Assembly (NCBI RefSeq): GCF_002776575.1
Contig: NZ_CP022548.1
Coordinates: 1,193,001-1,257,000, forward strand
Origin: Sphingorhabdus sp. YGSMI21
Lineage (GTDB): Bacteria > Pseudomonadota > Alphaproteobacteria > Sphingomonadales > Sphingomonadaceae
Direction: 5' to 3'
DNA: 64,000 nt
Each line of letters begins with the position of its first letter. Within the stretch, counting starts at the first letter, position 1. The notes under the pieces were generated by a model that made no database searches, was not told the origin of the DNA, and saw only the letters and a list, made by a program, of their open reading frames with translations. Shown here piece after piece: positions 1 through 64,000 of this stretch. The position numbers were made by a program, and so were the translations under genes.

Positions 1-77
1 GCTCCATGATTTCCCAAGTGGAGATATATAGCCAAACCTGCTCGGCATAGCCTTGTCACCGATATTTAAACGCCATG

Positions 78-106
78 TTGACACCGCCCCCGCCTTTGCA
101 TAGATT
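78..106 (+). promoter_or_regulatory. Candidate sigma70 promoter of the EPS locus
   Basis: A perfect TTGACA (78-83) is followed after 17 bases by TAGATT (101-106), a fair -10 match. The first EPS gene starts at 210, leaving a leader of about 95 bases. The remaining bases of 1-209 show no coding potential. Sequence match only. Confidence 0.4.
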
Positions 107-209
107 GCTGCAATGCAATATGATTCCATTTAGATGGAAATTGTTTAGCTTTTACAGATTATTAAGACGGTTTGGTCGCTGCTGGCTTATTTAACGAATT
201 GAGGGTGAA

Positions 210-1490
210 GTGTTACTCACTAAGATTCCGCATTTAGCGACCGGACGTCCATTTTTCCACTCGTTGCGTTTCGAACTGGCCTTCGTGCTGATTTGCGGCG
301 TATTCCTGCCATCTGCCGTTACTGTCGGCCTGCCCGCTCTCGACCAATATTATCCAATAGGTGTAAAAAATTCGCTGATCGGGGCTGGTACGTGTGCGGT
401 TGCAATGACTCTGACGCTGCGCCGGTTCCGTTTATATCCTGGAACGGCTGTCGCGCGGTCTATTTTGCCGGTTCTCTTCACCTTTTTCGCTGTCCTGCTG
501 TCATTGGTGGCGATATTGAGGATTGATTATTCCAGCCGCATATTATTTTTCAGTTTTGTCGCTACGCTTGCCGCCCGTTATGCCATCGAAACGTTGCATG
601 TTAAGGCCAAGGGAGTGCTATATTATGTGGTGCCCGGAGGCAGGGCCGCCGTGGTTCACAAACTCGCAAATATACCGACCATCTCGATGACCTCTCCCTC
701 GATTTCCGGTCTACCGGGTTGCGCGATTATTGCCGATTTGCATGCGGATCTGGCTCCTGAATGGGAGCGATTGCTCGCCGAGGCCGCGATCGCCGGAAAG
801 CCCGTCTATCATTACAAGCAGGTCTGGGAAGCCCAGACCGGCAAGGTTCAGATCGACCATCTTTCTGAAAACAGCTTTGGTGCGCTGGTTCCTAGCCTTG
901 TTTATCAGAAATTCAAACGGGCAGTTGATTTGCTTGTCTGTGTCGTCGCGCTCCCCTTCGCACTGCCATTGATGGCTGTTTGCGCCATTCTCATCAAATC
1001 TGACAGCGCTGGGCCGGTTTTCTTCCGGCAGCGGCGCATGGGATTTCGAGGCAAAGTGTTTCAGGTGATTAAGTTTCGGACCATGACGGTGACGCATGAC
1101 GGTGGGGACCGCGATTGCTCGGTCACCCAGACCGATGATCACCGTATCACTATGGTCGGTCGGTTCCTGCGCAGCACCCGGCTGGACGAACTGCCGCAGA
1201 TCTTCAATATCCTGCGGGGCGAGATGAGCTGGATCGGGCCGCGCCCCGAAGCTGTAAGCCTGTCGTCATGGTATGAGCTTGAAATTCCTTTCTACCGCTA
1301 TCGCCATATCGTGCGGCCCGGCATCAGTGGATGGGCGCAGGTTAATCAGGGTCATGTGTCCTCGCTCGACGAGATCGACGACAAGCTGCAATATGATTTC
1401 TATTATATAAAGAACTTGTCTTACTGGCTCGACATACTGATTGCCGCACGTACGGTGCGAGTGGTACTCACCGGTTTTGGTGCAAAGTAG
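210..1490 (+). CDS. Exopolysaccharide initiating sugar transferase (WbaP/ExoY type)
   Basis: Predicted polyprenyl-phosphate sugar-1-phosphate transferase that starts an EPS repeat unit by loading the first sugar-phosphate onto undecaprenyl phosphate at the inner membrane. The N-terminal ~130 residues are hydrophobic with several membrane spans. The C-terminal ~200 residues carry the bacterial sugar-transferase domain: a hydrophobic hairpin helix, then FFRQRRMGFRG, KFRTM, LRSTRLDELPQ, GPRPE and a PGISGWAQVN block. Length (426 aa) fits the family. The GTG start at 210 has GAGGG (201-205) upstream. First gene of the EPS run; the GT4 follows after 6 bases. The sugar specificity cannot be read from sequence. 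Confidence 0.9.
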   Translation: MLLTKIPHLATGRPFFHSLRFELAFVLICGVFLPSAVTVGLPALDQYYPIGVKNSLIGAGTCAVAMTLTLRRFRLYPGTAVARSILPVLFTFFAVLLSLVAILRIDYSSRILFFSFVATLAARYAIETLHVKAKGVLYYVVPGGRAAVVHKLANIPTISMTSPSISGLPGCAIIADLHADLAPEWERLLAEAAIAGKPVYHYKQVWEAQTGKVQIDHLSENSFGALVPSLVYQKFKRAVDLLVCVVALPFALPLMAVCAILIKSDSAGPVFFRQRRMGFRGKVFQVIKFRTMTVTHDGGDRDCSVTQTDDHRITMVGRFLRSTRLDELPQIFNILRGEMSWIGPRPEAVSLSSWYELEIPFYRYRHIVRPGISGWAQVNQGHVSSLDEIDDKLQYDFYYIKNLSYWLDILIAARTVRVVLTGFGAK

Positions 1491-1496
1491 ACCCTC

Positions 1497-2906
1497 ATGT
1501 CTGACCATTCAGTGGGCGCAAAAGCCTCTCACAATAAAGGCGAGCCAGTGCGCGTGATCTTTGTAAACCGCTTCTTCTATCCTGACGAGTCGGCGACCTC
1601 GCTGATGCTGACTGACCTCGCCTTCGCGCTAGAGGCTAAACCTTATGCGCTCCACGTTGTGACCAGTGGCTCGGATTATACGGGTTCTGAAGAGAGGCCG
1701 CCGTCGCGCGAAAAAGTAAACGGAACATCCATTCACCGGCTGCCTGCGCTGCAGGGCGGGCAGACTTCGCTCGTCCGGCGTGTCGCCAATTTTGTCATTT
1801 TCTACCTTTTTAGCTTTGTCGCATTGTTGCGATTGGCGCGGCGCGGCGATTTAGTGGTCTGTCTGACCGATCCGCCTTTTGGCCAGCTGCTATGTCTTCT
1901 TGCGGTCCGGCTGAAAGGCGCGCGGCTCATCAACTGGGTACAGGATATCTATCCCGAAACCGCCATTCGCCTAGGCTTCGGTTCGCCGGGCAATCCTCTC
2001 TTTGGCATGCTGGCCCGATTACGCGACTTTTGCTGGAAGGCAAGTGCAGTCAATGTCGCGATCGGAGCGCGCATGGCGGAATATGTCAAGCACCGCACCG
2101 CCGATGCGGCCGATATTCGAATCATCCCGAATTGGGCCGACGAGAAAGCATTGGCCCCGCTTGCTCATGAAGAAAACCCGCTGCGCAGCAAGTGGGGCTA
2201 CTTGCTCGAAGATTGCGTGATTGGCTATTCCGGCAATCTGGGCCGTGCCCATGACAGCGAAACAATGCTGGGCGCCATAGAGCAGCTTGTCGGCGATGCC
2301 GCATCGCCGGCGCGATTTCTGTTTGTCGGAGGCGGGGCCCAGCGCAAGGGGCTTGAAGAGCGCCTGAAAGCCTATGACAGAGTCCGCTTTTGCAACTATC
2401 AGCCTCGCGAGCAGCTGCGCGAAAGCCTGTCGGTGCCCGATATTCACTGGCTGTCGCTTGCGCCGCAGCTCGAAGGCCTGATTGTGCCGAGCAAATTCTA
2501 TGGCGCTGCCGCTGCCGGACGTCCGATCATTTTCGTCGGCGATGAAGATGGAGAAGTTGCCCGTCTGATCGCGCAGGGAGAATGTGGGCGCAGCTTTGCC
2601 CCCGGTGCAGTCGGTGCGCTGACGCAGTATTTACGAGAGCTTTCGGCGGACCGTAATTTGCGTGAGCTTTTGGGCCAGAACGCGCGTCTTTTTGCTGAGG
2701 ATATTTGCGCTCGTGACAGCCGCCTTGCAGAATGGACTGCGCTGCTTTGCGATTTGGCCACTACGGAAATGTCTGGTTCCTTGGACGAGGCAAAATCTAC
2801 TCAGAAAGCTAATGATTATTTGGCCCTCGAAGGTGCAGCAGTGGTGGGCCCTTCGCGGATTAACGGGCTGGCCAATGGTCAGCAATGCAAGGGATTACAG
2901 TCATGA
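1497..2906 (+). CDS. Glycosyltransferase family 4
   Basis: GT-B fold glycosyltransferase, predicted to add a sugar to the lipid-linked EPS intermediate in the cytoplasm. The N-terminus (VIFVNRFFYPDESATS) is typical of WcaI/WbuB-like GT4 enzymes. The C-terminal half has the nucleotide-sugar site region: IGYSGNLGRAHD, FLFVGGGAQR, then a conserved segment near LEGLIVPSKFYGAAAAGRP containing the family glutamate and glycine-rich turn. 469 aa is slightly long because of a low-complexity tail of about 40 residues. Sits 6 bases after the initiating transferase and overlaps the NusG-like gene by 4 bases, so the three are probably co-translated. Confidence 0.88.
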   Translation: MSDHSVGAKASHNKGEPVRVIFVNRFFYPDESATSLMLTDLAFALEAKPYALHVVTSGSDYTGSEERPPSREKVNGTSIHRLPALQGGQTSLVRRVANFVIFYLFSFVALLRLARRGDLVVCLTDPPFGQLLCLLAVRLKGARLINWVQDIYPETAIRLGFGSPGNPLFGMLARLRDFCWKASAVNVAIGARMAEYVKHRTADAADIRIIPNWADEKALAPLAHEENPLRSKWGYLLEDCVIGYSGNLGRAHDSETMLGAIEQLVGDAASPARFLFVGGGAQRKGLEERLKAYDRVRFCNYQPREQLRESLSVPDIHWLSLAPQLEGLIVPSKFYGAAAAGRPIIFVGDEDGEVARLIAQGECGRSFAPGAVGALTQYLRELSADRNLRELLGQNARLFAEDICARDSRLAEWTALLCDLATTEMSGSLDEAKSTQKANDYLALEGAAVVGPSRINGLANGQQCKGLQS

Positions 2907-3451
2907 CCTCGGCCATCGATAAAACCTCGCTCGCCGAAGCGCCAAAAGCCCAAGGAACCCAGCGTTGGTATGTCGCGCAGGTACAGCCGCGCAAGGAGCA
3001 GTTAGCACTCGCGCATCTGCGGAGGCAGCGCTTCGTAACCTATTGTCCCATTATCAAGCGGACTAGGCGCTTGCGCAAGCAATCGGTTAGCACCGCCGAG
3101 CCGCTGTTCCCGGGCTATGTCTTTGTCGCGCTTGATTGCGAGCGCGAGCCCTGGCGTTCGGTGAATGGCACTATCGGCGTGCTTCGCCTCGTGAGTTTTG
3201 GAATGCAGCCTGCCGTGATGCCTCGCGGGTTTGTAGAACAGCTGCAGAATCTGGCAGGCGACGACGGCCACGTCCGCTTTGATGAGGCCCTGCGACCGGG
3301 CGACGGGGTCAGAATCGTCGGCGGACCATTTGATGGCTTGTGCGGCTCGCTGGCGAGCAGCGGCGGCCGGGAGCGGGTGACCGTGCTGTTGCAAATGCTC
3401 GCTGGTGAAACGAAAGTGACGATGCCTCGCTCAAGCTTGATCGCTACTTGA
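2903..3451 (+). CDS. NusG/RfaH-like transcription antiterminator
   Basis: Specialised NusG paralogue of the kind (RfaH, UpxY, LoaP) that sits in polysaccharide operons and lets RNA polymerase read through long transcripts. The NGN domain is visible: RWYVAQVQPRKEQLALAHL near the N-terminus, then FPGYVFVAL and the IGVLRLVSFG segment. A KOW-like motif follows (GDGVRIVGGPFDGLCGSL). I start it at ATG 2903 because it forms an ATGA overlap with the GT4 stop and has AAGGGAT upstream; an in-frame ATG at 2885 is also possible. Its place near the start of a roughly 28 kb same-strand gene run supports an operon-specific antitermination role. Confidence 0.88.
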   Translation: MTSAIDKTSLAEAPKAQGTQRWYVAQVQPRKEQLALAHLRRQRFVTYCPIIKRTRRLRKQSVSTAEPLFPGYVFVALDCEREPWRSVNGTIGVLRLVSFGMQPAVMPRGFVEQLQNLAGDDGHVRFDEALRPGDGVRIVGGPFDGLCGSLASSGGRERVTVLLQMLAGETKVTMPRSSLIAT

Positions 3452-3538
3452 ACCGGAACGATTGCGGGTCACCGCTGGCGAGTTAACATGTTTTTTTGTA
3501 CAATTCTCTTCTTGTCAAAAAAAGTCGTTTATGACACT

Positions 3539-3552
3539 GTTCAAAATTGAAC
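3539..3552 (+). promoter_or_regulatory. Palindromic operator candidate upstream of the MarR_EPS gene
   Basis: GTTCAA-AA-TTGAAC, a perfect 6-base inverted repeat with a 2-base spacer. The right arm doubles as a -35-like TTGAAC (3547-3552), 18 bases before TAATAT (3571-3576). A repressor bound here would block that promoter, consistent with autoregulation by the MarR-type gene just downstream. Sequence inference only. Confidence 0.4.
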
Positions 3553-3584
3553 ATTGAATACCGAGTTCTGTAATATACCTGTCT

Positions 3585-4004
3585 GTGAGCGGTCGTTTCC
3601 GCCGCAGTGCGGTAGCCGTGAAGCCTGTGGAACCCATTGCCGATTCTCCTTCAATGGCGCGCCTTTCCGAGCGCGAGAGCCTTGATTATGAATTGATGTT
3701 GCTGCTCGAACAGAATCCGGAATTATCGCAGCGAGAATTGTCGCGGCGGCTTGGGATCAGCTTGGGGCGGGTCAATTATTGCTTGCAGGCGCTTGCTGCA
3801 AAGGGCTGGGTAAAGCTGGAAAACTTTCGCCAGTCATCACATAAGCAGCGTTATATTTATGCACTTACGCCTGACGGCATTGCCAGCAAGGGCGCGATGA
3901 CGGGGCGGTTTTTGAAGCGCAAGCTGGCCGAATACGACCATCTTAAAGCGCAGATTGCGCTCCTCGAGCGCGAATTGCCCAAACGGGGAGGGGATGCGAA
4001 GTGA
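3585..4004 (+). CDS. MarR family EPS-associated transcriptional regulator
   Basis: Winged helix-turn-helix regulator of the MarR_EPS type, a family found inside EPS biosynthesis loci. The core at about residues 33-85 contains SERESLDYELMLLLEQNPE, then the recognition HTH (SQRELSRRLGISLGRVNY) and the wing with KRYIYALTPDGI-like residues. The C-terminal ~35 residues form a charged helix, probably a dimerisation coiled coil. The start is uncertain: GTG 3585 lies only 9 bases after the putative -10 element, so a leaderless start or the internal ATG at 3654 is possible; neither has a clear ribosome binding site. It lies between the NusG-like gene and a methyltransferase pseudogene. Confidence 0.8.
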   Translation: MSGRFRRSAVAVKPVEPIADSPSMARLSERESLDYELMLLLEQNPELSQRELSRRLGISLGRVNYCLQALAAKGWVKLENFRQSSHKQRYIYALTPDGIASKGAMTGRFLKRKLAEYDHLKAQIALLERELPKRGGDAK

Positions 4005-4120
4005 TGTGGCGTAAGATACCTGTCTGTCGGTGTTATCGTGCGTGGGTCTCTCGCACAGGTGCAAAAAGCTCGCAGGTAAACTCTCGGTTCGACATCTGCT
4101 GATTTTGGAAAGGGCCAAAT

Positions 4121-4969
4121 TTGAGCCTCCTGAAGACCCTTCGGCTCATTGTCCGGCATCCGCTTAATCGTGGTGGCCAGTTTCGCGCTGTCACGCGGTT
4201 CTTCCGCTGGCAGATTGAAAGCCGCCTCAAGCGAGAGGTTGCGTTCAATTGAATTTCGGGGGCCAAGCTTGTAGTGCAGAGGGGTATGACCGGCGCCACG
4301 GGCAATATTTACTGCGGCCTTCATGAATATGAGGACATGGCTTTCGTTCTCCATGTGCTTCGACCCGGCGATCTTATTGTCGATGTTTGAGCGAACATAG
4401 AAGGCTGCACGGTCCTTGCTTCGGGTGTATGTGGCGCAAGAACAATAGCAATTGAACCCGATCCAAAAACTGCCGCTCACCTTCAACGCAATATCGATGA
4501 AAATGGCTTGGGTGATTTAGCGACTGTGGCAAGGACTGCGATGGGCGATAAGGTAGGCGAGATAAGTTATTCCGTCGGACAGGACACAACCAATCAAGTT
4601 GCTATTTCTGCTGACACGGAGGTTCAGGCAGTCTCCTTGTCGACGCTTGATATGATCCACAAGGATGAAAGCCCGTCGGATATTAAGATGGATGTTGAAG
4701 GTTTTGAAACTAAGGCTTTGCAGGACGCTATGTCGGTCTTTACCGAACATTCACTTTTTGCAATTCAACTCGAAACTGTCGACGAAGAGGCCTGTGGGCT
4801 TTTAGCAGATGCTGGCTTTACACAATTTTTCTACGTGCCGTCGACGCATTCGATATTCAAGGCGCAAAGCGGACGCGGCTCAAATAGCTTGTTTGTGCGT
4901 CAAGCGCTGATGGTTATCGAACGGCAAGCGGCAACGCCGGAACGGCATTTTTATGGCAGATCCATTTGA
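4121..4969 (+). pseudogene. FkbM-type methyltransferase pseudogene (two in-frame stops)
   Basis: A single reading frame from about 4103 to 4969 encodes an FkbM-family SAM methyltransferase, but it is cut by TGA at 4250-4252 (probably an original TGG) and TGA at 4388-4390. The second stop falls exactly on the first glycine of the SAM motif I: the frame reads LIVDV-stop-ANIEGCTV where the family has VDVGANIG. The rest is well preserved, including TIAIEPDPKTAAHLQRNI and the late motif IKMDVEGFE. An internal TTG at 4508 leaves a 153-residue C-terminal fragment without the SAM site. The TTG at 4121 as original start is a guess. An intact FkbM paralogue occurs at 10183. Confidence 0.85.
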
Positions 4970-5249
4970 ATGTTGAGTGTTTGCATTGCTCGAAAATCAC
5001 TACAATATGATCATGGAATGCTGGGTCTGGTGAATGTAGCCATCGCGGTTTCCGCGCAAGCGAAGAACTATTCGTTTCGAAGGGCCCGGCGCGATGAATT
5101 CACTCGGACCATTCATCAACTAAATGAGTCCGATGGAGCTGGCTTATTCGGTGATGAGCGAGGCAACCAAGATCGCTCGCGATCTTGGTTGGTGCGAAGA
5201 TGTTCCGCCAGGCAGCTATGAAAACTTTACAATTTGGAGTGTGATAACG

Positions 5250-6176
5250 ATGCAGTCGAAGCAAAGTCTAGCTGCAACGCCCCGCGGCCAAACATCTTCT
5301 CCCGGTCTGAAGGATTCACTCCGATGGATAACACAAGCTGCGGCGCTCAACGCATACGGCACCTATGTCGGGTTGGGCGCGCGACTACGATCGTCCTGGA
5401 TGATCCGTGAGGACATCACATGGCTGCTTCTCGCTACTATGCCGAACAGCGGTTCGACGGCGGTTTCAAAGCTCATTCAGAACTCCGCCGCTGCAGTCTC
5501 GTTGACGCCGAGCGGAGAAGGTCAATGGCTTGTTCCGGCGATGTCGGCCCCTGGCCGGCGTTGGGACCCGGCGCATCACCCCGATTACAAGCGGATGCGC
5601 CAGATCTGGCTATCACGTGTACCACGCCTCCCCTCTCCGAGCGTGGTGATTGAGAAGTCGCCGCCCAACTTGTGCCGAATCGATAGGATCGCTGATGCTC
5701 TCGCGCCGATGGAGCGCCACGTGGTTTGCTTGACTCGTGATCCCTTTGCGGTCTGTGCTAGTTGGTTCAGACGATATAGCGCCGCCGCCGTGGTACGCAG
5801 TTGGAGGCCCGATTTTGCTGGTAAGATGGAGACACAGGCCGATCATTTGCGGATGCTTGGTCGACTCTATGGGGAATGGGCGGGGCATATGCTCGAGGCT
5901 CGCGAACGTGCTTCCTTGACCATTCGCTATGAGTGCCTGACAAGTAATCCGCAGACGCTAATCGACGGCCTACAGCAGTTATTCCCAGTACTAAGCGATG
6001 TCCGCGTCGATGCGACTGTTTCAGTGAAGGACTACAAGGACGATACTCTACGCAACATGAATGCAGAGCAGGTCGCACGACTGAACTCTCATCAGATTAA
6101 ATTAATTGCCGAAGGTCTAGCGGATCATAGCAATAACATCGAATCGCTCGGCTATTCAACCCAACTGGACTATTGA
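5250..6176 (+). CDS. Sulfotransferase family protein
   Basis: Predicted PAPS-dependent sulfotransferase. The 5'-phosphosulfate-binding loop is a variant form, MPNSGSTAV (residues ~64-72), and the 3'-phosphate-binding motif is LTRDPFAVCASW (~161-172). The C-terminal part has IRYECLTSNPQ, matching the usual RYE/EDL segment. The open frame extends upstream to 5124, but I prefer ATG 5250, which has GGAG at 5236-5239. The intervening 4970-5249 encodes nothing I recognise. First of four sulfotransferases in this locus; its substrate is inferred to be the EPS or its lipid-linked unit. Confidence 0.78.
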   Translation: MQSKQSLAATPRGQTSSPGLKDSLRWITQAAALNAYGTYVGLGARLRSSWMIREDITWLLLATMPNSGSTAVSKLIQNSAAAVSLTPSGEGQWLVPAMSAPGRRWDPAHHPDYKRMRQIWLSRVPRLPSPSVVIEKSPPNLCRIDRIADALAPMERHVVCLTRDPFAVCASWFRRYSAAAVVRSWRPDFAGKMETQADHLRMLGRLYGEWAGHMLEARERASLTIRYECLTSNPQTLIDGLQQLFPVLSDVRVDATVSVKDYKDDTLRNMNAEQVARLNSHQIKLIAEGLADHSNNIESLGYSTQLDY

Positions 6177-6342
6177 CCGAACCCTGAGTATCTTAGTACT
6201 TATCCAATAAATGCAATGAAGAGTCTACATTTCTTGATATCGGGTTTCAGGGCTTGGTCTCGACTTTTCTGCGCATCAGGCAATTGCTACCGAATACTTA
6301 CTTACAAACGGGTCCGCTCGCATTTCTAACCATTCTGTATCA

Positions 6343-7662
6343 ATGATCGGGCCTGCGCTTAGTCGTATCCGCACCAACTTCGCCAAAGTGGTAAGCGGGC
6401 AAGCGAGTGTGGCGGGACTCAATTTCTTGACGCTGGCGATTAATACGCGGGCGCTCGGAATCACCTATTTCGGCATTCTGATCATCATCCAGTCAACCAC
6501 TGAATTGGTGGTTAAGATTTTCGGCTTCACCACTTGGCGGGCGCTGCACAAATTTGGTGCAGACGACGTTGCGGCGGGCCGTTACGACCTCTTGCGCCAG
6601 CGCTATCGCTTTGGATTTATACTCGATCTGGGCGCTGCTCTGTTTTCGACGATAATCACAATCATCGCGTTCGCTTTTTTTAGCACCTATTTTGGCTTGG
6701 ACGAAGAAACTCGTTCGCTTGGTATGTTGTATTCGTTCACCAACCTGTTTCAAGGGACCTCTGCCAGCGTCGGCATTTTACGTATCACCGAACGCTTCGG
6801 TCTTGCAGTGATAATACAGGTCATCGGAGCGGCGTGTCTGCTTGGAAACGCACTGGTTCTTTACGCAATCGACGCTCCCTTCGCGATTTATATATACACC
6901 GTTGGCGGCATCGTCATCACTTGGAACACGGCGCTAAACCTTGCCGGTTTTATAGTCGTTCAAAGCCGAGTCGCTCACATGGAAGGGAGTCATGCAGCTA
7001 CAAATGTCGATTACAAGACATTCTTGAATTTTGCTCTCGCTTCCTCGGCAGGAGGAACCTTGAAGGGCTTCCGCCAGCGAGGCGAAGTTCTGATCGTCGC
7101 CGCCTTTCTTGGACCCGAGGGTGCGTCAATTTATGGGGTCGCCTATCGCATCGGAGCGCTGTTTGCCCGGTTTGTTGATGCTGCAACCCAAGCGATCTAT
7201 CCTGAATTCGCCCTCTTGGTTGCGAAGAGAGAATTTGTCGCCGCCAAGCGCCTGGTTTTCAAGATGAGCGGCATCGGTCTCGTCGCGACCCTTCCCGTCC
7301 TGCTACTGGCCATCGGCTTTGGTGGCATTCTACTTGCACTGGCCTTTGGTGCGGAATTCGCCAGTGGCCAGTTCAGCCTCGTCTGGCTCCTTATCGCCTA
7401 TCTCATCCCTTCGGCCCTGTTCGCGCTCGCTCCCTACTCGCAATTGGCATTTGGTGCGGGGCGCTTTTTAGGAATGGAGATGGCGGCATTCGTGGCTTTT
7501 CTGGCGGCGGCATGTGCAGGCCCCTATTTCCTCGGCATTCAGGGTGCGGGACTTGGCACAGCGGCGTTCACGGTTGTCCTTTTTGGCCTGTTGGTTTACC
7601 AGGCGTTGACGCGCCGGCCTGCCGAAAAATCGGACGATGCAGATGGAAGGTGGGGCAGTTGA
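6343..7662 (+). CDS. Polysaccharide flippase (Wzx-like)
   Basis: Predicted MOP/PST-superfamily flippase that moves the undecaprenyl-linked repeat unit across the inner membrane. The 439 residues are almost entirely hydrophobic helices, about 12 to 14 spans, starting with a short amphipathic segment (RIRTNFAKVVSGQASVAGLN) typical of Wzx and MATE-like transporters. Charged residues are concentrated in short loops (for example GFRQRGEVLIVAAFLG, a conserved place in this family). It is preceded by 166 bases without a gene and followed directly by a sulfotransferase whose ATG lies one base past this stop. With the polymerase at 13264 it defines a Wzx/Wzy pathway. Confidence 0.85.
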   Translation: MIGPALSRIRTNFAKVVSGQASVAGLNFLTLAINTRALGITYFGILIIIQSTTELVVKIFGFTTWRALHKFGADDVAAGRYDLLRQRYRFGFILDLGAALFSTIITIIAFAFFSTYFGLDEETRSLGMLYSFTNLFQGTSASVGILRITERFGLAVIIQVIGAACLLGNALVLYAIDAPFAIYIYTVGGIVITWNTALNLAGFIVVQSRVAHMEGSHAATNVDYKTFLNFALASSAGGTLKGFRQRGEVLIVAAFLGPEGASIYGVAYRIGALFARFVDAATQAIYPEFALLVAKREFVAAKRLVFKMSGIGLVATLPVLLLAIGFGGILLALAFGAEFASGQFSLVWLLIAYLIPSALFALAPYSQLAFGAGRFLGMEMAAFVAFLAAACAGPYFLGIQGAGLGTAAFTVVLFGLLVYQALTRRPAEKSDDADGRWGS

Positions 7663-7663
7663 T

Positions 7664-8506
7664 ATGAATCTTCATCCACCTTTACCGAATTTTTTCGTTA
7701 TCGGGACCGCCAAATGCGGAACTACGAGCCTCGCGCAATTCTTCGAGCAGCACCCCGATGTTTGTTTTTGCGAGGCGCATGAGCCTAACTTCTTTGCCTT
7801 CGATCATTACTTTCAACGTGGGCTTAAGGCCTATCGCCATCGCTATCGGCATTACAAGGGCGAAAAGGCGATAGGGGAAAAGAGCTGGCGATACTCCTGC
7901 AAAGATAATTATCCTGAAGCTCGCGACCGCATGCTGGCTGCGATCCCGACTTTTAAAGTGATTTATATAGTGCGCGATCCACTGCCGCGTGCCCTTTCCA
8001 TGTGGCGCGAATTGCGTGATGGTGGACAGGACCGTATTCCTGCCGACCCCAATGAAGCGCTATCCAACGAGGGCATAGTGGTCGACAGCAGCCGCTATGC
8101 CCGGCAGCTTGATCATTTCGAACAAAAGGTCGGGCAGGAAAACTGCAAGGTTATGTTCTTCGAGGACATGGTCGCCGACCCGGATTCTTTCTATGCTGCC
8201 CTGTGCGAATTTCTGGGGATCGCCACGTTCCTGCCGGCCGAAGCAATCCACGCCAACGTCTCTACGGGACAACGATCGGACACGAAGATTCTCGAACTGA
8301 TCCGGGCGACGGGCCTTGCTGGACTCTTACGCCGATGGGCTCCTGCGTCGCTGCGCAAGGCCGCGAGGGGATGGGTCAAGCGTCCGGTACGAGAAGTCCC
8401 AATCACGTCTGAGACAGAACGACGCTTTTTTGAATTGGTTGGCGAGGACTGTGTCCGATTACTTGAGCGAGAGGGGCGCGCCCCTGCGATGTGGAGGTTG
8501 GCATGA
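7664..8506 (+). CDS. Sulfotransferase domain protein
   Basis: A canonical PAPS-dependent sulfotransferase: the 5'-PSB loop is GTAKCGTTSL (residues ~14-23) and the 3'-PB motif is VRDPLPRALSMW (~103-114), with the serine that contacts the 3'-phosphate region (VVDSSRY) further on. This resembles the heparan/chondroitin-type sulfotransferase fold. I start it at ATG 7664 (one base after the flippase stop, with a purine-rich AAGGTGGGG upstream) rather than the ATG at 7637 inside the flippase gene. It overlaps the next sulfotransferase-like gene by 4 bases. It likely transfers sulfate to a sugar of the EPS repeat unit. Confidence 0.9.
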   Translation: MNLHPPLPNFFVIGTAKCGTTSLAQFFEQHPDVCFCEAHEPNFFAFDHYFQRGLKAYRHRYRHYKGEKAIGEKSWRYSCKDNYPEARDRMLAAIPTFKVIYIVRDPLPRALSMWRELRDGGQDRIPADPNEALSNEGIVVDSSRYARQLDHFEQKVGQENCKVMFFEDMVADPDSFYAALCEFLGIATFLPAEAIHANVSTGQRSDTKILELIRATGLAGLLRRWAPASLRKAARGWVKRPVREVPITSETERRFFELVGEDCVRLLEREGRAPAMWRLA

Positions 8507-9513
8507 GTAAAACTAAGTTCCTACTGCATATTGGCTATGGCAAGACCGGAACGAGTACGCTGCAGAAGGCAGTTTTCGAACCACTGCGGCAGGCCGGATA
8601 TATTCACTATTTCGGCATGTTCCTTGGCGAGCAAAAGGATCATCCAGATCGCTGCTTCTTTGACGACCTGCAGGCTGCGATGTACCTCAAAGAGGATGCG
8701 TTCGCAGCGGTTCTACCCAAACTCCACGAGGACCTTGTCGCGGCAGAAGCACGCAATGATGCCAATCTCCCAATGGTGCTTTCCAACGAGCATTTCCTGT
8801 TGTCGAGTTTTTCATCAAGGGTCCGCGGGGTAACAATTGACGTACAAGAGAGCGCAAGACGGCTGGCGCTTGTTTTCGCGCAACAGGATGTTAGACTGCT
8901 CATCGGGTTGAGAAGACAGGATTCATTGCTTCATTCTCTCTTTATCGAAGCGATCGCAAGGACCCGGCACGCCAATGCGGATCAATTCGAGAGTTTGGAG
9001 GCCTACGTTGCGGAATGCCTGAGCCAAGGAAGTCTGTTCCATTCGATGTATGACTACGACCAATGCATCGCGACATACCAAGCGAACTTCCCTGACGCGG
9101 AACTGGGAGTGTATCTTTTCGAGGACTTCATCCGGAACGAACAGGATAGCTTACGCATGATTCTTGGCCTAGCAGATATCAAGCAAGAAGGTATGGAGGT
9201 CATTACATTGCCCCTGCCTAATCACAACGTAAAGGACAAGGCGGAGCGCGGGGTCCGAGTTAGACAAAAGTCAGCCTTGGTCGATGCTCTCGACTGGATT
9301 CCTGGTGTCCGATCAGCCGTTCGCTTTGCCAGGATGATCAAGCCGATAGAAAATTTACGGACTCGTCGGATCATTCCTTATCTAGACGAAAGCCAAAAGA
9401 AACAAATTTTGACAACCTTTGAGCTGTCGAACGTCCACCTGCAAGAACGCGTTCCGCGGATTGCGGCTTTGCTCTCTGAATATGGCTATACCCGGCAGGA
9501 CCGGAGCGACTGA
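8503..9513 (+). CDS. Sulfotransferase-like protein
   Basis: P-loop protein of the sulfotransferase superfamily. The N-terminal loop GYGKTGTSTL (residues ~11-20) fits the 5'-PSB motif, and LRRQDSLLHSLFIE in the middle corresponds to the arginine/serine 3'-PB motif in a divergent form. The start at ATG 8503 gives an ATGA overlap with the previous gene and has GGAGG upstream. The last ~90 residues (charged, helical) have no recognised motif. It could act on a different position of the same glycan than its neighbour. Family assignment is good; activity is inferred. Confidence 0.75.
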   Translation: MSKTKFLLHIGYGKTGTSTLQKAVFEPLRQAGYIHYFGMFLGEQKDHPDRCFFDDLQAAMYLKEDAFAAVLPKLHEDLVAAEARNDANLPMVLSNEHFLLSSFSSRVRGVTIDVQESARRLALVFAQQDVRLLIGLRRQDSLLHSLFIEAIARTRHANADQFESLEAYVAECLSQGSLFHSMYDYDQCIATYQANFPDAELGVYLFEDFIRNEQDSLRMILGLADIKQEGMEVITLPLPNHNVKDKAERGVRVRQKSALVDALDWIPGVRSAVRFARMIKPIENLRTRRIIPYLDESQKKQILTTFELSNVHLQERVPRIAALLSEYGYTRQDRSD

Positions 9514-10199
9514 TGGGAGGCAGGATATACGCCTACTTCAAGCGATGGGGTGTCATTGAGGGATTGGGCCGCCCCATTGGAATTTTACACAATAAGCTCC
9601 ACACGCGAATTTATTCGTTCTTGTTCGGCATTGAAATCGGCCCGGGCGCAATTATCGAGCCGGGCGCGATTTTAAGGCGCGGTCCGCATGGCCGGATCGT
9701 CATCGGAGCCAATAGTCTAATCCATTCCGGCGCCCAGATTCTTGCTCACGGTGGCTCAGTTACAATGGGTCACCAATGCTCGGTCAACCCTAACTCTATT
9801 CTCTACGGTCATGGTGGCCTCACGATCGGCAATAAGGTGTTAATTGCGGCGGGAACCAACGTCATACCGGCAAATCACGCGACTCATGCTTCTCAGCCAG
9901 TTCGTGGGCAGGGGCTGGTGCTGAAGGGGATCACCATCGAAGACGATGTCTGGCTGGGCACAGGGGCAACAGTTCTCGATGGCAGTCATATCGAAGTGGG
10001 TGCCGTGATTGCCGCGGGAGCGGTGGTTACCGGTATCCGCGTCGACCGCTACTCGATCTTCGGTGGCATCCCGGCGAAAAAAATTGGTCAGCGCGAAGGC
10101 TTCCCTGATACGCTAGACCGCTCGGCGGATGAAGCCCGTGTAATGCGTGAGCCCTTGATTGACAGAGTGCAAAGGAAACCTAATGCCGATTCAGAATGA
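9513..10199 (+). CDS. Hexapeptide-repeat acyltransferase
   Basis: Left-handed beta-helix O-acyltransferase, probably an acetyltransferase decorating the EPS. Imperfect hexapeptide repeats run from about residue 45 to 190, for example GPGAIIEPGAILRRG, GANSLIHSGAQILAHGG and GAVIAAGAVVTGI. The catalytic histidine region is PANHATHAS and the trimeric cap ends at FGGIPAKKIG. A TGATG junction (9511-9515) couples it to the upstream sulfotransferase. The 3' end overlaps the next methyltransferase by 17 bases. Acyl donor and acceptor cannot be inferred. Confidence 0.85.
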   Translation: MGGRIYAYFKRWGVIEGLGRPIGILHNKLHTRIYSFLFGIEIGPGAIIEPGAILRRGPHGRIVIGANSLIHSGAQILAHGGSVTMGHQCSVNPNSILYGHGGLTIGNKVLIAAGTNVIPANHATHASQPVRGQGLVLKGITIEDDVWLGTGATVLDGSHIEVGAVIAAGAVVTGIRVDRYSIFGGIPAKKIGQREGFPDTLDRSADEARVMREPLIDRVQRKPNADSE

Positions 10200-10983
10200 G
10201 AACCGTTATCTTGAAGCAGCCGCGATTTTCGCGGCCAACCCGATCAATGCCATCCGCTTTGGCATTGATCATCTTCGCGGCAAGCATGGTAATTCCTATC
10301 GCCTGTCGTTCCGAGGCATCCCTTTACTTGTTCGTCCGACAACGACAGACCTGCAGGTCGTGAGAACTTGTCTTCTAGGGGAATTCGACGAGGTCATGGG
10401 AAGAGTTGGAAACGAACACGGCCTGATCGTCGATGCTGGAGGTTATATCGGCTTAGTATCCATCCTTTTGGCCCGTCAATTTCCCGCTGCGCAGATCGTC
10501 TGCTTGGAACCAAGCTCTCAAAACTTTGCTTTGGCGAAGGAAAACTGCCGCCCATATTCGAACATTGAAGTTTGGAATTGCGCCCTTGCCCCACAGTCTG
10601 GGCAACTTACCCTGAGCGACCGGCGCACCGGGCCTTGGGGATACACAGTCGTCGCGGATAGCGCTGATGGTGAGGCACGTGCGATGGAGACCGTGGAAGC
10701 AAAAAGTGTAACGAATATACTCGACCATTTCAACGTGTCGGGAATCGACTTGCTGAAGCTTGATATTGAAGGCGGCGAGTTAGCCTTGCTGCGTGACTCA
10801 CCCGACTGGGTCAAAAAGACCGACGTCATCGTTATTGAACTCCACGACCGAATTGCTCCGGGCGCAACCGATGCATTTCGCGAGGCGGCTGTAGGCAGAA
10901 TCGATATTCCTATAAAAGGCGAAAAATTTATGTCCATTCGGCCCGATTCTTCAGCCGCCGCGAAGGTGGGTGCAGGCAAGTGA
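10183..10983 (+). CDS. FkbM family methyltransferase
   Basis: SAM-dependent O-methyltransferase, likely modifying a sugar of the EPS. SAM motif I is present as LIVDAGGYIGLVSI, close to the family's VDxGANxG, followed by IVCLEPSSQNFALAKENC (acidic motif II) and the late motif LLKLDIEGGELALL that names the FkbM fold. The start at ATG 10183 has AAAGGAAA just upstream; longer starts are in frame. It overlaps the acyltransferase by 17 bases, so it is translationally coupled. Unlike the pseudogene at 4121-4969 this copy has no stops. Confidence 0.87.
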   Translation: MPIQNENRYLEAAAIFAANPINAIRFGIDHLRGKHGNSYRLSFRGIPLLVRPTTTDLQVVRTCLLGEFDEVMGRVGNEHGLIVDAGGYIGLVSILLARQFPAAQIVCLEPSSQNFALAKENCRPYSNIEVWNCALAPQSGQLTLSDRRTGPWGYTVVADSADGEARAMETVEAKSVTNILDHFNVSGIDLLKLDIEGGELALLRDSPDWVKKTDVIVIELHDRIAPGATDAFREAAVGRIDIPIKGEKFMSIRPDSSAAAKVGAGK

Positions 10984-11032
10984 ACGGAGCGCCGCATTAT
11001 CTTGGCACCCAATCAGACAGTCATGCCTTGCC

Positions 11033-12001
11033 ATGAGCATTCATTTCATTGTCCCAAGCCAATTCGCTGAGCAATTGGCTGCCCTGCCCGACCAGACGGT
11101 TGGAGGCAACTATCCGTACTGGCTTGGTGGCCGCTTCAATTGGGTGGCGCAGTCCTATATGATATTGCGGCAATATCGCGAGGGGATGACGATATCTTCT
11201 GCGCCAAAGCCGGGCGTCCGCAATTTCTCTCATTGCATGGGCTGGCGTGCCACGGGCGATCGCGTTGGTGAGTATCGAATCAGCGTCCGAGCCGATTATC
11301 CTCGTCTGCGCGATGTTGATTTTGAATTGTTGCAAAATTCTGTTGCGCCGAGGGGGGCAAAGCAGGCTTATGTACCGTACTGGCCAGTTCCAGGCATTAT
11401 CCCGCGTGATCCTGCTCGGCAAGGCGTCAGCCGCATAGCCTATGCAGGGCGTCTCGGGGCGAATAACCTCGCGGGGCCACTCAAATCTTTAGGCATTCAG
11501 CCGGGTGGTCGGGAACTCGCAGTGATAGCACCCGACCAGTGGCACGACATGTCGCGAGTCGATCTGCTTATTGCCGTCCGCGATTTTTCTGGTGCGACGC
11601 ATGACAACAAACCGCCAAGCAAGCTGTTTAATTCCTGGATCGCTGGTATCCCTTTGATCGGCGGGACTGACAGCGCCTTTAGCAGTGTTGGCAAGCCCGG
11701 CATTGATTATGTCCGTGTCACAAATGAATCGGAATTCACCAAAGCGCTCGAACGTATGTGTAACGATTCTGGTTTTTATGAAGCCATCGTCCAAGCGGGA
11801 AAGGGACGCCGCACTGAAGTGACGATCGAAGCCATCGCCGCCGATTGGCTCAAGGTGCTTGATGGCCCGATCCTATCCGATTTCCAAGCGTGGTGCGCGA
11901 ATCAAGGACATAATCGTCGCCCCGTCCTACCTCCTTTGCTCGACCGCAGCCGCGATGCGCTATCGACTATTAAACAAAAACTAAGTCCCCGTCGTTTGTG
12001 A
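11033..12001 (+). CDS. Probable glycosyltransferase (GT-B-like), divergent
   Basis: A 322-residue cytoplasmic protein resembling short GT-B glycosyltransferases. Visible pieces are RIAYAGRLGANNLAGPL in the middle (a typical start of the C-terminal Rossmann half) and KLFNSWIAGIPLIGGTDSAF, matching the donor-binding segment where a nucleotide-sugar enzyme has a PxK/E-rich turn. No classic E-x7-E is obvious. The start at ATG 11033 is chosen over an upstream in-frame start at 10970, which overlaps the FkbM gene; neither has a strong ribosome binding site. It overlaps the next GT4 by 4 bases (GTGA). Function within the locus is inferred. Confidence 0.6.
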   Translation: MSIHFIVPSQFAEQLAALPDQTVGGNYPYWLGGRFNWVAQSYMILRQYREGMTISSAPKPGVRNFSHCMGWRATGDRVGEYRISVRADYPRLRDVDFELLQNSVAPRGAKQAYVPYWPVPGIIPRDPARQGVSRIAYAGRLGANNLAGPLKSLGIQPGGRELAVIAPDQWHDMSRVDLLIAVRDFSGATHDNKPPSKLFNSWIAGIPLIGGTDSAFSSVGKPGIDYVRVTNESEFTKALERMCNDSGFYEAIVQAGKGRRTEVTIEAIAADWLKVLDGPILSDFQAWCANQGHNRRPVLPPLLDRSRDALSTIKQKLSPRRL

Positions 12002-13251
12002 CCGGAATCAGTGAGACAGATCCGCGTGTGCTCGTCGTGCAATTGGGCGCTCGGCGGCAATATGCCATGCCAGCAGCGCTCGAAAGTGCTGGAATGCTGG
12101 AAGCGCTTTACACCGATATGTGTGGGACAGTGGGCTTGGGGCGATGGCTTGCGCCATTCGAAAAGGCTAGCGGTGCTAGGCTGACCAAGCTTCTAAATCG
12201 GCGGCCTCCCGAGGCAGTAGCGGCAAGAACGCGGACTTTCCCGTCGTGGACTCTCTCAATGCTGCGGGCAGCTCGCCTCACAAATTCGGAAGAGCGCGTG
12301 CGTGCGCAAGATCACGCCCATCGCCTGGCTGGTCAGGCAATGGCCCGGGCGGGCTTCGGGAGCGCAACGCATTTAATGGTGATGCTGATGGAAGCGCGGG
12401 GCTTGCTGACTGCCGCGAAGGATCGGGGGCTGACAACCATTACCGACGTTAATGTTGCGCTATCATCTGAGCAAATCGTGCGTGACGAACGGCACCGCAA
12501 CCCCGGCTGGGAGCGTGACGGCTATTTTTGGGGTGAAACGCTCGGCGAAGTTGACGCGTCATTTCGACCGAGCGCAGAAGTGATCGAGAAGACTGACATC
12601 TTCCTCTGCCCGTCCGAGTTTGTGCGCTCCGATCTTGTTGAGACCTTCGGAGTGGCACGGGAGCGTACCATACTACTGCCCTACGCCGCGAACCCGCGCT
12701 GGTTTGATGTCGTGCCGGAACCAATCACTGGACGGATTTTGTTCGCTGGTGAGGCGGGACTTCGCAAGGGAATTCATATTCTCGCTGCTGCTGCCGCCAT
12801 CCTCAAGGGACGTGGGCGGACCTACGAGTATCGCATTGCCGGCAACGCGAGTGAGACCGTAAGAGCTAGGAGCGAAACGGCGCCGCTTACCTTTCTCGGT
12901 CGGCTCGGGTACCAGGCTATGCGCGAAGAGTTCTCACGCGCAGACGTGTTTGCTTTCCCCTCACTTTCGGAAGGATCGGCTGGTGTCACATACGAGGCGA
13001 TGGGCTGTGCAGTCCCTGTCGTGACTACAAACGCGTCTGGCAGCGTGGCGCGCGATGGCGTTGAGGGAGTGATTGTGCCAGAGGGCGATCCGGATGCGCT
13101 CGCTGATGCGCTTGAACGGATTATTGAAGACCGGGCGACGCGTGAAGAGATGGCGCGCGCCGCAAGGCGGCGGGCGCAGATGTATTCTTGGGATACATAC
13201 ACGGACCGCTTTGCGGCCGCGATTTTAGGAGGTACTTCCGTTAGTGCCTGA
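11998..13251 (+). CDS. Glycosyltransferase family 4
   Basis: Retaining GT-B glycosyltransferase. The C-terminal half shows the GT4 hallmarks: ILFAGEAGLRKGIHIL, FLGRLGYQAMREEFSRADVFAFPSLSEGSAGVTYEAMGCA (read as two adjacent blocks), which contains the E-x7-E catalytic/donor motif, and GVIVPEGDPDALADAL. The N-terminal half binds the acceptor. The GTG start at 11998 overlaps the upstream stop by 4 bases. The stop is followed 12 bases later by the polymerase start. Predicted to extend the EPS repeat unit on the cytoplasmic face. Confidence 0.88.
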   Translation: MTGISETDPRVLVVQLGARRQYAMPAALESAGMLEALYTDMCGTVGLGRWLAPFEKASGARLTKLLNRRPPEAVAARTRTFPSWTLSMLRAARLTNSEERVRAQDHAHRLAGQAMARAGFGSATHLMVMLMEARGLLTAAKDRGLTTITDVNVALSSEQIVRDERHRNPGWERDGYFWGETLGEVDASFRPSAEVIEKTDIFLCPSEFVRSDLVETFGVARERTILLPYAANPRWFDVVPEPITGRILFAGEAGLRKGIHILAAAAAILKGRGRTYEYRIAGNASETVRARSETAPLTFLGRLGYQAMREEFSRADVFAFPSLSEGSAGVTYEAMGCAVPVVTTNASGSVARDGVEGVIVPEGDPDALADALERIIEDRATREEMARAARRRAQMYSWDTYTDRFAAAILGGTSVSA

Positions 13252-13263
13252 ATGGAGCAAAAT

Positions 13264-14577
13264 ATGACGATATTGCTGTTGATCTTCTCGTCTATCGTCG
13301 CTGCCATCTCGATCTTTCAACCAGCAGGCTACATCAAGGCTCCAGCGCTGATGGCCCTTGTTTTTGCGGCTTGGTTTGCGCCGCAATTGTTTAGCGCCGG
13401 TCAGATTTCCACGATTCCGCAGGACGCGGTGTTTGACGTCGGGATGCTCGCATTATTCTGTATTCTCGCAGTATTTTTTGGTTGGTGGCGTGGCGTGGCA
13501 ACTCCAATTAGGACGCCCAGCAAGCGGATTATAATTAACGTTGATGCACTGATAGCTCCCGTGGCCCTACTCACGATCTTCACAACTGTGATGAACATTT
13601 ATCTTAATCAAATGCGCGGATCCGAGGCTGGGCAGGTTTCCCAGTGGACAGGACCGATTACGATAGTCGCCTTTTTCGCTGGCTTGCGAACTATCCCGCT
13701 AGTTTTCTCTCTTCTTATGGTTATGCATAAGCGCACTCCACTTACACTAACATTGGCAGTGGCGAACCTTGCCGTGACAATTCCAGTCGCACTCATCTAT
13801 CTTCGCCGGTCGGAGATGGTTGACCTTGGCATCGCGATTCTCGGCGCTCTATGGTTCGCACGACGCATCCGAATAGCGCCGCTTTATATAGTCGCCGGCG
13901 CCGTCTTGTTTGCCGTTGTAGTGTTCACGATCGGGCCGTTGCGCAGTGCTCAGAACACTCACGAGAGTCAAACCGGACAAAATGTTTCGATCATAAATCC
14001 GATTTTATGGAAGAATATTGATGTCGGCAAAGCTGTCGCTACTTCTATAGACAAGTCCCCAGACGTACAAAATGCAGTTTATAGGACCAAATACTTGAAC
14101 GATTACGGGGGCTTCTCCTATGGAGCTACCGTTTGGAATAAGTTCGTTTTGAGCTTCATACCTGGCCAGATTTTGGGTAAGGATTTCAAGGTCGGCCTGT
14201 TGATAGCTAGCAGCGGGATAGCAGCTGAGGATATCTATTATCGCTACAACTTCGAATATCAGACGGGAACGACGTCTACTGGCGTAGGGTCGGCTTACGC
14301 GGACTTCGGTTACCTTGGTTTCTTCTACTACCTGTTAGTCGGCTACATTATGGCCCGGATCTATAGGGTGGCAATGAGGGGCGATCCATGGTTTCAGACG
14401 GCATATCTCGCCATCCTCCCTTTTTGCCTCACAATGATTACCCACGGCCATGATCTGTTCTTCGTAAACTTAGCGCTTGTCACCGCAGTGTTATTTGCCT
14501 TGAAAAAAATTAGTCAACGCAAGTCGCCACCGCGTTATTCGAGGCGACGCACTCGCTTGAGTAAGGCCAGCCAATGA
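13264..14577 (+). CDS. O-antigen/EPS polymerase (Wzy-like)
   Basis: Polytopic membrane protein of ~437 residues with about 11 hydrophobic spans and one large periplasmic loop (roughly residues 230-320), the usual layout of Wzy polymerases, which join lipid-linked repeat units in the periplasm. The large loop carries TGTTSTGVGSAYADFGYLGF, a glycine-rich turn seen in oligosaccharide-repeat polymerases. ATG 13264 is preferred over ATG 13252 because GGAG (13254-13257) precedes it at the right distance. It overlaps the following acyltransferase by 4 bases. Primary sequence of Wzy proteins is poorly conserved, so the call rests on topology and context. Confidence 0.75.
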   Translation: MTILLLIFSSIVAAISIFQPAGYIKAPALMALVFAAWFAPQLFSAGQISTIPQDAVFDVGMLALFCILAVFFGWWRGVATPIRTPSKRIIINVDALIAPVALLTIFTTVMNIYLNQMRGSEAGQVSQWTGPITIVAFFAGLRTIPLVFSLLMVMHKRTPLTLTLAVANLAVTIPVALIYLRRSEMVDLGIAILGALWFARRIRIAPLYIVAGAVLFAVVVFTIGPLRSAQNTHESQTGQNVSIINPILWKNIDVGKAVATSIDKSPDVQNAVYRTKYLNDYGGFSYGATVWNKFVLSFIPGQILGKDFKVGLLIASSGIAAEDIYYRYNFEYQTGTTSTGVGSAYADFGYLGFFYYLLVGYIMARIYRVAMRGDPWFQTAYLAILPFCLTMITHGHDLFFVNLALVTAVLFALKKISQRKSPPRYSRRRTRLSKASQ

Positions 14578-15170
14578 GTATTGAACTCGCAGTGCGCGCA
14601 GCATCGGTCGCTTCGCAGAAGGTACAAATGGCTTGGCGCTGGTTGTGGTATAATTTACGTGCTTTTATCTGGTTTACTCCTGCGCCACTCAGCACAAAGT
14701 TCTATGGACGTTTGGACTTCACTCACCTTCCAGTTCGCATACGGCTCGGCCGTCGCTGTGGTATTGGCGAAAATGTCTATCTCGCTCCGGGGCGCGAGGC
14801 TCTGATCGTTCTGGGTGATGAAGTCACACTAAACCGCGGATGTATGCTAGTTGCAGCCAAAGAAATCCATATTGGCAATCGAGTCTCGATTGGTGAGTAT
14901 GTCTCGATTCGTGATCAAGAACATATATTCGTACCGAATCGCGGAGTTCGCGACCAAGGATTCAAAATTGAACCGGTCAGTATCGGTGACTACAGTTGGA
15001 TCGGTAGGGGCGCGTTCATCGGTCCCGGGACAAGAATCGGGAAGAATTGTGTCGTTGGGGCCAACAGCGTGGTACACGGCACCTTTCCAGACGGAGTTCT
15101 AATTGCGGGAGCGCCTGCGACCGTGAAGAAGACATTAGCCACGGTTGAGAACTTAGAGGGATCTAAATAA
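14574..15170 (+). CDS. Hexapeptide-repeat acyltransferase
   Basis: Left-handed beta-helix acyltransferase (198 aa), predicted EPS O-acetyltransferase. Repeats include IGNRVSIGEYVSIRD, IGDYSWIGRGAFIGPGTRIG and GANSVVHGTF. The family's late segment reads IAGAPATVKKTL. The usual catalytic histidine may be in the DQEHIFVPN segment. ATGA overlap with the polymerase upstream. Its TAA stop overlaps by one base a non-standard ATT that I think starts the next glycosyltransferase. Confidence 0.82.
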   Translation: MSIELAVRAASVASQKVQMAWRWLWYNLRAFIWFTPAPLSTKFYGRLDFTHLPVRIRLGRRCGIGENVYLAPGREALIVLGDEVTLNRGCMLVAAKEIHIGNRVSIGEYVSIRDQEHIFVPNRGVRDQGFKIEPVSIGDYSWIGRGAFIGPGTRIGKNCVVGANSVVHGTFPDGVLIAGAPATVKKTLATVENLEGSK

Positions 15171-16387
15171 TTCGCATTGTGATAATTTCTCGTCAGGTTA
15201 CGGCCTATCATCATGCCCGGTTCAAGGCCGCAGCGCAGGAGTTCGGCCGTGTCGACATCCTGTCGCTCGCAAATCAAGGCAAGTTTGCTGAAATACTCTC
15301 GCAGCAGAGCGAAGAAGGCTACACGCTGCAACGCCTGTTCCCCGACATGGATAGCTATCGTCGCGCCGCAGCCGAGGGTGCTGTTGCCAGTGAGGTGACC
15401 TGCCAGCTCGATCGGCTCAACCCAGATGTAGTGGCTATCGCGGGCTGGGCTTCTGCGGAAAGCTATTCGGCGCTAATCTGGGCAATAAAAAGGGCGCGAG
15501 GGGTTGTGATATTATCCGATAGTCAAGCGCACGATGCGAAACGTAACAAGGTGCGCGACTTGATCAAAGGACGGATCGTCCGGCTCTGTGGTGCTGGGCT
15601 TGTGGCAGGCAGAACACACCGGGACTATCTTGTGAAACTGGGCCTTCCTGCAGAGAGGATTCGGCTGGGTTATGACGCGGTAGACAATGCTCATTTTGCT
15701 GGTGGTGCCTTAACAGCCCGTAAATCGGAGCCGGAGTGTCGTGCCCGCCTAAACTTGCCAGAAAACTATATACTCGCCTCCGCAAGGTTCATTCCCAAAA
15801 AAAACCTAACCAGTCTGCTGACTGGGTACGCCCGGGCACGGCAAGGGTTGGTGGCGGCACCTGATCTGCTGATTGCCGGCGATGGAGAACAGCGTCTTGT
15901 TCTTGAAGCGGCCGCTCGCAGCTTGGGTATTCCCGGTCACGTTCACTTGCCTGGATTTTTCCGGTATGAAGATATGCCAGCCGTTTATGGTCTTTCGCAG
16001 GGCTTCGTACACGTCTCGCTTAGTGAGCAATGGGGACTTGTGGTTAACGAAGCCGCCGCTTGCGGGCTACCGATGATCCTTTCCAGAGAGTGTGGTGCCG
16101 CAAGTGAGTTGCTGCATGAAGATCGCAATGGTTGGAGCGTCGAGGCAGAGAACGTAGACGGACTAGCTGTTGCCTTAAGGGCCATGATGAGCCTTTCAAA
16201 AGAACAGCGCGCAGAGATGGGGGCCATCAGCAAGTCTATCGTCGCTGATTGGGGTCCCGAGCGCTTTGCTCGTGAGCTCGCGCATGTAGCAAGTCTTGCT
16301 GAAGCATCAAGGAACGGACGGATCTCGCTCGTCGACCGAGTAATTATTAGGCTTCTGAGCCGTAAAGTCATCGAGACCGTCGCATGA
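15170..16387 (+). CDS. Glycosyltransferase family 4, probable ATT start
   Basis: GT4 enzyme with GT-B fold. Core motifs are ILASARFIPKKNLTSLLTGY, LLIAGDGEQR, HLPGFFRYEDMPAVYGLS and the E-x7-E block in SEQWGLVVNEAAACGLP. The conventional start is GTG 15179, but then no ribosome binding site lies at a usable distance. Three codons earlier, ATT 15170 gives the family-like N-terminus (M)RIVIISRQVTAYH; AGAGGG (15155-15160) is 9 bases upstream, and the ATT overlaps the previous stop by one base. ATT starts are rare and usually tied to regulated genes. It overlaps the following sulfotransferase by 4 bases. Confidence 0.83.
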   Translation: MRIVIISRQVTAYHHARFKAAAQEFGRVDILSLANQGKFAEILSQQSEEGYTLQRLFPDMDSYRRAAAEGAVASEVTCQLDRLNPDVVAIAGWASAESYSALIWAIKRARGVVILSDSQAHDAKRNKVRDLIKGRIVRLCGAGLVAGRTHRDYLVKLGLPAERIRLGYDAVDNAHFAGGALTARKSEPECRARLNLPENYILASARFIPKKNLTSLLTGYARARQGLVAAPDLLIAGDGEQRLVLEAAARSLGIPGHVHLPGFFRYEDMPAVYGLSQGFVHVSLSEQWGLVVNEAAACGLPMILSRECGAASELLHEDRNGWSVEAENVDGLAVALRAMMSLSKEQRAEMGAISKSIVADWGPERFARELAHVASLAEASRNGRISLVDRVIIRLLSRKVIETVA

Positions 16388-17250
16388 CTGACCGTCCCAT
16401 ACTTTCCCGCCCCGGCGCATTTGATCCAATATTGGTTGTCTCGCATCCCCGCTCTGGGACGCATCTTGTGATCGACCTGTTGCGTCGCCAGTTTGAGAGC
16501 ACGCGCAATTGGCGCTGGTGGGGGCTGCCGCTAGACCACCTATATCTTAATCTTGAACGGCTCGCGTCTCCAAACCGCACGTTTTCGAACAAGCTGGCGC
16601 GGAAGATTGTAAACCGTCCTCGCCGAGCGCTAGTCAAAACTCATTTCGAGGAAGATTTCTCACAAAGTTGGGTGCCTGAGGAATCGACGCCTCCCGGCCC
16701 TGCTTGGATGGATCTTCTGGCAAGGTCCAAGGTTCTTTACGTGGTTCGGCATCCGATGGACGTGATGGTATCTTATCATCAATTTATGGCCGGGATTGAA
16801 CCGGCGATAGCCTCTATGTCTTTCAGTGAATTCCTGCGAAGTCCACACAGATCTGGCGAAACCGACAGACTGGGCTGGTGGCAACGTCACCTGATTGGTT
16901 GGGAAGCCCGCCCGGACACCTTGTTTCTACGCTATGAGGATATCGTAGCAGACACAGATACCATAGTGGATCGAATTGGCCTTTGGATTGGCGAAGTGCC
17001 AATCAAACTTCAGCCAATGCTCCCGCCCAAAGTCACCTCAATCACCCAGACGCGCGTTGATCGTGCAATGCGCTTGTCCCCCAGCTCGACAGCGATCGTA
17101 GCAGACCGAATGAGTTTTCCAGCCGAGGACTGGTCGCAGGCTCTCAATGATGCAGACAAGGCGTGGGTGAACAAAAGGATCGGCCCGCTTCTCCGCCGTT
17201 TCGGGTATGAGCTCTCGAGAACCCAGGCTAGCAAGGCGATGCCGGAATGA
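16384..17250 (+). CDS. Sulfotransferase
   Basis: PAPS-dependent sulfotransferase of the cytosolic-type (Sulfotransfer_1) group: 5'-PSB motif SHPRSGTHLV (residues ~20-29) and 3'-PB motif VVRHPMDVMVSYH (~120-132), then LFLRYEDIVAD, the conserved RYED segment. 288 aa, a full-length domain. ATGA overlaps with both the GT4 before it and the GT4 after it place it firmly in the EPS operon. This is the fourth sulfotransferase in the locus and the one with the most canonical motifs. Confidence 0.9.
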   Translation: MTDRPILSRPGAFDPILVVSHPRSGTHLVIDLLRRQFESTRNWRWWGLPLDHLYLNLERLASPNRTFSNKLARKIVNRPRRALVKTHFEEDFSQSWVPEESTPPGPAWMDLLARSKVLYVVRHPMDVMVSYHQFMAGIEPAIASMSFSEFLRSPHRSGETDRLGWWQRHLIGWEARPDTLFLRYEDIVADTDTIVDRIGLWIGEVPIKLQPMLPPKVTSITQTRVDRAMRLSPSSTAIVADRMSFPAEDWSQALNDADKAWVNKRIGPLLRRFGYELSRTQASKAMPE

Positions 17251-18404
17251 CAGCTCCAGTATGCATTCTGACCCCGAACCTCACGCGTAGTGCCGGCGGC
17301 GTGATAGCCGCGATCTTAGGGCAGGCCCGTGGCTTGAGCGATAAGGGACGTCCCATACGACTCGTTGGACTTGGAGAACCAGAAGACGTTGCCGGCTTAC
17401 CTATTGAACTGCATACCAAGGTTGTGCCGTACCTAAATAGTCGGGCATTCGGGCCCGCTCCGGGCTTAGAGACCGCAATTGATGCCAGTGGGGCAAATAT
17501 AGTCCATCTACACGGGCTCTGGATCAGATCAGTTTCGGTTGCAGCTCGGCGATGGAAGACAAGTCAGGCCAAACATCTCGTTCTGTCACCGCATGGCATG
17601 CTTGATCCTTGGGCGCTTGCCAATAGCCGTTGGAAGAAACGCCTCGCACTCACTGCCTTCGAATGGAAGACTTTGGAGGCAGCTGATTGCTTGCATGCGC
17701 TTAACGCAGCCGAGCTTGATGCTATCCGGGCAATGGGCTTAACATGCCCGGTCGCAGTGATTCCAAACGGTGTGGACTTGCCCAAACTTTCCGCACCCCC
17801 TCCGCCGCCATGTGGCGATGGCCGTCGAGTAATGCTTTTTCTTGGCAGGCTGCATGCCAAGAAAGGGATTGCTGAGACCCTGAAAGCTTGGGCGCATGCG
17901 ATTGCTGAACGACCTGCTTTGGCCCAAGAATGGCGCGTTGTCATCGCAGGTTGGGACGATGGAGGGCACCAAGCGGAATTAACTTCCCTTTGCGAGGCTC
18001 TGGAACTTCAAACGCATGTGGCATTTCTTGGTCCAGTCTATGGTGCAGCGAAGGCGAGTCTTCTGGCCCATTGCGATGCTTTCGTTTTGGCTTCTTATTC
18101 CGAAGGGTTACCGATGTCAGTTCTTGAGGCTTGGTCTTATCGCAAGCCTGTCTTTATGACACGAGCCTGTAACCTGCCCGAAGGTTTTGTTGCGAGTGCC
18201 GCAGTGGAGATCAATACAGATCCGTATGGGATTGCCCGTACTTTTCTTGAGCGCCTAGATCGCAAAGAATTGGAAGGATTAGCCATGAATGGACGTCGGC
18301 TTGTAGAAACACAGTTTTCTTGGACGACTGTCGGCGAGAAGCTTGACGCTCTCTATCGCTGGCTCGAAACCAGAGAACACAGGCCTGCGGAGGTAGAAAT
18401 TTGA
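17247..18404 (+). CDS. Glycosyltransferase family 4
   Basis: GT-B glycosyltransferase. The N-terminal half has the acceptor-side motif LTRSAGGVIAAILG and NIVHLHGLW, and SPHGMLDPWAL, common in WcaK/WfgS-like GT4 proteins. The C-terminal half has VMLFLGRLHAKKGIAETLKAW and the E-x7-E-type block SYSEGLPMSVLEAWSY. 385 aa is standard. ATGA overlap upstream; the stop TGA shares a TGATG with the next acyltransferase. Predicted to add a residue to the lipid-linked unit. Confidence 0.9.
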   Translation: MTAPVCILTPNLTRSAGGVIAAILGQARGLSDKGRPIRLVGLGEPEDVAGLPIELHTKVVPYLNSRAFGPAPGLETAIDASGANIVHLHGLWIRSVSVAARRWKTSQAKHLVLSPHGMLDPWALANSRWKKRLALTAFEWKTLEAADCLHALNAAELDAIRAMGLTCPVAVIPNGVDLPKLSAPPPPPCGDGRRVMLFLGRLHAKKGIAETLKAWAHAIAERPALAQEWRVVIAGWDDGGHQAELTSLCEALELQTHVAFLGPVYGAAKASLLAHCDAFVLASYSEGLPMSVLEAWSYRKPVFMTRACNLPEGFVASAAVEINTDPYGIARTFLERLDRKELEGLAMNGRRLVETQFSWTTVGEKLDALYRWLETREHRPAEVEI

Positions 18405-18982
18405 TGAGGCCCCGAGAACAAGATGGCCAGCAGGCTCATGAGGATAATTGGGTGAGCCGAAACCGTGCTGCGCAAAAGTGGACGCGCAAGGAACTGGTTG
18501 GCCGTGCGCTCTGGGGCCTGGTACAGCCAGCTTTTCGTTTCAGTCCACGACCACTCTGGGGGTGGCGGAGGTGGCTGCTACGTCGCTTCGGTGCGCAGAT
18601 AGGAGCAGATGTGCATGTTTTCCCAACAGTGCGTGTTGCCATTCCTTGGAAACTCATCCTTCGAGACTCATGTGCAATTGGTGACCACACCATTCTCTAT
18701 TCTTTAGGACCGATTACCGTGGGCGAACGGGCCACAGTATCGCAACATGCACACTTGTGCGCCGGCAGCCACGATTGGCGCGATCCGACCATGCCGCTCT
18801 TGAAGCCACCAATTACGATTGGGGCCGACGTTTGGGTTTGTGCCAACGCTTTTATTGGACCGGGAGTGGCGATCGGAAATGACGCGATCATTGGCGCATG
18901 CGCTGTGGTGATGAAAGACGTACCAACTCATTCAATCATGGTTGGTAATCCAGCCCGCCAGATCAAGAGGAGTGATATATGA
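18404..18982 (+). CDS. WcaF-type acetyltransferase
   Basis: Hexapeptide acetyltransferase of the WcaF/colanic-acid group. Signs are the N-terminal LWGLVQPAFRFSPRPLWGWRRWLLRRFGA-type region (seen here in pieces: LVQPAFRFSPRP, WGWRRWLLRRFGA), SQHAHLCAGSHDW with the catalytic histidine, and ITIGADVWVCANAFIGPGV. It lies in a TGATG junction with the GT4, so I use ATG 18404, with GGAGGT at 18389-18394; a TTG at 18401 is also in frame. The end is an ATGA overlap with the methyltransferase frame that starts at 18979. Confidence 0.87.
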   Translation: MRPREQDGQQAHEDNWVSRNRAAQKWTRKELVGRALWGLVQPAFRFSPRPLWGWRRWLLRRFGAQIGADVHVFPTVRVAIPWKLILRDSCAIGDHTILYSLGPITVGERATVSQHAHLCAGSHDWRDPTMPLLKPPITIGADVWVCANAFIGPGVAIGNDAIIGACAVVMKDVPTHSIMVGNPARQIKRSDI

Positions 18983-19612
18983 AAGATCAGGATGCGATTT
19001 CAGGTTATCGATACTCAGATGCGACGGATAGTTGTTCTCATGCCGGCGGTGAAAGCTGAACTCCGTAAGATAAACGATAGCTCTCAAGGTGGGGCGTGGC
19101 TCTTTGATTTAGGTTGTGGCAACGGTAGTGTTGCGGCGTCCATCACAAAAGAGGGATGGGAGGTGAGCGGTGTGGACCCTTCCTCCGAAGGCATTTCGGC
19201 AGCAGCAAAGACGTACCCCGATTTACATTTGAAGGAAGGGTCAGCTTATGATGATCTCGTTTCACTTTATGGCCGATTTCCGGTCGTCCTTAGCCTGGAA
19301 GTCGTTGAGCACGTCTATGCACCGCGCGAATACGCCCGTACACTCTTTGACTTGGTTGAACCCGGGGGGACGGCAATCATTTCCACGCCCTATCATGGCT
19401 ATCTCAAGAACTTGGCCATGGCCGTGACAGGCAAGATGGACAAGCATTTTACTGCACTGTGGGATCATGGGCATATCAAGTTTTGGTCGATCCCGACCCT
19501 GTCGGCACTTCTGAGTGAGGCTGGTTTCAATGACATCCGATTTGTGCGCGTCGGGCGCGTCCCGCCGTTGGCACAATCTATGATCGCCATTGCCCAAAAG
19601 CCCAAGCCCTGA
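18979..19612 (+). pseudogene. Class I SAM methyltransferase, frameshifted near the N-terminus
   Basis: The natural start is ATG 18979: it overlaps the upstream stop (ATGA) and has AAGAGGAG at 18965-18972. That frame reads MKDQDAISGYRYSDATDSCS and then meets a stop at 19057-19059. The methyltransferase continues in another frame from about 19034 (LMPAVKAELRKI) to 19612, with an intact SAM site FDLGCGNGSVAASI, VDPSSEGISAA and SLEVVEHVYAP. An alternative ATG at 18992 opens the second frame, but its first ~15 codons read out of register. A deletion within a repeated CTCATGCC-like sequence near 19035 could explain it. Either a pseudogene, a sequencing error, or a gene rescued by an internal start. 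Confidence 0.72.
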
Positions 19613-19732
19613 ACCGACTTCAAACGCGCTATAACGCCCCCTAGAAAATCCCTGAGTGCTCGACAATGCTGCTCTATGGATTTTCTTCTTGAGCCAGTTT
19701 TTCCCCAAGTTCTTTCCCAATAAAGAGACGAG

Positions 19733-20632
19733 ATGACCCTTACAGTCGTTATCCTTACCAAGAACGAAGAGCGCCACATCACGCGTGCGCTTGCGTCTGT
19801 TTCAGGCATCGCGGATCGGTGTGTTGTCGTCGACAGCGGGTCAACAGACCACACTGTAGAGCTGGCCGTAGCGCACGGCGCCGAGGTCATGAAAAACCCT
19901 TGGGTCAACTATGCAACGCAGCTAAATTGGGGCTTGGATCAACTGCCACACGACACCGAATGGGTGTTGCGCCTAGATGCAGACGAGATTGTAACACCAG
20001 AACTCTTGACAGAAATCACGCAAAAGCTCCGTGAGCTAGGGCCTCAAATCGAAGGAGTATACGTATCGAGGCGAATGACGTTTTTGCGCCGTCCGATCAA
20101 CTGGGGCGGCGTATTTCCAGTCCGCGTTTTACGGATATTCCGCTATGGCAAAGGTCGCTGTGAAAACCGGTGGATGGATGAACATATCCAAGTGGAGGGA
20201 GCAACGGCGGAGTTTGATGGGGAGATTATTGACGATAATCTCAATTCGCTTTCTTGGTGGACTGAGAAGCACAACTCCTATGCGAGCCGTGAAGTCGTCG
20301 ATGTCTTGAACCTCGAATATGGCTTCATGCCCCATGAGACAATCGCCAACTTGCAGAGCGGGCAACAGGCCGGTGTGAAGCGCTGGCTAAAAGAAAAGGT
20401 TTATGCAAGGCTTCCCGGCGGGCTCAGGGCATTCGTTTATTTCTTCTATCGATACATCGTCCGTCTGGGCTTCCTCGACGGAAGTGAAGGGGCTGCCTTT
20501 CATGTGCTTCAAGGCTTTTGGTACCGCTATCTTGTCGATGCCAAACTGTTTGAAGTCAAAAAATATATGGAGCGAACCGGCTCTGATGTCGTCACGGCAA
20601 TTGACCATGTGCTTGGCATTAAGGTTCAATAA
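19733..20632 (+). CDS. Glycosyltransferase family 2 (WaaE/KdtX-like)
   Basis: Inverting GT-A glycosyltransferase. N-terminal motifs are TVVILTKNEERHITRAL, CVVVDSGSTDHTVELA and VLRLDADE, the DxD-type metal/nucleotide-sugar site. The C-terminal part, with GRCENRWMDEHIQVEG and INWGGVFPVRVLRIF-like residues, is typical of WaaE-like GT2 enzymes. 299 aa. It is separated from the frameshifted methyltransferase by 120 bases of non-coding sequence, so may be expressed more weakly or separately. Last EPS gene before the integrase block; it converges with the integrase. Confidence 0.9.
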   Translation: MTLTVVILTKNEERHITRALASVSGIADRCVVVDSGSTDHTVELAVAHGAEVMKNPWVNYATQLNWGLDQLPHDTEWVLRLDADEIVTPELLTEITQKLRELGPQIEGVYVSRRMTFLRRPINWGGVFPVRVLRIFRYGKGRCENRWMDEHIQVEGATAEFDGEIIDDNLNSLSWWTEKHNSYASREVVDVLNLEYGFMPHETIANLQSGQQAGVKRWLKEKVYARLPGGLRAFVYFFYRYIVRLGFLDGSEGAAFHVLQGFWYRYLVDAKLFEVKKYMERTGSDVVTAIDHVLGIKVQ

Positions 20633-20688
20633 GGACATGCTGTTCGGCGCTGTCTGATGCCTTCGGTAACGATCAAAACATTCGTCCA

Positions 20689-21612
20689 CTAAGCCTCTCC
20701 AATTCTATTCCATCGCCGCTCATGCATGCTCGCCGCTGAAGCATTCTCCACATAGCGGGCGAGCACCGCATAAGTCCGCCACCCGCCAGCCTGCATGATG
20801 CCTAGGGTGTCGAACCCGGCCACCATCATATCCTGCGCAGCCCCCACACGCATCGAATGGCCCGATAAAGCGCGCACCGTTGCTGGTTCAAGCCCAGCCC
20901 TCTTTGCGGCGGCTTTGATCAGCCGGCGAATGGATGTTGTGTCCAAGGGCCGGTCCGATAATTTGCGCGTGTGCAGGCCGCGAAACAGCGGCCCCTCTTG
21001 ACGATCTGCCGCGCTCAGCCAGGCGTTCAGGCGCGTGACCGTGGCTATAGAGAGATAGGCGATCCGCCCATCGCCGAAGGGATAGGACTTGGCTGTCGGA
21101 ATCCGTATTCTCGAGCGATCCTCATTCAGATGCTGGACCTGCATGGCGGCCAATTCATAGCTCCGGCATAGCGTATCATAGCCGACGCTCAGCAGCGCCG
21201 CGTCCCGCAGCCCGCTCAAACTGCCGGGGCACGCTGCAACAATCTTCTCTAACAGTTCACGCGTAAGCCCTGCCGATTGTTTCGGCCGTCGGTGGCGGGC
21301 GCGCCGGGCGCGCCGCAGGGCCAGATAAACCGCGCTGTTGTCGGTTGGTGAGGGCAGATCCGCCATCCGGTGCGCAAACTTGATCGCGTCGACGCGGTGC
21401 TTGATGGTCGATATCGCCCTGGTTCCGAGCTGAGTATCGACAAAATCGGCGATCGTTTGTGGGGCTGCAGGGAGCCAGCCCAATGCGCGACTGGCACACC
21501 ACGCTTGAAAATGTTTTAGATCGTTGCGATAGCCACGCAGCGTATTTTCCGAATATGCTCCTTCGCAGCGGGCGAACATGCCGTCCATTTGAGATTGATC
21601 GGAGAGACTCAT
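20689..21612 (-). CDS. Tyrosine recombinase / phage-type integrase
   Basis: Site-specific recombinase. The N-terminal SAM-like core-binding region is residues ~10-110 and the catalytic domain ~115-300. Likely catalytic residues are Arg150 (YDTLCRSYE), His252 and Arg255 (GHSMR), Trp278 and the nucleophile Tyr287 (ARYVEN), so it looks intact. It converges with the GT2 gene and diverges from an XRE regulator across a 15-base palindrome. No phage structural or plasmid genes accompany it here; the block 20.7-23.2 kb may be a small mobile island or remnant. Confidence 0.9.
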   Translation of the reverse strand: MSLSDQSQMDGMFARCEGAYSENTLRGYRNDLKHFQAWCASRALGWLPAAPQTIADFVDTQLGTRAISTIKHRVDAIKFAHRMADLPSPTDNSAVYLALRRARRARHRRPKQSAGLTRELLEKIVAACPGSLSGLRDAALLSVGYDTLCRSYELAAMQVQHLNEDRSRIRIPTAKSYPFGDGRIAYLSIATVTRLNAWLSAADRQEGPLFRGLHTRKLSDRPLDTTSIRRLIKAAAKRAGLEPATVRALSGHSMRVGAAQDMMVAGFDTLGIMQAGGWRTYAVLARYVENASAASMHERRWNRIGEA

Positions 21613-21614
21613 GT

Positions 21615-21629
21615 GTACTAAAATAGTAC
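21615..21629 (+). promoter_or_regulatory. Palindromic operator between integrase and XRE regulator
   Basis: GTACTA-AAA-TAGTAC, a perfect 6-base inverted repeat with a 3-base spacer, 2 bases upstream of the integrase start codon on the other strand and 17 bases before the preferred XRE start (21647). A likely binding site for the adjacent XRE regulator, controlling both divergent genes. Inference from position and symmetry. Confidence 0.5.
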
Positions 21630-21646
21630 CTAATAAGCGAGAGTCA

Positions 21647-21880
21647 ATGATTTCTTCTTGTCAAATACGCGGTGCGCGAGGGCTTCTAAAAATTAGTGCA
21701 AGCGATCTTGCCGAGTTGGCGGGAGTAACATGGAAGACAGTGCAACGTTTTGAAGCGTCCTCGGGCGTCCCGCCCTCTCGCAGCGGAACACTCGAGCGCG
21801 TAAAAGCCGCGCTCGAAGGCGCCGGTATCGAGTTCATTGGCGATCCGGTAACCTCGCCCGGCGTTCGTCTGCGCCGATAG
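21647..21880 (+). CDS. Small XRE-family helix-turn-helix regulator
   Basis: 77-residue DNA-binding protein that is almost only an HTH domain: RGLLKISASDLAELAGVTWK, then KTVQRFEASSG (recognition helix), and a short tail VKAALEGAGIEFIGDPV typical of small XRE regulators in alphaproteobacteria. I choose ATG 21647, with GAGAG just upstream; an earlier ATG at 21611 would place the palindrome inside the coding region. Divergent from the integrase. Probably controls the integrase and itself. Confidence 0.75.
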   Translation: MISSCQIRGARGLLKISASDLAELAGVTWKTVQRFEASSGVPPSRSGTLERVKAALEGAGIEFIGDPVTSPGVRLRR

Positions 21881-21896
21881 AAAGCTCCACGCTACA

Positions 21897-22253
21897 ATGT
21901 TTTCCAACCTGCTTCCGCTGCATCGCGTTGTGCGGCTCCTGTTCTGGGCCGCCGCTGCATTTGCGCTGCTCATGGCTAGCCTGCCGCAGGTAGTCGCCTT
22001 GCCTGGCGACCCCAACGACAAGCTGCTGCATATTCTAGCTTTTGCAGTCCTCGCGCTACTCGCGGCATTTGCCTACCCGCGCACCAGGTTGCTCATTATT
22101 CTGGCCGGCTTGAGCAGTTTTGGCGCCTTGATCGAATTCGTCCAGTTGATCCCTACGCTTAACCGAGAAGCTGACTGGATCGACTGGGCCGCCGACACGC
22201 TTGCAGCCGCCGCCGTGCTTGGCTGTGTCTTTCTGCTGCGCCGTCTGCGTTGA
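21897..22253 (+). CDS. VanZ-like membrane protein
   Basis: 118-residue protein with four predicted transmembrane helices. The VanZ-like signature is visible: KLLHILAFAVLALLAAF (span 2 with the DK-LLH start), then GALIEFVQLIP and READWIDWAADTLAA, where the aspartates are conserved in the family. Biochemical role is unknown; VanZ-like proteins are sometimes found in or near envelope-polysaccharide loci. It begins 16 bases after the XRE gene and could belong either to the mobile block or to the EPS locus. Confidence 0.72.
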   Translation: MFSNLLPLHRVVRLLFWAAAAFALLMASLPQVVALPGDPNDKLLHILAFAVLALLAAFAYPRTRLLIILAGLSSFGALIEFVQLIPTLNREADWIDWAADTLAAAAVLGCVFLLRRLR

Positions 22254-22274
22254 CGCGCTGCAGCGCGGTGTACC

Positions 22275-22549
22275 TCAACTGATCTCGCGCAGTGTTTCAC
22301 GCGCTTCGCGAATCAGTTGCATCAGTTCCCTACGCTCCTTGAGCATCTCGCGGGTGAATCCGTGCTTCAGCGCGTTCTGATTGCCCTTGGGAGCACCAGA
22401 TCCGCCGTCGCCGCCATGCATCCGGCAGCGCTTTTGTCGCTGACCGCGGGCGAAAGGCAGGCGGATCCCTTGCGGGTTTTCGCGCCGCAGCGAGGACTTG
22501 CCGCCATTGGCATGGTGTTGCGCTGGTAATCGCTGACCTTCTTCTTCAT
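22275..22549 (-). pseudogene. Small HGG/GAPKGN-motif protein, frameshifted
   Basis: The first half reads from ATG 22549: MKKKVSDYQRN, SPRCGAKTRKGSACLSPA. The second half lies in another frame: KRCRMHGG, GSGAPKGNQNALKHG, ending at 22275. Together they look like the small 'RCGAKTRKG...HGG..GAPKGN.NALKHG' protein seen near phage-type genes. The switch falls at a run of four A's (complement of about 22431-22434); one missing A would restore a single ~90-residue frame. A true frameshift or a homopolymer error are equally possible. Function unknown. Confidence 0.6.
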
Positions 22550-22644
22550 TTGCTGCTCTTGCGAGCCGGTTGTTTCGCGCGCGCGGGGGTCGCGAGAGGA
22601 TTGGGCAGCGGGACCCCGTTATCTGGCGCGTCCTGCAGTGCGCG

Positions 22645-23220
22645 TTAGGCAGAGGCGGCCTTGCTCGGCGATGGCGCTGAGCCATCGACATTGCCAACGA
22701 TTGCCTGGCCGCCAGCGTGAACATTCACATGTTCAACGGTGATTTTCTGCTGCCCCCGGATGCGATGTTTCGCGAGCACTTCCATCTGGCGGGTATAGAT
22801 CTGCAGCAGCTTTGGGGCATGCTTGAGATTGCTATCACGCCCTTCGAAGGACTGCTCGGGCGACATCGCGCACCGCAGACATTCCATAACCGTTTCATGA
22901 GTTGCCACCATCTGGGCGGCTAGCATGCCCTCAAGCCCGTCGGTCGGTTTGATTGCGGCAATAGCGGCAATCGTCGCCATGATGGCATCATTCTGATCCT
23001 TTCCCTTCCGCACCCAGACACTTGCCAGTACATGGTCCAGCAAGCGGGTTTGTAGAGACTCAAAATCACTGCCCGTCGCATCTTTCATCATTTTCTTGAC
23101 GGCGGAATTGTTCGATGCGCCCAAATCAGCCTTTTCGCTCGTGTCGGGAGGGTCCTTTTCGGCAGTCAGTTCCGGCTTTTTGGCCAAGGTCTTTCTCCAG
23201 CTGAACGGCCACATTAGCAC
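22645..23220 (-). CDS. Conserved hypothetical protein
   Basis: 191 residues, not assigned to a function. The N-terminus is charged and probably disordered (MLMWPFSWRKT, then many K/E/D). A helical core follows (residues ~45-150, MVATHETVMECLRCAM, APKLLQIYTRQMEVLAKHR), and the tail has VEHVNVHAGGQAIVGNV. That tail motif is shared by proteins that neighbour the small HGG/GAPKGN protein in sphingomonads, so the pair is probably a unit on this mobile block. No membrane span or catalytic motif is visible. Confidence 0.65.
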   Translation of the reverse strand: MLMWPFSWRKTLAKKPELTAEKDPPDTSEKADLGASNNSAVKKMMKDATGSDFESLQTRLLDHVLASVWVRKGKDQNDAIMATIAAIAAIKPTDGLEGMLAAQMVATHETVMECLRCAMSPEQSFEGRDSNLKHAPKLLQIYTRQMEVLAKHRIRGQQKITVEHVNVHAGGQAIVGNVDGSAPSPSKAASA

Positions 23221-23573
23221 AGACCGGGTAAAACACGGAGCCGAAAAGACGTGATTTTTCTACTGTGCAGGGGGTTGAATCAAGATAAACCTTTTGACCC
23301 TACCCCCTCCTACACATCTTGAGGGAGGCCTCGCGCGATAACACCACATGTCAGGCAGAGTTTGGCCGCGCTCAGAAGATCAAATCTGAGAGATATCGAT
23401 TGTTGGTCCCGAAGCGAATTTCCTGGACAGAGGGTCTGTTGAAAGGGCTGATGCAGCAAAGCCCTACAATTCTGTTTGACTCTCAATCCATACCACACCA
23501 TCGAATCTAGAGGCAAATCCACAGGAAAATCCAAAGCCTCTCGCAATTTGTGTTCAAGATTATGTAGACCCTG
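23221..23573. other. Gene-free stretch between the mobile block and the ligase gene
   Basis: 353 bases. Short frames on both strands overlap here, but none has a plausible start, composition or motif. It must hold the promoter of the O-antigen-ligase-like gene if that gene is not read from far upstream. No convincing -35/-10 pair, terminator or repeat was found by eye. Confidence 0.5.
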
Positions 23574-24995
23574 ATGAATGATAAGAAAATCAACGGCGCA
23601 AAGCACAATCGCGATATTATGGACCGCGCCCCGTTGGTTGTGCTTGGCGTATTTGTAGCTGCTGTTTGCCTTTTGGGGGGCAGCGCACGCGGTGATGCGG
23701 CGCAACTGGTTTTCTTAAGGCCGATCTGTTGCTTGTTTGTCGGTTACGGAATTTACCGTTTAGGATCGCAAAAAGTTAAAGGGCTTGTGCCGCTATACGC
23801 GGGCCTTGGAATCATGGGTGGATTGATGATCATCCAAATGATCCCGCTGCCATATGCAATATGGTCCGAACTTCCGGGCCGTGAGGTGGTTGTAAATCTT
23901 GACGCTGCCGGCGGCCTCACAGGATTGTGGCGATCTATTTCGTTATCTCAGTCTAGAACTGGCAATTCTTTGGCTAGCCTGATAGTCCCGTTGGCGGCTG
24001 TTTTGCTATTCCATATATATCCTAACCAACGCAAAAAAGACCTCCTTGCGGTGATAATTATCATCGCGGTCGGCAATGCAATGCTTGGTATTTTACAGCT
24101 ACTTGGGCCTAGCGGCGGAGCTCTCTATTTTTATGAGTTCACAAATCCATCAGATGCGGTTGGTTTTTTCGCGAACCGAAATCACTCGAGCGTGTTTTCA
24201 GGTTTGTCGTTGCTGCTCATCAGCTATTTTTATGCGCAAAGATGGCATGTCTTCCGGTTCTCTGGAGCATATACCAATATATTTTTGGCAACGGTTTATA
24301 TCGTCATATTCCTGTCTATCCTTATAAACGGATCGCGAGCCGGACTTCTTTGCTGCGGAATAGCTCTCTTTGTTGGATTGATACTTTTTAACCTCAATCC
24401 CCTCGGAACTGTGCGCTATAAAGGAAGGCGAGTGAAAAAAATTAGCTCTATCGTCGGCTCGATTGCTATTATTATGTTTAGCGCTACTCTGATATTGCTG
24501 TTTTTTGTATCGGACCGGCTACCTGCTTTCAGCCGCCTTATCGAGAGCGATCCTATGTCGGATCTACGGACAGAGGCGATGCCGACCCTTTTTGAAATGA
24601 TTGGATCCTATTGGCCTGTTGGATCTGGATTTGGTACCTTCGATAAGGTCTATTTTATTCACGAACGAAACGAATTGCTGATGCCTAGTTATTTCAATCA
24701 GGCACATAATGACTGGCTTCAAATTCTTATCGAAGGGGGCGCTCCGGTCGCCTTGTTGGTTGTTGTTGGCATCGCTTGGTACATCATCAATGTTTTCAAG
24801 CTTTTTTTTGCGACGTCAAATAACGCGAGCCATTTGTTTGTCGGGTTCGGGACTATGGCTATTCTCGGCATTGCCAGTTTTGTGGATTACCCTCTGAGAA
24901 CGCCAATATTCAGCGCTGTCACTATCTGGATCGTGGCTTTCCTGTTTACCGCCCGGCACAATCTGGCATCATTCGGCGTTAGCCCGCAAACATAG
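23574..24995 (+). CDS. O-antigen ligase family protein (WaaL/Wzy-type)
   Basis: 473-residue polytopic membrane protein with about 10-11 spans and a big periplasmic loop near residues 320-390. The Wzy_C/WaaL signature is present: SVFSGLSLLLISYF with NRNHSSV (the conserved N-x-H-S motif, residues ~195-205), NGSRAGLL (arginine-containing motif) and the late HNDWLQILIEGGAP. It may act as ligase or as a second polymerase for the EPS; 13264 encodes another candidate polymerase. It is read in the same direction as the EPS genes after the mobile block. Confidence 0.85.
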   Translation: MNDKKINGAKHNRDIMDRAPLVVLGVFVAAVCLLGGSARGDAAQLVFLRPICCLFVGYGIYRLGSQKVKGLVPLYAGLGIMGGLMIIQMIPLPYAIWSELPGREVVVNLDAAGGLTGLWRSISLSQSRTGNSLASLIVPLAAVLLFHIYPNQRKKDLLAVIIIIAVGNAMLGILQLLGPSGGALYFYEFTNPSDAVGFFANRNHSSVFSGLSLLLISYFYAQRWHVFRFSGAYTNIFLATVYIVIFLSILINGSRAGLLCCGIALFVGLILFNLNPLGTVRYKGRRVKKISSIVGSIAIIMFSATLILLFFVSDRLPAFSRLIESDPMSDLRTEAMPTLFEMIGSYWPVGSGFGTFDKVYFIHERNELLMPSYFNQAHNDWLQILIEGGAPVALLVVVGIAWYIINVFKLFFATSNNASHLFVGFGTMAILGIASFVDYPLRTPIFSAVTIWIVAFLFTARHNLASFGVSPQT

Positions 24996-25061
24996 ATTAC
25001 GGATTTTGTTGGCAGCCAGCGAGCTACGGGCGCCGCGAACAGGCTGAACCACTGCAGGTCA

Positions 25062-25080
25062 TTGGTCCGTTAGGGACCAA
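25062..25080 (+). other. Hairpin between ligase-like gene and wza
   Basis: TTGGTCC-GTTAG-GGACCAA, a 7-base-pair stem with a 5-base loop, 67 bases past the ligase stop. No U-tract follows, so it is not a classic terminator; it may stabilise mRNA or be chance. It lies in a 292-base gap (24996-25287) that probably carries the promoter for the export genes. Confidence 0.3.
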
Positions 25081-25287
25081 CCCACATTTGCGGCAATGCT
25101 CCCTGCTTGTCCAGTCCGGCGCATAATCAGAGGCGGACATGAATAGTCATGTTTTTGATAGAATTCCAGCAAATGAATTTGGCCAGTCCCGGGCCTTCCG
25201 TTCGTCTGAAATACTCATCGTTCAAGGTTGCCTAATCGGATATTGCTGGCTACGGGATAACTCAATCGTTTGTTTTTGAGAGTGGAA

Positions 25288-25995
25288 ATGAAAATCCAAT
25301 TGAAACAATTGTTCATTTTGGCGGTATCGGGGGCTCTGTTGAGCGCTTGCGCAACCTCACCAATCGGTTCGTCGAGGGACATCGAACTGACGACATTGGA
25401 GGAGCTTCCTGCGAACAATGTCGGGACGCCCTATTCCGTCCGACCGCTTGAAACTCTGGAGATTGCCGTTTTCGGTTCGGAACTGCTGACCGGCACCTAT
25501 CTTCCGGATGAACAAGGACGGCTGAATTTCCCTCTGATCGGTCTTGTCGATACGGATGGCCTGACGCCCTCCGGTGTCGAAGATGTGATCGAGGACAAGT
25601 TGCGCGGTAAATATATTCTCAACCCGCAGGTTACCGTTCGCCCGACCAAATTGCCGGAGCTGACCGTTTCGATCGGGGGAGAGGTGAAGAAACCGGGAAC
25701 CTATATGTCCTCCAATTCGCAAACCCTGCTCCGTGCCGTCTACAACGCGGGTGGCTTGTCAGATTATGCAAAATCCCAAGAGGTCCTAATATCACGTACC
25801 GTAGGAGGCCAGAAATATATCGGCGCCTACAATCTCCAGGCGATCGAGCGTGGGAATTATCCGGATCCCGCCATCTATCCAAATGACGTTATTTCCGTCG
25901 GTGATTCCCCTTCAAAACGCTTCCTCCAGGCTATTCTGGCGTATATCCCCCTTCTTTCTACGACTGCGATCATGATCGACAGAGTAGGGCGATAG
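25288..25995 (+). CDS. Outer-membrane polysaccharide export lipoprotein (Wza-type)
   Basis: Predicted outer-membrane EPS export channel. A lipoprotein signal is clear: MKIQLKQLFILAVSGALLSAC with the lipobox LSAC (Cys21). The Poly_export domain follows (SVRPLETLEIAVFGSELLTG, residues ~47-66), then SLBB-like beta-grasp modules (LTVSIGGEVKKPGTYMSS). At about 235 residues it is shorter than E. coli Wza, as usual in alphaproteobacteria. ATG 25288 is chosen over the TTG at 25270 since it directly precedes the signal peptide. The C-terminus (AILAYIPLLSTTAIMIDRVGR) is a likely amphipathic membrane-spanning helix. wzc follows after 13 bases. Confidence 0.92.
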   Translation: MKIQLKQLFILAVSGALLSACATSPIGSSRDIELTTLEELPANNVGTPYSVRPLETLEIAVFGSELLTGTYLPDEQGRLNFPLIGLVDTDGLTPSGVEDVIEDKLRGKYILNPQVTVRPTKLPELTVSIGGEVKKPGTYMSSNSQTLLRAVYNAGGLSDYAKSQEVLISRTVGGQKYIGAYNLQAIERGNYPDPAIYPNDVISVGDSPSKRFLQAILAYIPLLSTTAIMIDRVGR

Positions 25996-26008
25996 GCTAA
26001 TAAAGATT

Positions 26009-28153
26009 ATGGCAATGAACAATCAGCAAGCAAGATCATTAGGTGGCGACAATGATGAGTTTGAGGCGGCAAATTCCGATTTCTTAAGCATCCATGATTT
26101 GGAGCGTTTTTGGCAGCAAGCCATAAACCTGCGATACGTGATTCTGGGCATTATAGTTTTGTCACTCGTCGTCGGACTGATCGTGACGCTTCTGCACACG
26201 CCCCTTTATAGGTCAACTGCTCGAATTGAAATCAGCCAGATTGAGTCTGACGCGACCAATATTGGTGATGTACAATTGCAAAATATCGCAGGAGACCGGC
26301 TGTATTTTGCAACACAATACGAACTTCTTCAATCCCGAAGTCTTGCCGATCGGGTAGTCAGTGCCGGCAATCTGAATCGAGACGAGAATTTTCAAAATAC
26401 GTTTGGCTTGGCCGAAAAAGGGGTCTCGGACAGTACGATAGCCAATATTTTACTTGCGAATGTTAGCGTTGATCCAATACCGAATTCGAACTTGGTCGAT
26501 ATCAAATTTTCCAGCCCGGATCCAAGGTTGTCTGCCGAAATCGCAAATCTCTGGGCGCAGGAGTTTTTGGGTACAAATTTTGACAAAAGATTTGGATCCA
26601 ACGTCGAGGCACAAAAATTCTTGGCAGACCAAATTTCAGAAATGCGGGAAAAGTTGCAACTTTCCGAACAGGAATTGATCGACTATGCCAATGCAAACGA
26701 GATTGTAAATATCACTCCGATAGCAACCGAAGAAGGATCGACTGGCGGCGGCCAAACCTTGGCTTCATCTATACTATCGGCGTTGAGCGGAGACTTGGCC
26801 CGTGCTACAGCAGCCCGGATCGAAGCGGAGAGCGCGTTACGGGCCAATGCGGTGGCAGCTAACTCGACTAGTGCATCTGCTGTTTTGAAATCTCGTTTAT
26901 CCGAGGTGCAGGCTAAGCTTGCTAGTCTCAAGTCTCAATTTGGTCCATCTTATCCTCAAATCGTTGCACTAGCTGCAGAGGAGGCATCGCTACGGTCTTC
27001 TATGCAGGCTGCTTCGAATGACATTTCAGTGGAACTTCAGGCGAATTTGCGGAAGGCGCTACTACAAGAGCAAGCGCTCCAAAGAGAATTTGATCGCGCT
27101 AAGTCGGGGTATCTGGGCCAGCAAGGACAGGGCGTTCGATACGGAATATTAAAACGTGAAGTCGATACAAACCGTCAACTTTATGATGCACTGCTGCAGC
27201 GATATAAAGAGATAGGTGTCGTTGGCGCAGGCAAAAACAATATGAGTTTGGTCGACAAGGCTGAAGTTCCCAAGCAGCCGTATGAACCGTCACTATCCCG
27301 AAACTTGCTGTTGGCGTTTTTATTCGGCGCACTGGGCAGCGGCGGACTGGTGTTCTTGCGCGAAACCTTGGATCAAAGCATTCGAAACCCAGCCGATGTA
27401 AAACGGGTCCTTGATCTCCCTGTTTTGGGCTTGATTCCATTAATTCCTGCTGATGATATTCAGGCAGAATTGGGTGACAAGAAATCTGAATTGAACGAAG
27501 CTTATCAGGCGACCAGAACCAACCTGACATTTCTTACGGATAACGGGGCTCCCGCCACGCTTATGTTCACAAGCACGCGGCCGGATGAAGGAAAGACGCT
27601 TACCACCATCGCTGTCGCCGAAAGTCTTGGACACTTGGGCAAGCGGGTGCTGTATATAGATGCCGATTTGCGTAATTCAGGCTTGCACGAAGTTTTTAAT
27701 ACTGTGCCCAATCGAGGTGGAGGGTTGAGCGGGTTTTTGGCCGGTAGCGACGACTATCAGCAAAGCATTGTATCATTGGAATCGCATCCATTCGATATTC
27801 TCCCGGGTGGACGAAAGCCGCCTAACCCTGCTGAACTGCTGGCTGGACCGCGCATGCAATCGCTGCTCGAGAAGCTTCGCGCTACATACGATCATATTCT
27901 CATCGACAGTCCGCCTGTGCTGGGACTAGCCGATGCGCTTGAAATTGCTGCCGTAGTTGATGGTGTCGTCTTTGTAATCGAGGCCAACAGCGGAAAAATC
28001 CGTACGATTCAACAAGCGCTTGGCAGGCTTGAAACAAGCGGCGCTCGCATATTCGGTGCTGTTGTTACCAAGCTCGATGACCGTAATCTGAGCTATGGCT
28101 ATGGCTATGGCTATGGCTATGGCCATAGCTATGGTGACAACCACGATAGTTGA
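26009..28153 (+). CDS. Wzc-type chain-length regulator and BY-kinase
   Basis: Fused Wzz/Wzc protein that controls EPS chain length and export through cyclic autophosphorylation. Two membrane spans (around residues 46-68 and 430-450) flank a periplasmic coiled-coil region with many A/E/S residues (residues ~210-360). The cytoplasmic BY-kinase domain has Walker A FTSTRPDEGKT, Walker A' YIDADLRNSGL and Walker B HILIDSPPVLGLAD. It ends in a tyrosine cluster encoded by a repeated GGCTAT unit. 714 aa is normal for the fused type. It overlaps the next frame by 4 bases. Confidence 0.94.
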   Translation: MAMNNQQARSLGGDNDEFEAANSDFLSIHDLERFWQQAINLRYVILGIIVLSLVVGLIVTLLHTPLYRSTARIEISQIESDATNIGDVQLQNIAGDRLYFATQYELLQSRSLADRVVSAGNLNRDENFQNTFGLAEKGVSDSTIANILLANVSVDPIPNSNLVDIKFSSPDPRLSAEIANLWAQEFLGTNFDKRFGSNVEAQKFLADQISEMREKLQLSEQELIDYANANEIVNITPIATEEGSTGGGQTLASSILSALSGDLARATAARIEAESALRANAVAANSTSASAVLKSRLSEVQAKLASLKSQFGPSYPQIVALAAEEASLRSSMQAASNDISVELQANLRKALLQEQALQREFDRAKSGYLGQQGQGVRYGILKREVDTNRQLYDALLQRYKEIGVVGAGKNNMSLVDKAEVPKQPYEPSLSRNLLLAFLFGALGSGGLVFLRETLDQSIRNPADVKRVLDLPVLGLIPLIPADDIQAELGDKKSELNEAYQATRTNLTFLTDNGAPATLMFTSTRPDEGKTLTTIAVAESLGHLGKRVLYIDADLRNSGLHEVFNTVPNRGGGLSGFLAGSDDYQQSIVSLESHPFDILPGGRKPPNPAELLAGPRMQSLLEKLRATYDHILIDSPPVLGLADALEIAAVVDGVVFVIEANSGKIRTIQQALGRLETSGARIFGAVVTKLDDRNLSYGYGYGYGYGHSYGDNHDS
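28093..28134 (+). repeat. CTATGG hexamer repeat in the Wzc tyrosine tail
   Basis: Five perfect tandem CTATGG units (28093-28122), then CCATAG and one more CTATGG (28129-28134). It encodes alternating Tyr-Gly, the phospho-acceptor cluster of the kinase. Slippage by whole units would stay in frame and change the number of tyrosines. Confidence 0.85.
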
Positions 28154-28182
28154 ATGGTGACCCACTTGCTGTCCCGACAATT

Positions 28183-29349
28183 ATGAATTGGGTGAAAGCC
28201 ACAGGTCTGTCGGTCGGAGGCATCATTCTAGGCAGCGTTCTAGCAATGCAAGCCTTCACGAACGTTTTGGCAAATGACCAACCCGCATTAGCTGCAAGCG
28301 CTTCTCCTTTAAATGGGTTCGCGTTGGAGCGAGTTGCATTAAACAGTATGAAACACCAAGAGAGCGGATCTCTCGCGCCTTTGGTCAAGAAGGTTGTGGC
28401 AAAAGAACCCTTGTCACCAGCAGCATGGACAATGTTGGCCTTGGCTCAAGAGGACGGCGCTAAAAAAGATGCGATTCTGCTGGCAGCGTCTAACCTCAAT
28501 CGAAGGACGCTTCTTTTACAATCAAACTTGCTTCTGCTTTTTGCGTCGCGAGATGATTTTTTCAACAGCATCGGTACGCTTAATCAAATCCTAACCGTTC
28601 ATCCTGAGCAGCAAGGAACAATGTTTCCGATCTTGATACAAGCGTTAAAGGATGAAAGATCAATTCCGGAATTTGTACGGGCGCTGAGCCAGAAACCGAG
28701 TTGGTCTGACAGTTTTCTGAGAGCTGCCTCTGTTGAACGCGATACGTTACCAAACCTGACTCAGGTACGGATGGGTCTGTTTGATAAGGTGGCGGTAGAA
28801 CGTGATACCGATAAGGCAATTATTGGTGCACTGGTTAAGACAGGGCGAATAGAACCTGCAGCGGCACTTTATAAAAGTATTTCTGAACCATCTGCTGGTG
28901 GCACTTTCGGTTCAGCCGGAAAATTCCAAAAAGTCGATTGGAACACCAACATGCCTCCTTTCGATTGGCAGTTGAAAGATGATCCCAGTACGCGTGCGGA
29001 AGTCCGCGGGAAGCCAGAACGGCTCGTTTTCTTCGTCAAAAGCGGAAAGGCTGACACCATTGCCGAAAGGTTAACTGTCGGTCCGAATTCGCCATTTGTT
29101 ATCAAAATAGTACATGATATGGTACCACTAGGGCAGCTCAAAGATGTTAAAATTCGCGTGGAATGCGCAAAAAGAAAAGAGACGCTGATCGAACGAGCGT
29201 TCTTAGAATCGCCTAGTATCTATTCTGTATCTAGCATCCCAGAGAATTGCGGAATGATCAACATTTCGATATTCGTACGCGCGTGGTCGGACAAACCAGA
29301 CCTTAAAGGTGAAATTCGTTCAATTGCAATTTTACCGCAACCGTTTTGA
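28183..29349 (+). CDS. Unknown EPS-locus protein with N-terminal membrane anchor
   Basis: Not recognised. 388 residues from ATG 28183 (an upstream in-frame start at 28150 overlaps wzc). The N-terminus (VGGIILGSVLAMQAFTNVLA, residues ~12-31) is a signal peptide or anchor, so the rest is probably periplasmic. Residues ~50-240 are helical with repeated Ala/Leu spacing and AWTMLALAQEDGAKKDAILLA, suggestive of TPR-like or helical-repeat structure. The C-terminal ~130 residues look beta-rich and include paired cysteines (IRVECAKRK, IPENCGMI). Directly downstream of wzc, so it may help export or assembly. Confidence 0.7.
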   Translation: MNWVKATGLSVGGIILGSVLAMQAFTNVLANDQPALAASASPLNGFALERVALNSMKHQESGSLAPLVKKVVAKEPLSPAAWTMLALAQEDGAKKDAILLAASNLNRRTLLLQSNLLLLFASRDDFFNSIGTLNQILTVHPEQQGTMFPILIQALKDERSIPEFVRALSQKPSWSDSFLRAASVERDTLPNLTQVRMGLFDKVAVERDTDKAIIGALVKTGRIEPAAALYKSISEPSAGGTFGSAGKFQKVDWNTNMPPFDWQLKDDPSTRAEVRGKPERLVFFVKSGKADTIAERLTVGPNSPFVIKIVHDMVPLGQLKDVKIRVECAKRKETLIERAFLESPSIYSVSSIPENCGMINISIFVRAWSDKPDLKGEIRSIAILPQPF

Positions 29350-29589
29350 CTGGACAAATTTTTCATTGTTTCTGTTTGACATGGATCAGGAAAAATCAAT
29401 TTTGGCGAAACCTGTGAGAAGTTGGAAAATCGCGGGTACAAGAGTGCCGAACAAGGCTACCACTGCGATGATCTAAAATCGGATCACACCAGCATATATA
29501 TGCTTTGCAGCGCTATGTCCCTTCGATCATCTCTGCACTAGCGTGCGGCAGCATTCACAGAGGCTCTGTGGTTTCCTGTTATTATAAAT

Positions 29590-30036
29590 TTGTGTTTCAT
29601 TGCCCGCCGCTATTGCCCGGATGGGCAACAAGACCGCGATTTTTGCAGTTGGCTTGAAGCGCAAGGCCGCGTGAGCCGCGTCTACCGCAAGAAACTCAGA
29701 GGTAAAGCAATGCCGGACCGCATACGCAAGGCGAACAGTGTCAAATCGAAGGTCTGGGCATTCGTCGAACATGTCTTCGCGCAGCAAAAAGTGGATATGG
29801 CGCTTTATATTCCCACCATCGGCATCGAGCGTGCTGAAACTAAGATCATGCTCGTTAATCTCGCCTATAACATGCAACGCCTGTTCTTCCACGAACGAGG
29901 GGTGGCCACAGGATCGGTGCGTCGGATATCGAGGATGGGATATCAAAACAGGCGAATATGGACCAAATATCAGCCGGACAGGCGTGCCAGCCTTCATGCG
30001 GGCGCGAAACACGGCTCCAAAGCGTCAAATTATTAG
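29590..30036 (+). pseudogene. IS5-type transposase, C-terminal fragment
   Basis: Only the last part of an IS5-like DDE transposase remains: VYRKKLRGKAMPDRIRKAN, KSKVWAFVEHVFAQQK, IGIERAETKIMLVNLAYNMQ. The arginine-rich segment and the EHVFA glutamate (the E of DDE) are preserved. The first two aspartates and any inverted repeats are missing. This marks old mobile-element activity at the right edge of the EPS locus. Recognisable from about 29640 to 29910; the rest of the frame is unlikely to be transposase. Confidence 0.72.
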
Positions 30037-30055
30037 GTTGATGGAGGTGCTTTGA

Positions 30056-31078
30056 TCACGCGACGGGAAAAACGTCTTTTCTGTCGCGTTTGCAGTATGC
30101 CAAGACAAGACAATAGCAGACGAATGAAAGCAGAATCATTGCCCAGCTCGACGATGGCAATGTGAATGCGATTATGGTCGGAAGAAATACCATCCCCCAA
30201 TAAGTAAACAATCCATTTCTCCATCCAATCCGCTCTTGCAGCAAATGATGCAAATGGTTTCGATCCGGTTTCATTGGGGATACCCCGGCACGTATGCGCG
30301 CGATCATTAACCGGGCCATGTCACCGACAGGGATCATGAACATTAGCCCCACCTGATCGGCCGACATCAATATGTCCGATCTTTGATAGATATATATAGC
30401 AAACATGCCCACAAATGCAGCGAGTCCGTAGCTCCCACCGTCGCCGAGAAAAATCTTGCCGTTCAAATTGAACACAAATAACGCTGACGTAGCGCCGACG
30501 AGAATGGCAAGGATCGGAGCCAGATCGGATCGCGCACTTACAAGCAAGATGAGCGAAAAGCCGAAGCAGAGGCCAGTGACCAAGCCATTTTTGCCGTCAG
30601 CCATATTTATCGCGTTTATCAACGCGATCAGCGCCAAGACAGTCAATATGATGGTATATCGCCCCAGCGATATGTATCCGGCTCCTCCGTCCCAGGTGAT
30701 AGCGCCAATTTGCAAGCCTGGAACCAATGACATCGCAACACCAAAGAACAGGGCGGAAATAGCCAAACGGATTATGGGCGATATATGGACTCGATCATCA
30801 ACGATCGCGAGAGCTGCAATCAGGCCTCCCACGGTAGCAATCGCCAAAATGGCACTCTGAAAATAGCTGGGAAAGAATAGGGAGTAACCGATCATCAAGG
30901 GCAAGATAATCAAAATAACGGTCAGCCCCCCCATCAGCGGAGTAGGCTGCATGTGTTTTTTGCGACCACCCGGCACATCCATCAAGCCCAATTTCTTCGC
31001 AAGGCCGCCACCCGTTGATATCAGCGCTACGGTCAACAAGAAGGAAACAATTACCATCACCGCAATATTTAACGTCAT
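30056..31078 (-). CDS. WecA/MraY-like polyprenyl-phosphate sugar-1-phosphate transferase
   Basis: Glycosyl-4-phosphotransferase family membrane enzyme that links a HexNAc-1-phosphate to undecaprenyl phosphate. About 10-11 spans. Signature regions on the cytoplasmic loops: PGGRKKHMQPTPLMGGL, then AIVDDRVHI with the conserved aspartate pair, NAINMADGKNGLVTGL, the metal/substrate site, and FLGDGGSYGLA, plus the HIRD-like stretch PDRNHLHHLLQERIGW near the C-terminus. 340 aa. It is the only gene on this strand between two IS5 fragments, and gives the locus a second initiating enzyme besides the one at 210. Confidence 0.9.
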   Translation of the reverse strand: MTLNIAVMVIVSFLLTVALISTGGGLAKKLGLMDVPGGRKKHMQPTPLMGGLTVILIILPLMIGYSLFFPSYFQSAILAIATVGGLIAALAIVDDRVHISPIIRLAISALFFGVAMSLVPGLQIGAITWDGGAGYISLGRYTIILTVLALIALINAINMADGKNGLVTGLCFGFSLILLVSARSDLAPILAILVGATSALFVFNLNGKIFLGDGGSYGLAAFVGMFAIYIYQRSDILMSADQVGLMFMIPVGDMARLMIARIRAGVSPMKPDRNHLHHLLQERIGWRNGLFTYWGMVFLPTIIAFTLPSSSWAMILLSFVCYCLVLAYCKRDRKDVFPVA

Positions 31079-31374
31079 AGAGACTCTGTCCTGTCGATGA
31101 AACTATGTCCGCGACCCTCCGTAAGCCGTTACCATATCAAAAAGCGTTCACGGACGCCTATTTAGCGAAGGTCGGCCTCACTTATCGGGTATTGGGGATA
31201 TTTCAAAGGGATATTTGGCCGATTGTTTGGCTTTGAGACATATTCTGGTGGGCTGACACAGTTCGATCTGCCGGGCATATATCTGCGATAGGCACTGTAT
31301 CAAAAGTCTCCTTATATCCCCCTTCTGAGCCATCGATTCGAGCATTTCCCGATGCATCCTAGGGTCAGGACTCC

Positions 31375-31722
31375 TTAACTGAGCCAGAAGATGACGGTAG
31401 CTGCGATTGCGATGGTGGACATGAGGGTGTGCGCGCATCGGTCATAGCGGGTGTGGATACGTCTCCAGTCCTTGAGGCGCCCGAACATATTCTCGATTTT
31501 GTGACGCTGCCGGTAGAGGGTTTTGTCGAAGCCAGCGGGTAGTATCCGTCCCTTTCGTGGCGGGATACATAGCGTGATGCCTCCGGCCTGCAGGGCGGCG
31601 CGATACTCCTCGCTGTCATAGCCTTTGTCCCCAAGCATGCAGATGGCATGTTCCGGCAGCGCGGGATATGTGAGCTTTGTACCGATATGATGGCTCATCT
31701 GCCCTTCGCTTAAAAGCCGAAA
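31375..31722 (-). pseudogene. IS5-family transposase, C-terminal fragment (second type)
   Basis: Reads RLLSEGQMSHHIGTKL (in frame to about 31722), ICMLGDKGYDSEEYRAALQ (second aspartate region), RHKIENMFGRLKDWRRIHTRYDR (catalytic glutamate helix) and an ATVIFWLS tail. That is the OrfB half of an IS5/IS1031-like transposase; OrfA and the first aspartate are gone and no intact inverted repeats were seen. It is a different subgroup from the fragment at 29590. Confidence 0.75.
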
Positions 31723-32200
31723 CGTGCAATACTCGGCGTGCCTCGGTGGGGGATCATCGAGACCGGCGAATGGTCATATTTCCTTGGCAAATAAAGGTTA
31801 GCCGGACTGGGTGTCGCCGGTCGATCTTTTAACACTGTTATTGTCGACATTTGCGCGTTGGTGATGAAGCGCTGGAGGGACGGCATCCGGTTCCCAGGGG
31901 TGCCTGAGACCGCCCTTCGCCCCCGACACAGCATAACTATGAATGTTGGGTGTATGGCTAATAAGGTTTTCTTTCTCAGCGTGACGACCATTGCGGTCAG
32001 GATGAAACTCGTAACGGCATAATCCATATTCAAGGCTGATAATTGTCGGTGTCTTGCTATTGTTGTTGATTCGAAACTGTTGCGATAACGGGTAGTAGAT
32101 GGCCGCACTTTTAACCCGTGACAGACATCACGATTACCGATATCCTTCCACCGGAAGCAATCGGGCAAATGTCGTCTGAACATTCGATCGCGGGGCAAAA
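31723..32200. other. Gene-free stretch before the TIR gene
   Basis: 478 bases with only weak overlapping frames on both strands. Nothing with a plausible start or motif. It must contain the promoter of the TIR module, but no strong -35/-10 pair was visible. May include debris of the neighbouring IS5 element. Confidence 0.45.
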
Positions 32201-33772
32201 TTGGGAGATGCAGGGAAATCTGATCCGCAACCGGTGCGTTTTCGCGCCTTTGTCAGCTACAGCCATGCCGATGCCGCGATCGCGCAAAAGCTCCACCGGA
32301 AAATCGAGACATACCGCCTGCCGCAGCATTTGCGGGACCGCGAGAGTGAAGATGCGGACAATGGCCGTCTCGGTAGGATTTTCCGCGACCGTGAGGACCT
32401 GCCGGCGACCGAGGATCTTTCGGAATCGGTGAAGCAGGCGCTGGCGGGGTCCGAGGCGCTGATCATCATCTGCTCGCCCGATGCCAGGGGCTCGAAATGG
32501 GTCGCCCGCGAAATCGAACTGTTCCGGGCGCTGCACCCCGGCCGGCCGGTGCTGGCGGCACTGGTACGGGGTGAACCGGAGGAGTCTTTCCCTCCGCCCT
32601 TGCTGGACGGCGCCGAACCGCTGGCGGCGGACTTGCGCAAGGAAGGTGACGGCTGGCGGCTGGGCTTTCTGAAGATCGTCGCGGGCATCGCCGGTGTCCC
32701 GCTCGACGCGCTGGTCCAGCGCGATGCCTCCCGCCGCATCCGCCGCGTGATGGCGGTCACGGGTGGTGCGCTGGTGGCGGTGCTAGCGATGATCGGGATG
32801 ACGATATTCGCACTCCAGTCGCGCAACGAGGCGCAGCATCAGCAGGCCGAAGCCGAGGGGCTGGTCGAATTTATGCTGACCGATCTGCGCACCGAGCTGA
32901 AGGGTGTCGGCCGGCTCGACGTGATGACCAAGGTCAACGAACGGGCGATGGACTATTATGAGGACCAGGGCGACCTGTCCGACCTGCCCGCCGAGAGTCT
33001 GGAACGCCGCGCCCGGATATTGCACGCGATGGGCGAGGATGACGAAAAGCGCGGCGATCTCGACAAGGCGCTGGCGAAATTCACCGAGGCGCATCGGGTG
33101 ACGGAGGCGTTGCTGGCGCGAGATCCGGAGAACCCGGACCGGATTTTCGGGCATGCGCAGAGTGAATATTGGGTTGGGTATATTGCTTATTTGCAGAAGG
33201 ATTGGGAGACGACGGAGAGATATTGGACTGAGTATAAATCACTTGCAAGATTACTGTCCAAGCATGACAATAAGTTGCCTAAATGGCTTCGTGAATTGGG
33301 CTATGCAGAAGGTAATCTTTGTACTTTGTCGCTGGACAGAACTGATCGTTCAAAAATTGATTATGAAGCTTGTTCATCAGCTCTTGCCGAGATGCAAGCT
33401 GTTCGAGATATTTTGCCGGACGACAATAGAGCGATCTTGGATGTTGCGAATCGTCATGCTTGGTTTGGAGAGGCGTTGAACAAGAAAGGCGACAAACACG
33501 GTTCTTTAAAGCAGTACAATGCCCAGCATGATCTTCTTACGAAATTAAGAGAGATGGAACCTAACAACTTCGAAGTCACGGACGAGCTGATCCGAGCAAA
33601 AATATCTTTGACCAAAGGACTAAAGACTCTTCGGAGATTCGATGAAGCGACTGTGATCAAAAAAGAATCGATGTCTCTTGCGAGAGAACTGTTGAAGCAA
33701 GACCCCGGCAACCGTCGATGGCAGTTGCTGTTCTCCCACGTTGAGGCATTAGATACCGAAAGGAAAAAATAA
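32201..33772 (+). CDS. TIR domain - transmembrane - TPR protein
   Basis: Three-part protein. Residues ~12-125 are a TIR domain: RFRAFVSYSHADAAIAQKL (box 1), GRIFRDREDLPATEDLSE, and SKWVAREIELF, where Glu104 sits at the place of the catalytic glutamate of NAD-cleaving TIR domains. A single membrane span follows (~183-205, VMAVTGGALVAVLAMIGMTI), then an A/E/L-rich TPR-like region from ~225 (ESLERRARILHAMGEDDEKRG). Base composition drops abruptly at about residue 320. The TTG start at 32201 is the only one fitting the frame, without a clear ribosome binding site. Its stop overlaps the next start (TAATG). NADase or signalling activity is inferred from the family. Confidence 0.83.
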   Translation: MGDAGKSDPQPVRFRAFVSYSHADAAIAQKLHRKIETYRLPQHLRDRESEDADNGRLGRIFRDREDLPATEDLSESVKQALAGSEALIIICSPDARGSKWVAREIELFRALHPGRPVLAALVRGEPEESFPPPLLDGAEPLAADLRKEGDGWRLGFLKIVAGIAGVPLDALVQRDASRRIRRVMAVTGGALVAVLAMIGMTIFALQSRNEAQHQQAEAEGLVEFMLTDLRTELKGVGRLDVMTKVNERAMDYYEDQGDLSDLPAESLERRARILHAMGEDDEKRGDLDKALAKFTEAHRVTEALLARDPENPDRIFGHAQSEYWVGYIAYLQKDWETTERYWTEYKSLARLLSKHDNKLPKWLRELGYAEGNLCTLSLDRTDRSKIDYEACSSALAEMQAVRDILPDDNRAILDVANRHAWFGEALNKKGDKHGSLKQYNAQHDLLTKLREMEPNNFEVTDELIRAKISLTKGLKTLRRFDEATVIKKESMSLARELLKQDPGNRRWQLLFSHVEALDTERKK

Positions 33773-34530
33773 TGTCTGAAAAAAAACTTTACAGTAGGAA
33801 TTATTTGGTCGGTATAACCGGCCTAGGAGCAATTATAACTGCGATTATTGCGTGGCTATTTTTTAAGCCGGCGCTTTTTCCAGATGAACCAATTCCAGAT
33901 CAATCCGCAGTGAACCCCGAGTATGGGCAGGTCTACTTAGTAGATATAAGCGCGGGTCCAACATACATCGACTTTTATTTCTCTGGAATGGTTAGCAAAC
34001 GACTGATTGGAGCTACGGTCAAAGACAAACGCGATTACTTTGAATCATATCTCAAGAAAATTGCTGATGGTCCACCCTACCCAACTCCAGGACAATGGAA
34101 AAGGTTGTTGAAGCGATGTAAAACGACAGGCCACAATGGAACTATACAGTGCAACAAAATAGACACCGGTCTATCGATAAATAACAATAAGAAGTCATTT
34201 ATAGCTTTTGCGCTCAATCCGGAGAAAAACTGGTCTTATATTGAAGAAACTAAAAATCATGAGGACGTTATAAAAAAATTCATTAATTCATCGAAAAATT
34301 ACGGAGATGTTAGAAAGATGGATCGAAATGGAGTTGTCGTAAAGGAAGACAATCCACAAAATGACACTGTAATTGCTTACTTCACAGCTGATGGAGAAGC
34401 TGCATCTAAGTATGGTGATTATGAAGATTACTTCAATCTGTATACGGTGATCAAAGACAACGACGGTGCACTGATCCCAATTGTAATTGACCCAGACGTG
34501 AGGTACCCTGGCGGCAACGATGGTGGTTAG
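33772..34530 (+). CDS. Unknown small membrane protein, partner of the TIR gene
   Basis: Not recognised. 252 residues. One N-terminal span (YLVGITGLGAIITAIIAWLFF, ~10-30), then a lysine-, asparagine- and aspartate-rich domain facing the periplasm or cytoplasm with several aromatic residues (YIDFYFSGMVS, KRDYFESYLKKIADG, GEAASKYGDYEDYFN). Translationally coupled to the TIR gene by TAATG. Strikingly AT-rich: 34261-34320 has 17 G+C of 60. Likely horizontally acquired together with the 3' part of the TIR gene; the role, for example as effector or specificity partner, is unknown. Confidence 0.72.
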   Translation: MSEKKLYSRNYLVGITGLGAIITAIIAWLFFKPALFPDEPIPDQSAVNPEYGQVYLVDISAGPTYIDFYFSGMVSKRLIGATVKDKRDYFESYLKKIADGPPYPTPGQWKRLLKRCKTTGHNGTIQCNKIDTGLSINNNKKSFIAFALNPEKNWSYIEETKNHEDVIKKFINSSKNYGDVRKMDRNGVVVKEDNPQNDTVIAYFTADGEAASKYGDYEDYFNLYTVIKDNDGALIPIVIDPDVRYPGGNDGG

Positions 34531-34541
34531 GGCAGTATAGC

Positions 34542-36029
34542 GTGCCCACCCTCCACCAAATCCTCTCAATCGCCCGCGCAGGTAACCCCGCGCGGGCGTG
34601 GGCATTGTTCCATTCTTCCGGCTGGGATGCACGCCTTGATGATCGCAAGGCGCTCACCCTAAAAGGCCGTCTGCTCAAGGATCAGGCGAAGGCTGCCGAC
34701 GGGCCTGACCGCGCCCGGCTTTATGGCGAAGCGGCGGAGGCATATGCGGCGGCAGCGGCGCTGGAGCGGGATAGCTATCCGCTGATCAATGCCGCCGCGC
34801 TGGCGCTGCTGGGGGGCAAGCCGGAGCGGGCGCGGTCGCTGGCTCGGGAAACGCTGGCGTTGCTCGAAAGCGATCCGGAGCAGGGCGAAAATGCCTATTG
34901 GCGGGCCGCGACGCGGGCGGAGGCCTTGCTGTTGCTGGGCGACGAAACCGGGGCGCGGGCGGCGCTGGCCGACGGGATCGGCAAACTGCCCCGGGCCTGG
35001 GAAGATCATGCCGCGACCATAGGCCAGTTTGAACTGATCCTTGCCGAGCAGGGGAAGGACGCTGCCTGGCTCGACCGTCACCGTCCGCCGCCCAGCCTCT
35101 ATTTCAGCGGCATCATCGGGCTCGACGAGACAGACCCGACCATCCGGCAGGATATCGATGCGATAATCGCACGCGAACAGCCGGGCTTCGGCTTTGGCGC
35201 GCTGGCGGCGGGAGCGGACATATTGATCGCAGAGGCGCTGCACAGGGCGGGCGTGGAGCTTCATGTCATCTTGCCCTATCCGGTCGATCGCTTTCGTGAA
35301 TTGTCGGTTGCACCTTTTGGCGGACATTGGCTCGCCCGCTTTGATGCGCTGGTCGAGGCGGCGGCCCGGCTCGATGTGCTGGCCGAACTGCCTGACGAGG
35401 AAGAACGGTCGATCGGGGTTGCGGTGGAGCTGGCCGATCTGGTGGCTATGGGCCAGTGCGTCCGCAACGCCGGGGTGCTGCAGAGCCGCCCGAAGGCGCT
35501 CACGATTACCGGGATCGGCGATGCACCGCGCCACCAACATCTGGTCTGGGCCGAGACCGGTCACGATCAATTTGCCATTTCCGTTGCCCGCAAGGCGGAT
35601 CACCAGTCGATCACCGGGCTCTCCGACGAGGAGACCAGAGAGGTTGCCGCGATTCTCCGGGTGGAGGATCTTGACCGGGATGTGCTGTCACAGCTTCCCG
35701 AAGCTGCCCGCGCGTTTCAGACTGCCGGCGATGGCCAGTACAGGATTTCAACCAATATTGCGGAAATGCTGGCGACCGGCCGGTCGCTGTTGCAGCACAA
35801 TAGCGACAGCCGGATCAGCCTGCTCATCGATATCATGGATCCGCAAAGGCCTGCGGCCTCGTTGCTGGAACAGGCCGGTGACATGGCGCGCGCTTCGGGC
35901 GGCGGAGCGGCTCTGACCGACTATAAATCCGCGATGGTCCTGACGCTTGAACCGGGCAGGCATGCGGTCGAGGAGATCGGCGAATTGCAGACCGCTCACG
36001 GCCCGCTGTCTCTATGGTCCCTCGCCTGA
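34542..36029 (+). CDS. TPR protein with SLOG-like nucleotide-binding domain (DUF4071-type)
   Basis: 495 residues. The N-terminal ~170 are alanine- and leucine-rich helical repeats (TPR-like; AAEAYAAAAALERDSYPLIN, TRAEALLLLGDETGARAAL). Residues ~183-270 look like a SLOG/TIR-associated Rossmann domain: SLYFSGIIGLDE, GFGFGALAAGADILIAEAL, GVELHVILPYPVDRF, with the GAxAGAD turn typical of SLOG nucleotide pockets. The remainder is a mixed domain ending near ALTDYKSAMVLTLEPG. In known systems SLOG domains bind nucleotide signals made by TIR domains, so its place behind a TIR gene is suggestive. GTG start at 34542; ends 11 bases from the convergent Crp-type gene. Confidence 0.7.
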   Translation: MPTLHQILSIARAGNPARAWALFHSSGWDARLDDRKALTLKGRLLKDQAKAADGPDRARLYGEAAEAYAAAAALERDSYPLINAAALALLGGKPERARSLARETLALLESDPEQGENAYWRAATRAEALLLLGDETGARAALADGIGKLPRAWEDHAATIGQFELILAEQGKDAAWLDRHRPPPSLYFSGIIGLDETDPTIRQDIDAIIAREQPGFGFGALAAGADILIAEALHRAGVELHVILPYPVDRFRELSVAPFGGHWLARFDALVEAAARLDVLAELPDEEERSIGVAVELADLVAMGQCVRNAGVLQSRPKALTITGIGDAPRHQHLVWAETGHDQFAISVARKADHQSITGLSDEETREVAAILRVEDLDRDVLSQLPEAARAFQTAGDGQYRISTNIAEMLATGRSLLQHNSDSRISLLIDIMDPQRPAASLLEQAGDMARASGGGAALTDYKSAMVLTLEPGRHAVEEIGELQTAHGPLSLWSLA

Positions 36030-36040
36030 GCGGAAGCGGT

Positions 36041-36706
36041 TCAGACCACCAGTTCCTCGAGCAGCCCGCGCGACAGGATTTCCAGCCGCTCCTCGTCGCG
36101 CCGGATGATCCCGCGCCGTTCCAGCGCGTTGATCGCCCGCGATCCGGTTTCGCGCGTGGTCTGGGCGGACAAGGCCAGCGCCGCGATCACCGGCGGCGGT
36201 GTTATTTCACCTTCCTCCCCGGCTTCGTGCAGCAATTCGGCATAGACGCGGCCATTGGCGGTCAGGGTTATGCGCGCTGCCATCCGGTCGAGCACCGCAT
36301 TATATTGCCGCCCCAATATTCTTGACAGGCCGCTGCCGATACGGGCTTCCTCGCGCAACAGGGCGGTCATTTTTGCGGTGGGGATTTCGAGGACCGAGAG
36401 CCGGTTCTGCACCACGATATCGGAAATCACGATCCGCTCATGCGGGAAGGCGCCGAATAATTCACCAGGGCCGTGGGCAGCGAGCAATTTGGTCTGGCCA
36501 TCCATGCCAATGATCTGCAGCTGCGCCCGGCCTTCGAGCACGATCCACAGCTTGGCCCCGAGATCGCCCTGATGGGCCAGAATGTCCTTGTGGCGATAAT
36601 GGACCAGCCGGGTCGCCGCATCGACCTTCGCGGCTTCTTCCGGCGAACAGGAAAAAAACGCGGCAAGGGCGGCGATACGGTCGCTGGTGGTCATCATCTT
36701 CTCCAT
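36041..36706 (-). CDS. Crp/Fnr-family transcriptional regulator
   Basis: 221 residues: a cyclic-nucleotide-binding-type beta-roll (residues ~10-130, HKDILAHQGDLGAKLWIVLEGRAQLQ, ending GPGELFGAFPHE) and a C-terminal winged helix (ITPPPVIAALALSAQTTRETGSRAINALERRGII, recognition helix in TTRETGSRA). No cysteine cluster of the Fnr type is visible. The start could be ATG 36706 or the ATGs at 36697/36694, which sit behind GGAGAAG. It adjoins the TIGR03084-type gene without a gap, so it is the last gene of the minus-strand operon and probably regulates it. Convergent with the TPR-SLOG gene. Confidence 0.85.
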   Translation of the reverse strand: MEKMMTTSDRIAALAAFFSCSPEEAAKVDAATRLVHYRHKDILAHQGDLGAKLWIVLEGRAQLQIIGMDGQTKLLAAHGPGELFGAFPHERIVISDIVVQNRLSVLEIPTAKMTALLREEARIGSGLSRILGRQYNAVLDRMAARITLTANGRVYAELLHEAGEEGEITPPPVIAALALSAQTTRETGSRAINALERRGIIRRDEERLEILSRGLLEELVV

Positions 36707-37522
36707 TCAGCTGGTTACGGCACTCCGTGTTCCTTTTGCCGGCGGGTTTTCCGGACCGCCAGCGAAACATTGCGCGATTTCCATCCACTGGCGGGCGGTG
36801 TCGCCAACAGTCTCGAGCGCAGTGTCATCGATATTGCGGGTCTGGGTCACGACCTGCGAGAATTCCACCGCGCTTCCTTTTACCATATTATCATCCTGCG
36901 GGTCATTCCATTCCCAGACAGCCCCCGATGGTGCGGTCAGCTGGACGAAGGGTTTCGGTGCGGGCGGTTCCTGACGGCGATTGCGGAAGGTCCAGCCATA
37001 GGTGGTGACGCCGAGATGGGCGATATTGCGGATGCGATCGCCATCCTGACGTTGCTGCCCCAATATGTCGAATATCTCCTGCCCGTGCGACCATGTTTCC
37101 ATCTGGCGGGCGATGATTTTGGAGCGCGTGGTCATGTCCGGTCCGGCCCAGCCGACACGATGTTCGGAATCAGCCTCGCCATAAGCGGCGGCGAGCTTCG
37201 GATAATAGTCGCAATAGGCGTCGAACAGCGCCTTGCCGCGGATTCCGCCGGCATGCTTGTCCAGCCATTCATATTGCACATCGATATGGCCCTTGCCGGT
37301 CTTGAAGGCGGCCATCATGTCGTGCAGAAACTGCTTGAAGGCATCCGGATCCTGCAGGGTCATCAACGCCGCCGCGTTCCAGATGTGCAGATGGCCGATG
37401 ACATCCTCTATCGTCCAGCTCTTGAACTGGGTGATGGTCGCAAAGACGTCGTCCCCCGCATCGGCGAGCACGGCTGCCAGCGTGTCGCTTTCGTCCTTGA
37501 AATCCCGGGCTTCCTGCATCAT
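36707..37522 (-). CDS. TIGR03084-type metal-binding protein (DinB-like)
   Basis: About 271 residues, four-helix DinB/maleylpyruvate-isomerase-like fold. Metal ligands are suggested by HLHIWN near residue ~44 and METWSHGQEIFD further on (helix with E and H). Family members bind a divalent metal and act as hydrolases or isomerases of unknown substrate. I start at ATG 37522, with AAAGGA upstream, rather than at the TTG 37540. It overlaps neither neighbour by more than a few bases. Co-transcribed with AtuA-type and VOC proteins, a combination known from catabolic gene sets. Confidence 0.8.
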   Translation of the reverse strand: MMQEARDFKDESDTLAAVLADAGDDVFATITQFKSWTIEDVIGHLHIWNAAALMTLQDPDAFKQFLHDMMAAFKTGKGHIDVQYEWLDKHAGGIRGKALFDAYCDYYPKLAAAYGEADSEHRVGWAGPDMTTRSKIIARQMETWSHGQEIFDILGQQRQDGDRIRNIAHLGVTTYGWTFRNRRQEPPAPKPFVQLTAPSGAVWEWNDPQDDNMVKGSAVEFSQVVTQTRNIDDTALETVGDTARQWMEIAQCFAGGPENPPAKGTRSAVTS

Positions 37523-37536
37523 CGATTGCGTCCTTT

Positions 37537-39345
37537 TCAATTCAGTTTCTGAGCGAGTTCCGCCGGTATGGTGACCGGATGGGCAAGCAATATCTGGCCA
37601 TAGCCTTTGCCCTGCGCGTCATTTCTGATGCTCGCAACACCGCCGCCGCCGAGCACCGCGTCGATCAGGAAGTTGATCGCGTGTGAGCCGGGCATATAAT
37701 ATTTTTCGATTTTCGCCGCCTTGGCACCACCCTCGATGAAATGGGCGAAACGCCTGGCAACCGAGTCTGGCGTGAGTGCCGCCCAGATATAGGGCAGATA
37801 GGCTACATCGCGCGCGATAACGCCTATATTGGCCTTGTTGCCTTTGTCGCCGGAGCGGGCCCAGGCGAGCTGGACCAGCGGAACGGTGACCGGATCAGCC
37901 GGTTCATCGGGGGATTGCGGCGGCTGCGGACGCACGATGGCGTCGGGGTCAAAAGCCTGACCTTCGGCGTCCTCAAACGCAATTGTCTTGCCGTCGACAT
38001 CAATCGTGACGGTCACGGCATCTTTCGGCGTGAGATAGGAGAACAGCCGCACCACAGGCGACGGCTTTGCCCGCGCGCCGGAAAAGCTGCCCAGTCCCGG
38101 TGGCGTTGCAAGGCCCAGTCCGGTCAGTTCGCGGAGCAAGATGCCGATCGCCGCGGCTTCGCTATGCTTGGCCGCGATTTTCGCGACCACTTCGCGGGGT
38201 TCATGGCCGGACGCATAATCGCCAAACTGGCTTTCCGCACCGATCAGCTCGACGCTGGTTTCGCTATAGTCGCCGAGATTATGGCCGCGCAGGATTTTGT
38301 TGGCGCGGATGAAGACATTGTCGCAGAATTTCTGCGCCTTGCGGGCGGCGTCAAAGCCGTAGAAACTGATATAGGTGCCGCCGCGAAAGCCTTCGCTATA
38401 GGTCAGACAGGTTTTGTAATGATCCGGAGCCGGATAGCCCTTTGCAGGCGAGACGCGGACCATATCCGGACCGGTATGGGTGATTTCTACATCAGAGAAA
38501 TCGCACACAACATCGGGCAACATATAGGCTTGCGGATCGCCGATTTCATAGAGCATCTGTTCCGACACCGTGCCGACCGTCACGCAGCCGCCGGTGCCTT
38601 CGGGCTTGCTGACGGTGAAGGAGCCGTCGGAAGAAACCGTGCCGATAGGATAGCCGATATTGGAAATGTCGCCGGCGTCTTCCCAGTCGGTATAATTGCC
38701 GCCGGTCGCTTGCGGCCCGCATTCGAGCAGATGGCCTGCGAGGCTGCCGCTGGCGAGCAGATCATAGTCGTTTGTGGACCAGCCGAATTCGTGGATGCAG
38801 GCGCCGAGCGTCACCGCGCTGTCGACGCAGCGGCCGGTGATCACGATATCCGCGCCCTCGGCGAGAGCCTTGGCTATCGGGAAAGCGCCGAGATAGGCGT
38901 TGATGCTGGCAATTTTTTCCTTGTCCGGAAAAGCTGCGCCGGTGAACATCTCGGTAGGTGCAGCGGCAGCGATGGCATCCCGTTCGCCCAGCAGATTATC
39001 GCCGGTGATGACCGCGACCTTGAGGTCCAGGCCCTGTTCCTTGATCAGCGCGCGCGCAGCCTCGCCGCAAGAGGCCGGATTGACCCCGCCGGCATTAGCA
39101 ATGACTTTTACGCCTTGCGCGGCAATGGCCTTCGCGTGCGGCTTCAGGACGGCGCTGATGAAATCGCCGGCAAAGCCTGCTGCCGGATCCTTGGCATGCG
39201 CACGCGCCATGATCGACATGGTGATTTCGGCGAGATAATCATAGACCAGATAATCCACGCCCGCACCGAGCAGCTGCGGAGTGGCCATGGCGCTTTCGCC
39301 CCAGAAACCACTCGCGCCGCCAATGCGGATAGTCTTGTCCGCCAT
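37537..39345 (-). CDS. AtuA-family acyclic terpene utilisation-like protein (DUF1446)
   Basis: 602 residues. Recognised from the N-terminus IRIGGASGFWGESAMATPQLL (GGxSGFWG signature) and the AtuA core with GGNYTDWEDAGDISNIGYPIG-like residues (in pieces: LLECGPQATGGNYTD, ISNIGYPIG). The C-terminal ~110 residues form the AtuA-like ferredoxin-fold region (LAWARSGDKGNKANIGVIA). In Pseudomonas AtuA belongs to the citronellol/terpene pathway, but homologues occur widely in other CoA-ester catabolism. Middle gene of the VOC/AtuA/TIGR03084/Crp operon. Confidence 0.85.
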   Translation of the reverse strand: MADKTIRIGGASGFWGESAMATPQLLGAGVDYLVYDYLAEITMSIMARAHAKDPAAGFAGDFISAVLKPHAKAIAAQGVKVIANAGGVNPASCGEAARALIKEQGLDLKVAVITGDNLLGERDAIAAAAPTEMFTGAAFPDKEKIASINAYLGAFPIAKALAEGADIVITGRCVDSAVTLGACIHEFGWSTNDYDLLASGSLAGHLLECGPQATGGNYTDWEDAGDISNIGYPIGTVSSDGSFTVSKPEGTGGCVTVGTVSEQMLYEIGDPQAYMLPDVVCDFSDVEITHTGPDMVRVSPAKGYPAPDHYKTCLTYSEGFRGGTYISFYGFDAARKAQKFCDNVFIRANKILRGHNLGDYSETSVELIGAESQFGDYASGHEPREVVAKIAAKHSEAAAIGILLRELTGLGLATPPGLGSFSGARAKPSPVVRLFSYLTPKDAVTVTIDVDGKTIAFEDAEGQAFDPDAIVRPQPPQSPDEPADPVTVPLVQLAWARSGDKGNKANIGVIARDVAYLPYIWAALTPDSVARRFAHFIEGGAKAAKIEKYYMPGSHAINFLIDAVLGGGGVASIRNDAQGKGYGQILLAHPVTIPAELAQKLN

Positions 39346-39350
39346 ATATC

Positions 39351-39740
39351 TTAGCCCATCCGGTGCAGGGCGCAGAGCTTGTTGCCGTCCGGGTCGCGCA
39401 GATAGGCGAGATAGAGGCTGCCCATTCCGCCGGTGCGAACGCCGGGAGGATCCTCGATGGACGTGCCGCCATTCTCGAGGCCGGCTTTGTGCCAGGCATC
39501 GGCCTGTTCCGGAGAATCGCAGGCGAAGCCGACGGTGCCGCCATTGGCCGCGCAGGCTTCCTGTCCGTCAATCGGTTCCGACACCGAGAATATCGAGCCA
39601 TTATGCATGTAGAATAGCCGGGTCGTGCCGTCCTTGACATCAACCGCTGGTTCTCCTGCCCCGAGTGTCGCCAGAAGGGCGTTGTAGAATTTTTTCGACC
39701 GTTCGATGTCGTTCGAACCGACCATGATATGACTGAACAT
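39351..39740 (-). CDS. VOC family protein (glyoxalase/bleomycin-resistance fold)
   Basis: 129 residues, a single vicinal-oxygen-chelate domain: MFSHIMVGSNDIERSKKFY at the N-terminus (His4 as likely ligand) and LYLAYLRDPDGNKLCALHR at the C-terminus, the classical RDPDGN stretch. ATG 39740 with GGAGAA upstream is preferred to the longer frame. First gene of the minus-strand operon. Function beyond fold unknown. Confidence 0.88.
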   Translation of the reverse strand: MFSHIMVGSNDIERSKKFYNALLATLGAGEPAVDVKDGTTRLFYMHNGSIFSVSEPIDGQEACAANGGTVGFACDSPEQADAWHKAGLENGGTSIEDPPGVRTGGMGSLYLAYLRDPDGNKLCALHRMG

Positions 39741-39918
39741 TATCTTCTCCTGCTTTTCATTCTTGTTACACCGCAACCAGCGCCTGCGATCGTGCCCTGT
39801 TTGCTTGTTCCGGACCAGAGATTTGGACCAGCTCGGGTCTATTGCCAATCTTGCCTTGTTCTAGCCGCTTCGCATCTTTAAGCGAGTGATTAATTTATTC
39901 AAGCGGGACAAGATCAAA

Positions 39919-40689
39919 ATGATATTGCAGGACAAGATTATCGTTATCACCGGCGGCGCAAGCGGTATCGGAGCCGCCATGGCGCGCCGCTTTGCAGCGG
40001 AAGGGGCCAGGAAAGTCATTTGCGCCGACCGTGATCTTGCAGGTGCCCAGGCCGTCGCCGACGAAATCGGCGGCGTGGCGATCAAAACCGATGTGTCTCT
40101 GGCTGCGGATATCAGCAATCTTATCGAAACGGTGGAGGCCGATATCGGGCCGATCGACCTGTTCGTTTCCAATGCCGGAATCATCACCGGCGGAGGTGTC
40201 GAAGTCGAGGACGCGGAATGGCAGAATATCTGGGAGATCAATGTCTTGTCCCATATCCAGGCCGCACGGATATTGGTGCCGAAGATGCTGGCGCGCGGCG
40301 GCGGCTATCTGCTCAACACCGCTTCGGCGGCCGGGCTGCTGGCGCAAATCGGTTCTGCGCCTTATTCGGTGACCAAACATGCCGCGGTCAGTTTTGCCGA
40401 ATGGCTGGCGATCACCCATGGTGCCGAAGGGCTGAAGGTTTCGGTCCTCTGTCCGCAGGGCGTCGATACGCCGATGATTGCCGGGGTCGACACATCCACC
40501 GTCGCCAAGGACGGGATTGTCTCGCCGGAACATGTCGCAGATATGTGCGTCGAGGCGATTGGCGACGAGCGCTTCCTCATTCTCCCCCATCCGGTGGTCG
40601 GGGATTATGTCAAACAGAAGGGGGCCGATCCCGAGCGCTGGATATCCGGCATGCAGCGCTGGCAGGCGATGCTGACGAAACAGAGCTGA
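39919..40689 (+). CDS. Short-chain dehydrogenase/reductase (SDR)
   Basis: Classical SDR oxidoreductase, NAD(P)-dependent. Cofactor motif VITGGASGIGAAMARRFA at the N-terminus, NAG in the middle, and the YSVTK catalytic Y-x3-K (APYSVTKHAAVSFAEW). 256 residues. Asp in CADRDLA after beta-2 suggests NAD(H) preference. Start at ATG 39919 chosen over GTG 39886. Substrate unknown; divergent from the VOC operon. Confidence 0.9.
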   Translation: MILQDKIIVITGGASGIGAAMARRFAAEGARKVICADRDLAGAQAVADEIGGVAIKTDVSLAADISNLIETVEADIGPIDLFVSNAGIITGGGVEVEDAEWQNIWEINVLSHIQAARILVPKMLARGGGYLLNTASAAGLLAQIGSAPYSVTKHAAVSFAEWLAITHGAEGLKVSVLCPQGVDTPMIAGVDTSTVAKDGIVSPEHVADMCVEAIGDERFLILPHPVVGDYVKQKGADPERWISGMQRWQAMLTKQS

Positions 40690-40800
40690 CCAAACAGGCT
40701 TCCTGACACGGCCCTAACATTATTGTCCTGATAAAATGGAGCATTGGGGCTCTGCATATTCGTCTCTAGCGTTGCTGCAAATGCAATAGGAGAGAGAATC

Positions 40801-41733
40801 ATGGCATTGGTATCAGTCGTGGGCGCAACCGGCCGGCAAGGCCTTGCACAAATACGGCAATTGGCGGCAGCGGGTCATAAGGTCCGCGCTTTGTCACGCA
40901 GCGAGAATCCTGATCTGGGGGGCACCAATGCAGCGGATGAATGCCGCAAGATTGATCTCACCGATGAATCGACCTGGGTTCCCGCTTTTGAAGGCTCGGA
41001 CGCGGTTTTCTACACCCATCCGCTGCAGGCGCGCGAAGATCGTGCGACCATGGTTGGCCGGGTCGCGGCGGCGGCCAAAGAAGCCGGCACCGAGCGTTTC
41101 GTCTGGAACACATCAAGCTGGATTCCCGAACGCCCTGGTGAGCCCCATACCTATGGCAACAACACCATCGCGGTGAACGAGATTTTTCGCTCCGGCATGC
41201 CCGCCACCGTATTCGGCTCGGTATTGTTCATGGACAATTTGCTGACCAACTGGGCGCGGCCGTTCATCGTTGATGAAAAACGCTATGTCTATCCGCATAA
41301 CGCGACTTTGGAAGCCAATTGGATCAGCCTCGACGATGTCGGCAAATGTATGGTTGCTGCGATGGATCGCCCTGATTTTGAAGGTTCATGGCTTAATATC
41401 GGAGGACCGCAGCGTCTGAAACCGCCGGAAGTGGCGGAAACCCTGTCGCGGGTATTCGGGCATGAAATCAAATATGACCCTTGCACGCCCAAGGAATTCG
41501 GCGACTATCTGGTCGAGGCCTTTGGCGATGACGTACCGCCGGAAAATCGCGAGGCTTTCGCTGCCGGGATCACTGCCTTCTACGAATATAATAACAATAA
41601 CGTCACACGGCCTTTCGAAGTGGACACCGACTTCATGCAGCAGCGTCTGCCGGAAGTTGAATTCGAGACGCTCGAAGAATGGGCTGCACGGCAGGACTGG
41701 TCGGAAGACGCGCACCGTCCGCCTGCGGGATAG
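40801..41733 (+). CDS. NmrA-type NAD(P)-binding atypical SDR
   Basis: 310 residues. N-terminal Rossmann motif VVGATGRQGLAQIRQLAAAG and a later FVWNTSSWIPERPGEPHTYGNN segment. The catalytic Tyr-Lys pair of true reductases is not evident, as usual for NmrA-like sensors or atypical SDR enzymes. Start ATG 40801 has AGGAGAGAG immediately upstream. Reads in the same direction as the SDR gene 111 bases before. Confidence 0.82.
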   Translation: MALVSVVGATGRQGLAQIRQLAAAGHKVRALSRSENPDLGGTNAADECRKIDLTDESTWVPAFEGSDAVFYTHPLQAREDRATMVGRVAAAAKEAGTERFVWNTSSWIPERPGEPHTYGNNTIAVNEIFRSGMPATVFGSVLFMDNLLTNWARPFIVDEKRYVYPHNATLEANWISLDDVGKCMVAAMDRPDFEGSWLNIGGPQRLKPPEVAETLSRVFGHEIKYDPCTPKEFGDYLVEAFGDDVPPENREAFAAGITAFYEYNNNNVTRPFEVDTDFMQQRLPEVEFETLEEWAARQDWSEDAHRPPAG

Positions 41734-41920
41734 CAGCCATGGCGCACCGGATGGATCGCAAAGTTGTGTGGGGATCGGCGGCGCATCGCGCCCCGGTCTT
41801 GGCGCAGCTTTTGGTGAATGGCTGGATAAAGAGGGAATAACCGTTGTATATAGTGCCATTAGCGAGAAATAGCTAACTTCCAGTCCATCGGGTCAGACAC
41901 GGAGCGATTGGCTTTGACCG

Positions 41921-42928
41921 TCAAGAAACTCCGTAAAAGTCGCGGTACCAGTTGACGAACTCGGCCACGCCTTCGCGGAACGGGGTTTGCGGACGGTAAC
42001 CGGTCAACTGCTGCAGCACCCCGGCATCGGCCCAGGTGGCCGGCACATCGCCGGTCTGCATCGGCATGTAATTGCGCACCGCCTTCTTGCCCACTTCATC
42101 CTCGATCGCTTCCACGAAATCCAGCAGGCGGATCTTGTCGGAATTACCGATATTGACCACCCGGAACGGAGCGGCGGGGGACAGGCTGTCGCCTTTGACC
42201 GCGGTTTCCGGTCCGCCCGGCACCGCGTCGATCAGCAGCCGGATCCCGCGCACAAGATCGGTGACATAGGTAAAGTCACGCCACATCTCGCCATTGTTGT
42301 AAATGTCGATCGGCGTGCCTTCCAATATGCCTTTGGTGAATTTGAACAAGGCCATGTCCGGACGCCCCCAGGGGCCATAGACGGTGAAGAAGCGGAACAT
42401 CGTTGTCGGCATGTCGTAGATATGGGCGTAGGAATGGCCCATGGCCTCGTTCGCCTTCTTGGTCGCGGCATAGATGGTCAGCGGCGTGTCGGCTTTCTGC
42501 GTCTCGGCAAAAGGCATTTCGGTATTGGCACCATAAGCCGAACTGGTCGAGGCCATCAGCAGATGCTGTACCGGTACCGCGCGGGCAGCCTCCATGACGT
42601 TGAAGGTACCGACGATATTGGCGTCGATATAGGCGCGCGGATTTTCGAGGCTGTACCGGACCCCTGCCTGCGCCGCGAGATGCACGATGATATCCGGCGT
42701 GGCGGCCTGAACTGCAGCCTGCACGGCATCATTGTCTTCCAGCATGGCGTGAGTGAAAGTGAACTTCGGATGCTGGTTGAGCAGCGCGATCCGCCGTTCC
42801 TTAAGGCGGACGTCATAATAGTCGGTCATGCCGTCATAGCCGGCCACCGTCCAGCCTTCCTGGAGCAGCAGTTCGGCCAGATGAAAGCCGATGAACCCGC
42901 CGGTTCCGGTTATGAAGGCTGTCTTCAT
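41921..42928 (-). CDS. UDP-glucuronate 4-epimerase-like NAD-dependent epimerase
   Basis: Extended SDR, 335 residues. NAD site FITGTGGFIGFHLAELLL, then LAAQAGVRYSLENP, the catalytic SSAYG and YAATKKANE (Y-x3-K). The run MFRFFTVYGPWGRPDMAL is typical of UDP-GlcA 4-epimerases (LpsL/Cap1J group), which make UDP-galacturonate. It overlaps ugd by 4 bases on the same strand, forming a two-gene unit UDP-Glc to UDP-GlcA to UDP-GalA that likely feeds the EPS locus. Confidence 0.88.
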   Translation of the reverse strand: MKTAFITGTGGFIGFHLAELLLQEGWTVAGYDGMTDYYDVRLKERRIALLNQHPKFTFTHAMLEDNDAVQAAVQAATPDIIVHLAAQAGVRYSLENPRAYIDANIVGTFNVMEAARAVPVQHLLMASTSSAYGANTEMPFAETQKADTPLTIYAATKKANEAMGHSYAHIYDMPTTMFRFFTVYGPWGRPDMALFKFTKGILEGTPIDIYNNGEMWRDFTYVTDLVRGIRLLIDAVPGGPETAVKGDSLSPAAPFRVVNIGNSDKIRLLDFVEAIEDEVGKKAVRNYMPMQTGDVPATWADAGVLQQLTGYRPQTPFREGVAEFVNWYRDFYGVS

Positions 42929-44229
42929 CGCCCGACCCCGACATATTGGGAGAAGCCGGCTGCCAGAACCGAATCACGATCATAGACATTGCGCAGATCG
43001 GCCATGACCGGGGACTTCATGCCCCCGGCGAGGCGCGCGAGGTCGAGCGCGCGAAATTCGTTCCACTCCGTCAGGATGACCACGATATCCGCGTCGCTGG
43101 CTGTCTCATAGGCATCGTCAACCCAGGTGACGCCGGGCAACAGCGCCTCGCCTTCGCGCAACCCCTGTGGATCGCACACCCGGACATTGGCGCCGCCACC
43201 CACCAGTGCCGGAACGATCGTCAGCGACGGTGCATCGCGCATATCGTCAGTTTCGGGCTTGAATGTGACGCCCATGATGGCAACCGTCTTGCCGTTGACC
43301 GAGCCGCCACACAGGTCGAGCAGCTTGTCGATCATCCGGCGCTTGATCGATTCGTTCACCTCGATCACCGTCTCGGTGATGCGCTGGGGAACGCCATGCT
43401 CCTGACCGATGCGCGCCAGCGCGCTGGTATCTTTCGGAAAACAGGAACCGCCATAGCCCGGGCCGGCGTGCAGGAACTTGTTGCCGATCCGGCCGTCCAG
43501 CCCGATGCCCTTGGAGACCGATTTGACGTCGGCGCCAACCCGCTCGCACAGCGCCGCGATTTCGTTGATGAAGCTGATCTTCGTGGCGAGAAAGGCATTG
43601 GCGGCATATTTGATCATTTCTGCCGATTCCAGATCGGTATAGACGATCGGGAATTCGCGCAGGAAGAGCGGACGGTAGATGTCACCCATGACCGATTTGG
43701 CGCGTTCGCTCTCGACGCCCACGACCACGCGGTCGGGTTTCATGAAATCATCGATTGCCGCGCCTTCCCGGAGAAATTCTGGGTTGGAAGCCACGTCAAA
43801 TTCCGCGTCGGGATTGGCATCACGGATAACCGCTTCGACCTTGCGGTTGGTGCCCACGGGTACCGTCGATTTGGTTACCACCACGGCATAGCCGGTCAGA
43901 GCCTTTGCGATATCCTCGGCCGCGGCCATGACATAGGTCAGATCGGCATGACCGTCGCCGCGCCGGGTCGGCGTCCCGACCGCGATGAACACCGCGTCGG
44001 CGCCATCGACCGCCGCGGCCAGATCCGTCGTGAAGCTCAACCGGCCGGCGGCCACATTGCGTTCCATGACCGCATCCAGACCGGGCTCGTAAATCGGAAC
44101 TTCGCCGCGTTCGAGCTGAGCGATTTTCTCTGGCAGTTTGTCGACACAGACCACGTCATGGCCAAAATCCGAAAAACAGACGCCCGATACGAGTCCCACA
44201 TAACCCGTGCCGATCATTGCAATTTTCAT
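42925..44229 (-). CDS. ugd: UDP-glucose 6-dehydrogenase
   Basis: Oxidises UDP-glucose to UDP-glucuronate with two NAD+. 434 residues. N-terminal NAD motif IGTGYVGLVSGVCFSDFGHDV; the central domain with the catalytic cysteine GYGGSCFPKDTSAL; and the C-terminal UDP-binding domain (FKPETDDMRDAPSLT). Length and order of domains match the family. It shares a 4-base overlap with the epimerase. UDP-glucuronate is a precursor for acidic sugars in EPS and could also feed LPS. Confidence 0.95.
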   Translation of the reverse strand: MKIAMIGTGYVGLVSGVCFSDFGHDVVCVDKLPEKIAQLERGEVPIYEPGLDAVMERNVAAGRLSFTTDLAAAVDGADAVFIAVGTPTRRGDGHADLTYVMAAAEDIAKALTGYAVVVTKSTVPVGTNRKVEAVIRDANPDAEFDVASNPEFLREGAAIDDFMKPDRVVVGVESERAKSVMGDIYRPLFLREFPIVYTDLESAEMIKYAANAFLATKISFINEIAALCERVGADVKSVSKGIGLDGRIGNKFLHAGPGYGGSCFPKDTSALARIGQEHGVPQRITETVIEVNESIKRRMIDKLLDLCGGSVNGKTVAIMGVTFKPETDDMRDAPSLTIVPALVGGGANVRVCDPQGLREGEALLPGVTWVDDAYETASDADIVVILTEWNEFRALDLARLAGGMKSPVMADLRNVYDRDSVLAAGFSQYVGVGR

Positions 44230-45025
44230 TGTCCGGTTATTCCCTTTTTGATATTTGGATGTGATTTAGTCGCTGCAGATCTCTGATGGAGTACCACGAG
44301 GCCCCTGCGCAAACTCTCACGCACTAGGTCTTTCGAATTGTTGTAGTCCGCCAAAGCGCAGCTATTTCCAGCACCCAAGGTTTTAACATGGGTGGGTGCA
44401 CCAGTCTTGTTATTAGTGGTGCAAATTGGAGAGCTTGTCGCTCGTCGCCGACGAACAAGCGGTGCATGCTTGGACAGCAATGGGCCGGTCACGAGGAAGT
44501 GACCATCATTTTTTGAACTGAGGGTGCCATTATCAATAAAAAAACTGCCAATCACCTGCTTGACGAATTGCTGCAGTCTAGAAGCAAACGCGCCGTGATT
44601 GTCACATAATCGTGCCTCACCCGAAACCAACATCGATAAGTGACCGCCCAACTCAAGAACATTACACGTTATGCTTGCCATTCGGCCCCGCTGATTTTTG
44701 TTCTACGACGTACAAGGCCTGTCCGTAAGAGGCTTCGTAACATGATTGGAAGCTCAAAATATAAGCAATATTTCTCATCGTTGAGCAATAGTCCAAAGCT
44801 GCTCTCGCTAGCAAGCTCTCGGTTGAATTTATCGAAGGGATTAAAAGGTGATTTTCATTAGAGCTTACGTCTACATTCGACACGTGAGACAGACCGAGGC
44901 GCTTACACAATATTGCAAAATACCCTGAAGTTCGTGCCTTCTCTTCAGAACAAGCTCCTGCGCACAAAGCGCATCAGGTGATCAGGTGGTGTTATCAGAT
45001 TAGTTTCCAATGGCGCCGATCCGTT
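44230..45025. other. 796-base gene-free stretch upstream of ugd
   Basis: No credible gene. Frames on both strands (for example 44226-44681 and 44662-44967 on the minus strand) lack motifs and starts. An inverted repeat TGCACCA (44397-44403) / TGGTGCA (44417-44423) with a 13-base loop is present; it has no U-tract. The part after 44640 is AT-rich. May hold the ugd promoter and degraded sequence. Confidence 0.5.
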
Positions 45026-46015
45026 TCAGGCGACCATCCGTTCGACGAACCAGTAGGTCGAGATGATCCCGATGCCATAGGCCGTGACGGTTTTGGCCGG
45101 CTGCAGCCATTCGATCCGGAACTTCCGCAAGGCGTAGAGCAGAGCCAGAGCGACGGCGACAATCGCCAGCTGGCCGATTTCGACGCCCAGATTGAATGTC
45201 AGCAAGGCAAGGGGAACGTCACCTTCCGGCAAACCGATCTCGGCGAGCGCACCGGCGAAGCCGAAACCGTGGAGCAGGCCGAAGAGAAAGGCGACGATCC
45301 ACGGGAAGCGTTCCGACAGGCGTCGGTTATCGGGCTTGGCTTTCACCACCTCGACAGCGAGGAAGATAATGGAAAGCGCAATGACCGCTTCGACCGGCTG
45401 CGATGGTAGCGATAGCCAGCCAAGCGTCGTCCCCACCAATGTGATGCTATGCGCGACCGTGAAGGCGGTGACGGTCTTGGCGACCAGCCAGCCGCCCTTG
45501 AGCAGCAGCACGAGCGCCAGCACGAAAAACAGATGGTCGAAGCCGAGCAGGATATGCTCGACGCCAATGATCGTATAGGTCGCCGCGACATTGGAGATGA
45601 TCGAGGGCTTCGCCAGAATGGCAACCGGCTCGTCCGGGGTCAGGCGCAGCGTCTGCATGGCGCTGTTGATCGGGGCAATGCGAACCAGCGCATCGGTGGT
45701 CGACAGTTCCAGTCTTTTCAGACCGATGCTCTCGCCCTGCAGCGATCCCTCGCAGCGCAGCGAGAGTCGGGTGAGAATATTGCTGCCGGCAAATTCGCGC
45801 TGGGGTTCGGCTTCGGCTTTGCAGTTGGCGGGAATTATGACTTCGCCGCTATGGCCCAGACGTGAATTGGCCGAGGCTTTCCACAGTAGCGACCATTGAC
45901 CCGGCGCCTGTTCGGTCATCTCGATATAGGCCGGACGCAGTTCGTCGGCGCGGGCGCTGTTCGGGGATAGTGCGAGCCCGAAACAGACCCACAGGACGGC
46001 AAACCAGCGGTTCAT
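45026..46015 (-). CDS. HupE/UreJ-like membrane protein
   Basis: 329 residues. An N-terminal signal peptide (MNRWFAVLWVCFGLALSPNSARA) and a ~135-residue periplasmic domain precede a C-terminal HupE/UreJ_2 region of about 6-7 spans: VEHILLGFDHLFFVLALVLLL, FTVAHSITLV and FGLLHGFGFAGALAEIG, where the histidine-containing helices resemble metal-transport sites in HupE proteins. Last gene of a minus-strand operon with a PPIase and a DUF3604 protein; overlaps the PPIase by 4 bases. Role of the extracytoplasmic domain unknown. Confidence 0.82.
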   Translation of the reverse strand: MNRWFAVLWVCFGLALSPNSARADELRPAYIEMTEQAPGQWSLLWKASANSRLGHSGEVIIPANCKAEAEPQREFAGSNILTRLSLRCEGSLQGESIGLKRLELSTTDALVRIAPINSAMQTLRLTPDEPVAILAKPSIISNVAATYTIIGVEHILLGFDHLFFVLALVLLLKGGWLVAKTVTAFTVAHSITLVGTTLGWLSLPSQPVEAVIALSIIFLAVEVVKAKPDNRRLSERFPWIVAFLFGLLHGFGFAGALAEIGLPEGDVPLALLTFNLGVEIGQLAIVAVALALLYALRKFRIEWLQPAKTVTAYGIGIISTYWFVERMVA

Positions 46016-46827
46016 GGACGGCCAGCCACCGTTACTTCATATTGTGTCCGGTAAGCGGCAAGCGCTTCTTCTTTCTGCTTGGCCAACCGGGTCGCGCGCC
46101 AGTCATTGACGACCTGTTGCCGGACGTCCGCCAGATCCGCCTTCTGTCCCGGCACCTTGGCGGAAATCCTGACCGCATGCGCGCCAAATCCTGAGATAAC
46201 GGGACCGCTCCAGACACCTGGTTCCAGCTTCTCCAGCTGTTCGGCAAAGCGGTCGCCGAACTGGCGGCCGATTTCCGCGCTGCTGGCGCGGGCGAGCGCA
46301 CCGGGTCTGGAAAGCGGTTGCGCGAAGGCGGAGGGTGGCGTTCCATCGTTCAGCTGGTCGATCCGGTCGCGGGCGTCCGCTACGCTGATCTGCCCGAGGT
46401 AGATCTGCTCGAAATCATAGAGCGAGGGCAGGGCATATTTGCCGGGGTTCTCGTCCATCCACTGCTGCAGGAGCGCATCGGTCGGTTCGGGAATCGCGCT
46501 GTCCTCGCCATCGACAAAGCGCATCTTGGTGAACAGCCGGCGGCGGATCACCGGATCATTTTTGTCCAGCCCCAGCCGCAAGGCTTCGCGATAGTAGATT
46601 TCCTCGGCGATCTCCTGATCGATCAGGGCGTCGAGTTCCGCCTGTGTCGGCGCGCGGCGGAAATTCTGGACCCATCCGGCCTTGAGCCGCTCGATATCGG
46701 TCTCGTCGATGCTGATGGTATATTCCGCCGGATCACGATTGCTGCCGGTGGCCCAGAAGAAAGCAAAGACGAGCAGCGCCCCACCGAGAAAATGGACCAG
46801 CGGTTCTTTCAAAAATTTGCGCAACAT
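46012..46827 (-). CDS. Parvulin-type peptidyl-prolyl isomerase, membrane anchored
   Basis: 271 residues. An N-terminal membrane anchor (LVHFLGGALLVFAFFWATG, ~10-28), a SurA/PpiC-like N-domain (QAELDALIDQEIAEEIYYREALRLGLDKND), then a rotamase region (ALPSLYDFEQIYLGQISVADARD). Predicted periplasmic folding factor. It overlaps the HupE-like gene; the DUF3604 gene lies 91 bases upstream. The three genes recur together in sphingomonad-like genomes, in my recollection, so it may fold its neighbours. Confidence 0.82.
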   Translation of the reverse strand: MLRKFLKEPLVHFLGGALLVFAFFWATGSNRDPAEYTISIDETDIERLKAGWVQNFRRAPTQAELDALIDQEIAEEIYYREALRLGLDKNDPVIRRRLFTKMRFVDGEDSAIPEPTDALLQQWMDENPGKYALPSLYDFEQIYLGQISVADARDRIDQLNDGTPPSAFAQPLSRPGALARASSAEIGRQFGDRFAEQLEKLEPGVWSGPVISGFGAHAVRISAKVPGQKADLADVRQQVVNDWRATRLAKQKEEALAAYRTQYEVTVAGRP

Positions 46828-46918
46828 ATATCGGGTAACCCATTTAGTTCAGCCGCAGCATGGCGTAGAATTGCGGGGCCCGTCGACAGACAGGTCCCGG
46901 CTCGCTGGCCCGGAATGC

Positions 46919-48808
46919 CTAGGCTTTTGGCGTGTACCAGATCGGCGAGCTATAGGCGCGCTCCTGCTGGATCTTGATCACGTCATCGGGCAGCTTCAGG
47001 TTGAATTTCATTGCATCATAGACCGGCCAAGTCGGCGTCGGGATTTCCAGCACCCGCACATAATAAAATGCATTCTGCGCGGCATCGAAATCCGGGTCTT
47101 GCCAGAAGGTCACCAGTTCCGGCGCGCCGGTGGCATTGTCCCAGGTGCCTTTGGCCAGATCCACCGTGTTGGGCACAGGGCTCAGCTTGCCATCGGCGCC
47201 GAGCTTGCGCGTTCCGGCATCGCTCCAGCTGACATTATAGACTTTCTCCTGACTTTTGCCGGTTGCGTCGACCCAGCCCTTGATCACCTGGATCCGGTCG
47301 AGACTGGCGCTTTCCGGGTCCATAAGCGCGCTGATCAGGAATTTGGGTGCTTCGCCATCGCCGCCCGTCAGGTCGCCGCCCATCGGCACACCTTTGGTAT
47401 AGCCGGCTTTGACCAGATCAGCGGTGTCGTCGGCAGAAAAATCAAAGCCGCCGAAGAAGCGGACCTGCATCCGCGGACCGGTTGTCGCATAGACTTCGCG
47501 GCGCATCATCGCGTCGAAAATGGCTTCGCGCGTGTTGCTGGTCGCCCAGACTGCGGCATAGCCGCTCGCCAGATAATGCCAGCCGAAACGGCCTTCGCGA
47601 GTGCCGAGATTTTGCGGGTCCAGGCCGCGCGCGCTGTTATTCGCCTCGTTGCCGCTGTGCTTGCCGAAGAAATTATTCTCGTCTGCCGTGGCCAGCGAGG
47701 TGTGGCTGTCGGTCGAACCGATCATGCCGAACTTGAACGGATTGGCGCCGATGGCAAGCGTCAGTTCCAGCCCCCGCTTCAGCGCTTCGCGGGCATAGCT
47801 GCCAGCATAGGTTTCGGGCGCCATATCCCGGGTGCAGCTCAAATTGCACTTGTCCCAGCCAGCGACACCGAAATTGGCAAATTCGTCATTTGGGGACAGA
47901 AATGGATGGGTTTCGCTGTCGCCCTTGATCTGGGTGACCTCGACGATCGGTTCGCGCAGTGCCCGTGTCTTCACATAGGCCGCGTCGATTGGACTGCCAT
48001 CGAATTTGTTCATCGCGAACATCCGCCCGTTCGAGACATTGCTGTTGTGCGGAATCGCGAGCACTTTGCCGCCCGTTTTTTGCTCATAGGCGGCCATATA
48101 GGCCCAGAGCTTTTCCGGGTCTTGCGATCCGAGCGCTCCATAAGGGATGGTATCCCCCATTTTGTCGGGACTGTCCCGGAACATCACGACGCGATGAAGA
48201 TTGTCGCCATCCGGCATCGACGTATATTCAAAGCCCATGAAAGCGGTGAACTTCCCGGGTTCATTATACTGGTCCACCGTCGCGCCATGTTTTTTCCAAA
48301 GATCGGCCGTGCGTTCCCGCGATTCTTCCGGATCGGTGAGCGATGCCGGCAACGTGCCCTTGGCCGCGCCGTCGATGAGCTCGGCGGTTACGCGCATGGA
48401 CCCCTCGTCGCTTTCGTTCATCATATCATGCCAGCGCAGCAGGAATTTATTGGCGAGCAGGGCAAAGCGCGGCGCTTCCATAATCGCCTTGGTTGCGCCC
48501 ATCGCATCGCTATGGTCAGCGATCACCAGAAAATCGAGCGGCCTTGACAGTCTTGCTTTCGATCCCTTGGTCGCCGTCACTTCTTCGCCGCGGGCAAAGC
48601 GCAGGGCGTTCTCGGCGTCCAGCCGGTTGCCGAAACCAAAGGCGTCGATGCTATTGTCGGTATGGAGATGGGTGTCGCCCCAGAAAACCTGTTCGGGATA
48701 TTCGGTGTTCACTACCTCTGCGCTGCGGTCTTCATCCCCGTTGATTTTCGAACAGCCCGATAAAGCCAGAGCAGCCGTGCATGCTGCCAACATCAGTGAT
48801 TTGCGCAT
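46919..48808 (-). CDS. DUF3604 lipoprotein
   Basis: 629 residues. Lipobox LSGC at Cys19 (MRKSLMLAACTAALALSGC). The DUF3604 core includes FWGDTHLHTDNSIDAFG and LDFLVIADHSDAMG, the histidine-rich PHP-like metal site, PHNSNVSNGRMF, and SRD-like GSTDSHTSLATADENNFFG. PHP-type phosphoesterase chemistry is plausible but unproven. First gene of the PPIase/HupE operon. Upstream, 48809-48895 is a short gap before the CrtI-like gene. Confidence 0.85.
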   Translation of the reverse strand: MRKSLMLAACTAALALSGCSKINGDEDRSAEVVNTEYPEQVFWGDTHLHTDNSIDAFGFGNRLDAENALRFARGEEVTATKGSKARLSRPLDFLVIADHSDAMGATKAIMEAPRFALLANKFLLRWHDMMNESDEGSMRVTAELIDGAAKGTLPASLTDPEESRERTADLWKKHGATVDQYNEPGKFTAFMGFEYTSMPDGDNLHRVVMFRDSPDKMGDTIPYGALGSQDPEKLWAYMAAYEQKTGGKVLAIPHNSNVSNGRMFAMNKFDGSPIDAAYVKTRALREPIVEVTQIKGDSETHPFLSPNDEFANFGVAGWDKCNLSCTRDMAPETYAGSYAREALKRGLELTLAIGANPFKFGMIGSTDSHTSLATADENNFFGKHSGNEANNSARGLDPQNLGTREGRFGWHYLASGYAAVWATSNTREAIFDAMMRREVYATTGPRMQVRFFGGFDFSADDTADLVKAGYTKGVPMGGDLTGGDGEAPKFLISALMDPESASLDRIQVIKGWVDATGKSQEKVYNVSWSDAGTRKLGADGKLSPVPNTVDLAKGTWDNATGAPELVTFWQDPDFDAAQNAFYYVRVLEIPTPTWPVYDAMKFNLKLPDDVIKIQQERAYSSPIWYTPKA

Positions 48809-48895
48809 AGTGAGTCTCCCATCCCAAGCGAAGGAAGCTATCTCTCCCGGCGGTCGGGTGCAATAGGCAGCTGTTTAGCCGAGCCTGACGTAGCG

Positions 48896-50503
48896 TCAGC
48901 CAAGCCATCGACCCAGAAAACCGCGGTCCCGCAGGATGGTTCCGGCAGCATTATGGCCCGGCGCGCCGGTTACGCCGCCGCCCGGATGGGTCCCCGATCC
49001 GCACATGTAAAGACCCTCGAGCGGGCCCTTATAATTGGCGGAACCGATCACCGGCCGCGCCGCCCAGAGCTGGTCGAGTGACATCCGGCCGTGGAATATA
49101 TCGCCGCCGACCAGACCGAATCTGCGTTCCAGATCGAGCGGTGACAGCACCATCTGCCCGAGGATCAGCTTTCGAAATCCCGGTGCGTGACTTTCGACAA
49201 CGTCCAGTACAGCCTCCGCCGCGCCGTCGCGCGCGTCATCCCAGCTGCGACCCTCTGGCAACAAGGGCGCAAATTGCTGGCAGAAGAGGCTGGCAACATG
49301 CTGTCCGGCGGGGGCCAGGCTGTCGTCGACAAGACTGGGGATCAGCATTTCGACGACCGGTTCGCGCGCCCATCCATATCGACGCGCGTCCTGATAGGCC
49401 CGGTCCATATAGTCGAGCGAGGGCGCCATGATGATCCCGGATTTCAGATGATCGCCGGTCCCCGGCAGGTCGGTGAAATCGGGCAGGCCGCGCAGCGCCA
49501 GGTTCATCCGGAAGCTGCCGGAGCCGCATTGATAGCCGTCCATCATCCGGCGGAAACCGGCTGGCAGATCGGCGGCATCGATCAACCGGTCATAGAGCAG
49601 TTTCGGGCCGACATTGGCGACAATCCGTCGCGCACGAATCTGCTCACCGGATTTCGTGCATATCCCGACCGCGCAGCCATTTTCGATCAGCAGTTTCGCA
49701 ACCTCTGTCTCGAGGCTGATCTCGACACCGGCGTCCTCGCAGGCCTCGGCCATCAGCTCGGTAATCCGGCCCATGCCGCCAATGACATGGCCCCATTGCC
49801 CCTTCTTGCCATTGACCTCGCCGAAGACATGATGGAGCAGGACATAAGCGCTGCCGGGCGTGTCGGGGCTCGCATAATTGCCGACGATGGCGTCGAACCC
49901 GAAGACTGCCTTGACCGGTGTGCTTTCAAACCACTGGTCGAGCAACTCGCGCGCGCTCAGCGTGAACAGTTTGACGATGTCATGCTGGGCCGGCGCAGAT
50001 AGCCGTGCAAATCGCCGGGCGGTCCTTATCCCTGCCAGCAGGGCCAGACTGCCGCCGCCGGCATTGGGCGGGGCCTGCAGGGCCAGTTCCCGCAATATTT
50101 CCGCAGCTGATTCCAGCATCGCATAATATGCCGGCAGGCGCGCTGCATCGGCCTTGGAAAAGCGCGCGATCTCATCCTGCGTTGCTTCGAGAGAGGCACC
50201 CGTGAGCAGATAGTTGCGGTTGCCGAGCGGCAGGAAGTTGCTCCTGGGTCGCTCGACCACCCGGTAGCCGCGCTCCACCAGTCCCATATCGGCGATGATT
50301 TTCGGCTGGAGCAGCGAGACCGTGTAACTGGCCGTGCTGTTGCGAAAGCCGGGATGGAATTCCTCGGTCACCGCGGCGCCGCCGATCACGTTGCGCGCTT
50401 CCAATATCCGGACCTTCATCCCGGCGCGGGCGAGATAATAGGCGCAGACCAGACCGTTATGGCCGCCGCCGATAATCAATGCGTCGGGTGCCTGTGCATT
50501 CAT
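48896..50503 (-). CDS. CrtI-like FAD-dependent oxidoreductase
   Basis: 535 residues. FAD-binding DALIIGGGHNGLVCAYYLARAG near the N-terminus and the GG motif region; the C-terminal NAD/FAD segment is GLYMCGSGTHPGGGVTGAPGHNAA, typical of phytoene desaturase/NAD(P)-FAD amine-oxidase-like proteins. Such proteins act on carotenoids or other lipids; substrate unknown. Start ATG 50503 preferred to the GTG/ATG 50542 extension. Divergent from the DUF885 gene at 50661. Confidence 0.85.
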   Translation of the reverse strand: MNAQAPDALIIGGGHNGLVCAYYLARAGMKVRILEARNVIGGAAVTEEFHPGFRNSTASYTVSLLQPKIIADMGLVERGYRVVERPRSNFLPLGNRNYLLTGASLEATQDEIARFSKADAARLPAYYAMLESAAEILRELALQAPPNAGGGSLALLAGIRTARRFARLSAPAQHDIVKLFTLSARELLDQWFESTPVKAVFGFDAIVGNYASPDTPGSAYVLLHHVFGEVNGKKGQWGHVIGGMGRITELMAEACEDAGVEISLETEVAKLLIENGCAVGICTKSGEQIRARRIVANVGPKLLYDRLIDAADLPAGFRRMMDGYQCGSGSFRMNLALRGLPDFTDLPGTGDHLKSGIIMAPSLDYMDRAYQDARRYGWAREPVVEMLIPSLVDDSLAPAGQHVASLFCQQFAPLLPEGRSWDDARDGAAEAVLDVVESHAPGFRKLILGQMVLSPLDLERRFGLVGGDIFHGRMSLDQLWAARPVIGSANYKGPLEGLYMCGSGTHPGGGVTGAPGHNAAGTILRDRGFLGRWLG

Positions 50504-50660
50504 GATGCTGCGAGACCTACCGTCGGACAATCGCGGCAGCAACCGGCAATTGCCCCTATGGCCTTGCCAGTGCCGAATGAATCACGGAGCCGGCCAATTT
50601 GTGCAAATGCAAAGCGAGTGATAAGACCCGGGAAATTCATATCAGACGAGGATGATTTCG

Positions 50661-52478
50661 ATGAGATATTTGTTGCTGACCGCCGCTTCTGCCCTGGCCC
50701 TGACCGCCGTCACCGCCGGACCTGCAAGCCATGCGCAGACCAGCCAGGCTGCCAGCCAGGCGGAGGAGGATATCAACGCACAATTGTCCGCCTTCTTCCA
50801 GGATTATGACGATCAGGAACTTGCCCATTCGCCCTTGTCCAAAGCCTATCGCGGCATTCGCGACGACGATTATGGCAAATGGGATGATCCGAGCGAAGCC
50901 GCTGCAATAGAGCAATATGAACGGGGTCAGGCTGCGCTGGCGAAAATGAAAGCCGAGTTTGACAAGGACCAGCTGAACGAAGCGGGCCAGTTGAGCTACC
51001 GCCTGTTTGAAGCAAGGGCGGAACGTTCCCGCAATGCCTTCCCGTTCCGGCGGAACAGCTATATTTTTGACCAGATGAATGGCGCGCAAAGCCAGATTCC
51101 GGCATTCATGATCAATATTCACCGGGTCGCCAGCAAGGCCGACGCAGGTGCCTATGTCAGCCGCCTCTTTGGCGCGGGGCCGATGATGGAAATGCTGGTC
51201 GCGCAATCTGCCGAACGGGCCGATGACGGGATCATGGTGCCGGACTGGGTGTTCCCCTATGTGATCAGCGATGCGCGCAATGTGATCAGCGGCGCGCCTT
51301 TCACCAAGGGCGATGATTCGCCGATATTTGCGGACCTGAAGAAAAAGGTGAATGCGCTTGATATCGCGGAGAGTGAAAAGGCGGACCTGATTGCCCGCGG
51401 CGAGGAAGCGCTGCTCGACAGCCTGAAGCCCGCTTACGAAAAGCTCATTGCCGAAATGGAGCGTCAGCAGGCGATGGCCGGGGATGGCGACGGTATCTGG
51501 CGGTTCGCGGACGGCGAGGCTTATTATGCCGAACGGTTGCAAAATTACACAACGACAGATTTGAGCGCCGACGAGATCCACCAGATCGGTCTCGACAATG
51601 TTGCGCGTATACACGGACTGATGCGCAAGATCATGGCGGATGTGGGTTTTGAAGGCAGTCTGCAGGAATTTTTCGTCCATCTGCGCACCGGCGACCAATA
51701 TTTCCACACCAGCCGCGAGGATTATCTGGCCGAAGCCAACAGCAAGCTGGACGTGATGGAAAAGAAGCTGCCGGAATTTTTCGACACGCTGCCCAATGCG
51801 CCCTTCGTGATCAAGCCGGTCGAGGCATTTCGCGAAAAATCGGCGGGCAAGGCCTTTTACCAGCGGCCTGCGCCGGATGGCTCCCGGCCGGGGACATATT
51901 ATGTGAATCTCTATGATCTCAAAAGCATGTCGAAAACCGAACTGGAAGCGCTGGCCTATCACGAGGCCTTGCCGGGTCACCATCTGCAACTGGCAATCCA
52001 GACCGAACTGGGCAACCTGCCCGCATTCCGCAAATTTGGCGGCGTCACCGCCTATTCGGAAGGCTGGGGTCTGTATAGCGAGGAACTGGGCAAGGATATG
52101 GGCTTTTACACCGACCCCTATTCCGACTTCGGCCGGCTCGGCATGGAGTTGTGGCGGGCCTGTCGGCTGGTTGTCGACACCGGCATCCACGACAAGCGCT
52201 GGAGCAGGGAACAGGCGATCCAGTATCTGACGGACAATACGCCCAATCCCGACGGCGACATCCGCAAGGCGATCGAGCGCTATATCGTCTACCCCGGCCA
52301 GGCGACCGCCTATATGATCGGTAAGCTGAAGATACTCGAGCTTCGGACCCGCGCGCAGGAGGCGCTGGGCGACCGTTTCACCATGGGCGCGTTCCATGAC
52401 GTGATCCTGAAAAGCGGCCCGGTACCGCTCGATATCATGGAAGAACGGGTTGACGCCTGGATCGCTGCGAGCAGCTGA
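50661..52478 (+). CDS. DUF885 protein, probable secreted metallopeptidase-like
   Basis: 605 residues. Signal peptide MRYLLLTAASALALTAVTA with AQT cleavage region. The zinc-like motif HEALPGHH lies near residue ~438, followed by a downstream glutamate in YSEGWGLYSEELG, matching the HExxxGHH...E pattern of DUF885 proteins (M32-like fold). ATG 50661 is chosen because GAGG (50648-50651) is well spaced to it; ATG 50652 would be too close. Predicted periplasmic enzyme with unknown substrate. A terminator lies 165 bases downstream. Confidence 0.85.
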   Translation: MRYLLLTAASALALTAVTAGPASHAQTSQAASQAEEDINAQLSAFFQDYDDQELAHSPLSKAYRGIRDDDYGKWDDPSEAAAIEQYERGQAALAKMKAEFDKDQLNEAGQLSYRLFEARAERSRNAFPFRRNSYIFDQMNGAQSQIPAFMINIHRVASKADAGAYVSRLFGAGPMMEMLVAQSAERADDGIMVPDWVFPYVISDARNVISGAPFTKGDDSPIFADLKKKVNALDIAESEKADLIARGEEALLDSLKPAYEKLIAEMERQQAMAGDGDGIWRFADGEAYYAERLQNYTTTDLSADEIHQIGLDNVARIHGLMRKIMADVGFEGSLQEFFVHLRTGDQYFHTSREDYLAEANSKLDVMEKKLPEFFDTLPNAPFVIKPVEAFREKSAGKAFYQRPAPDGSRPGTYYVNLYDLKSMSKTELEALAYHEALPGHHLQLAIQTELGNLPAFRKFGGVTAYSEGWGLYSEELGKDMGFYTDPYSDFGRLGMELWRACRLVVDTGIHDKRWSREQAIQYLTDNTPNPDGDIRKAIERYIVYPGQATAYMIGKLKILELRTRAQEALGDRFTMGAFHDVILKSGPVPLDIMEERVDAWIAASS

Positions 52479-52642
52479 TCAGCGACGGAGAAAAGGAGCG
52501 TTTGTCCTTAAATGTCAAAACTATATGGGGAATCTGTCGTATTTGTCCAATAAAGCCGGTCCACTAGCGGTGCATAGCGATGGGGCGACCCGAAGGGCTC
52601 TTGCCATCGTATTTCGAAGGTATCGGAGTTCTTTTCCTTATT

Positions 52643-52676
52643 GGCCTGATCATTATTTTGGTCAGGCCTTTTTTTT
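52643..52676 (+). terminator. Rho-independent terminator
   Basis: GGCCTGA (52643-52649) pairs with TCAGGCC (52662-52668), loop of 12 bases, followed by eight T's (52669-52676). Ends transcription from the DUF885 gene and isolates the AraC-type gene. Confidence 0.88.
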
Positions 52677-52754
52677 AACTATATTTCTTTGCTATAAAAG
52701 CGCATTCCATATGGAATCTGAACCTGGGGGAGGGACAGATCAAGGGGTCGTGAA

Positions 52755-53597
52755 TTGGTAAGCTTGAGATATTATGCGCCTGCAGAAGATGTCCGGGACC
52801 TTGTTTCGGTCTATTATCTTTTCGAGGATGATCAGCCGCGATTCGCCGACAATGAAAGGGCTGCCATCGCGCAATTGCGCTTTCTGCTGGAGGGCAGCGC
52901 GGTCATAAGCTTCGCCGACGGCAGCAGCTATTCGCACGAGGGTGCGGTGTTGCAGGGGCCTTCGACAGGAGCGATGCACGTCGATGTAACCGGACCGTTC
53001 CGCATGTTCGGCATCGGCGTATTGCCCGCAGGATGGGCGATTTCCACGCGGAAGTCCGCGGCGGAATATACCGACAAGGCCGTCAATGCGGCCGAGGTCT
53101 TTACTCAGGAAATCGACAAGAATCTCGAATATCTGCGCGGTTGCGAGACCCCCGAAGAGATGGTTGCCTGGGCCGATAAAGTCTATCGCTCGCTGAAGCC
53201 GCGACTCAAGCCGGAAACCGCGGCCTTTACCAAGATGGTCGACGAATGGCTGTCGTCGGAGCCATCGCCACCGATCAGCGGCTTGATGGAGCGGTCGACG
53301 CAAAGCTCGCGGCAGGTGCTGCGCACGGTGAACAAGCTTTACGGCATGCCGCCGAAATATCTCGCGCGCAAATACCGGGCGTTGCGAGCGGCCCGGGCCT
53401 ATGCCGAGCATAATGAGGAAGAATTGCTGGAGCTGGTCGACGCCTTTTACGACCAGTCGCACATGATCCGGGAAGTGAAATTTTTCGCCGGCGTGACTCC
53501 CACCCAGCTCCGTGTGGGCGAGGGCGAAATCGCGCGCCTGATCGACCAGCGCGCCGACCTGAAGGGCAAGATTGCACCGCTGACTTCCGACACCTGA
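52755..53597 (+). CDS. AraC-family-like transcriptional regulator
   Basis: 280 residues. The N-terminal ~160 form a sensor region (SVYYLFEDDQPRFADNERAA, LRFLLEGSAVISFADG). The C-terminal ~100 contain two HTHs: SGLMERSTQSSRQVLRTVNKLYGMPPKYLARKYR (in parts), typical AraC spacing, and MIREVKFFAGVTPTQLR, the second HTH with the AraC-like FAxxxGxTP motif. Upstream, 52479-52754 holds the terminator and probably a promoter. Target unknown; the neighbouring genes are the DUF885 and SUF operons. Confidence 0.82.
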   Translation: MVSLRYYAPAEDVRDLVSVYYLFEDDQPRFADNERAAIAQLRFLLEGSAVISFADGSSYSHEGAVLQGPSTGAMHVDVTGPFRMFGIGVLPAGWAISTRKSAAEYTDKAVNAAEVFTQEIDKNLEYLRGCETPEEMVAWADKVYRSLKPRLKPETAAFTKMVDEWLSSEPSPPISGLMERSTQSSRQVLRTVNKLYGMPPKYLARKYRALRAARAYAEHNEEELLELVDAFYDQSHMIREVKFFAGVTPTQLRVGEGEIARLIDQRADLKGKIAPLTSDT

Positions 53598-53675
53598 ATG
53601 GAAGAATTGGAAGCATGTTTCGGTGCCGGCGCTGGCCCCGCTAAACCCCGCTATGCTTGCAATGTTGGATAAATG

Positions 53676-53690
53676 AGACTAAATTAGTCT
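53676..53690 (+). promoter_or_regulatory. Palindromic operator of the SUF operon
   Basis: AGACTA-AAT-TAGTCT, a perfect 6-base inverted repeat with a 3-base spacer, 34 bases before the Rrf2 regulator start. TTTAGT-like half sites flank it. Likely binding site of the SUF Rrf2-type regulator, which would make the operon autoregulated and iron or redox responsive. Inference. Confidence 0.55.
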
Positions 53691-53724
53691 TGTTTAGTGT
53701 TCAACCCCCGGCGAATCGAGAATA

Positions 53725-54180
53725 ATGCGTCTTTCCAACCTCGCAGACTATGCTGTTGTCCTGATGTCCGCTGCGGCGCGCCATTGCGGTGCGGCGCTGC
53801 TTGCGGAAGGGAAACTGAACGCAACGAAGCTGTCGCAGGAGACGGGTGTTCCTTTGCCAACGGCGAAGAAACTGGTGAGCAAGCTGACCACCGCCGGCCT
53901 GTTCGAATCGACGCGCGGCATCGGTGGCGGCATCCGGCTGGCCCGCCCGCCGGCCTCGATCAGCCTCGCCGATATTGTCGAAGCCGTTGAAGGGCCGCTG
54001 GCGATTACCAGTTGTACCATTGACGGCAATCACGATTGTATGCTGGAGGACGGTTGCACGGTGAAGCCCCATTGGGGCGTTGTGAACCGGACGATCCGCA
54101 AGGCGCTGGCCGATGTCAGTCTGGCCAGCCTGTCGGATTTGCCAGTCGCCCCCAAAATTCGAACGATGGAAAAAGCATGA
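53725..54180 (+). CDS. SUF-operon Rrf2-type Fe-S regulator
   Basis: 151-residue Rrf2-family transcription factor, IscR/SufR-like. Winged HTH at residues ~1-75 ([40 protein letters not shown]). Three cysteines Cys97, Cys105 and Cys111 in the usual C-x7-C-x5-C spacing can hold a Fe-S cluster. It overlaps sufB by 4 bases (ATGA 54177-54180), so it is the first gene of the SUF operon and most likely represses it when clusters are plentiful. A perfect palindrome lies 34 bases upstream. Confidence 0.92.
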
Positions 54181-55688
54181 TGAGCGAAGACGTCAAAACA
54201 TCCGACTATGATGCAGAGCGCGCGGAAATGAATGCCGAGGCGCAGGAGGCGGTCGACAAGGCCAGCACCTATGAATTCGGCTGGTCGTCGGATATCGAGC
54301 AGGATTTCGCGCCCAAGGGCCTGAACGAGGAGACCGTGCGGTTTATCTCCGACAAGAAGGGCGAGCCCGAGTGGATGCTGGACTGGCGTCTCAAGGCTTT
54401 CCGCCAGTGGGAAAAGATGGAATCGCCGGACTGGGCGAAGCTCGAAATCCCGATGATCGACTATCAGGACGCTTATTATTACGCCGAGCCCAAGGCGAAG
54501 GAAAAGCTGGGATCGCTCGACGAGGTCGATCCGGAAATTCTGCGCATCTATGAAAAGCTTGGCATCCCGATCGAGGAACAGAAAGTTCTCGCCGGCGTCG
54601 AGGGCGCGCGCAAGGTTGCTGTCGACGCCGTGTTTGACAGCGTTTCGGTGGCGACCACTTTCCGGCAGGAGCTGGAAGAGGCGGGCGTGATCTTCCGGTC
54701 GATATCGGAAGCGATCAAGGAATATCCCGATCTGGTCAGAAAATATCTCGGCAAGGTCGTGCCGATGCACGACAATTATTTCGCCACGCTCAACTGCGCC
54801 GTGTTTAGCGACGGCACCTTTGTCTATATTCCCAAGGGCGTCCGTTGCCCGATGGAGCTGAGCACCTATTTCCGGATCAACGCGGAAAATACCGGCCAGT
54901 TCGAGCGAACGCTGATCGTCGCCGACGAAGGCTCTTACGTTTCCTATCTCGAAGGCTGCACCGCACCGATGCGCGACGAGAACCAGCTGCACGCCGCCGT
55001 GGTCGAACTGGTTGCGATGGATGATGCGGAGATCAAATATTCGACCGTGCAAAACTGGTATCCCGGCGACGAGAATGGCAAGGGCGGCATCTATAATTTC
55101 GTCACCAAGCGCGGATTGTGCCAGGGCAAGAACAGCAAGATCAGCTGGACCCAGGTCGAGACCGGTAGCGCGGTGACCTGGAAATATCCGAGCTGCGTTC
55201 TAAACGGCGAAGGCAGCGTCGGCGAATTCTACTCGGTGGCGCTGACCAACAATTACCAGCAGGCCGATACCGGCACCAAGATGATCCACAATGGCAAGAA
55301 CACCCGTTCGACGATCATCTCCAAGGGGATTAGCGCCGGTCACAGCGACAATACCTATCGCGGTCTGGTGCGGGTTGGTCCCAATGCGGAAAATGTCCGC
55401 AACTTCACCCAGTGCGACAGCCTGCTGCTCGGCGACCAGAGCGGCGCGCATACTGTGCCCTATATCGAGGTCAAGAATCCGACCGCGACGATCGAGCATG
55501 AGGCGACGACCAGCAAGATCAGCGACGACCAGATGTTCTACGCCCAGCAACGTGGGCTGGATGAAGAGGCGGCGGTGAGCCTGATCGTGAACGGCTTTGC
55601 CAAGGAAGTGCTCAAGGAACTGCCGATGGAATTTGCGGTCGAAGCGCAGAAATTGCTGGCAATCAGTCTTGAGGGGAGTGTGGGGTGA
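54177..55688 (+). CDS. sufB: Fe-S cluster scaffold SufB
   Basis: 503 residues, a complete SufB. Recognised by [25 protein letters not shown] residues (seen as [20 protein letters not shown]), [31 protein letters not shown] (in parts), and [24 protein letters not shown]. SufB is the central scaffold of the SufBC2D complex, where clusters are built in the cytoplasm. ATG at 54177 overlaps the Rrf2 stop; ATG 54180 is an alternative. It is followed by a 4-base overlap with a small unknown membrane protein instead of directly by sufC. Confidence 0.96.
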
Positions 55689-56014
55689 GCTGGCAACCCG
55701 ACACTGCGGCAGAATTGTTGATTGTGGGAATAGCCTGCGTGAGCATCGCCTATTTTGCGCACGTTATCCTGCGCAGGATTGATGAGGGCACCATTCTGCC
55801 GCTTAAAAACGAGATGGCAAACCCGGAATATGGAATGTATTCTAATGGCCGATATAAAAAACCCCCATTTTTCAAATCGTTTAAAGATTACAGGGCCACG
55901 CAAAGATTCTTCCTTAAATCTCTTGCACTGTTCTGGAAGTGGGGCCTCGGCTTTGTTTCTGTGCTCATGTTTCTCAAGATGATACCCGCTATCCGGGATG
56001 GGAGTGTGGTGTGA
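55685..56014 (+). CDS. Unknown small membrane protein within the SUF operon
   Basis: Not recognised. 109 residues, two predicted spans ([20 protein letters not shown] and [20 protein letters not shown]) with a cytoplasmic, basic middle ([22 protein letters not shown]). GTG start overlaps the sufB stop (GTGA), so it is translationally coupled. SUF operons do not normally have such a gene. Composition is AT-rich relative to sufB. Confidence 0.6.
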
Positions 56015-56036
56015 GCGGCTGCTTTTCCCGAGAGCG

Positions 56037-56120
56037 TCTTTGCGAGCGCAGCGAAGCAATCCAGAGCGGCGTGCGCGCCATCTGGATTGCCACGTCGCCT
56101 GCGGCTCCTCGCAATGACGA
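56037..56120 (+). repeat. Palindromic intergenic repeat, family A (GCGCAGCGAAGCAATCCAG type)
   Basis: Left arm TGCGAGCGCAGCGAAGCAAT, continuing CCAGA; right arm TCTGGATTGC...CCTCGCAATGACGA reads back as a similar sequence. Such 'TTGCGAG...CAATCCAG' inverted repeats are dispersed in many proteobacterial genomes. Located between the small membrane gene and the next unknown gene. Confidence 0.8.
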
Positions 56121-56145
56121 AACTAGGGATGTCACCCTTCTTGGC

Positions 56146-56203
56146 GGCTTCGTGGCTTCGTGCGAGTCAAATTTTCCCGCACAAAGACACGAAGGCACGA
56201 AGC
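56146..56203 (+). repeat. Palindromic intergenic repeat, family B (GGCTTCGTG / CACGAAG type)
   Basis: GCTTCGTGGCTTCGTGCG and, after a 14-base centre, CGCACAAAGACACGAAGGCA...CGAAGC form imperfect inverted arms. A distinct dispersed repeat, immediately downstream of the family A element, leaving no room for a gene between 56014 and 56235. Confidence 0.7.
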
Positions 56204-56234
56204 AGGCGATAGCCACTGAAAGGAGTTTGCTGTG

Positions 56235-56654
56235 ATGAGCTTACTATTTGTGCTCAGTGCTGCCACGGCCACTGTTCCATTTGAGCCTGTGAGCGTTGGC
56301 CAAATAAGGAATTGGAAACGCCGCATTGAAGAGCGGTGTTTAAAGTCCCGTTTTCCACAGGAGTGCGCTGCGTCTGGATGGGCCGCCTATGGCTCCGGTT
56401 ATGCCTTGTTGACTTGTCGACTAGGCAGAGATCAAAATCGAAAGAACATGTACCGTTACCGCTATCGTAATAACGGTGCCACGCAAAGCGAGATAGACGA
56501 ATTCTGTGGAGATGTGGCGACCGCTTGTGAAACCAATTGGCGGGTTTTCTATAAACGAAGCCGGTCTGCAGCTTTCAAAGAAGATGAACCGATTGACGCC
56601 GAATCGATGCAGAAGAGACTTACGCATCACTGCTACGACAAATCCAGTTACTAG
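56235..56654 (+). CDS. Unknown secreted protein within the SUF operon
   Basis: Not recognised. 139 residues from ATG 56235, with GAAAGGAG (56218-56225) upstream. The N-terminus MSLLFVLSAATATVPFEPVSV is a signal peptide candidate. The rest is cysteine-containing (six Cys: EERCLK, QECAASG, LTCRLG, EFCGDVATACETN, HHCYDK) and basic, so perhaps a small disulfide-bonded periplasmic protein. It separates sufB from sufC; no SUF role known. Confidence 0.6.
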   Translation: MSLLFVLSAATATVPFEPVSVGQIRNWKRRIEERCLKSRFPQECAASGWAAYGSGYALLTCRLGRDQNRKNMYRYRYRNNGATQSEIDEFCGDVATACETNWRVFYKRSRSAAFKEDEPIDAESMQKRLTHHCYDKSSY

Positions 56655-56675
56655 ATAGATAGATTGAACTCTCAC

Positions 56676-57506
56676 ATGCTAAAAATTGAAAACCTCCACG
56701 CCACCGTCGGCGACACAGAAATCCTCAAGGGGCTTTCGCTCACCATCAACGCGGGTGAAATCCATGCGATCATGGGACCCAATGGCGCGGGCAAGTCCAC
56801 GCTGGCTTATGCGCTCGGCGGGCGGCCCGGCTATGAAGTGACTGCGGGGTCGGTGACGTTTACTCCCCTCCCGCTTGCGGGAGGGGCCGGGGGTGGGCAG
56901 ACCTCCGACGAAGCCCCACCCCTAACCCCTCCCGCAAGCGGGAGGGGGGCAGACCTCCTCGCGCTCGATCCGCACGAGCGGGCCGCGGCGGGCATTTTCC
57001 TCGGTTTCCAATATCCAGTCGAAATTCCCGGCGTGTCCAACCTGCAATTTCTGCGCGAGAGCCTGAATGCACAGCGGCTGGCGCGCGGCGAAGACGCGCT
57101 AAACGGCGCGGAATTCATCAAGCTGGCCAAGGAAAAGGCGGCGCTGCTGAAGATGGACATGGATATGCTCAAACGGGCGGTCAATGTCGGCTTTTCCGGC
57201 GGCGAGAAGAAGCGCAACGAGATGGTGCAGATGGGGATTCTCAACCCCAAGCTGGCGATCCTCGACGAGACCGACAGCGGCCTCGATATCGACGCGCTGC
57301 GTACCGTGGGGTCCGGCATCAACGCGATCATGCGCAAGCCCGACAAGGCAGTGCTGCTGATCACCCATTATCAACGCCTGCTCGACGAAGTGAAGCCCGA
57401 TTTTGTCCATGTTCTGGCGAATGGCCGGATCGTGAAGACCGGCGGGCCGGAACTGGCGCTGCAGCTTGAGAATGAAGGCTATGAAGCGATCGCGGAGGCG
57501 GCATGA
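56676..57506 (+). CDS. sufC: SUF ATPase SufC with an in-frame palindromic insertion
   Basis: ABC-type ATPase of the SufBC2D scaffold. Walker A GPNGAGKST (residues ~34-42), signature FSGGEKKRNEM, Walker B LAILDETDSGLD, H-loop LLITHYQRLL. At 276 residues it is about 29 longer than typical SufC (~247). The extra residues 63-91 (TPLPLAGGAGGGQ...PPLTPPASGRG) are the translation of a GC-rich palindromic repeat, placed between GSVTF and ADLLALDPHERA where normal SufC has only a few residues. The frame is open throughout, so it is probably functional with a surface loop. ATG 56676 is the start; no clear ribosome binding site. Confidence 0.92.
   Translation: MLKIENLHATVGDTEILKGLSLTINAGEIHAIMGPNGAGKSTLAYALGGRPGYEVTAGSVTFTPLPLAGGAGGGQTSDEAPPLTPPASGRGADLLALDPHERAAAGIFLGFQYPVEIPGVSNLQFLRESLNAQRLARGEDALNGAEFIKLAKEKAALLKMDMDMLKRAVNVGFSGGEKKRNEMVQMGILNPKLAILDETDSGLDIDALRTVGSGINAIMRKPDKAVLLITHYQRLLDEVKPDFVHVLANGRIVKTGGPELALQLENEGYEAIAEAA
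56865..56947 (+). repeat. Palindromic repeat, family C, inserted in frame in sufC
   Basis: CCCCTCCCGCTTGCGGGAGG and its mirror CCCCTCCCGCAAGCGGGAGG stand at the two ends, each itself a hairpin, and GGGGTGGG / CCCACCCC lie inside: an 83-base double palindrome. The same family occurs at 60208-60306 between the sufT-like and sufA-like genes. Inside sufC it encodes ~28 residues. Confidence 0.9.
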
Positions 57507-57528
57507 TGACCGCTGGTATCTTTACATC

Positions 57529-57612
57529 TGTCGCCCCAGCGCAGGCTGGGGCCCAACCCGTGTCTCGTAAAGGCGCATTTGGTCTGGATGCCAGCCTGCG
57601 CTGGCATGACGA
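57529..57612 (+). repeat. Palindromic repeat, family D (CCCCAGCGCAGGCTGGGG type)
   Basis: CCCCAGCGCAGGCTGGGG at the left and CCAGCCTGCGCTGG at the right form a long inverted repeat around a ~45-base centre, filling the sufC-sufD gap. The sufD ribosome binding site (GAGGTG, 57611-57616) begins where the repeat ends. Confidence 0.85.
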
Positions 57613-57621
57613 GGTGTTGAT

Positions 57622-58374
57622 ATGAACGCTCCGCTCCCTACGCGTCGGGACGAGAGTTGGCGTTATGCTGACCTTCAAGCGCTTGAAACTGTCTGGGCGA
57701 AGCTCGACGGGCCAGAGAAAATCATAGTCCCCGCAGGCGAAACCGTCTCGCGCCAGATTGCGGAACTGCCGATCATTGATGGCGTCGGCATGATCGATCT
57801 TGATGTCACCATTGGCGACAAGGCGACCTTCATATTGCACGTGCTCGCGCATAATGCCGACTATGGCCGGATTCAGGTCAGGGCGACCCTCGGCAATGGA
57901 TCGCATTTTGAACTGGGCGGCGCGATCCTTGGCTGCGGCAAGCAGACGCTGGAAATCGTTACCGAGACGATCCACGCCGAACCCAATGCGACCTCCAACC
58001 AGGTGGTGCGCTCGGTGCTGGCGGACACGGCTACCGGCAGTTTTCTCGGCAGCATCAATGTTGCCCGCCACGCCCAGAAAACCGATGCGGCCCAGTCGGT
58101 CAAATCGATGCTGCTCGACCGCGGCGCGACCGCGAACGCCAAGCCCGAGCTGGAAATTTTCGCCGACGACGTAAAATGCGCCCATGGCGCGACCGTCGGT
58201 GAACTGGACAAGCAGGCGCTCTTCTACCTCGCTTCGCGCGGTCTGCCGCCGGCGCTGGCGAAGAAGCTGATGCTGCAGGCGTTCATTGCCGATGCCTTTG
58301 TGTCGCTCGACGATGATGCGGCGCGGGACGCGATCGAAGGCAAGGCGCTTGAGGTGTTGGAGGCTTTGTCGTGA
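57622..58374 (+). CDS. sufD: Fe-S cluster scaffold SufD (short type)
   Basis: 250 residues, corresponding to the C-terminal core of SufD; E. coli SufD is ~420. Landmarks are RRDESWRYADLQAL at the N-terminus, VGMIDLDVTIGDKATFIL, HAEPNATSNQVVRSVLAD, DDVKCAHGATVGELDKQALFYLASRGL (in parts), the KCAHGAT-x-G stretch that marks SufB/SufD. It partners SufB in the SufBC2D complex. ATG 57622 with GAGGTG upstream; overlaps sufS by 4 bases. A short form is usual in sphingomonads, as far as I recall. Confidence 0.92.
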   Translation: MNAPLPTRRDESWRYADLQALETVWAKLDGPEKIIVPAGETVSRQIAELPIIDGVGMIDLDVTIGDKATFILHVLAHNADYGRIQVRATLGNGSHFELGGAILGCGKQTLEIVTETIHAEPNATSNQVVRSVLADTATGSFLGSINVARHAQKTDAAQSVKSMLLDRGATANAKPELEIFADDVKCAHGATVGELDKQALFYLASRGLPPALAKKLMLQAFIADAFVSLDDDAARDAIEGKALEVLEALS

Positions 58375-59660
58375 GCGGGAGCAGCTCTCTTCCGTTCGCT
58401 TCGAGCGAAGTCGAGAAGCCGGTTGTGGCCGATAGTGGTGTCTCGACTGCGCTCGACACGAACGGTGTTGCACCATCTCACCGCGCCGACTTCCCCGGTA
58501 TCGGGCCGGACTGGCACTATCTCGACTCCGCCGCCACCGCGCAGAAACCCAAGGCGGTCCTCGACGCCATAGCCCGCGCCTACGGCCCGGATTACGCCAC
58601 CGTCCACCGCGGCGTCTACGCTCGCTCGGCCAACATGACACTCGCCTATGAAGCCGCGCGCAAACGCGTCGCCGGCTTTCTCGGCGCCGCGTCCGAGAAT
58701 GAAGTCGTTTTCACCAGCGGCGCGACCGACAGTATCAATCTGGTCGCGGAAAGCTGGGGTAACAAGTTCATCGCCAAGGGCGACCGCATCATGCTGTCGC
58801 AGCTGGAGCATCATAGCAATATCGTGCCGTGGCAATTGCTGGCCGAACGGGTCGGCGCGCATATTGATGTCGCGCCGCTAACCGATGATGGTCAGATTGA
58901 TCTCGACTGGATCGAGGAACATTTGACCGAACAGCACAAGCTGGTCGCGCTGGCCCATGTTTCCAATGTGCTCGGATCGTTGCTCGATGGGAAGCGGGCG
59001 GCGGCGATCGCGCACAAGGTCGGTGCCAAGCTGTTGCTCGATGGCTGTCAGGCCGCGCCGCGTCTGCCCGTCAATGTGCAGGATCTCGGTTGCGATTTTT
59101 ATGTTTTCTCGGGGCACAAGATTTACGGGCCGACTGGCATTGGTGCTTTGTGGGCGCCTTATGCGACGCTTGAGTCCATGCCACCCTGGAAGGGCGGCGG
59201 GTCGATGATCGACCGCGTGTCTTTTGACGGTACCACCTATGCACCGCCGCCGGGTCGCTTTGAAGCGGGGACGCCGCATATTGTAGGCGTGGTCGGGCTG
59301 GATGCGGCGATTCAATATGTCGAGGGCATCGGACTGGATGTGATTTCCGAGCATGAAAATGCTACACTGGCCAAGGCGCGCGAAGCCTTGTCCGGGATCA
59401 ACTCGGTGCGGGTCTTTGGCCCGGACAAGAGCATGGGCATTTTGAGCTTCGCGGTCGGTGACGTGCATCCGCATGATGTCGCCACTATATTGGATGAAGG
59501 CGGCGTTGCGATCCGCGCCGGCCATCATTGCGCGCAGCCTTTGATGGACTATCTCGGCGTAGCGGCAACGGCGCGGGCGAGTTTCGGGATTTACAGTAAT
59601 GACAAGGATGTCGCCGCGCTGGTGGATGGCATCAATCGGGTCAGAAAGATTTTCGGGTAA
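58371..59660 (+). CDS. sufS: Cysteine desulfurase SufS with repeat-encoded N-terminus
   Basis: PLP enzyme that supplies sulfur to SufBCD from cysteine. DSAATAQKPKAVLDAI, then HRGVYARSANMT, TSGATDSINLVAES, the PLP lysine in SGHKIYGPTG, and the persulfide cysteine in RAGHHCAQPL. 429 residues are about 25 longer than usual SufS (~405): residues ~8-32 (LPFASSEVEKPVV, STALDTNGV) are the translation of a palindromic repeat at 58392-58465, and the conserved protein starts only near ADFPGIGPDWHYLDS. GTG start overlaps sufD (GTGA). The insertion seems tolerated because it precedes the fold. Confidence 0.93.
   Translation: MSGSSSLPFASSEVEKPVVADSGVSTALDTNGVAPSHRADFPGIGPDWHYLDSAATAQKPKAVLDAIARAYGPDYATVHRGVYARSANMTLAYEAARKRVAGFLGAASENEVVFTSGATDSINLVAESWGNKFIAKGDRIMLSQLEHHSNIVPWQLLAERVGAHIDVAPLTDDGQIDLDWIEEHLTEQHKLVALAHVSNVLGSLLDGKRAAAIAHKVGAKLLLDGCQAAPRLPVNVQDLGCDFYVFSGHKIYGPTGIGALWAPYATLESMPPWKGGGSMIDRVSFDGTTYAPPPGRFEAGTPHIVGVVGLDAAIQYVEGIGLDVISEHENATLAKAREALSGINSVRVFGPDKSMGILSFAVGDVHPHDVATILDEGGVAIRAGHHCAQPLMDYLGVAATARASFGIYSNDKDVAALVDGINRVRKIFG
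58392..58465 (+). repeat. Palindromic repeat, family E, forming the sufS N-terminal coding region
   Basis: Left arm 58392-58420 and right arm 58437-58465 are reverse complements at 24 of 29 positions (left CCGTTCGCTTCGAGCGAAGT..., right ...GCGCTCGACACGAACGG) around a 16-base centre. The TCGAGCG-type arms recall a dispersed repeat of sphingomonads. In frame with sufS. Confidence 0.88.
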
Positions 59661-59669
59661 GGTGACAAT

Positions 59670-60203
59670 ATGAACGAAGAACGCAAAATATTGGTCGAAG
59701 AAGTTGAGTCGGTGGAAAAGCCGAAACTGGCCAAGGTCGAGGACGCTGTCGAGGATACTCCCGCGGAAAAACCGGCACCCGTCATGGCGCCTTCGCCTTT
59801 CGAAGCGGAAAGCGATGCGGCGAAGCTCAGTCGCAAGAAGGATTATCTCGAAGGCTTTCTGGCGCAGAAACCGACCGAGACACCGGCCGGAGAAGCCGGT
59901 GGCGATCTCTACGAAGCGGTGATCGATACGCTGAAATCGATATTCGATCCGGAAATCCCGGTGAATATCTATGATCTCGGCCTGATCTACGGCGTCGAGA
60001 TTACGCCCGACAACCACGCGATTGTGACGATGACCCTGACCACGCCGCATTGCCCGGTCGCCGAATCCATGCCCGGCGAGATCGAACTGCAAGTCGGCAG
60101 CGTGCCCGGCGTCGGCCACGCCGAGGTCAATCTCGTCTGGGACCCGCCATGGGACCCGCAGAAGATGAGCGACGAGGCGAAGCTTGAACTGGGGATGTTG
60201 TAA
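59670..60203 (+). CDS. SufT-like DUF59 (MIP18-type) Fe-S assembly protein
   Basis: 177 residues. The C-terminal ~100 residues are the DUF59/MIP18 domain: LYEAVIDTLKSIFDPEIPVN, IYDLGLIYGVEI, MTLTTPHCPVAESMP with the conserved cysteine, VNLVWDPPWDPQKMS. The N-terminal ~75 are charged and low-complexity (many E, K, P), a linker or disordered tail absent from shorter family members. Probably helps deliver clusters. ATG 59670 with AAGGTGA upstream, 9 bases after sufS. Confidence 0.88.
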   Translation: MNEERKILVEEVESVEKPKLAKVEDAVEDTPAEKPAPVMAPSPFEAESDAAKLSRKKDYLEGFLAQKPTETPAGEAGGDLYEAVIDTLKSIFDPEIPVNIYDLGLIYGVEITPDNHAIVTMTLTTPHCPVAESMPGEIELQVGSVPGVGHAEVNLVWDPPWDPQKMSDEAKLELGML

Positions 60204-60207
60204 GATA

Positions 60208-60306
60208 TCCCCCTCCCGCTTGCGGGAGGGGCTAGGGGTGGGGCTACAGTGAGCTTTCGGGCCATCTACAATCCCACCCCCGACCCCTCCCGTAAACGGG
60301 AGGGGA
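60208..60306 (+). repeat. Palindromic repeat, family C, between sufT-like and sufA-like genes
   Basis: CCCCTCCCGCTTGCGGGAGG at the left and CCCCTCCCGTAAACGGGAGG at the right, with GGGGTGGGG / CCCACCCCC inside and a ~34-base centre. Same family as the insertion in sufC. It occupies nearly the entire 116-base gap before sufA, whose ribosome binding site follows directly. Confidence 0.9.
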
Positions 60307-60319
60307 GAAGGAGAATGAA

Positions 60320-60682
60320 ATGACCGACACGAAAACAAAAACCCGCGAAATACCCGCCGCGATCAATCTGACGCCGGCGGCGGAGCAGCGCATCGCCGAC
60401 CTGATGGCCAAAGCGCCCGACGATGCGATCGGTGTGAAACTCTCCACCCCGCGCCGCGGCTGTTCGGGCCTGGCCTATTCGGTCGACTATATCACCGACG
60501 AAGTCCCGTTCGACGAGAAGATCGTGACCCCCGGCGGCCTGTTCTATGTCGACGGCGGATCGGTGCTCTACCTGATCGGCAGCACGATGGACTGGGTCGA
60601 AGATGATTTTACGGCCGGGTTCGTGTTCGAGAACCCGAACGCCAAGGGCGCTTGCGGGTGCGGGGAGTCCTTCACGGTATAG
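60320..60682 (+). CDS. A-type Fe-S carrier protein (SufA/ErpA-like)
   Basis: 120 residues. A-type carrier that receives clusters from the SUF scaffold and passes them to client proteins. Cysteine ligands Cys48 (RRGCSGL), Cys112 and Cys114 (CGCGESFTV) are all present; the sequence STPRRGCSGLAYSVDY is family-typical. ATG 60320 with GGAG upstream. Last gene of the SUF operon; a minus-strand terminator lies right after it. Confidence 0.92.
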   Translation: MTDTKTKTREIPAAINLTPAAEQRIADLMAKAPDDAIGVKLSTPRRGCSGLAYSVDYITDEVPFDEKIVTPGGLFYVDGGSVLYLIGSTMDWVEDDFTAGFVFENPNAKGACGCGESFTV

Positions 60683-60713
60683 AAAAAGGGCGCGGAAATT
60701 TCTCCCCGCGCCC
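60683..60713 (-). terminator. Rho-independent terminator of the slipin gene
   Basis: GGGCGCGG (60688-60695) pairs with CCGCGCCC (60706-60713), loop of 10. On the minus strand the stem is followed by TTTTTCT, fitting a terminator for the slipin-type gene that ends at 60745. It may also end the SUF operon, though with a poor U-tract on the plus strand. Confidence 0.8.
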
Positions 60714-60744
60714 CCGTTCTTATGGCCGTTACTGAAGCGGCAAG

Positions 60745-61908
60745 CTAGTCACCGGACAGTTTGACGAGATCGTTCATCAGGCCAGCCGTGCCGTTGGTCA
60801 CGGTCAGCTTGTCGACCTTGCCCGCGATGCTTTCCAGAGCCTCAAGCTCTTTCAGCCGCAGCATGACCGGGTTGTCGGCCATCACCTTTGCGGTGTTCAG
60901 AAGCGACCGCGTTGCGTTCGTTTCTTCCCGCCGCTTGATGACGTTGGCTTCTGCCGCCTTCTGGGCCGAAACCACCTGGTTCAGAATCTCCCGCATCTCG
61001 CCCGGCAGGATTACATCCTTGAGCGTGATATCGGTGACTTCCAGGCCGATATCGGCCATGTCGGACCGCACTTTCGTGGCCGCCGTGTCGTCGACCGTCA
61101 CCTGCTTTTCCAGGATCTGGTCGAGCGTCATCGCGCCCAGCGTTTTCCGGAACGCATATTGCAGCGCCCGGTACAGCGCATCGGCAAAGTCCTTGACCTC
61201 GGTCACCGCCTTGACCGGATCAACGACCCGATATTCGGCGGAAACGTTGATCCGGAGCGTCACCCGGTCCTTGGTCAAAAGCTCCTGGCCGGTAACGTCA
61301 AGCGGCTGCCGCGTCAGATCAACGATCTTTACGGCGACCTTCTGACCGACCATCCAGTAGCCCGTGACACCCGGCGTCAATTCACCGGCCATCCGGCCAT
61401 CAACGGTGAGCAGGCCGATCTGGCCCTTGTCAACCTCGACAATCCGGACCTGGTCGAGCAGGCTTGCCTTTTCCGCCTTCATCAGCCGGCTGAGCAAGGC
61501 AGGAGCGACAACCGGATTTTCTTCCAGTTGCACAATCTCTGCAGCCCAGGGACCGGCATCGCTCCAGACGGTAAGCTTGCTATCCGGTGAGAGGACAGAA
61601 TGAATCTGTCCGTCGCAAATGATGACAGCGATTTCGCCGGTTCCGGTCCGGTACCGGGTCAGATGCGCGTTCGCCTGGTCCGGCGCTTTTTCAAACAGCG
61701 CCTTTTCATAGACCGACACAAATGCCGCACTGTTCAGCACCATGCGCTCGACCCGCAATTGCTTCCGCCAATTTGGCAGAACATGCTCGCCCGCACCCAA
61801 TATACCCTTGACCTCGCCCTTGTAGAGCCAGATTGCCCGTTCGTTTTCGTTGATGGTCAACCGCTTCCGGCCCATCAGCTTGTCAATCAAATACAACATA
61901 ATATTCAC
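60745..61908 (-). CDS. SPFH-domain protein (slipin/stomatin-like)
   Basis: 387 residues. Slipin-type SPFH/Band 7 domain roughly at residues 180-310: VTGQELLTKDRVTLRINVSAEYRVVDPVKAV (in parts), LYRALQYAFRKTLGAMTLDQILEK and MADIGLEVTDITLKDVILPGEM, plus QKAAEANVIKRREETNATRSLL, the helical C-terminal coiled coil. The N-terminal ~170 residues carry a SPFH-like preceding domain with a LYKGEVKGILGAGEHVLPNW start. No clear membrane span was seen at the N-terminus, unlike typical slipins. ATG 61908 is followed by another ATG three codons later. Confidence 0.85.
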   Translation of the reverse strand: MNIMLYLIDKLMGRKRLTINENERAIWLYKGEVKGILGAGEHVLPNWRKQLRVERMVLNSAAFVSVYEKALFEKAPDQANAHLTRYRTGTGEIAVIICDGQIHSVLSPDSKLTVWSDAGPWAAEIVQLEENPVVAPALLSRLMKAEKASLLDQVRIVEVDKGQIGLLTVDGRMAGELTPGVTGYWMVGQKVAVKIVDLTRQPLDVTGQELLTKDRVTLRINVSAEYRVVDPVKAVTEVKDFADALYRALQYAFRKTLGAMTLDQILEKQVTVDDTAATKVRSDMADIGLEVTDITLKDVILPGEMREILNQVVSAQKAAEANVIKRREETNATRSLLNTAKVMADNPVMLRLKELEALESIAGKVDKLTVTNGTAGLMNDLVKLSGD

Positions 61909-62267
61909 GCAAATATCAGCTCACGCCAATCTCCTTCTTGTTGCCAACGCCGGAATTGGCGCAGGACTGTACCCGATCAAAAAGATTCAGGGACCGGTGG
62001 CATGGCGCAAAGCGGGTCAGCCAGAGCGGGCGTTGCGGGCATCAGCGCGGATCGGACCGGTTCGAAAACCAGACCGCTCGACGCTGGGCCAGCGCAGCCA
62101 TTTTGACAGACCGAACCGATTGCCATGGTGGCAGGTGCTTTGCCTTTGGCGGTCGGACATCCGAAGATATCCGCCCACCGCCGCAGGCGCCGCGCCGTTC
62201 ACATGCCGGTCCCCGAACCCGGTATTTCAGACAGCATTATGAGTGCTGCGGTCCTTTAGAGGGACCG
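61909..62267. other. Gene-free stretch containing possible tRNA debris
   Basis: 359 bases. Frames here are unconvincing. Its last part holds two hairpins with 7-base loops on the minus strand: GGTCC-CTCTAAA-GGACC (62250-62266) and CAGCA-CTCATAA-TGCTG (62232-62248). Both loops look like anticodon loops (CTA and CAT). They may be remnants of a third tRNA. Confidence 0.4.
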
Positions 62268-62340
62268 TTGTGGAACAGGAGTCGAACCTGCGACCTCAAG
62301 ATTAACAATCTTGTGCTCTACCCATCTGAGCTATCCAGTG
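62268..62340 (-). tRNA. tRNA-Asn-like gene (anticodon GTT), weak acceptor stem
   Basis: On the minus strand: D-arm GCTC/GAGC, anticodon arm CAAGA-TTGTTAA-TCTTG with anticodon GTT, variable AGGTC, T-arm GCAGG-TTCGACT-CCTGT. Only four acceptor pairs (TGGA/TCCA) form; the outer three positions do not pair, and no CCA is encoded. Looks like a tRNA of foreign or degenerate type. Confidence 0.68.
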
Positions 62341-62343
62341 GTG

Positions 62344-62413
62344 CGTTGAGACGAGAGTCGAACTCGTTCCCCTGACCTGTCCGGCCAGTGCTCTCCCGTT
62401 GAGCTACTCATGC
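62344..62413 (-). tRNA. tRNA-Val-like gene (anticodon GAC), weak acceptor stem
   Basis: On the minus strand: D-arm GCTC/GAGC, anticodon arm CTGGC-CGGACAG-GTCAG with anticodon GAC, T-arm ACGAG-TTCGACT-CTCGT (perfect). As in its neighbour, only four acceptor pairs (TGAG/CTCA) form. Placed directly upstream of the tRNA-Asn-like gene in transcription order. Confidence 0.62.
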
Positions 62414-62689
62414 AACCAACCAAAGACAAAGCAGCATCCGTACATGGAACTATCAGAGATAGCCCGTGCGGGTGGGCTTCATGAAACCCTGACCGTTGAC
62501 GTCTGCCCCGTCCACTGATCGGGGAGGCGGGCCGTTAGGGCGCGCTTTTTGCGGGCGCAAGGGGAGGGGGTGGTTTTAGCGGCGAAGCGGGGTGTGGGAG
62601 AGGTGAGTGGTTACGGGTGATACTATATCGCCGTTCTCAACTTATTGGTGTCCGCCGCGTGTGGGAAGAGCTTTACGGTTTGGGGGGGA

Positions 62690-64000
62690 TTAATATATTG
62701 GGATCAATATCTCACGAGACGCATACAGCTCTTCTGGCTTGTAGACCCTACATGCATCGAAATTGAACAGAAATATAGCTTTCCAAAAATCGCGCGCGTA
62801 ACCAAATTTTTCCGCGATATCTGGCCATCTATCAGTAGCTTGCACGATATATGTTTTTACAGATTTTGGTGTCCGAAGGTCTCTATTGTTGTGACAAATC
62901 CCGTCAAATATCTCTTCGTCGAGATCAATATTTGTCTTTGGAGGTGAAGATTTTATGTAATCATGCCAATCCATCAATGAGGCCGGTCGATAGTTTCCAT
63001 CCCCAGAATTTTCCATGTTTGGATCGTGCCAACGGCGATTGATCGTTTCATCAATCTGCTCGATACTGACTGAAGAGAAATTTCGTGGCCTTAATCCTGC
63101 TCCTAAAAACTTGTCCCCAATCGACCAACCGTACTTTCCCTCTTCGTTAAATAAAGGAGCTCGATGGTCGGGTAATAGGCCAAAAAGGGGGGAGCCAAGT
63201 GCTGTATCGAAGCCCAATCCGGCCTCTCGTGCACCTTTGTATATCCACTCTAACGGACCGTCAGACAGCCCCACATGAGGCCCTCCGCCACCGACTGCAC
63301 TATGAGTGCCGGGAAAAATTTTCTGGAGATATTTCTTGTTTTCTGAGCGACTGTTTAATTCTTGTAAATTTGTCCATAAAGCAGGTTCAAATGTTCTACG
63401 CATTTCATCCGCTGCCACGGCGTGGCGGGCAGCTTTTACAAACCCGGACAATCTAGTATCATGAAATTGGTATTTTCTATTAATTGCTTTTGAAAGACCA
63501 AGTCGCTTTGGCAAACCCAGAGCACCGACTGTATCCCATACACCCAAATATGAAATACTTAGTTCTGTTGTGTTGCCATCATACTTCGTGTCTAGCTTCG
63601 ATCGCCACTCAGCGTCTCCTGGGAGAAGCAAATGGGGACACAATTTATATCGTAGTTCGCAGCTTCTAAAAGAACTTGGGTGCTCTTCTGGAGACCGGCT
63701 TCGATATTGTTCCAATACTTCTCGAATGTTAAACAACCGTCGCTTTGGAAGAATTCCGACATTCCTGATGAGACCGACAAATGAGCGAGCTGTAAAAGCA
63801 CCTCTTGAAAAGCCAAAGACATAAATTTCATCGCCAGGCTGATAGTTCAAAATTAAGAAGGTGTAAGCTTCAATGACGTTCTGTTGCAGGCCAAAACCCA
63901 AGGCCCCAGAAATTTTATTAACTAGTTTTCCTGTCAAGTTTCCTAATTCATGAGTTCCAACGCCCTCATCATAAAACACTGTCTGTTGACTGCCGGCGTG
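62690..64000 (-). CDS. DUF2235 (Tle1-like) phospholipase-type protein with LysM-like C-terminus, partial
   Basis: Runs off the right edge: the frame stays open to 64000, reading HAGSQQTVFYDEGVGTHELG, so the N-terminus is missing. DUF2235 alpha/beta hydrolase: nucleophile motif VFGFSRGAFTARS (G-x-S-x-G), SISYLGVWDTVGALG (acid region) and PGTHSAVGGGGPH (histidine region). The last ~60 residues (KTYIVQATDRWPDIAEKFG) look like a LysM-type module. Such proteins include type VI secretion lipase effectors, but no T6SS gene is visible, so this is only a possibility. Composition is AT-rich. Confidence 0.8.
   Translation of the reverse strand, partial: HAGSQQTVFYDEGVGTHELGNLTGKLVNKISGALGFGLQQNVIEAYTFLILNYQPGDEIYVFGFSRGAFTARSFVGLIRNVGILPKRRLFNIREVLEQYRSRSPEEHPSSFRSCELRYKLCPHLLLPGDAEWRSKLDTKYDGNTTELSISYLGVWDTVGALGLPKRLGLSKAINRKYQFHDTRLSGFVKAARHAVAADEMRRTFEPALWTNLQELNSRSENKKYLQKIFPGTHSAVGGGGPHVGLSDGPLEWIYKGAREAGLGFDTALGSPLFGLLPDHRAPLFNEEGKYGWSIGDKFLGAGLRPRNFSSVSIEQIDETINRRWHDPNMENSGDGNYRPASLMDWHDYIKSSPPKTNIDLDEEIFDGICHNNRDLRTPKSVKTYIVQATDRWPDIAEKFGYARDFWKAIFLFNFDACRVYKPEELYASREILIPIY

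Follow-up and report, generated by a model that had tools for sequence, protein, structure and literature searches.

In-frame palindromic repeats at one turn of the iron-sulfur ATPase SufC in a family of Alphaproteobacteria

How does a gene that the cell probably needs come to carry a long DNA palindrome in its reading frame, and is this an accident of one genome or one instance of something that happens repeatedly at the same place? The question is raised by sufC in the window, that is, the whole 64,000-nucleotide stretch of DNA analysed here (G000:C1:1193001-1257000, from a genome of 4.06 Mb). The first-pass annotation, made from the sequence alone, described a repeat-derived segment read through in frame, similar to the Rickettsia palindromic elements, and regarded it as a rare event. 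The first part of this interpretation holds, while a single rare event is not supported: across at least 16 genera, inserts of eight repeat classes occupy this site, further in-frame copies exist in the same genome, and intragenic repetitive extragenic palindromes (REPs) were described in 2013 (main text of PMC3733652).

The double palindrome in sufC and its surroundings

The sufC gene (56676..57506, + strand) has an open frame of 283 aa without an internal stop. It scores 327.1 bits against TIGR01978 (cut-off 212.8) in a match that is split in two stretches, and the Walker A motif GPNGAGKST and the signature region NVGFSGGE lie within the one open frame. By direct reading, two perfect palindromes of class A are found in the gene, the left at 56865..56886 (CCCCTCCCGCTTGCGGGAGGGG) and the right at 56926..56947 (CCCCTCCCGCAAGCGGGAGGGG), which jointly make one long hairpin of 83 bases, in frame. 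Together with a few flanking bases, the insert forms a long imperfect inverted repeat at 56855..56957, with 84% complementary arms (56855-56897 and 56915-56957) and a spacer of 17 nt; no strand is assigned to these palindromic features. The RNA is predicted to fold at -81.6 kcal/mol (z -8.85), and none of 200 shuffles was as good. Direct reading, open frame and strong hairpin thus all bear out a double palindrome read through in sufC.

Alignment to empty SufC, as proteins without an insert are called here, places the repeat-derived loop at 56862..56951 (+), 90 nt that encode SufC residues 63-92. Where empty SufC has a 3-residue turn, xGx, the window's protein has 30 residues, and the net gain of 27 is close to the approximately 28 first estimated. 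The translated insert, TPLPLAGGAGGGQTSDEAPPLTPPASGRGA, is flanked by GSVTF and DLLALDPHERA, and the alignment agrees with its assignment between a beta strand and the latter segment. With E. coli SufC, for which solved structures exist, the aligned stretches are 1-62 and 90-274, and the break falls between F62 and K63.

The suf operon in the window comprises sufB, sufC, sufD, sufS, a sufT-like gene and a sufA/erpA-like gene. A 140-residue open frame to which no function is assigned lies at 56232-56654, between sufB and sufC. The sufC gene is the sole SufC match of the genome (one match at E <= 1e-20), and no IscU match was found in the window's genome, so that SufC is probably needed. In E. 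coli, deletion of sufC abolishes the SUF pathway (available text of PMC6006206), and a K-12 assay strain that lacks both suf and isc is described in PMC5571166. SufC is likely to be essential in this organism too, but this is not to be presumed, since the fitness defects that follow suf knock-down in Zymomonas mobilis are oxygen-specific (available text of PMC10746277).

The repeat is not confined to sufC. The class A pattern matches eight times in the window (four palindromes on both strands) against 0.02 expected, a count reached by none of 100 shuffles. A second class A double palindrome of the same family, first placed at 60208-60306, lies at 60210..60305 between the sufT-like and the sufA/erpA-like genes. 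A search of the whole genome with up to two mismatches found 11 palindromes at six sites, that is, in sufC, at 60210-60305 and at four further places, which supports a repeat origin for the protein segment. Core scans add a class E-like double palindrome upstream of sufC (56035..56119) and one of class H (58392..58465, +), in frame in the N-terminal tail of SufS (LPFASSEVEKP...VSTALDTNG), a tail that may be untranslated as the SufS start codon is unproven. In the gap that separates sufC from sufD, inverted-repeat and core scans found a further double palindrome, which is class C-like (57529..57611). Five double palindromes of four classes (A, C-like, H and one convincing E) thus stand at 56035-60305, within 4.3 kb of the suf operon. 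Scanning the remainder of the window for the eight classes gave no convincing copy; two other short class E matches look like chance, and the cores of classes B, D, F and G are absent from the window. Elsewhere in the genome, the class B core has 99 matches with at most one mismatch, compared with three for a reversed control. Beyond the hairpins assigned to classes, the window has ten more perfect ones away from the operon.

Occupancy and turnover of the SufC turn

Within the genus, 32 genomes were compared, including the window's own, and 30 of these gave a SufC match. The insert is present in eight (G000, G028, G010, G007, G024, G001, G025 and G005, although some bases further along the G005 gene are masked), and in G017 the gene is cut by a contig end. 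As 21 of the 29 decidable genomes are without an insert, most relatives lack the segment. The class A element of the window is common to G028 only, and the other six filled genomes carry class B. Among the matches listed, the nearest organism-named proteins to that of the window are from Parasphingorhabdus.

A sample of 397 genomes from the family gave 388 with a SufC match. An insert at this position is present in at least 40 of the 388, in 16 of 94 genera (including four genus genomes in the sample). The figure of 40 is a lower bound: suspects were drawn solely from genomes whose best score was weak, and the rest were counted as empty without individual reading. There were 94 suspects, of which 80 were re-examined, giving 79 matches; those left out were G149, G210, G263, G318, G324, G350, G373, G392, G403, G426, G384, G321, G062 and G117. 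Loci were taken from the 37 with a match to the C-terminal part, while G169, G194 and G416, which look contig-cut, and G295, with a match from residue 30, were left out. Both sides of the site are held by 36 of the 37 loci (L232 of G400 is cut by a contig end), and all 36 have an insert, with a net gain of 24-50 residues in one frame. No insert was seen elsewhere in SufC among the loci examined, nor at all in 24 genomes from the order's remaining families, where the SufC match stretches adjoin. Of database proteins, the best 120 listed for the window's SufC, itself filled, divide into 76 filled and 44 empty, and a search with another filled insert as query listed 96 further proteins, 95 filled and one unparsed. 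Both searches thus started from filled proteins, and they give the best matches only. Sphingopyxis lindanitolerans (P0087) and Sphingopyxis soli (P0209) are among the filled proteins listed.

For comparison, 118 sufC loci were chosen, without duplicates and some of the empty ones; one of them (L042 of G005) could not be parsed owing to masked bases, which leaves 117. The 74 parsed empty genes encode three residues at the site, mostly xGx. The 43 parsed inserts fall by core into class B (16), F (6), D (6), A (5), G (4), C (2), H (2) and E (2). These eight labels are our own core patterns, and five class A loops that also matched the loose C pattern were counted as A. Eight classes may overstate independence, since a single REP superfamily may embrace C to G as subfamilies, and classes B and H have outer ends in common. 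Six classes occur among seven filled species of a single genus, g74. One class A insert (L238 of G401) has a further in-frame insertion of its own in the right arm (QFQVNDAPHRSGQAGGLTDLKL).

A maximum-likelihood tree of the 117 genes was built with the loop removed; it is a quick tree with 43 of 114 inner branches open, and the figures from it are to be taken as round. The filled or empty state changes at least 23 times on this tree, compared with a mean of 35 and a minimum of 27 for shuffled labels, and 26 times when 30 more bases are removed on either side of the loop. With a midpoint root, 25 gains with zero loss or 39 losses with zero gain would explain the pattern; both fit, so that these counts are compatible with gain and loss alike. 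The genes of G383 and G188, one filled and the other empty, are only about 4% apart outside the loop. Species near borders between the filled and the empty state occur in genera g74 and g89. Among the filled rows, the repeat class changes 23 times, a number equalled by 49 of 600 shuffles. For 15 of the 43 filled genes the nearest filled row is of the same class, and for 28 it is of another. The class at the site is nearly unrelated to kinship.

We therefore consider it probable that REP/MITE-like palindromes repeatedly colonise a permissive turn of the single-copy SufC, replace one another in it, and leave it again. This proposal starts from what is observed at the site, namely position, repeat identity, recurrence, turnover of classes, frame, and, as described below, a co-varying residue before DLL and a low-confidence loop in the protein model. 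A REP/MITE-like double palindrome would have landed in the beta-hairpin turn of SufC that corresponds to F62|K63 of E. coli, and would be translated as a flexible surface loop. The turn, being permissive, would serve as a recurrent landing place in the family, entered by palindromes of many classes that are then replaced by others, decay or go. The frame would always be retained, presumably because SufC is single-copy and has no IscU as backup.

An alternative, which we hold to be a serious but lesser possibility, is that repeats seldom insert and that loops travel chiefly with filled and empty sufC alleles exchanged between species by homologous recombination. Comparison of insert and gene divergence bears on this. 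In G007 and G071, which belong to different genera (g1 and g38), the inserts differ at 10 of 87 positions (11.5%), despite a difference of 26% between the sufC bodies and of 33 of 85 at 4-fold sites. In G024 and G001, the inserts are 3% apart (3 of 96, against 40 of 124 4-fold sites), though the two belong to separate subclades, in each of which empty relatives occur as well. A similar contrast is seen in G000 and G028 (1 of 90 against 28 of 136 4-fold sites), while G358 and G271 differ at the same rate in the insert (19 of 96) and at 4-fold sites (26 of 139). The contrast across pairs means that some inserts are young, exchanged or constrained and others drift, and part of the spread may be due to recombination or to constraint on the DNA. 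That the insert is generally under nucleotide constraint was rejected, as such constraint is strong in some pairs and absent in G358/G271. Loops that have ends in common around different cores would also suit recombination of alleles. This explanation has difficulty with the 28 of 43 filled genes whose nearest filled row is of another class, and with the flanks: conversion tracts were sought in six pairs, and no clear rise of identity was seen next to the loop.

It is tempting to go one step further within the preferred reading of repeated colonisation. The sister genes of G181 and G107 carry different classes with similar loop ends, a pattern that suggests exchange of the core with retention of the ends. 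The turn could tentatively be regarded as a true exchange site, where, once it is filled, the core is swapped for those of other classes while the ends stay, possibly aided by recombination at hairpins. If true, this would amount to a standing experiment with repeat-derived peptides in one iron-sulfur ATPase across a whole family. The site offers dozens of natural parallel cases in which repeat DNA probably becomes protein at one defined position, with filled and empty sister species. Three matters become testable: how REP-like elements move without a known transposase, how a strong hairpin is tolerated in the message of a needed protein, and whether a repeat-born peptide remains neutral or acquires a role.

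The hairpin and the translated insert

Selection might act on the hairpin itself, which would tune the suf operon as a structure in RNA or DNA, with the protein merely tolerating it; this appears unlikely. Of the 43 loops, 42 fold better than all 60 of their own shuffles, though folding is no test of selection, because such repeats fold by nature. Strong nucleotide conservation in some pairs is consistent with a selected structure, and so is the number of repeat sites in the operon: 14 beyond the SufC loop in 28 genus suf loci (101 kb), against none beyond the Lhr loop in 30 lhr loci (103 kb; binomial p 5e-5), although the lhr loci are an imperfect control, since coding sequence makes up most of them and common descent links the sites. 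On the other hand, the G320 loop has lost its hairpin (z -0.87, with 11 of 60 shuffles folding as well) and kept its frame, the inserts of G358 and G271 diverge at the rate of 4-fold sites, and the majority of the sampled genomes count as empty (most by score alone).

Among the loci examined that have both sides, no frame break or stop was found in a filled sufC; the parser demanded one open frame, and an insert length that is a multiple of three is therefore true by construction. Directly before DLL, 40 of 43 filled genes encode V, I or L, as do 3 of 74 empty ones. In independent phylogenetic pairs the ratio is 11.3 to 0 of 13 (median p 0.001), with loops of different classes, and the same residues are found in 161 of 171 filled database proteins. 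This points to a chain fitted at the protein level and argues for translation of the insert. A second candidate for co-adaptation, Val at the third residue of GSxxF, was rejected: it occurs in 41 of 43 filled and 45 of 74 empty genes (Fisher p 2e-5), but phylogenetic pairs gave only 5.4:0.2 (median p 0.06).

The AlphaFold model of SufC, which matches E. coli SufC, is confident except at residues 67-89 (<50), and the insert is a low-confidence loop in it. Low pLDDT may merely reflect unlike inserts in the alignment. Translation of the insert, its tolerance by the protein, and past or present mobility of the elements are what we infer.

That the insert is absent from the protein, the ribosome bypassing the hairpin or the segment being removed from the RNA, is highly improbable: a hairpin of about -80 kcal/mol in the message would be an obstacle, but intact frames and a hydrophobic residue before DLL (40 of 43) would be needless if the segment were skipped. 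An assembly artefact or a pseudogene can be practically dismissed, given that G028 has this element too and that dozens of separate genomes carry others, in open frames.

Other genes and known repeat systems

SufC is not the only such site. Examination of the loci of 30 listed core matches, out of the 99, and of 20 further regions showed class B repeats in frame in the same genome: two in an Lhr-like helicase, one in DnaE2 (L279) and one in the PDH E2 linker (L291). PDH E2 scores above its cut-off (516 against 445 bits); the Lhr-like helicase and DnaE2, scanned as fragments, score below theirs (724 of 850 and 700 of 939). The Lhr loop (L070-L072, L295-L324), between AGFLPTL and LYISPLKALA, is filled in 12 of 30 genus genomes, by our reading with class B or decayed copies only, which rules out SufC as the sole site; the insert is doubled in G000 and G010.

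Palindromic repeats in frame in genes of unrelated function, here class A in SufC and class B in the other three, are what characterises the Rickettsia palindromic elements (RPE), reportedly described by Ogata et al. in 2000 and 2002. These are palindromic repeats that stand in frame in unrelated genes of an alphaproteobacterium and add peptide (available text of PMC10969869). The resemblance drawn in the first-pass annotation is apt as to how the repeats behave. Unlike RPE, the SufC case concerns one position in one gene, with many repeat classes, many genera and fast turnover.

A second known system is that of the GTAG/CGTC REPs inside genes. According to the main text of PMC3733652, they occur in alphaproteobacteria including S. 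wittichii, S. chlorophenolicum, N. aromaticivorans, S. alaskensis and E. litoralis, their dimers inside ORFs encode 20 to 30 residues, DnaE2 is among the genes concerned, and two Xanthomonas species have different REPs near the same recB site. Intragenic in-frame dimers, sphingomonad hosts and DnaE2 are thus common to both. The two palindromes in sufC stand in opposite orientation inside one inverted repeat, the arrangement of a CGTC REP dimer. Thirteen of the 43 loops have CGTC within the first 30 nt and GACG within the last 35 nt. A terminal-tag check (CGTC/TGTC/CCTC) of the window's loop found no CGTC and a CCTC within it. The extent of same-site recurrence appears to be new. SufC, iron-sulfur and Fe-S are not mentioned in the main text of that paper.

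QMITE1 of Coxiella is a coding MITE, that is, one of the short non-autonomous inverted-repeat elements, with frames fused with host genes (available text of PMC10969869). In contrast to MITEs of this type, the SufC repeats showed no MITE ends, target duplication or transposase link. Y1 transposases (PF01797), which the repeat would flank in a RAYT-linked REP (REPtron), were considered as the mover and rejected: G000 has four matches, two of them partial, and no core of the eight classes lies within about 1.5 kb on either side of the four; an unrelated hairpin lies near one.

In-frame palindromes are thus already known, from Rickettsia and as intragenic REPs, also in sphingomonads. Among the matches listed in a literature search that covered few subscription journals, we did not find in print a paper on repeats in SufC, nor, among the matches listed, a report of a conserved gene in which, throughout a bacterial family, repeats of many classes occupy and replace one another at one position.

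The N-terminus of SufS may vary in a similar way, its start being unproven. In eight readable genomes, class H was found twice, class B once and an A-like repeat once (assigned by eye, the core pattern being unmatched), with no repeat in three and one unclear. For G028, too, the core scan located a core of class A at the corresponding site of SufS.
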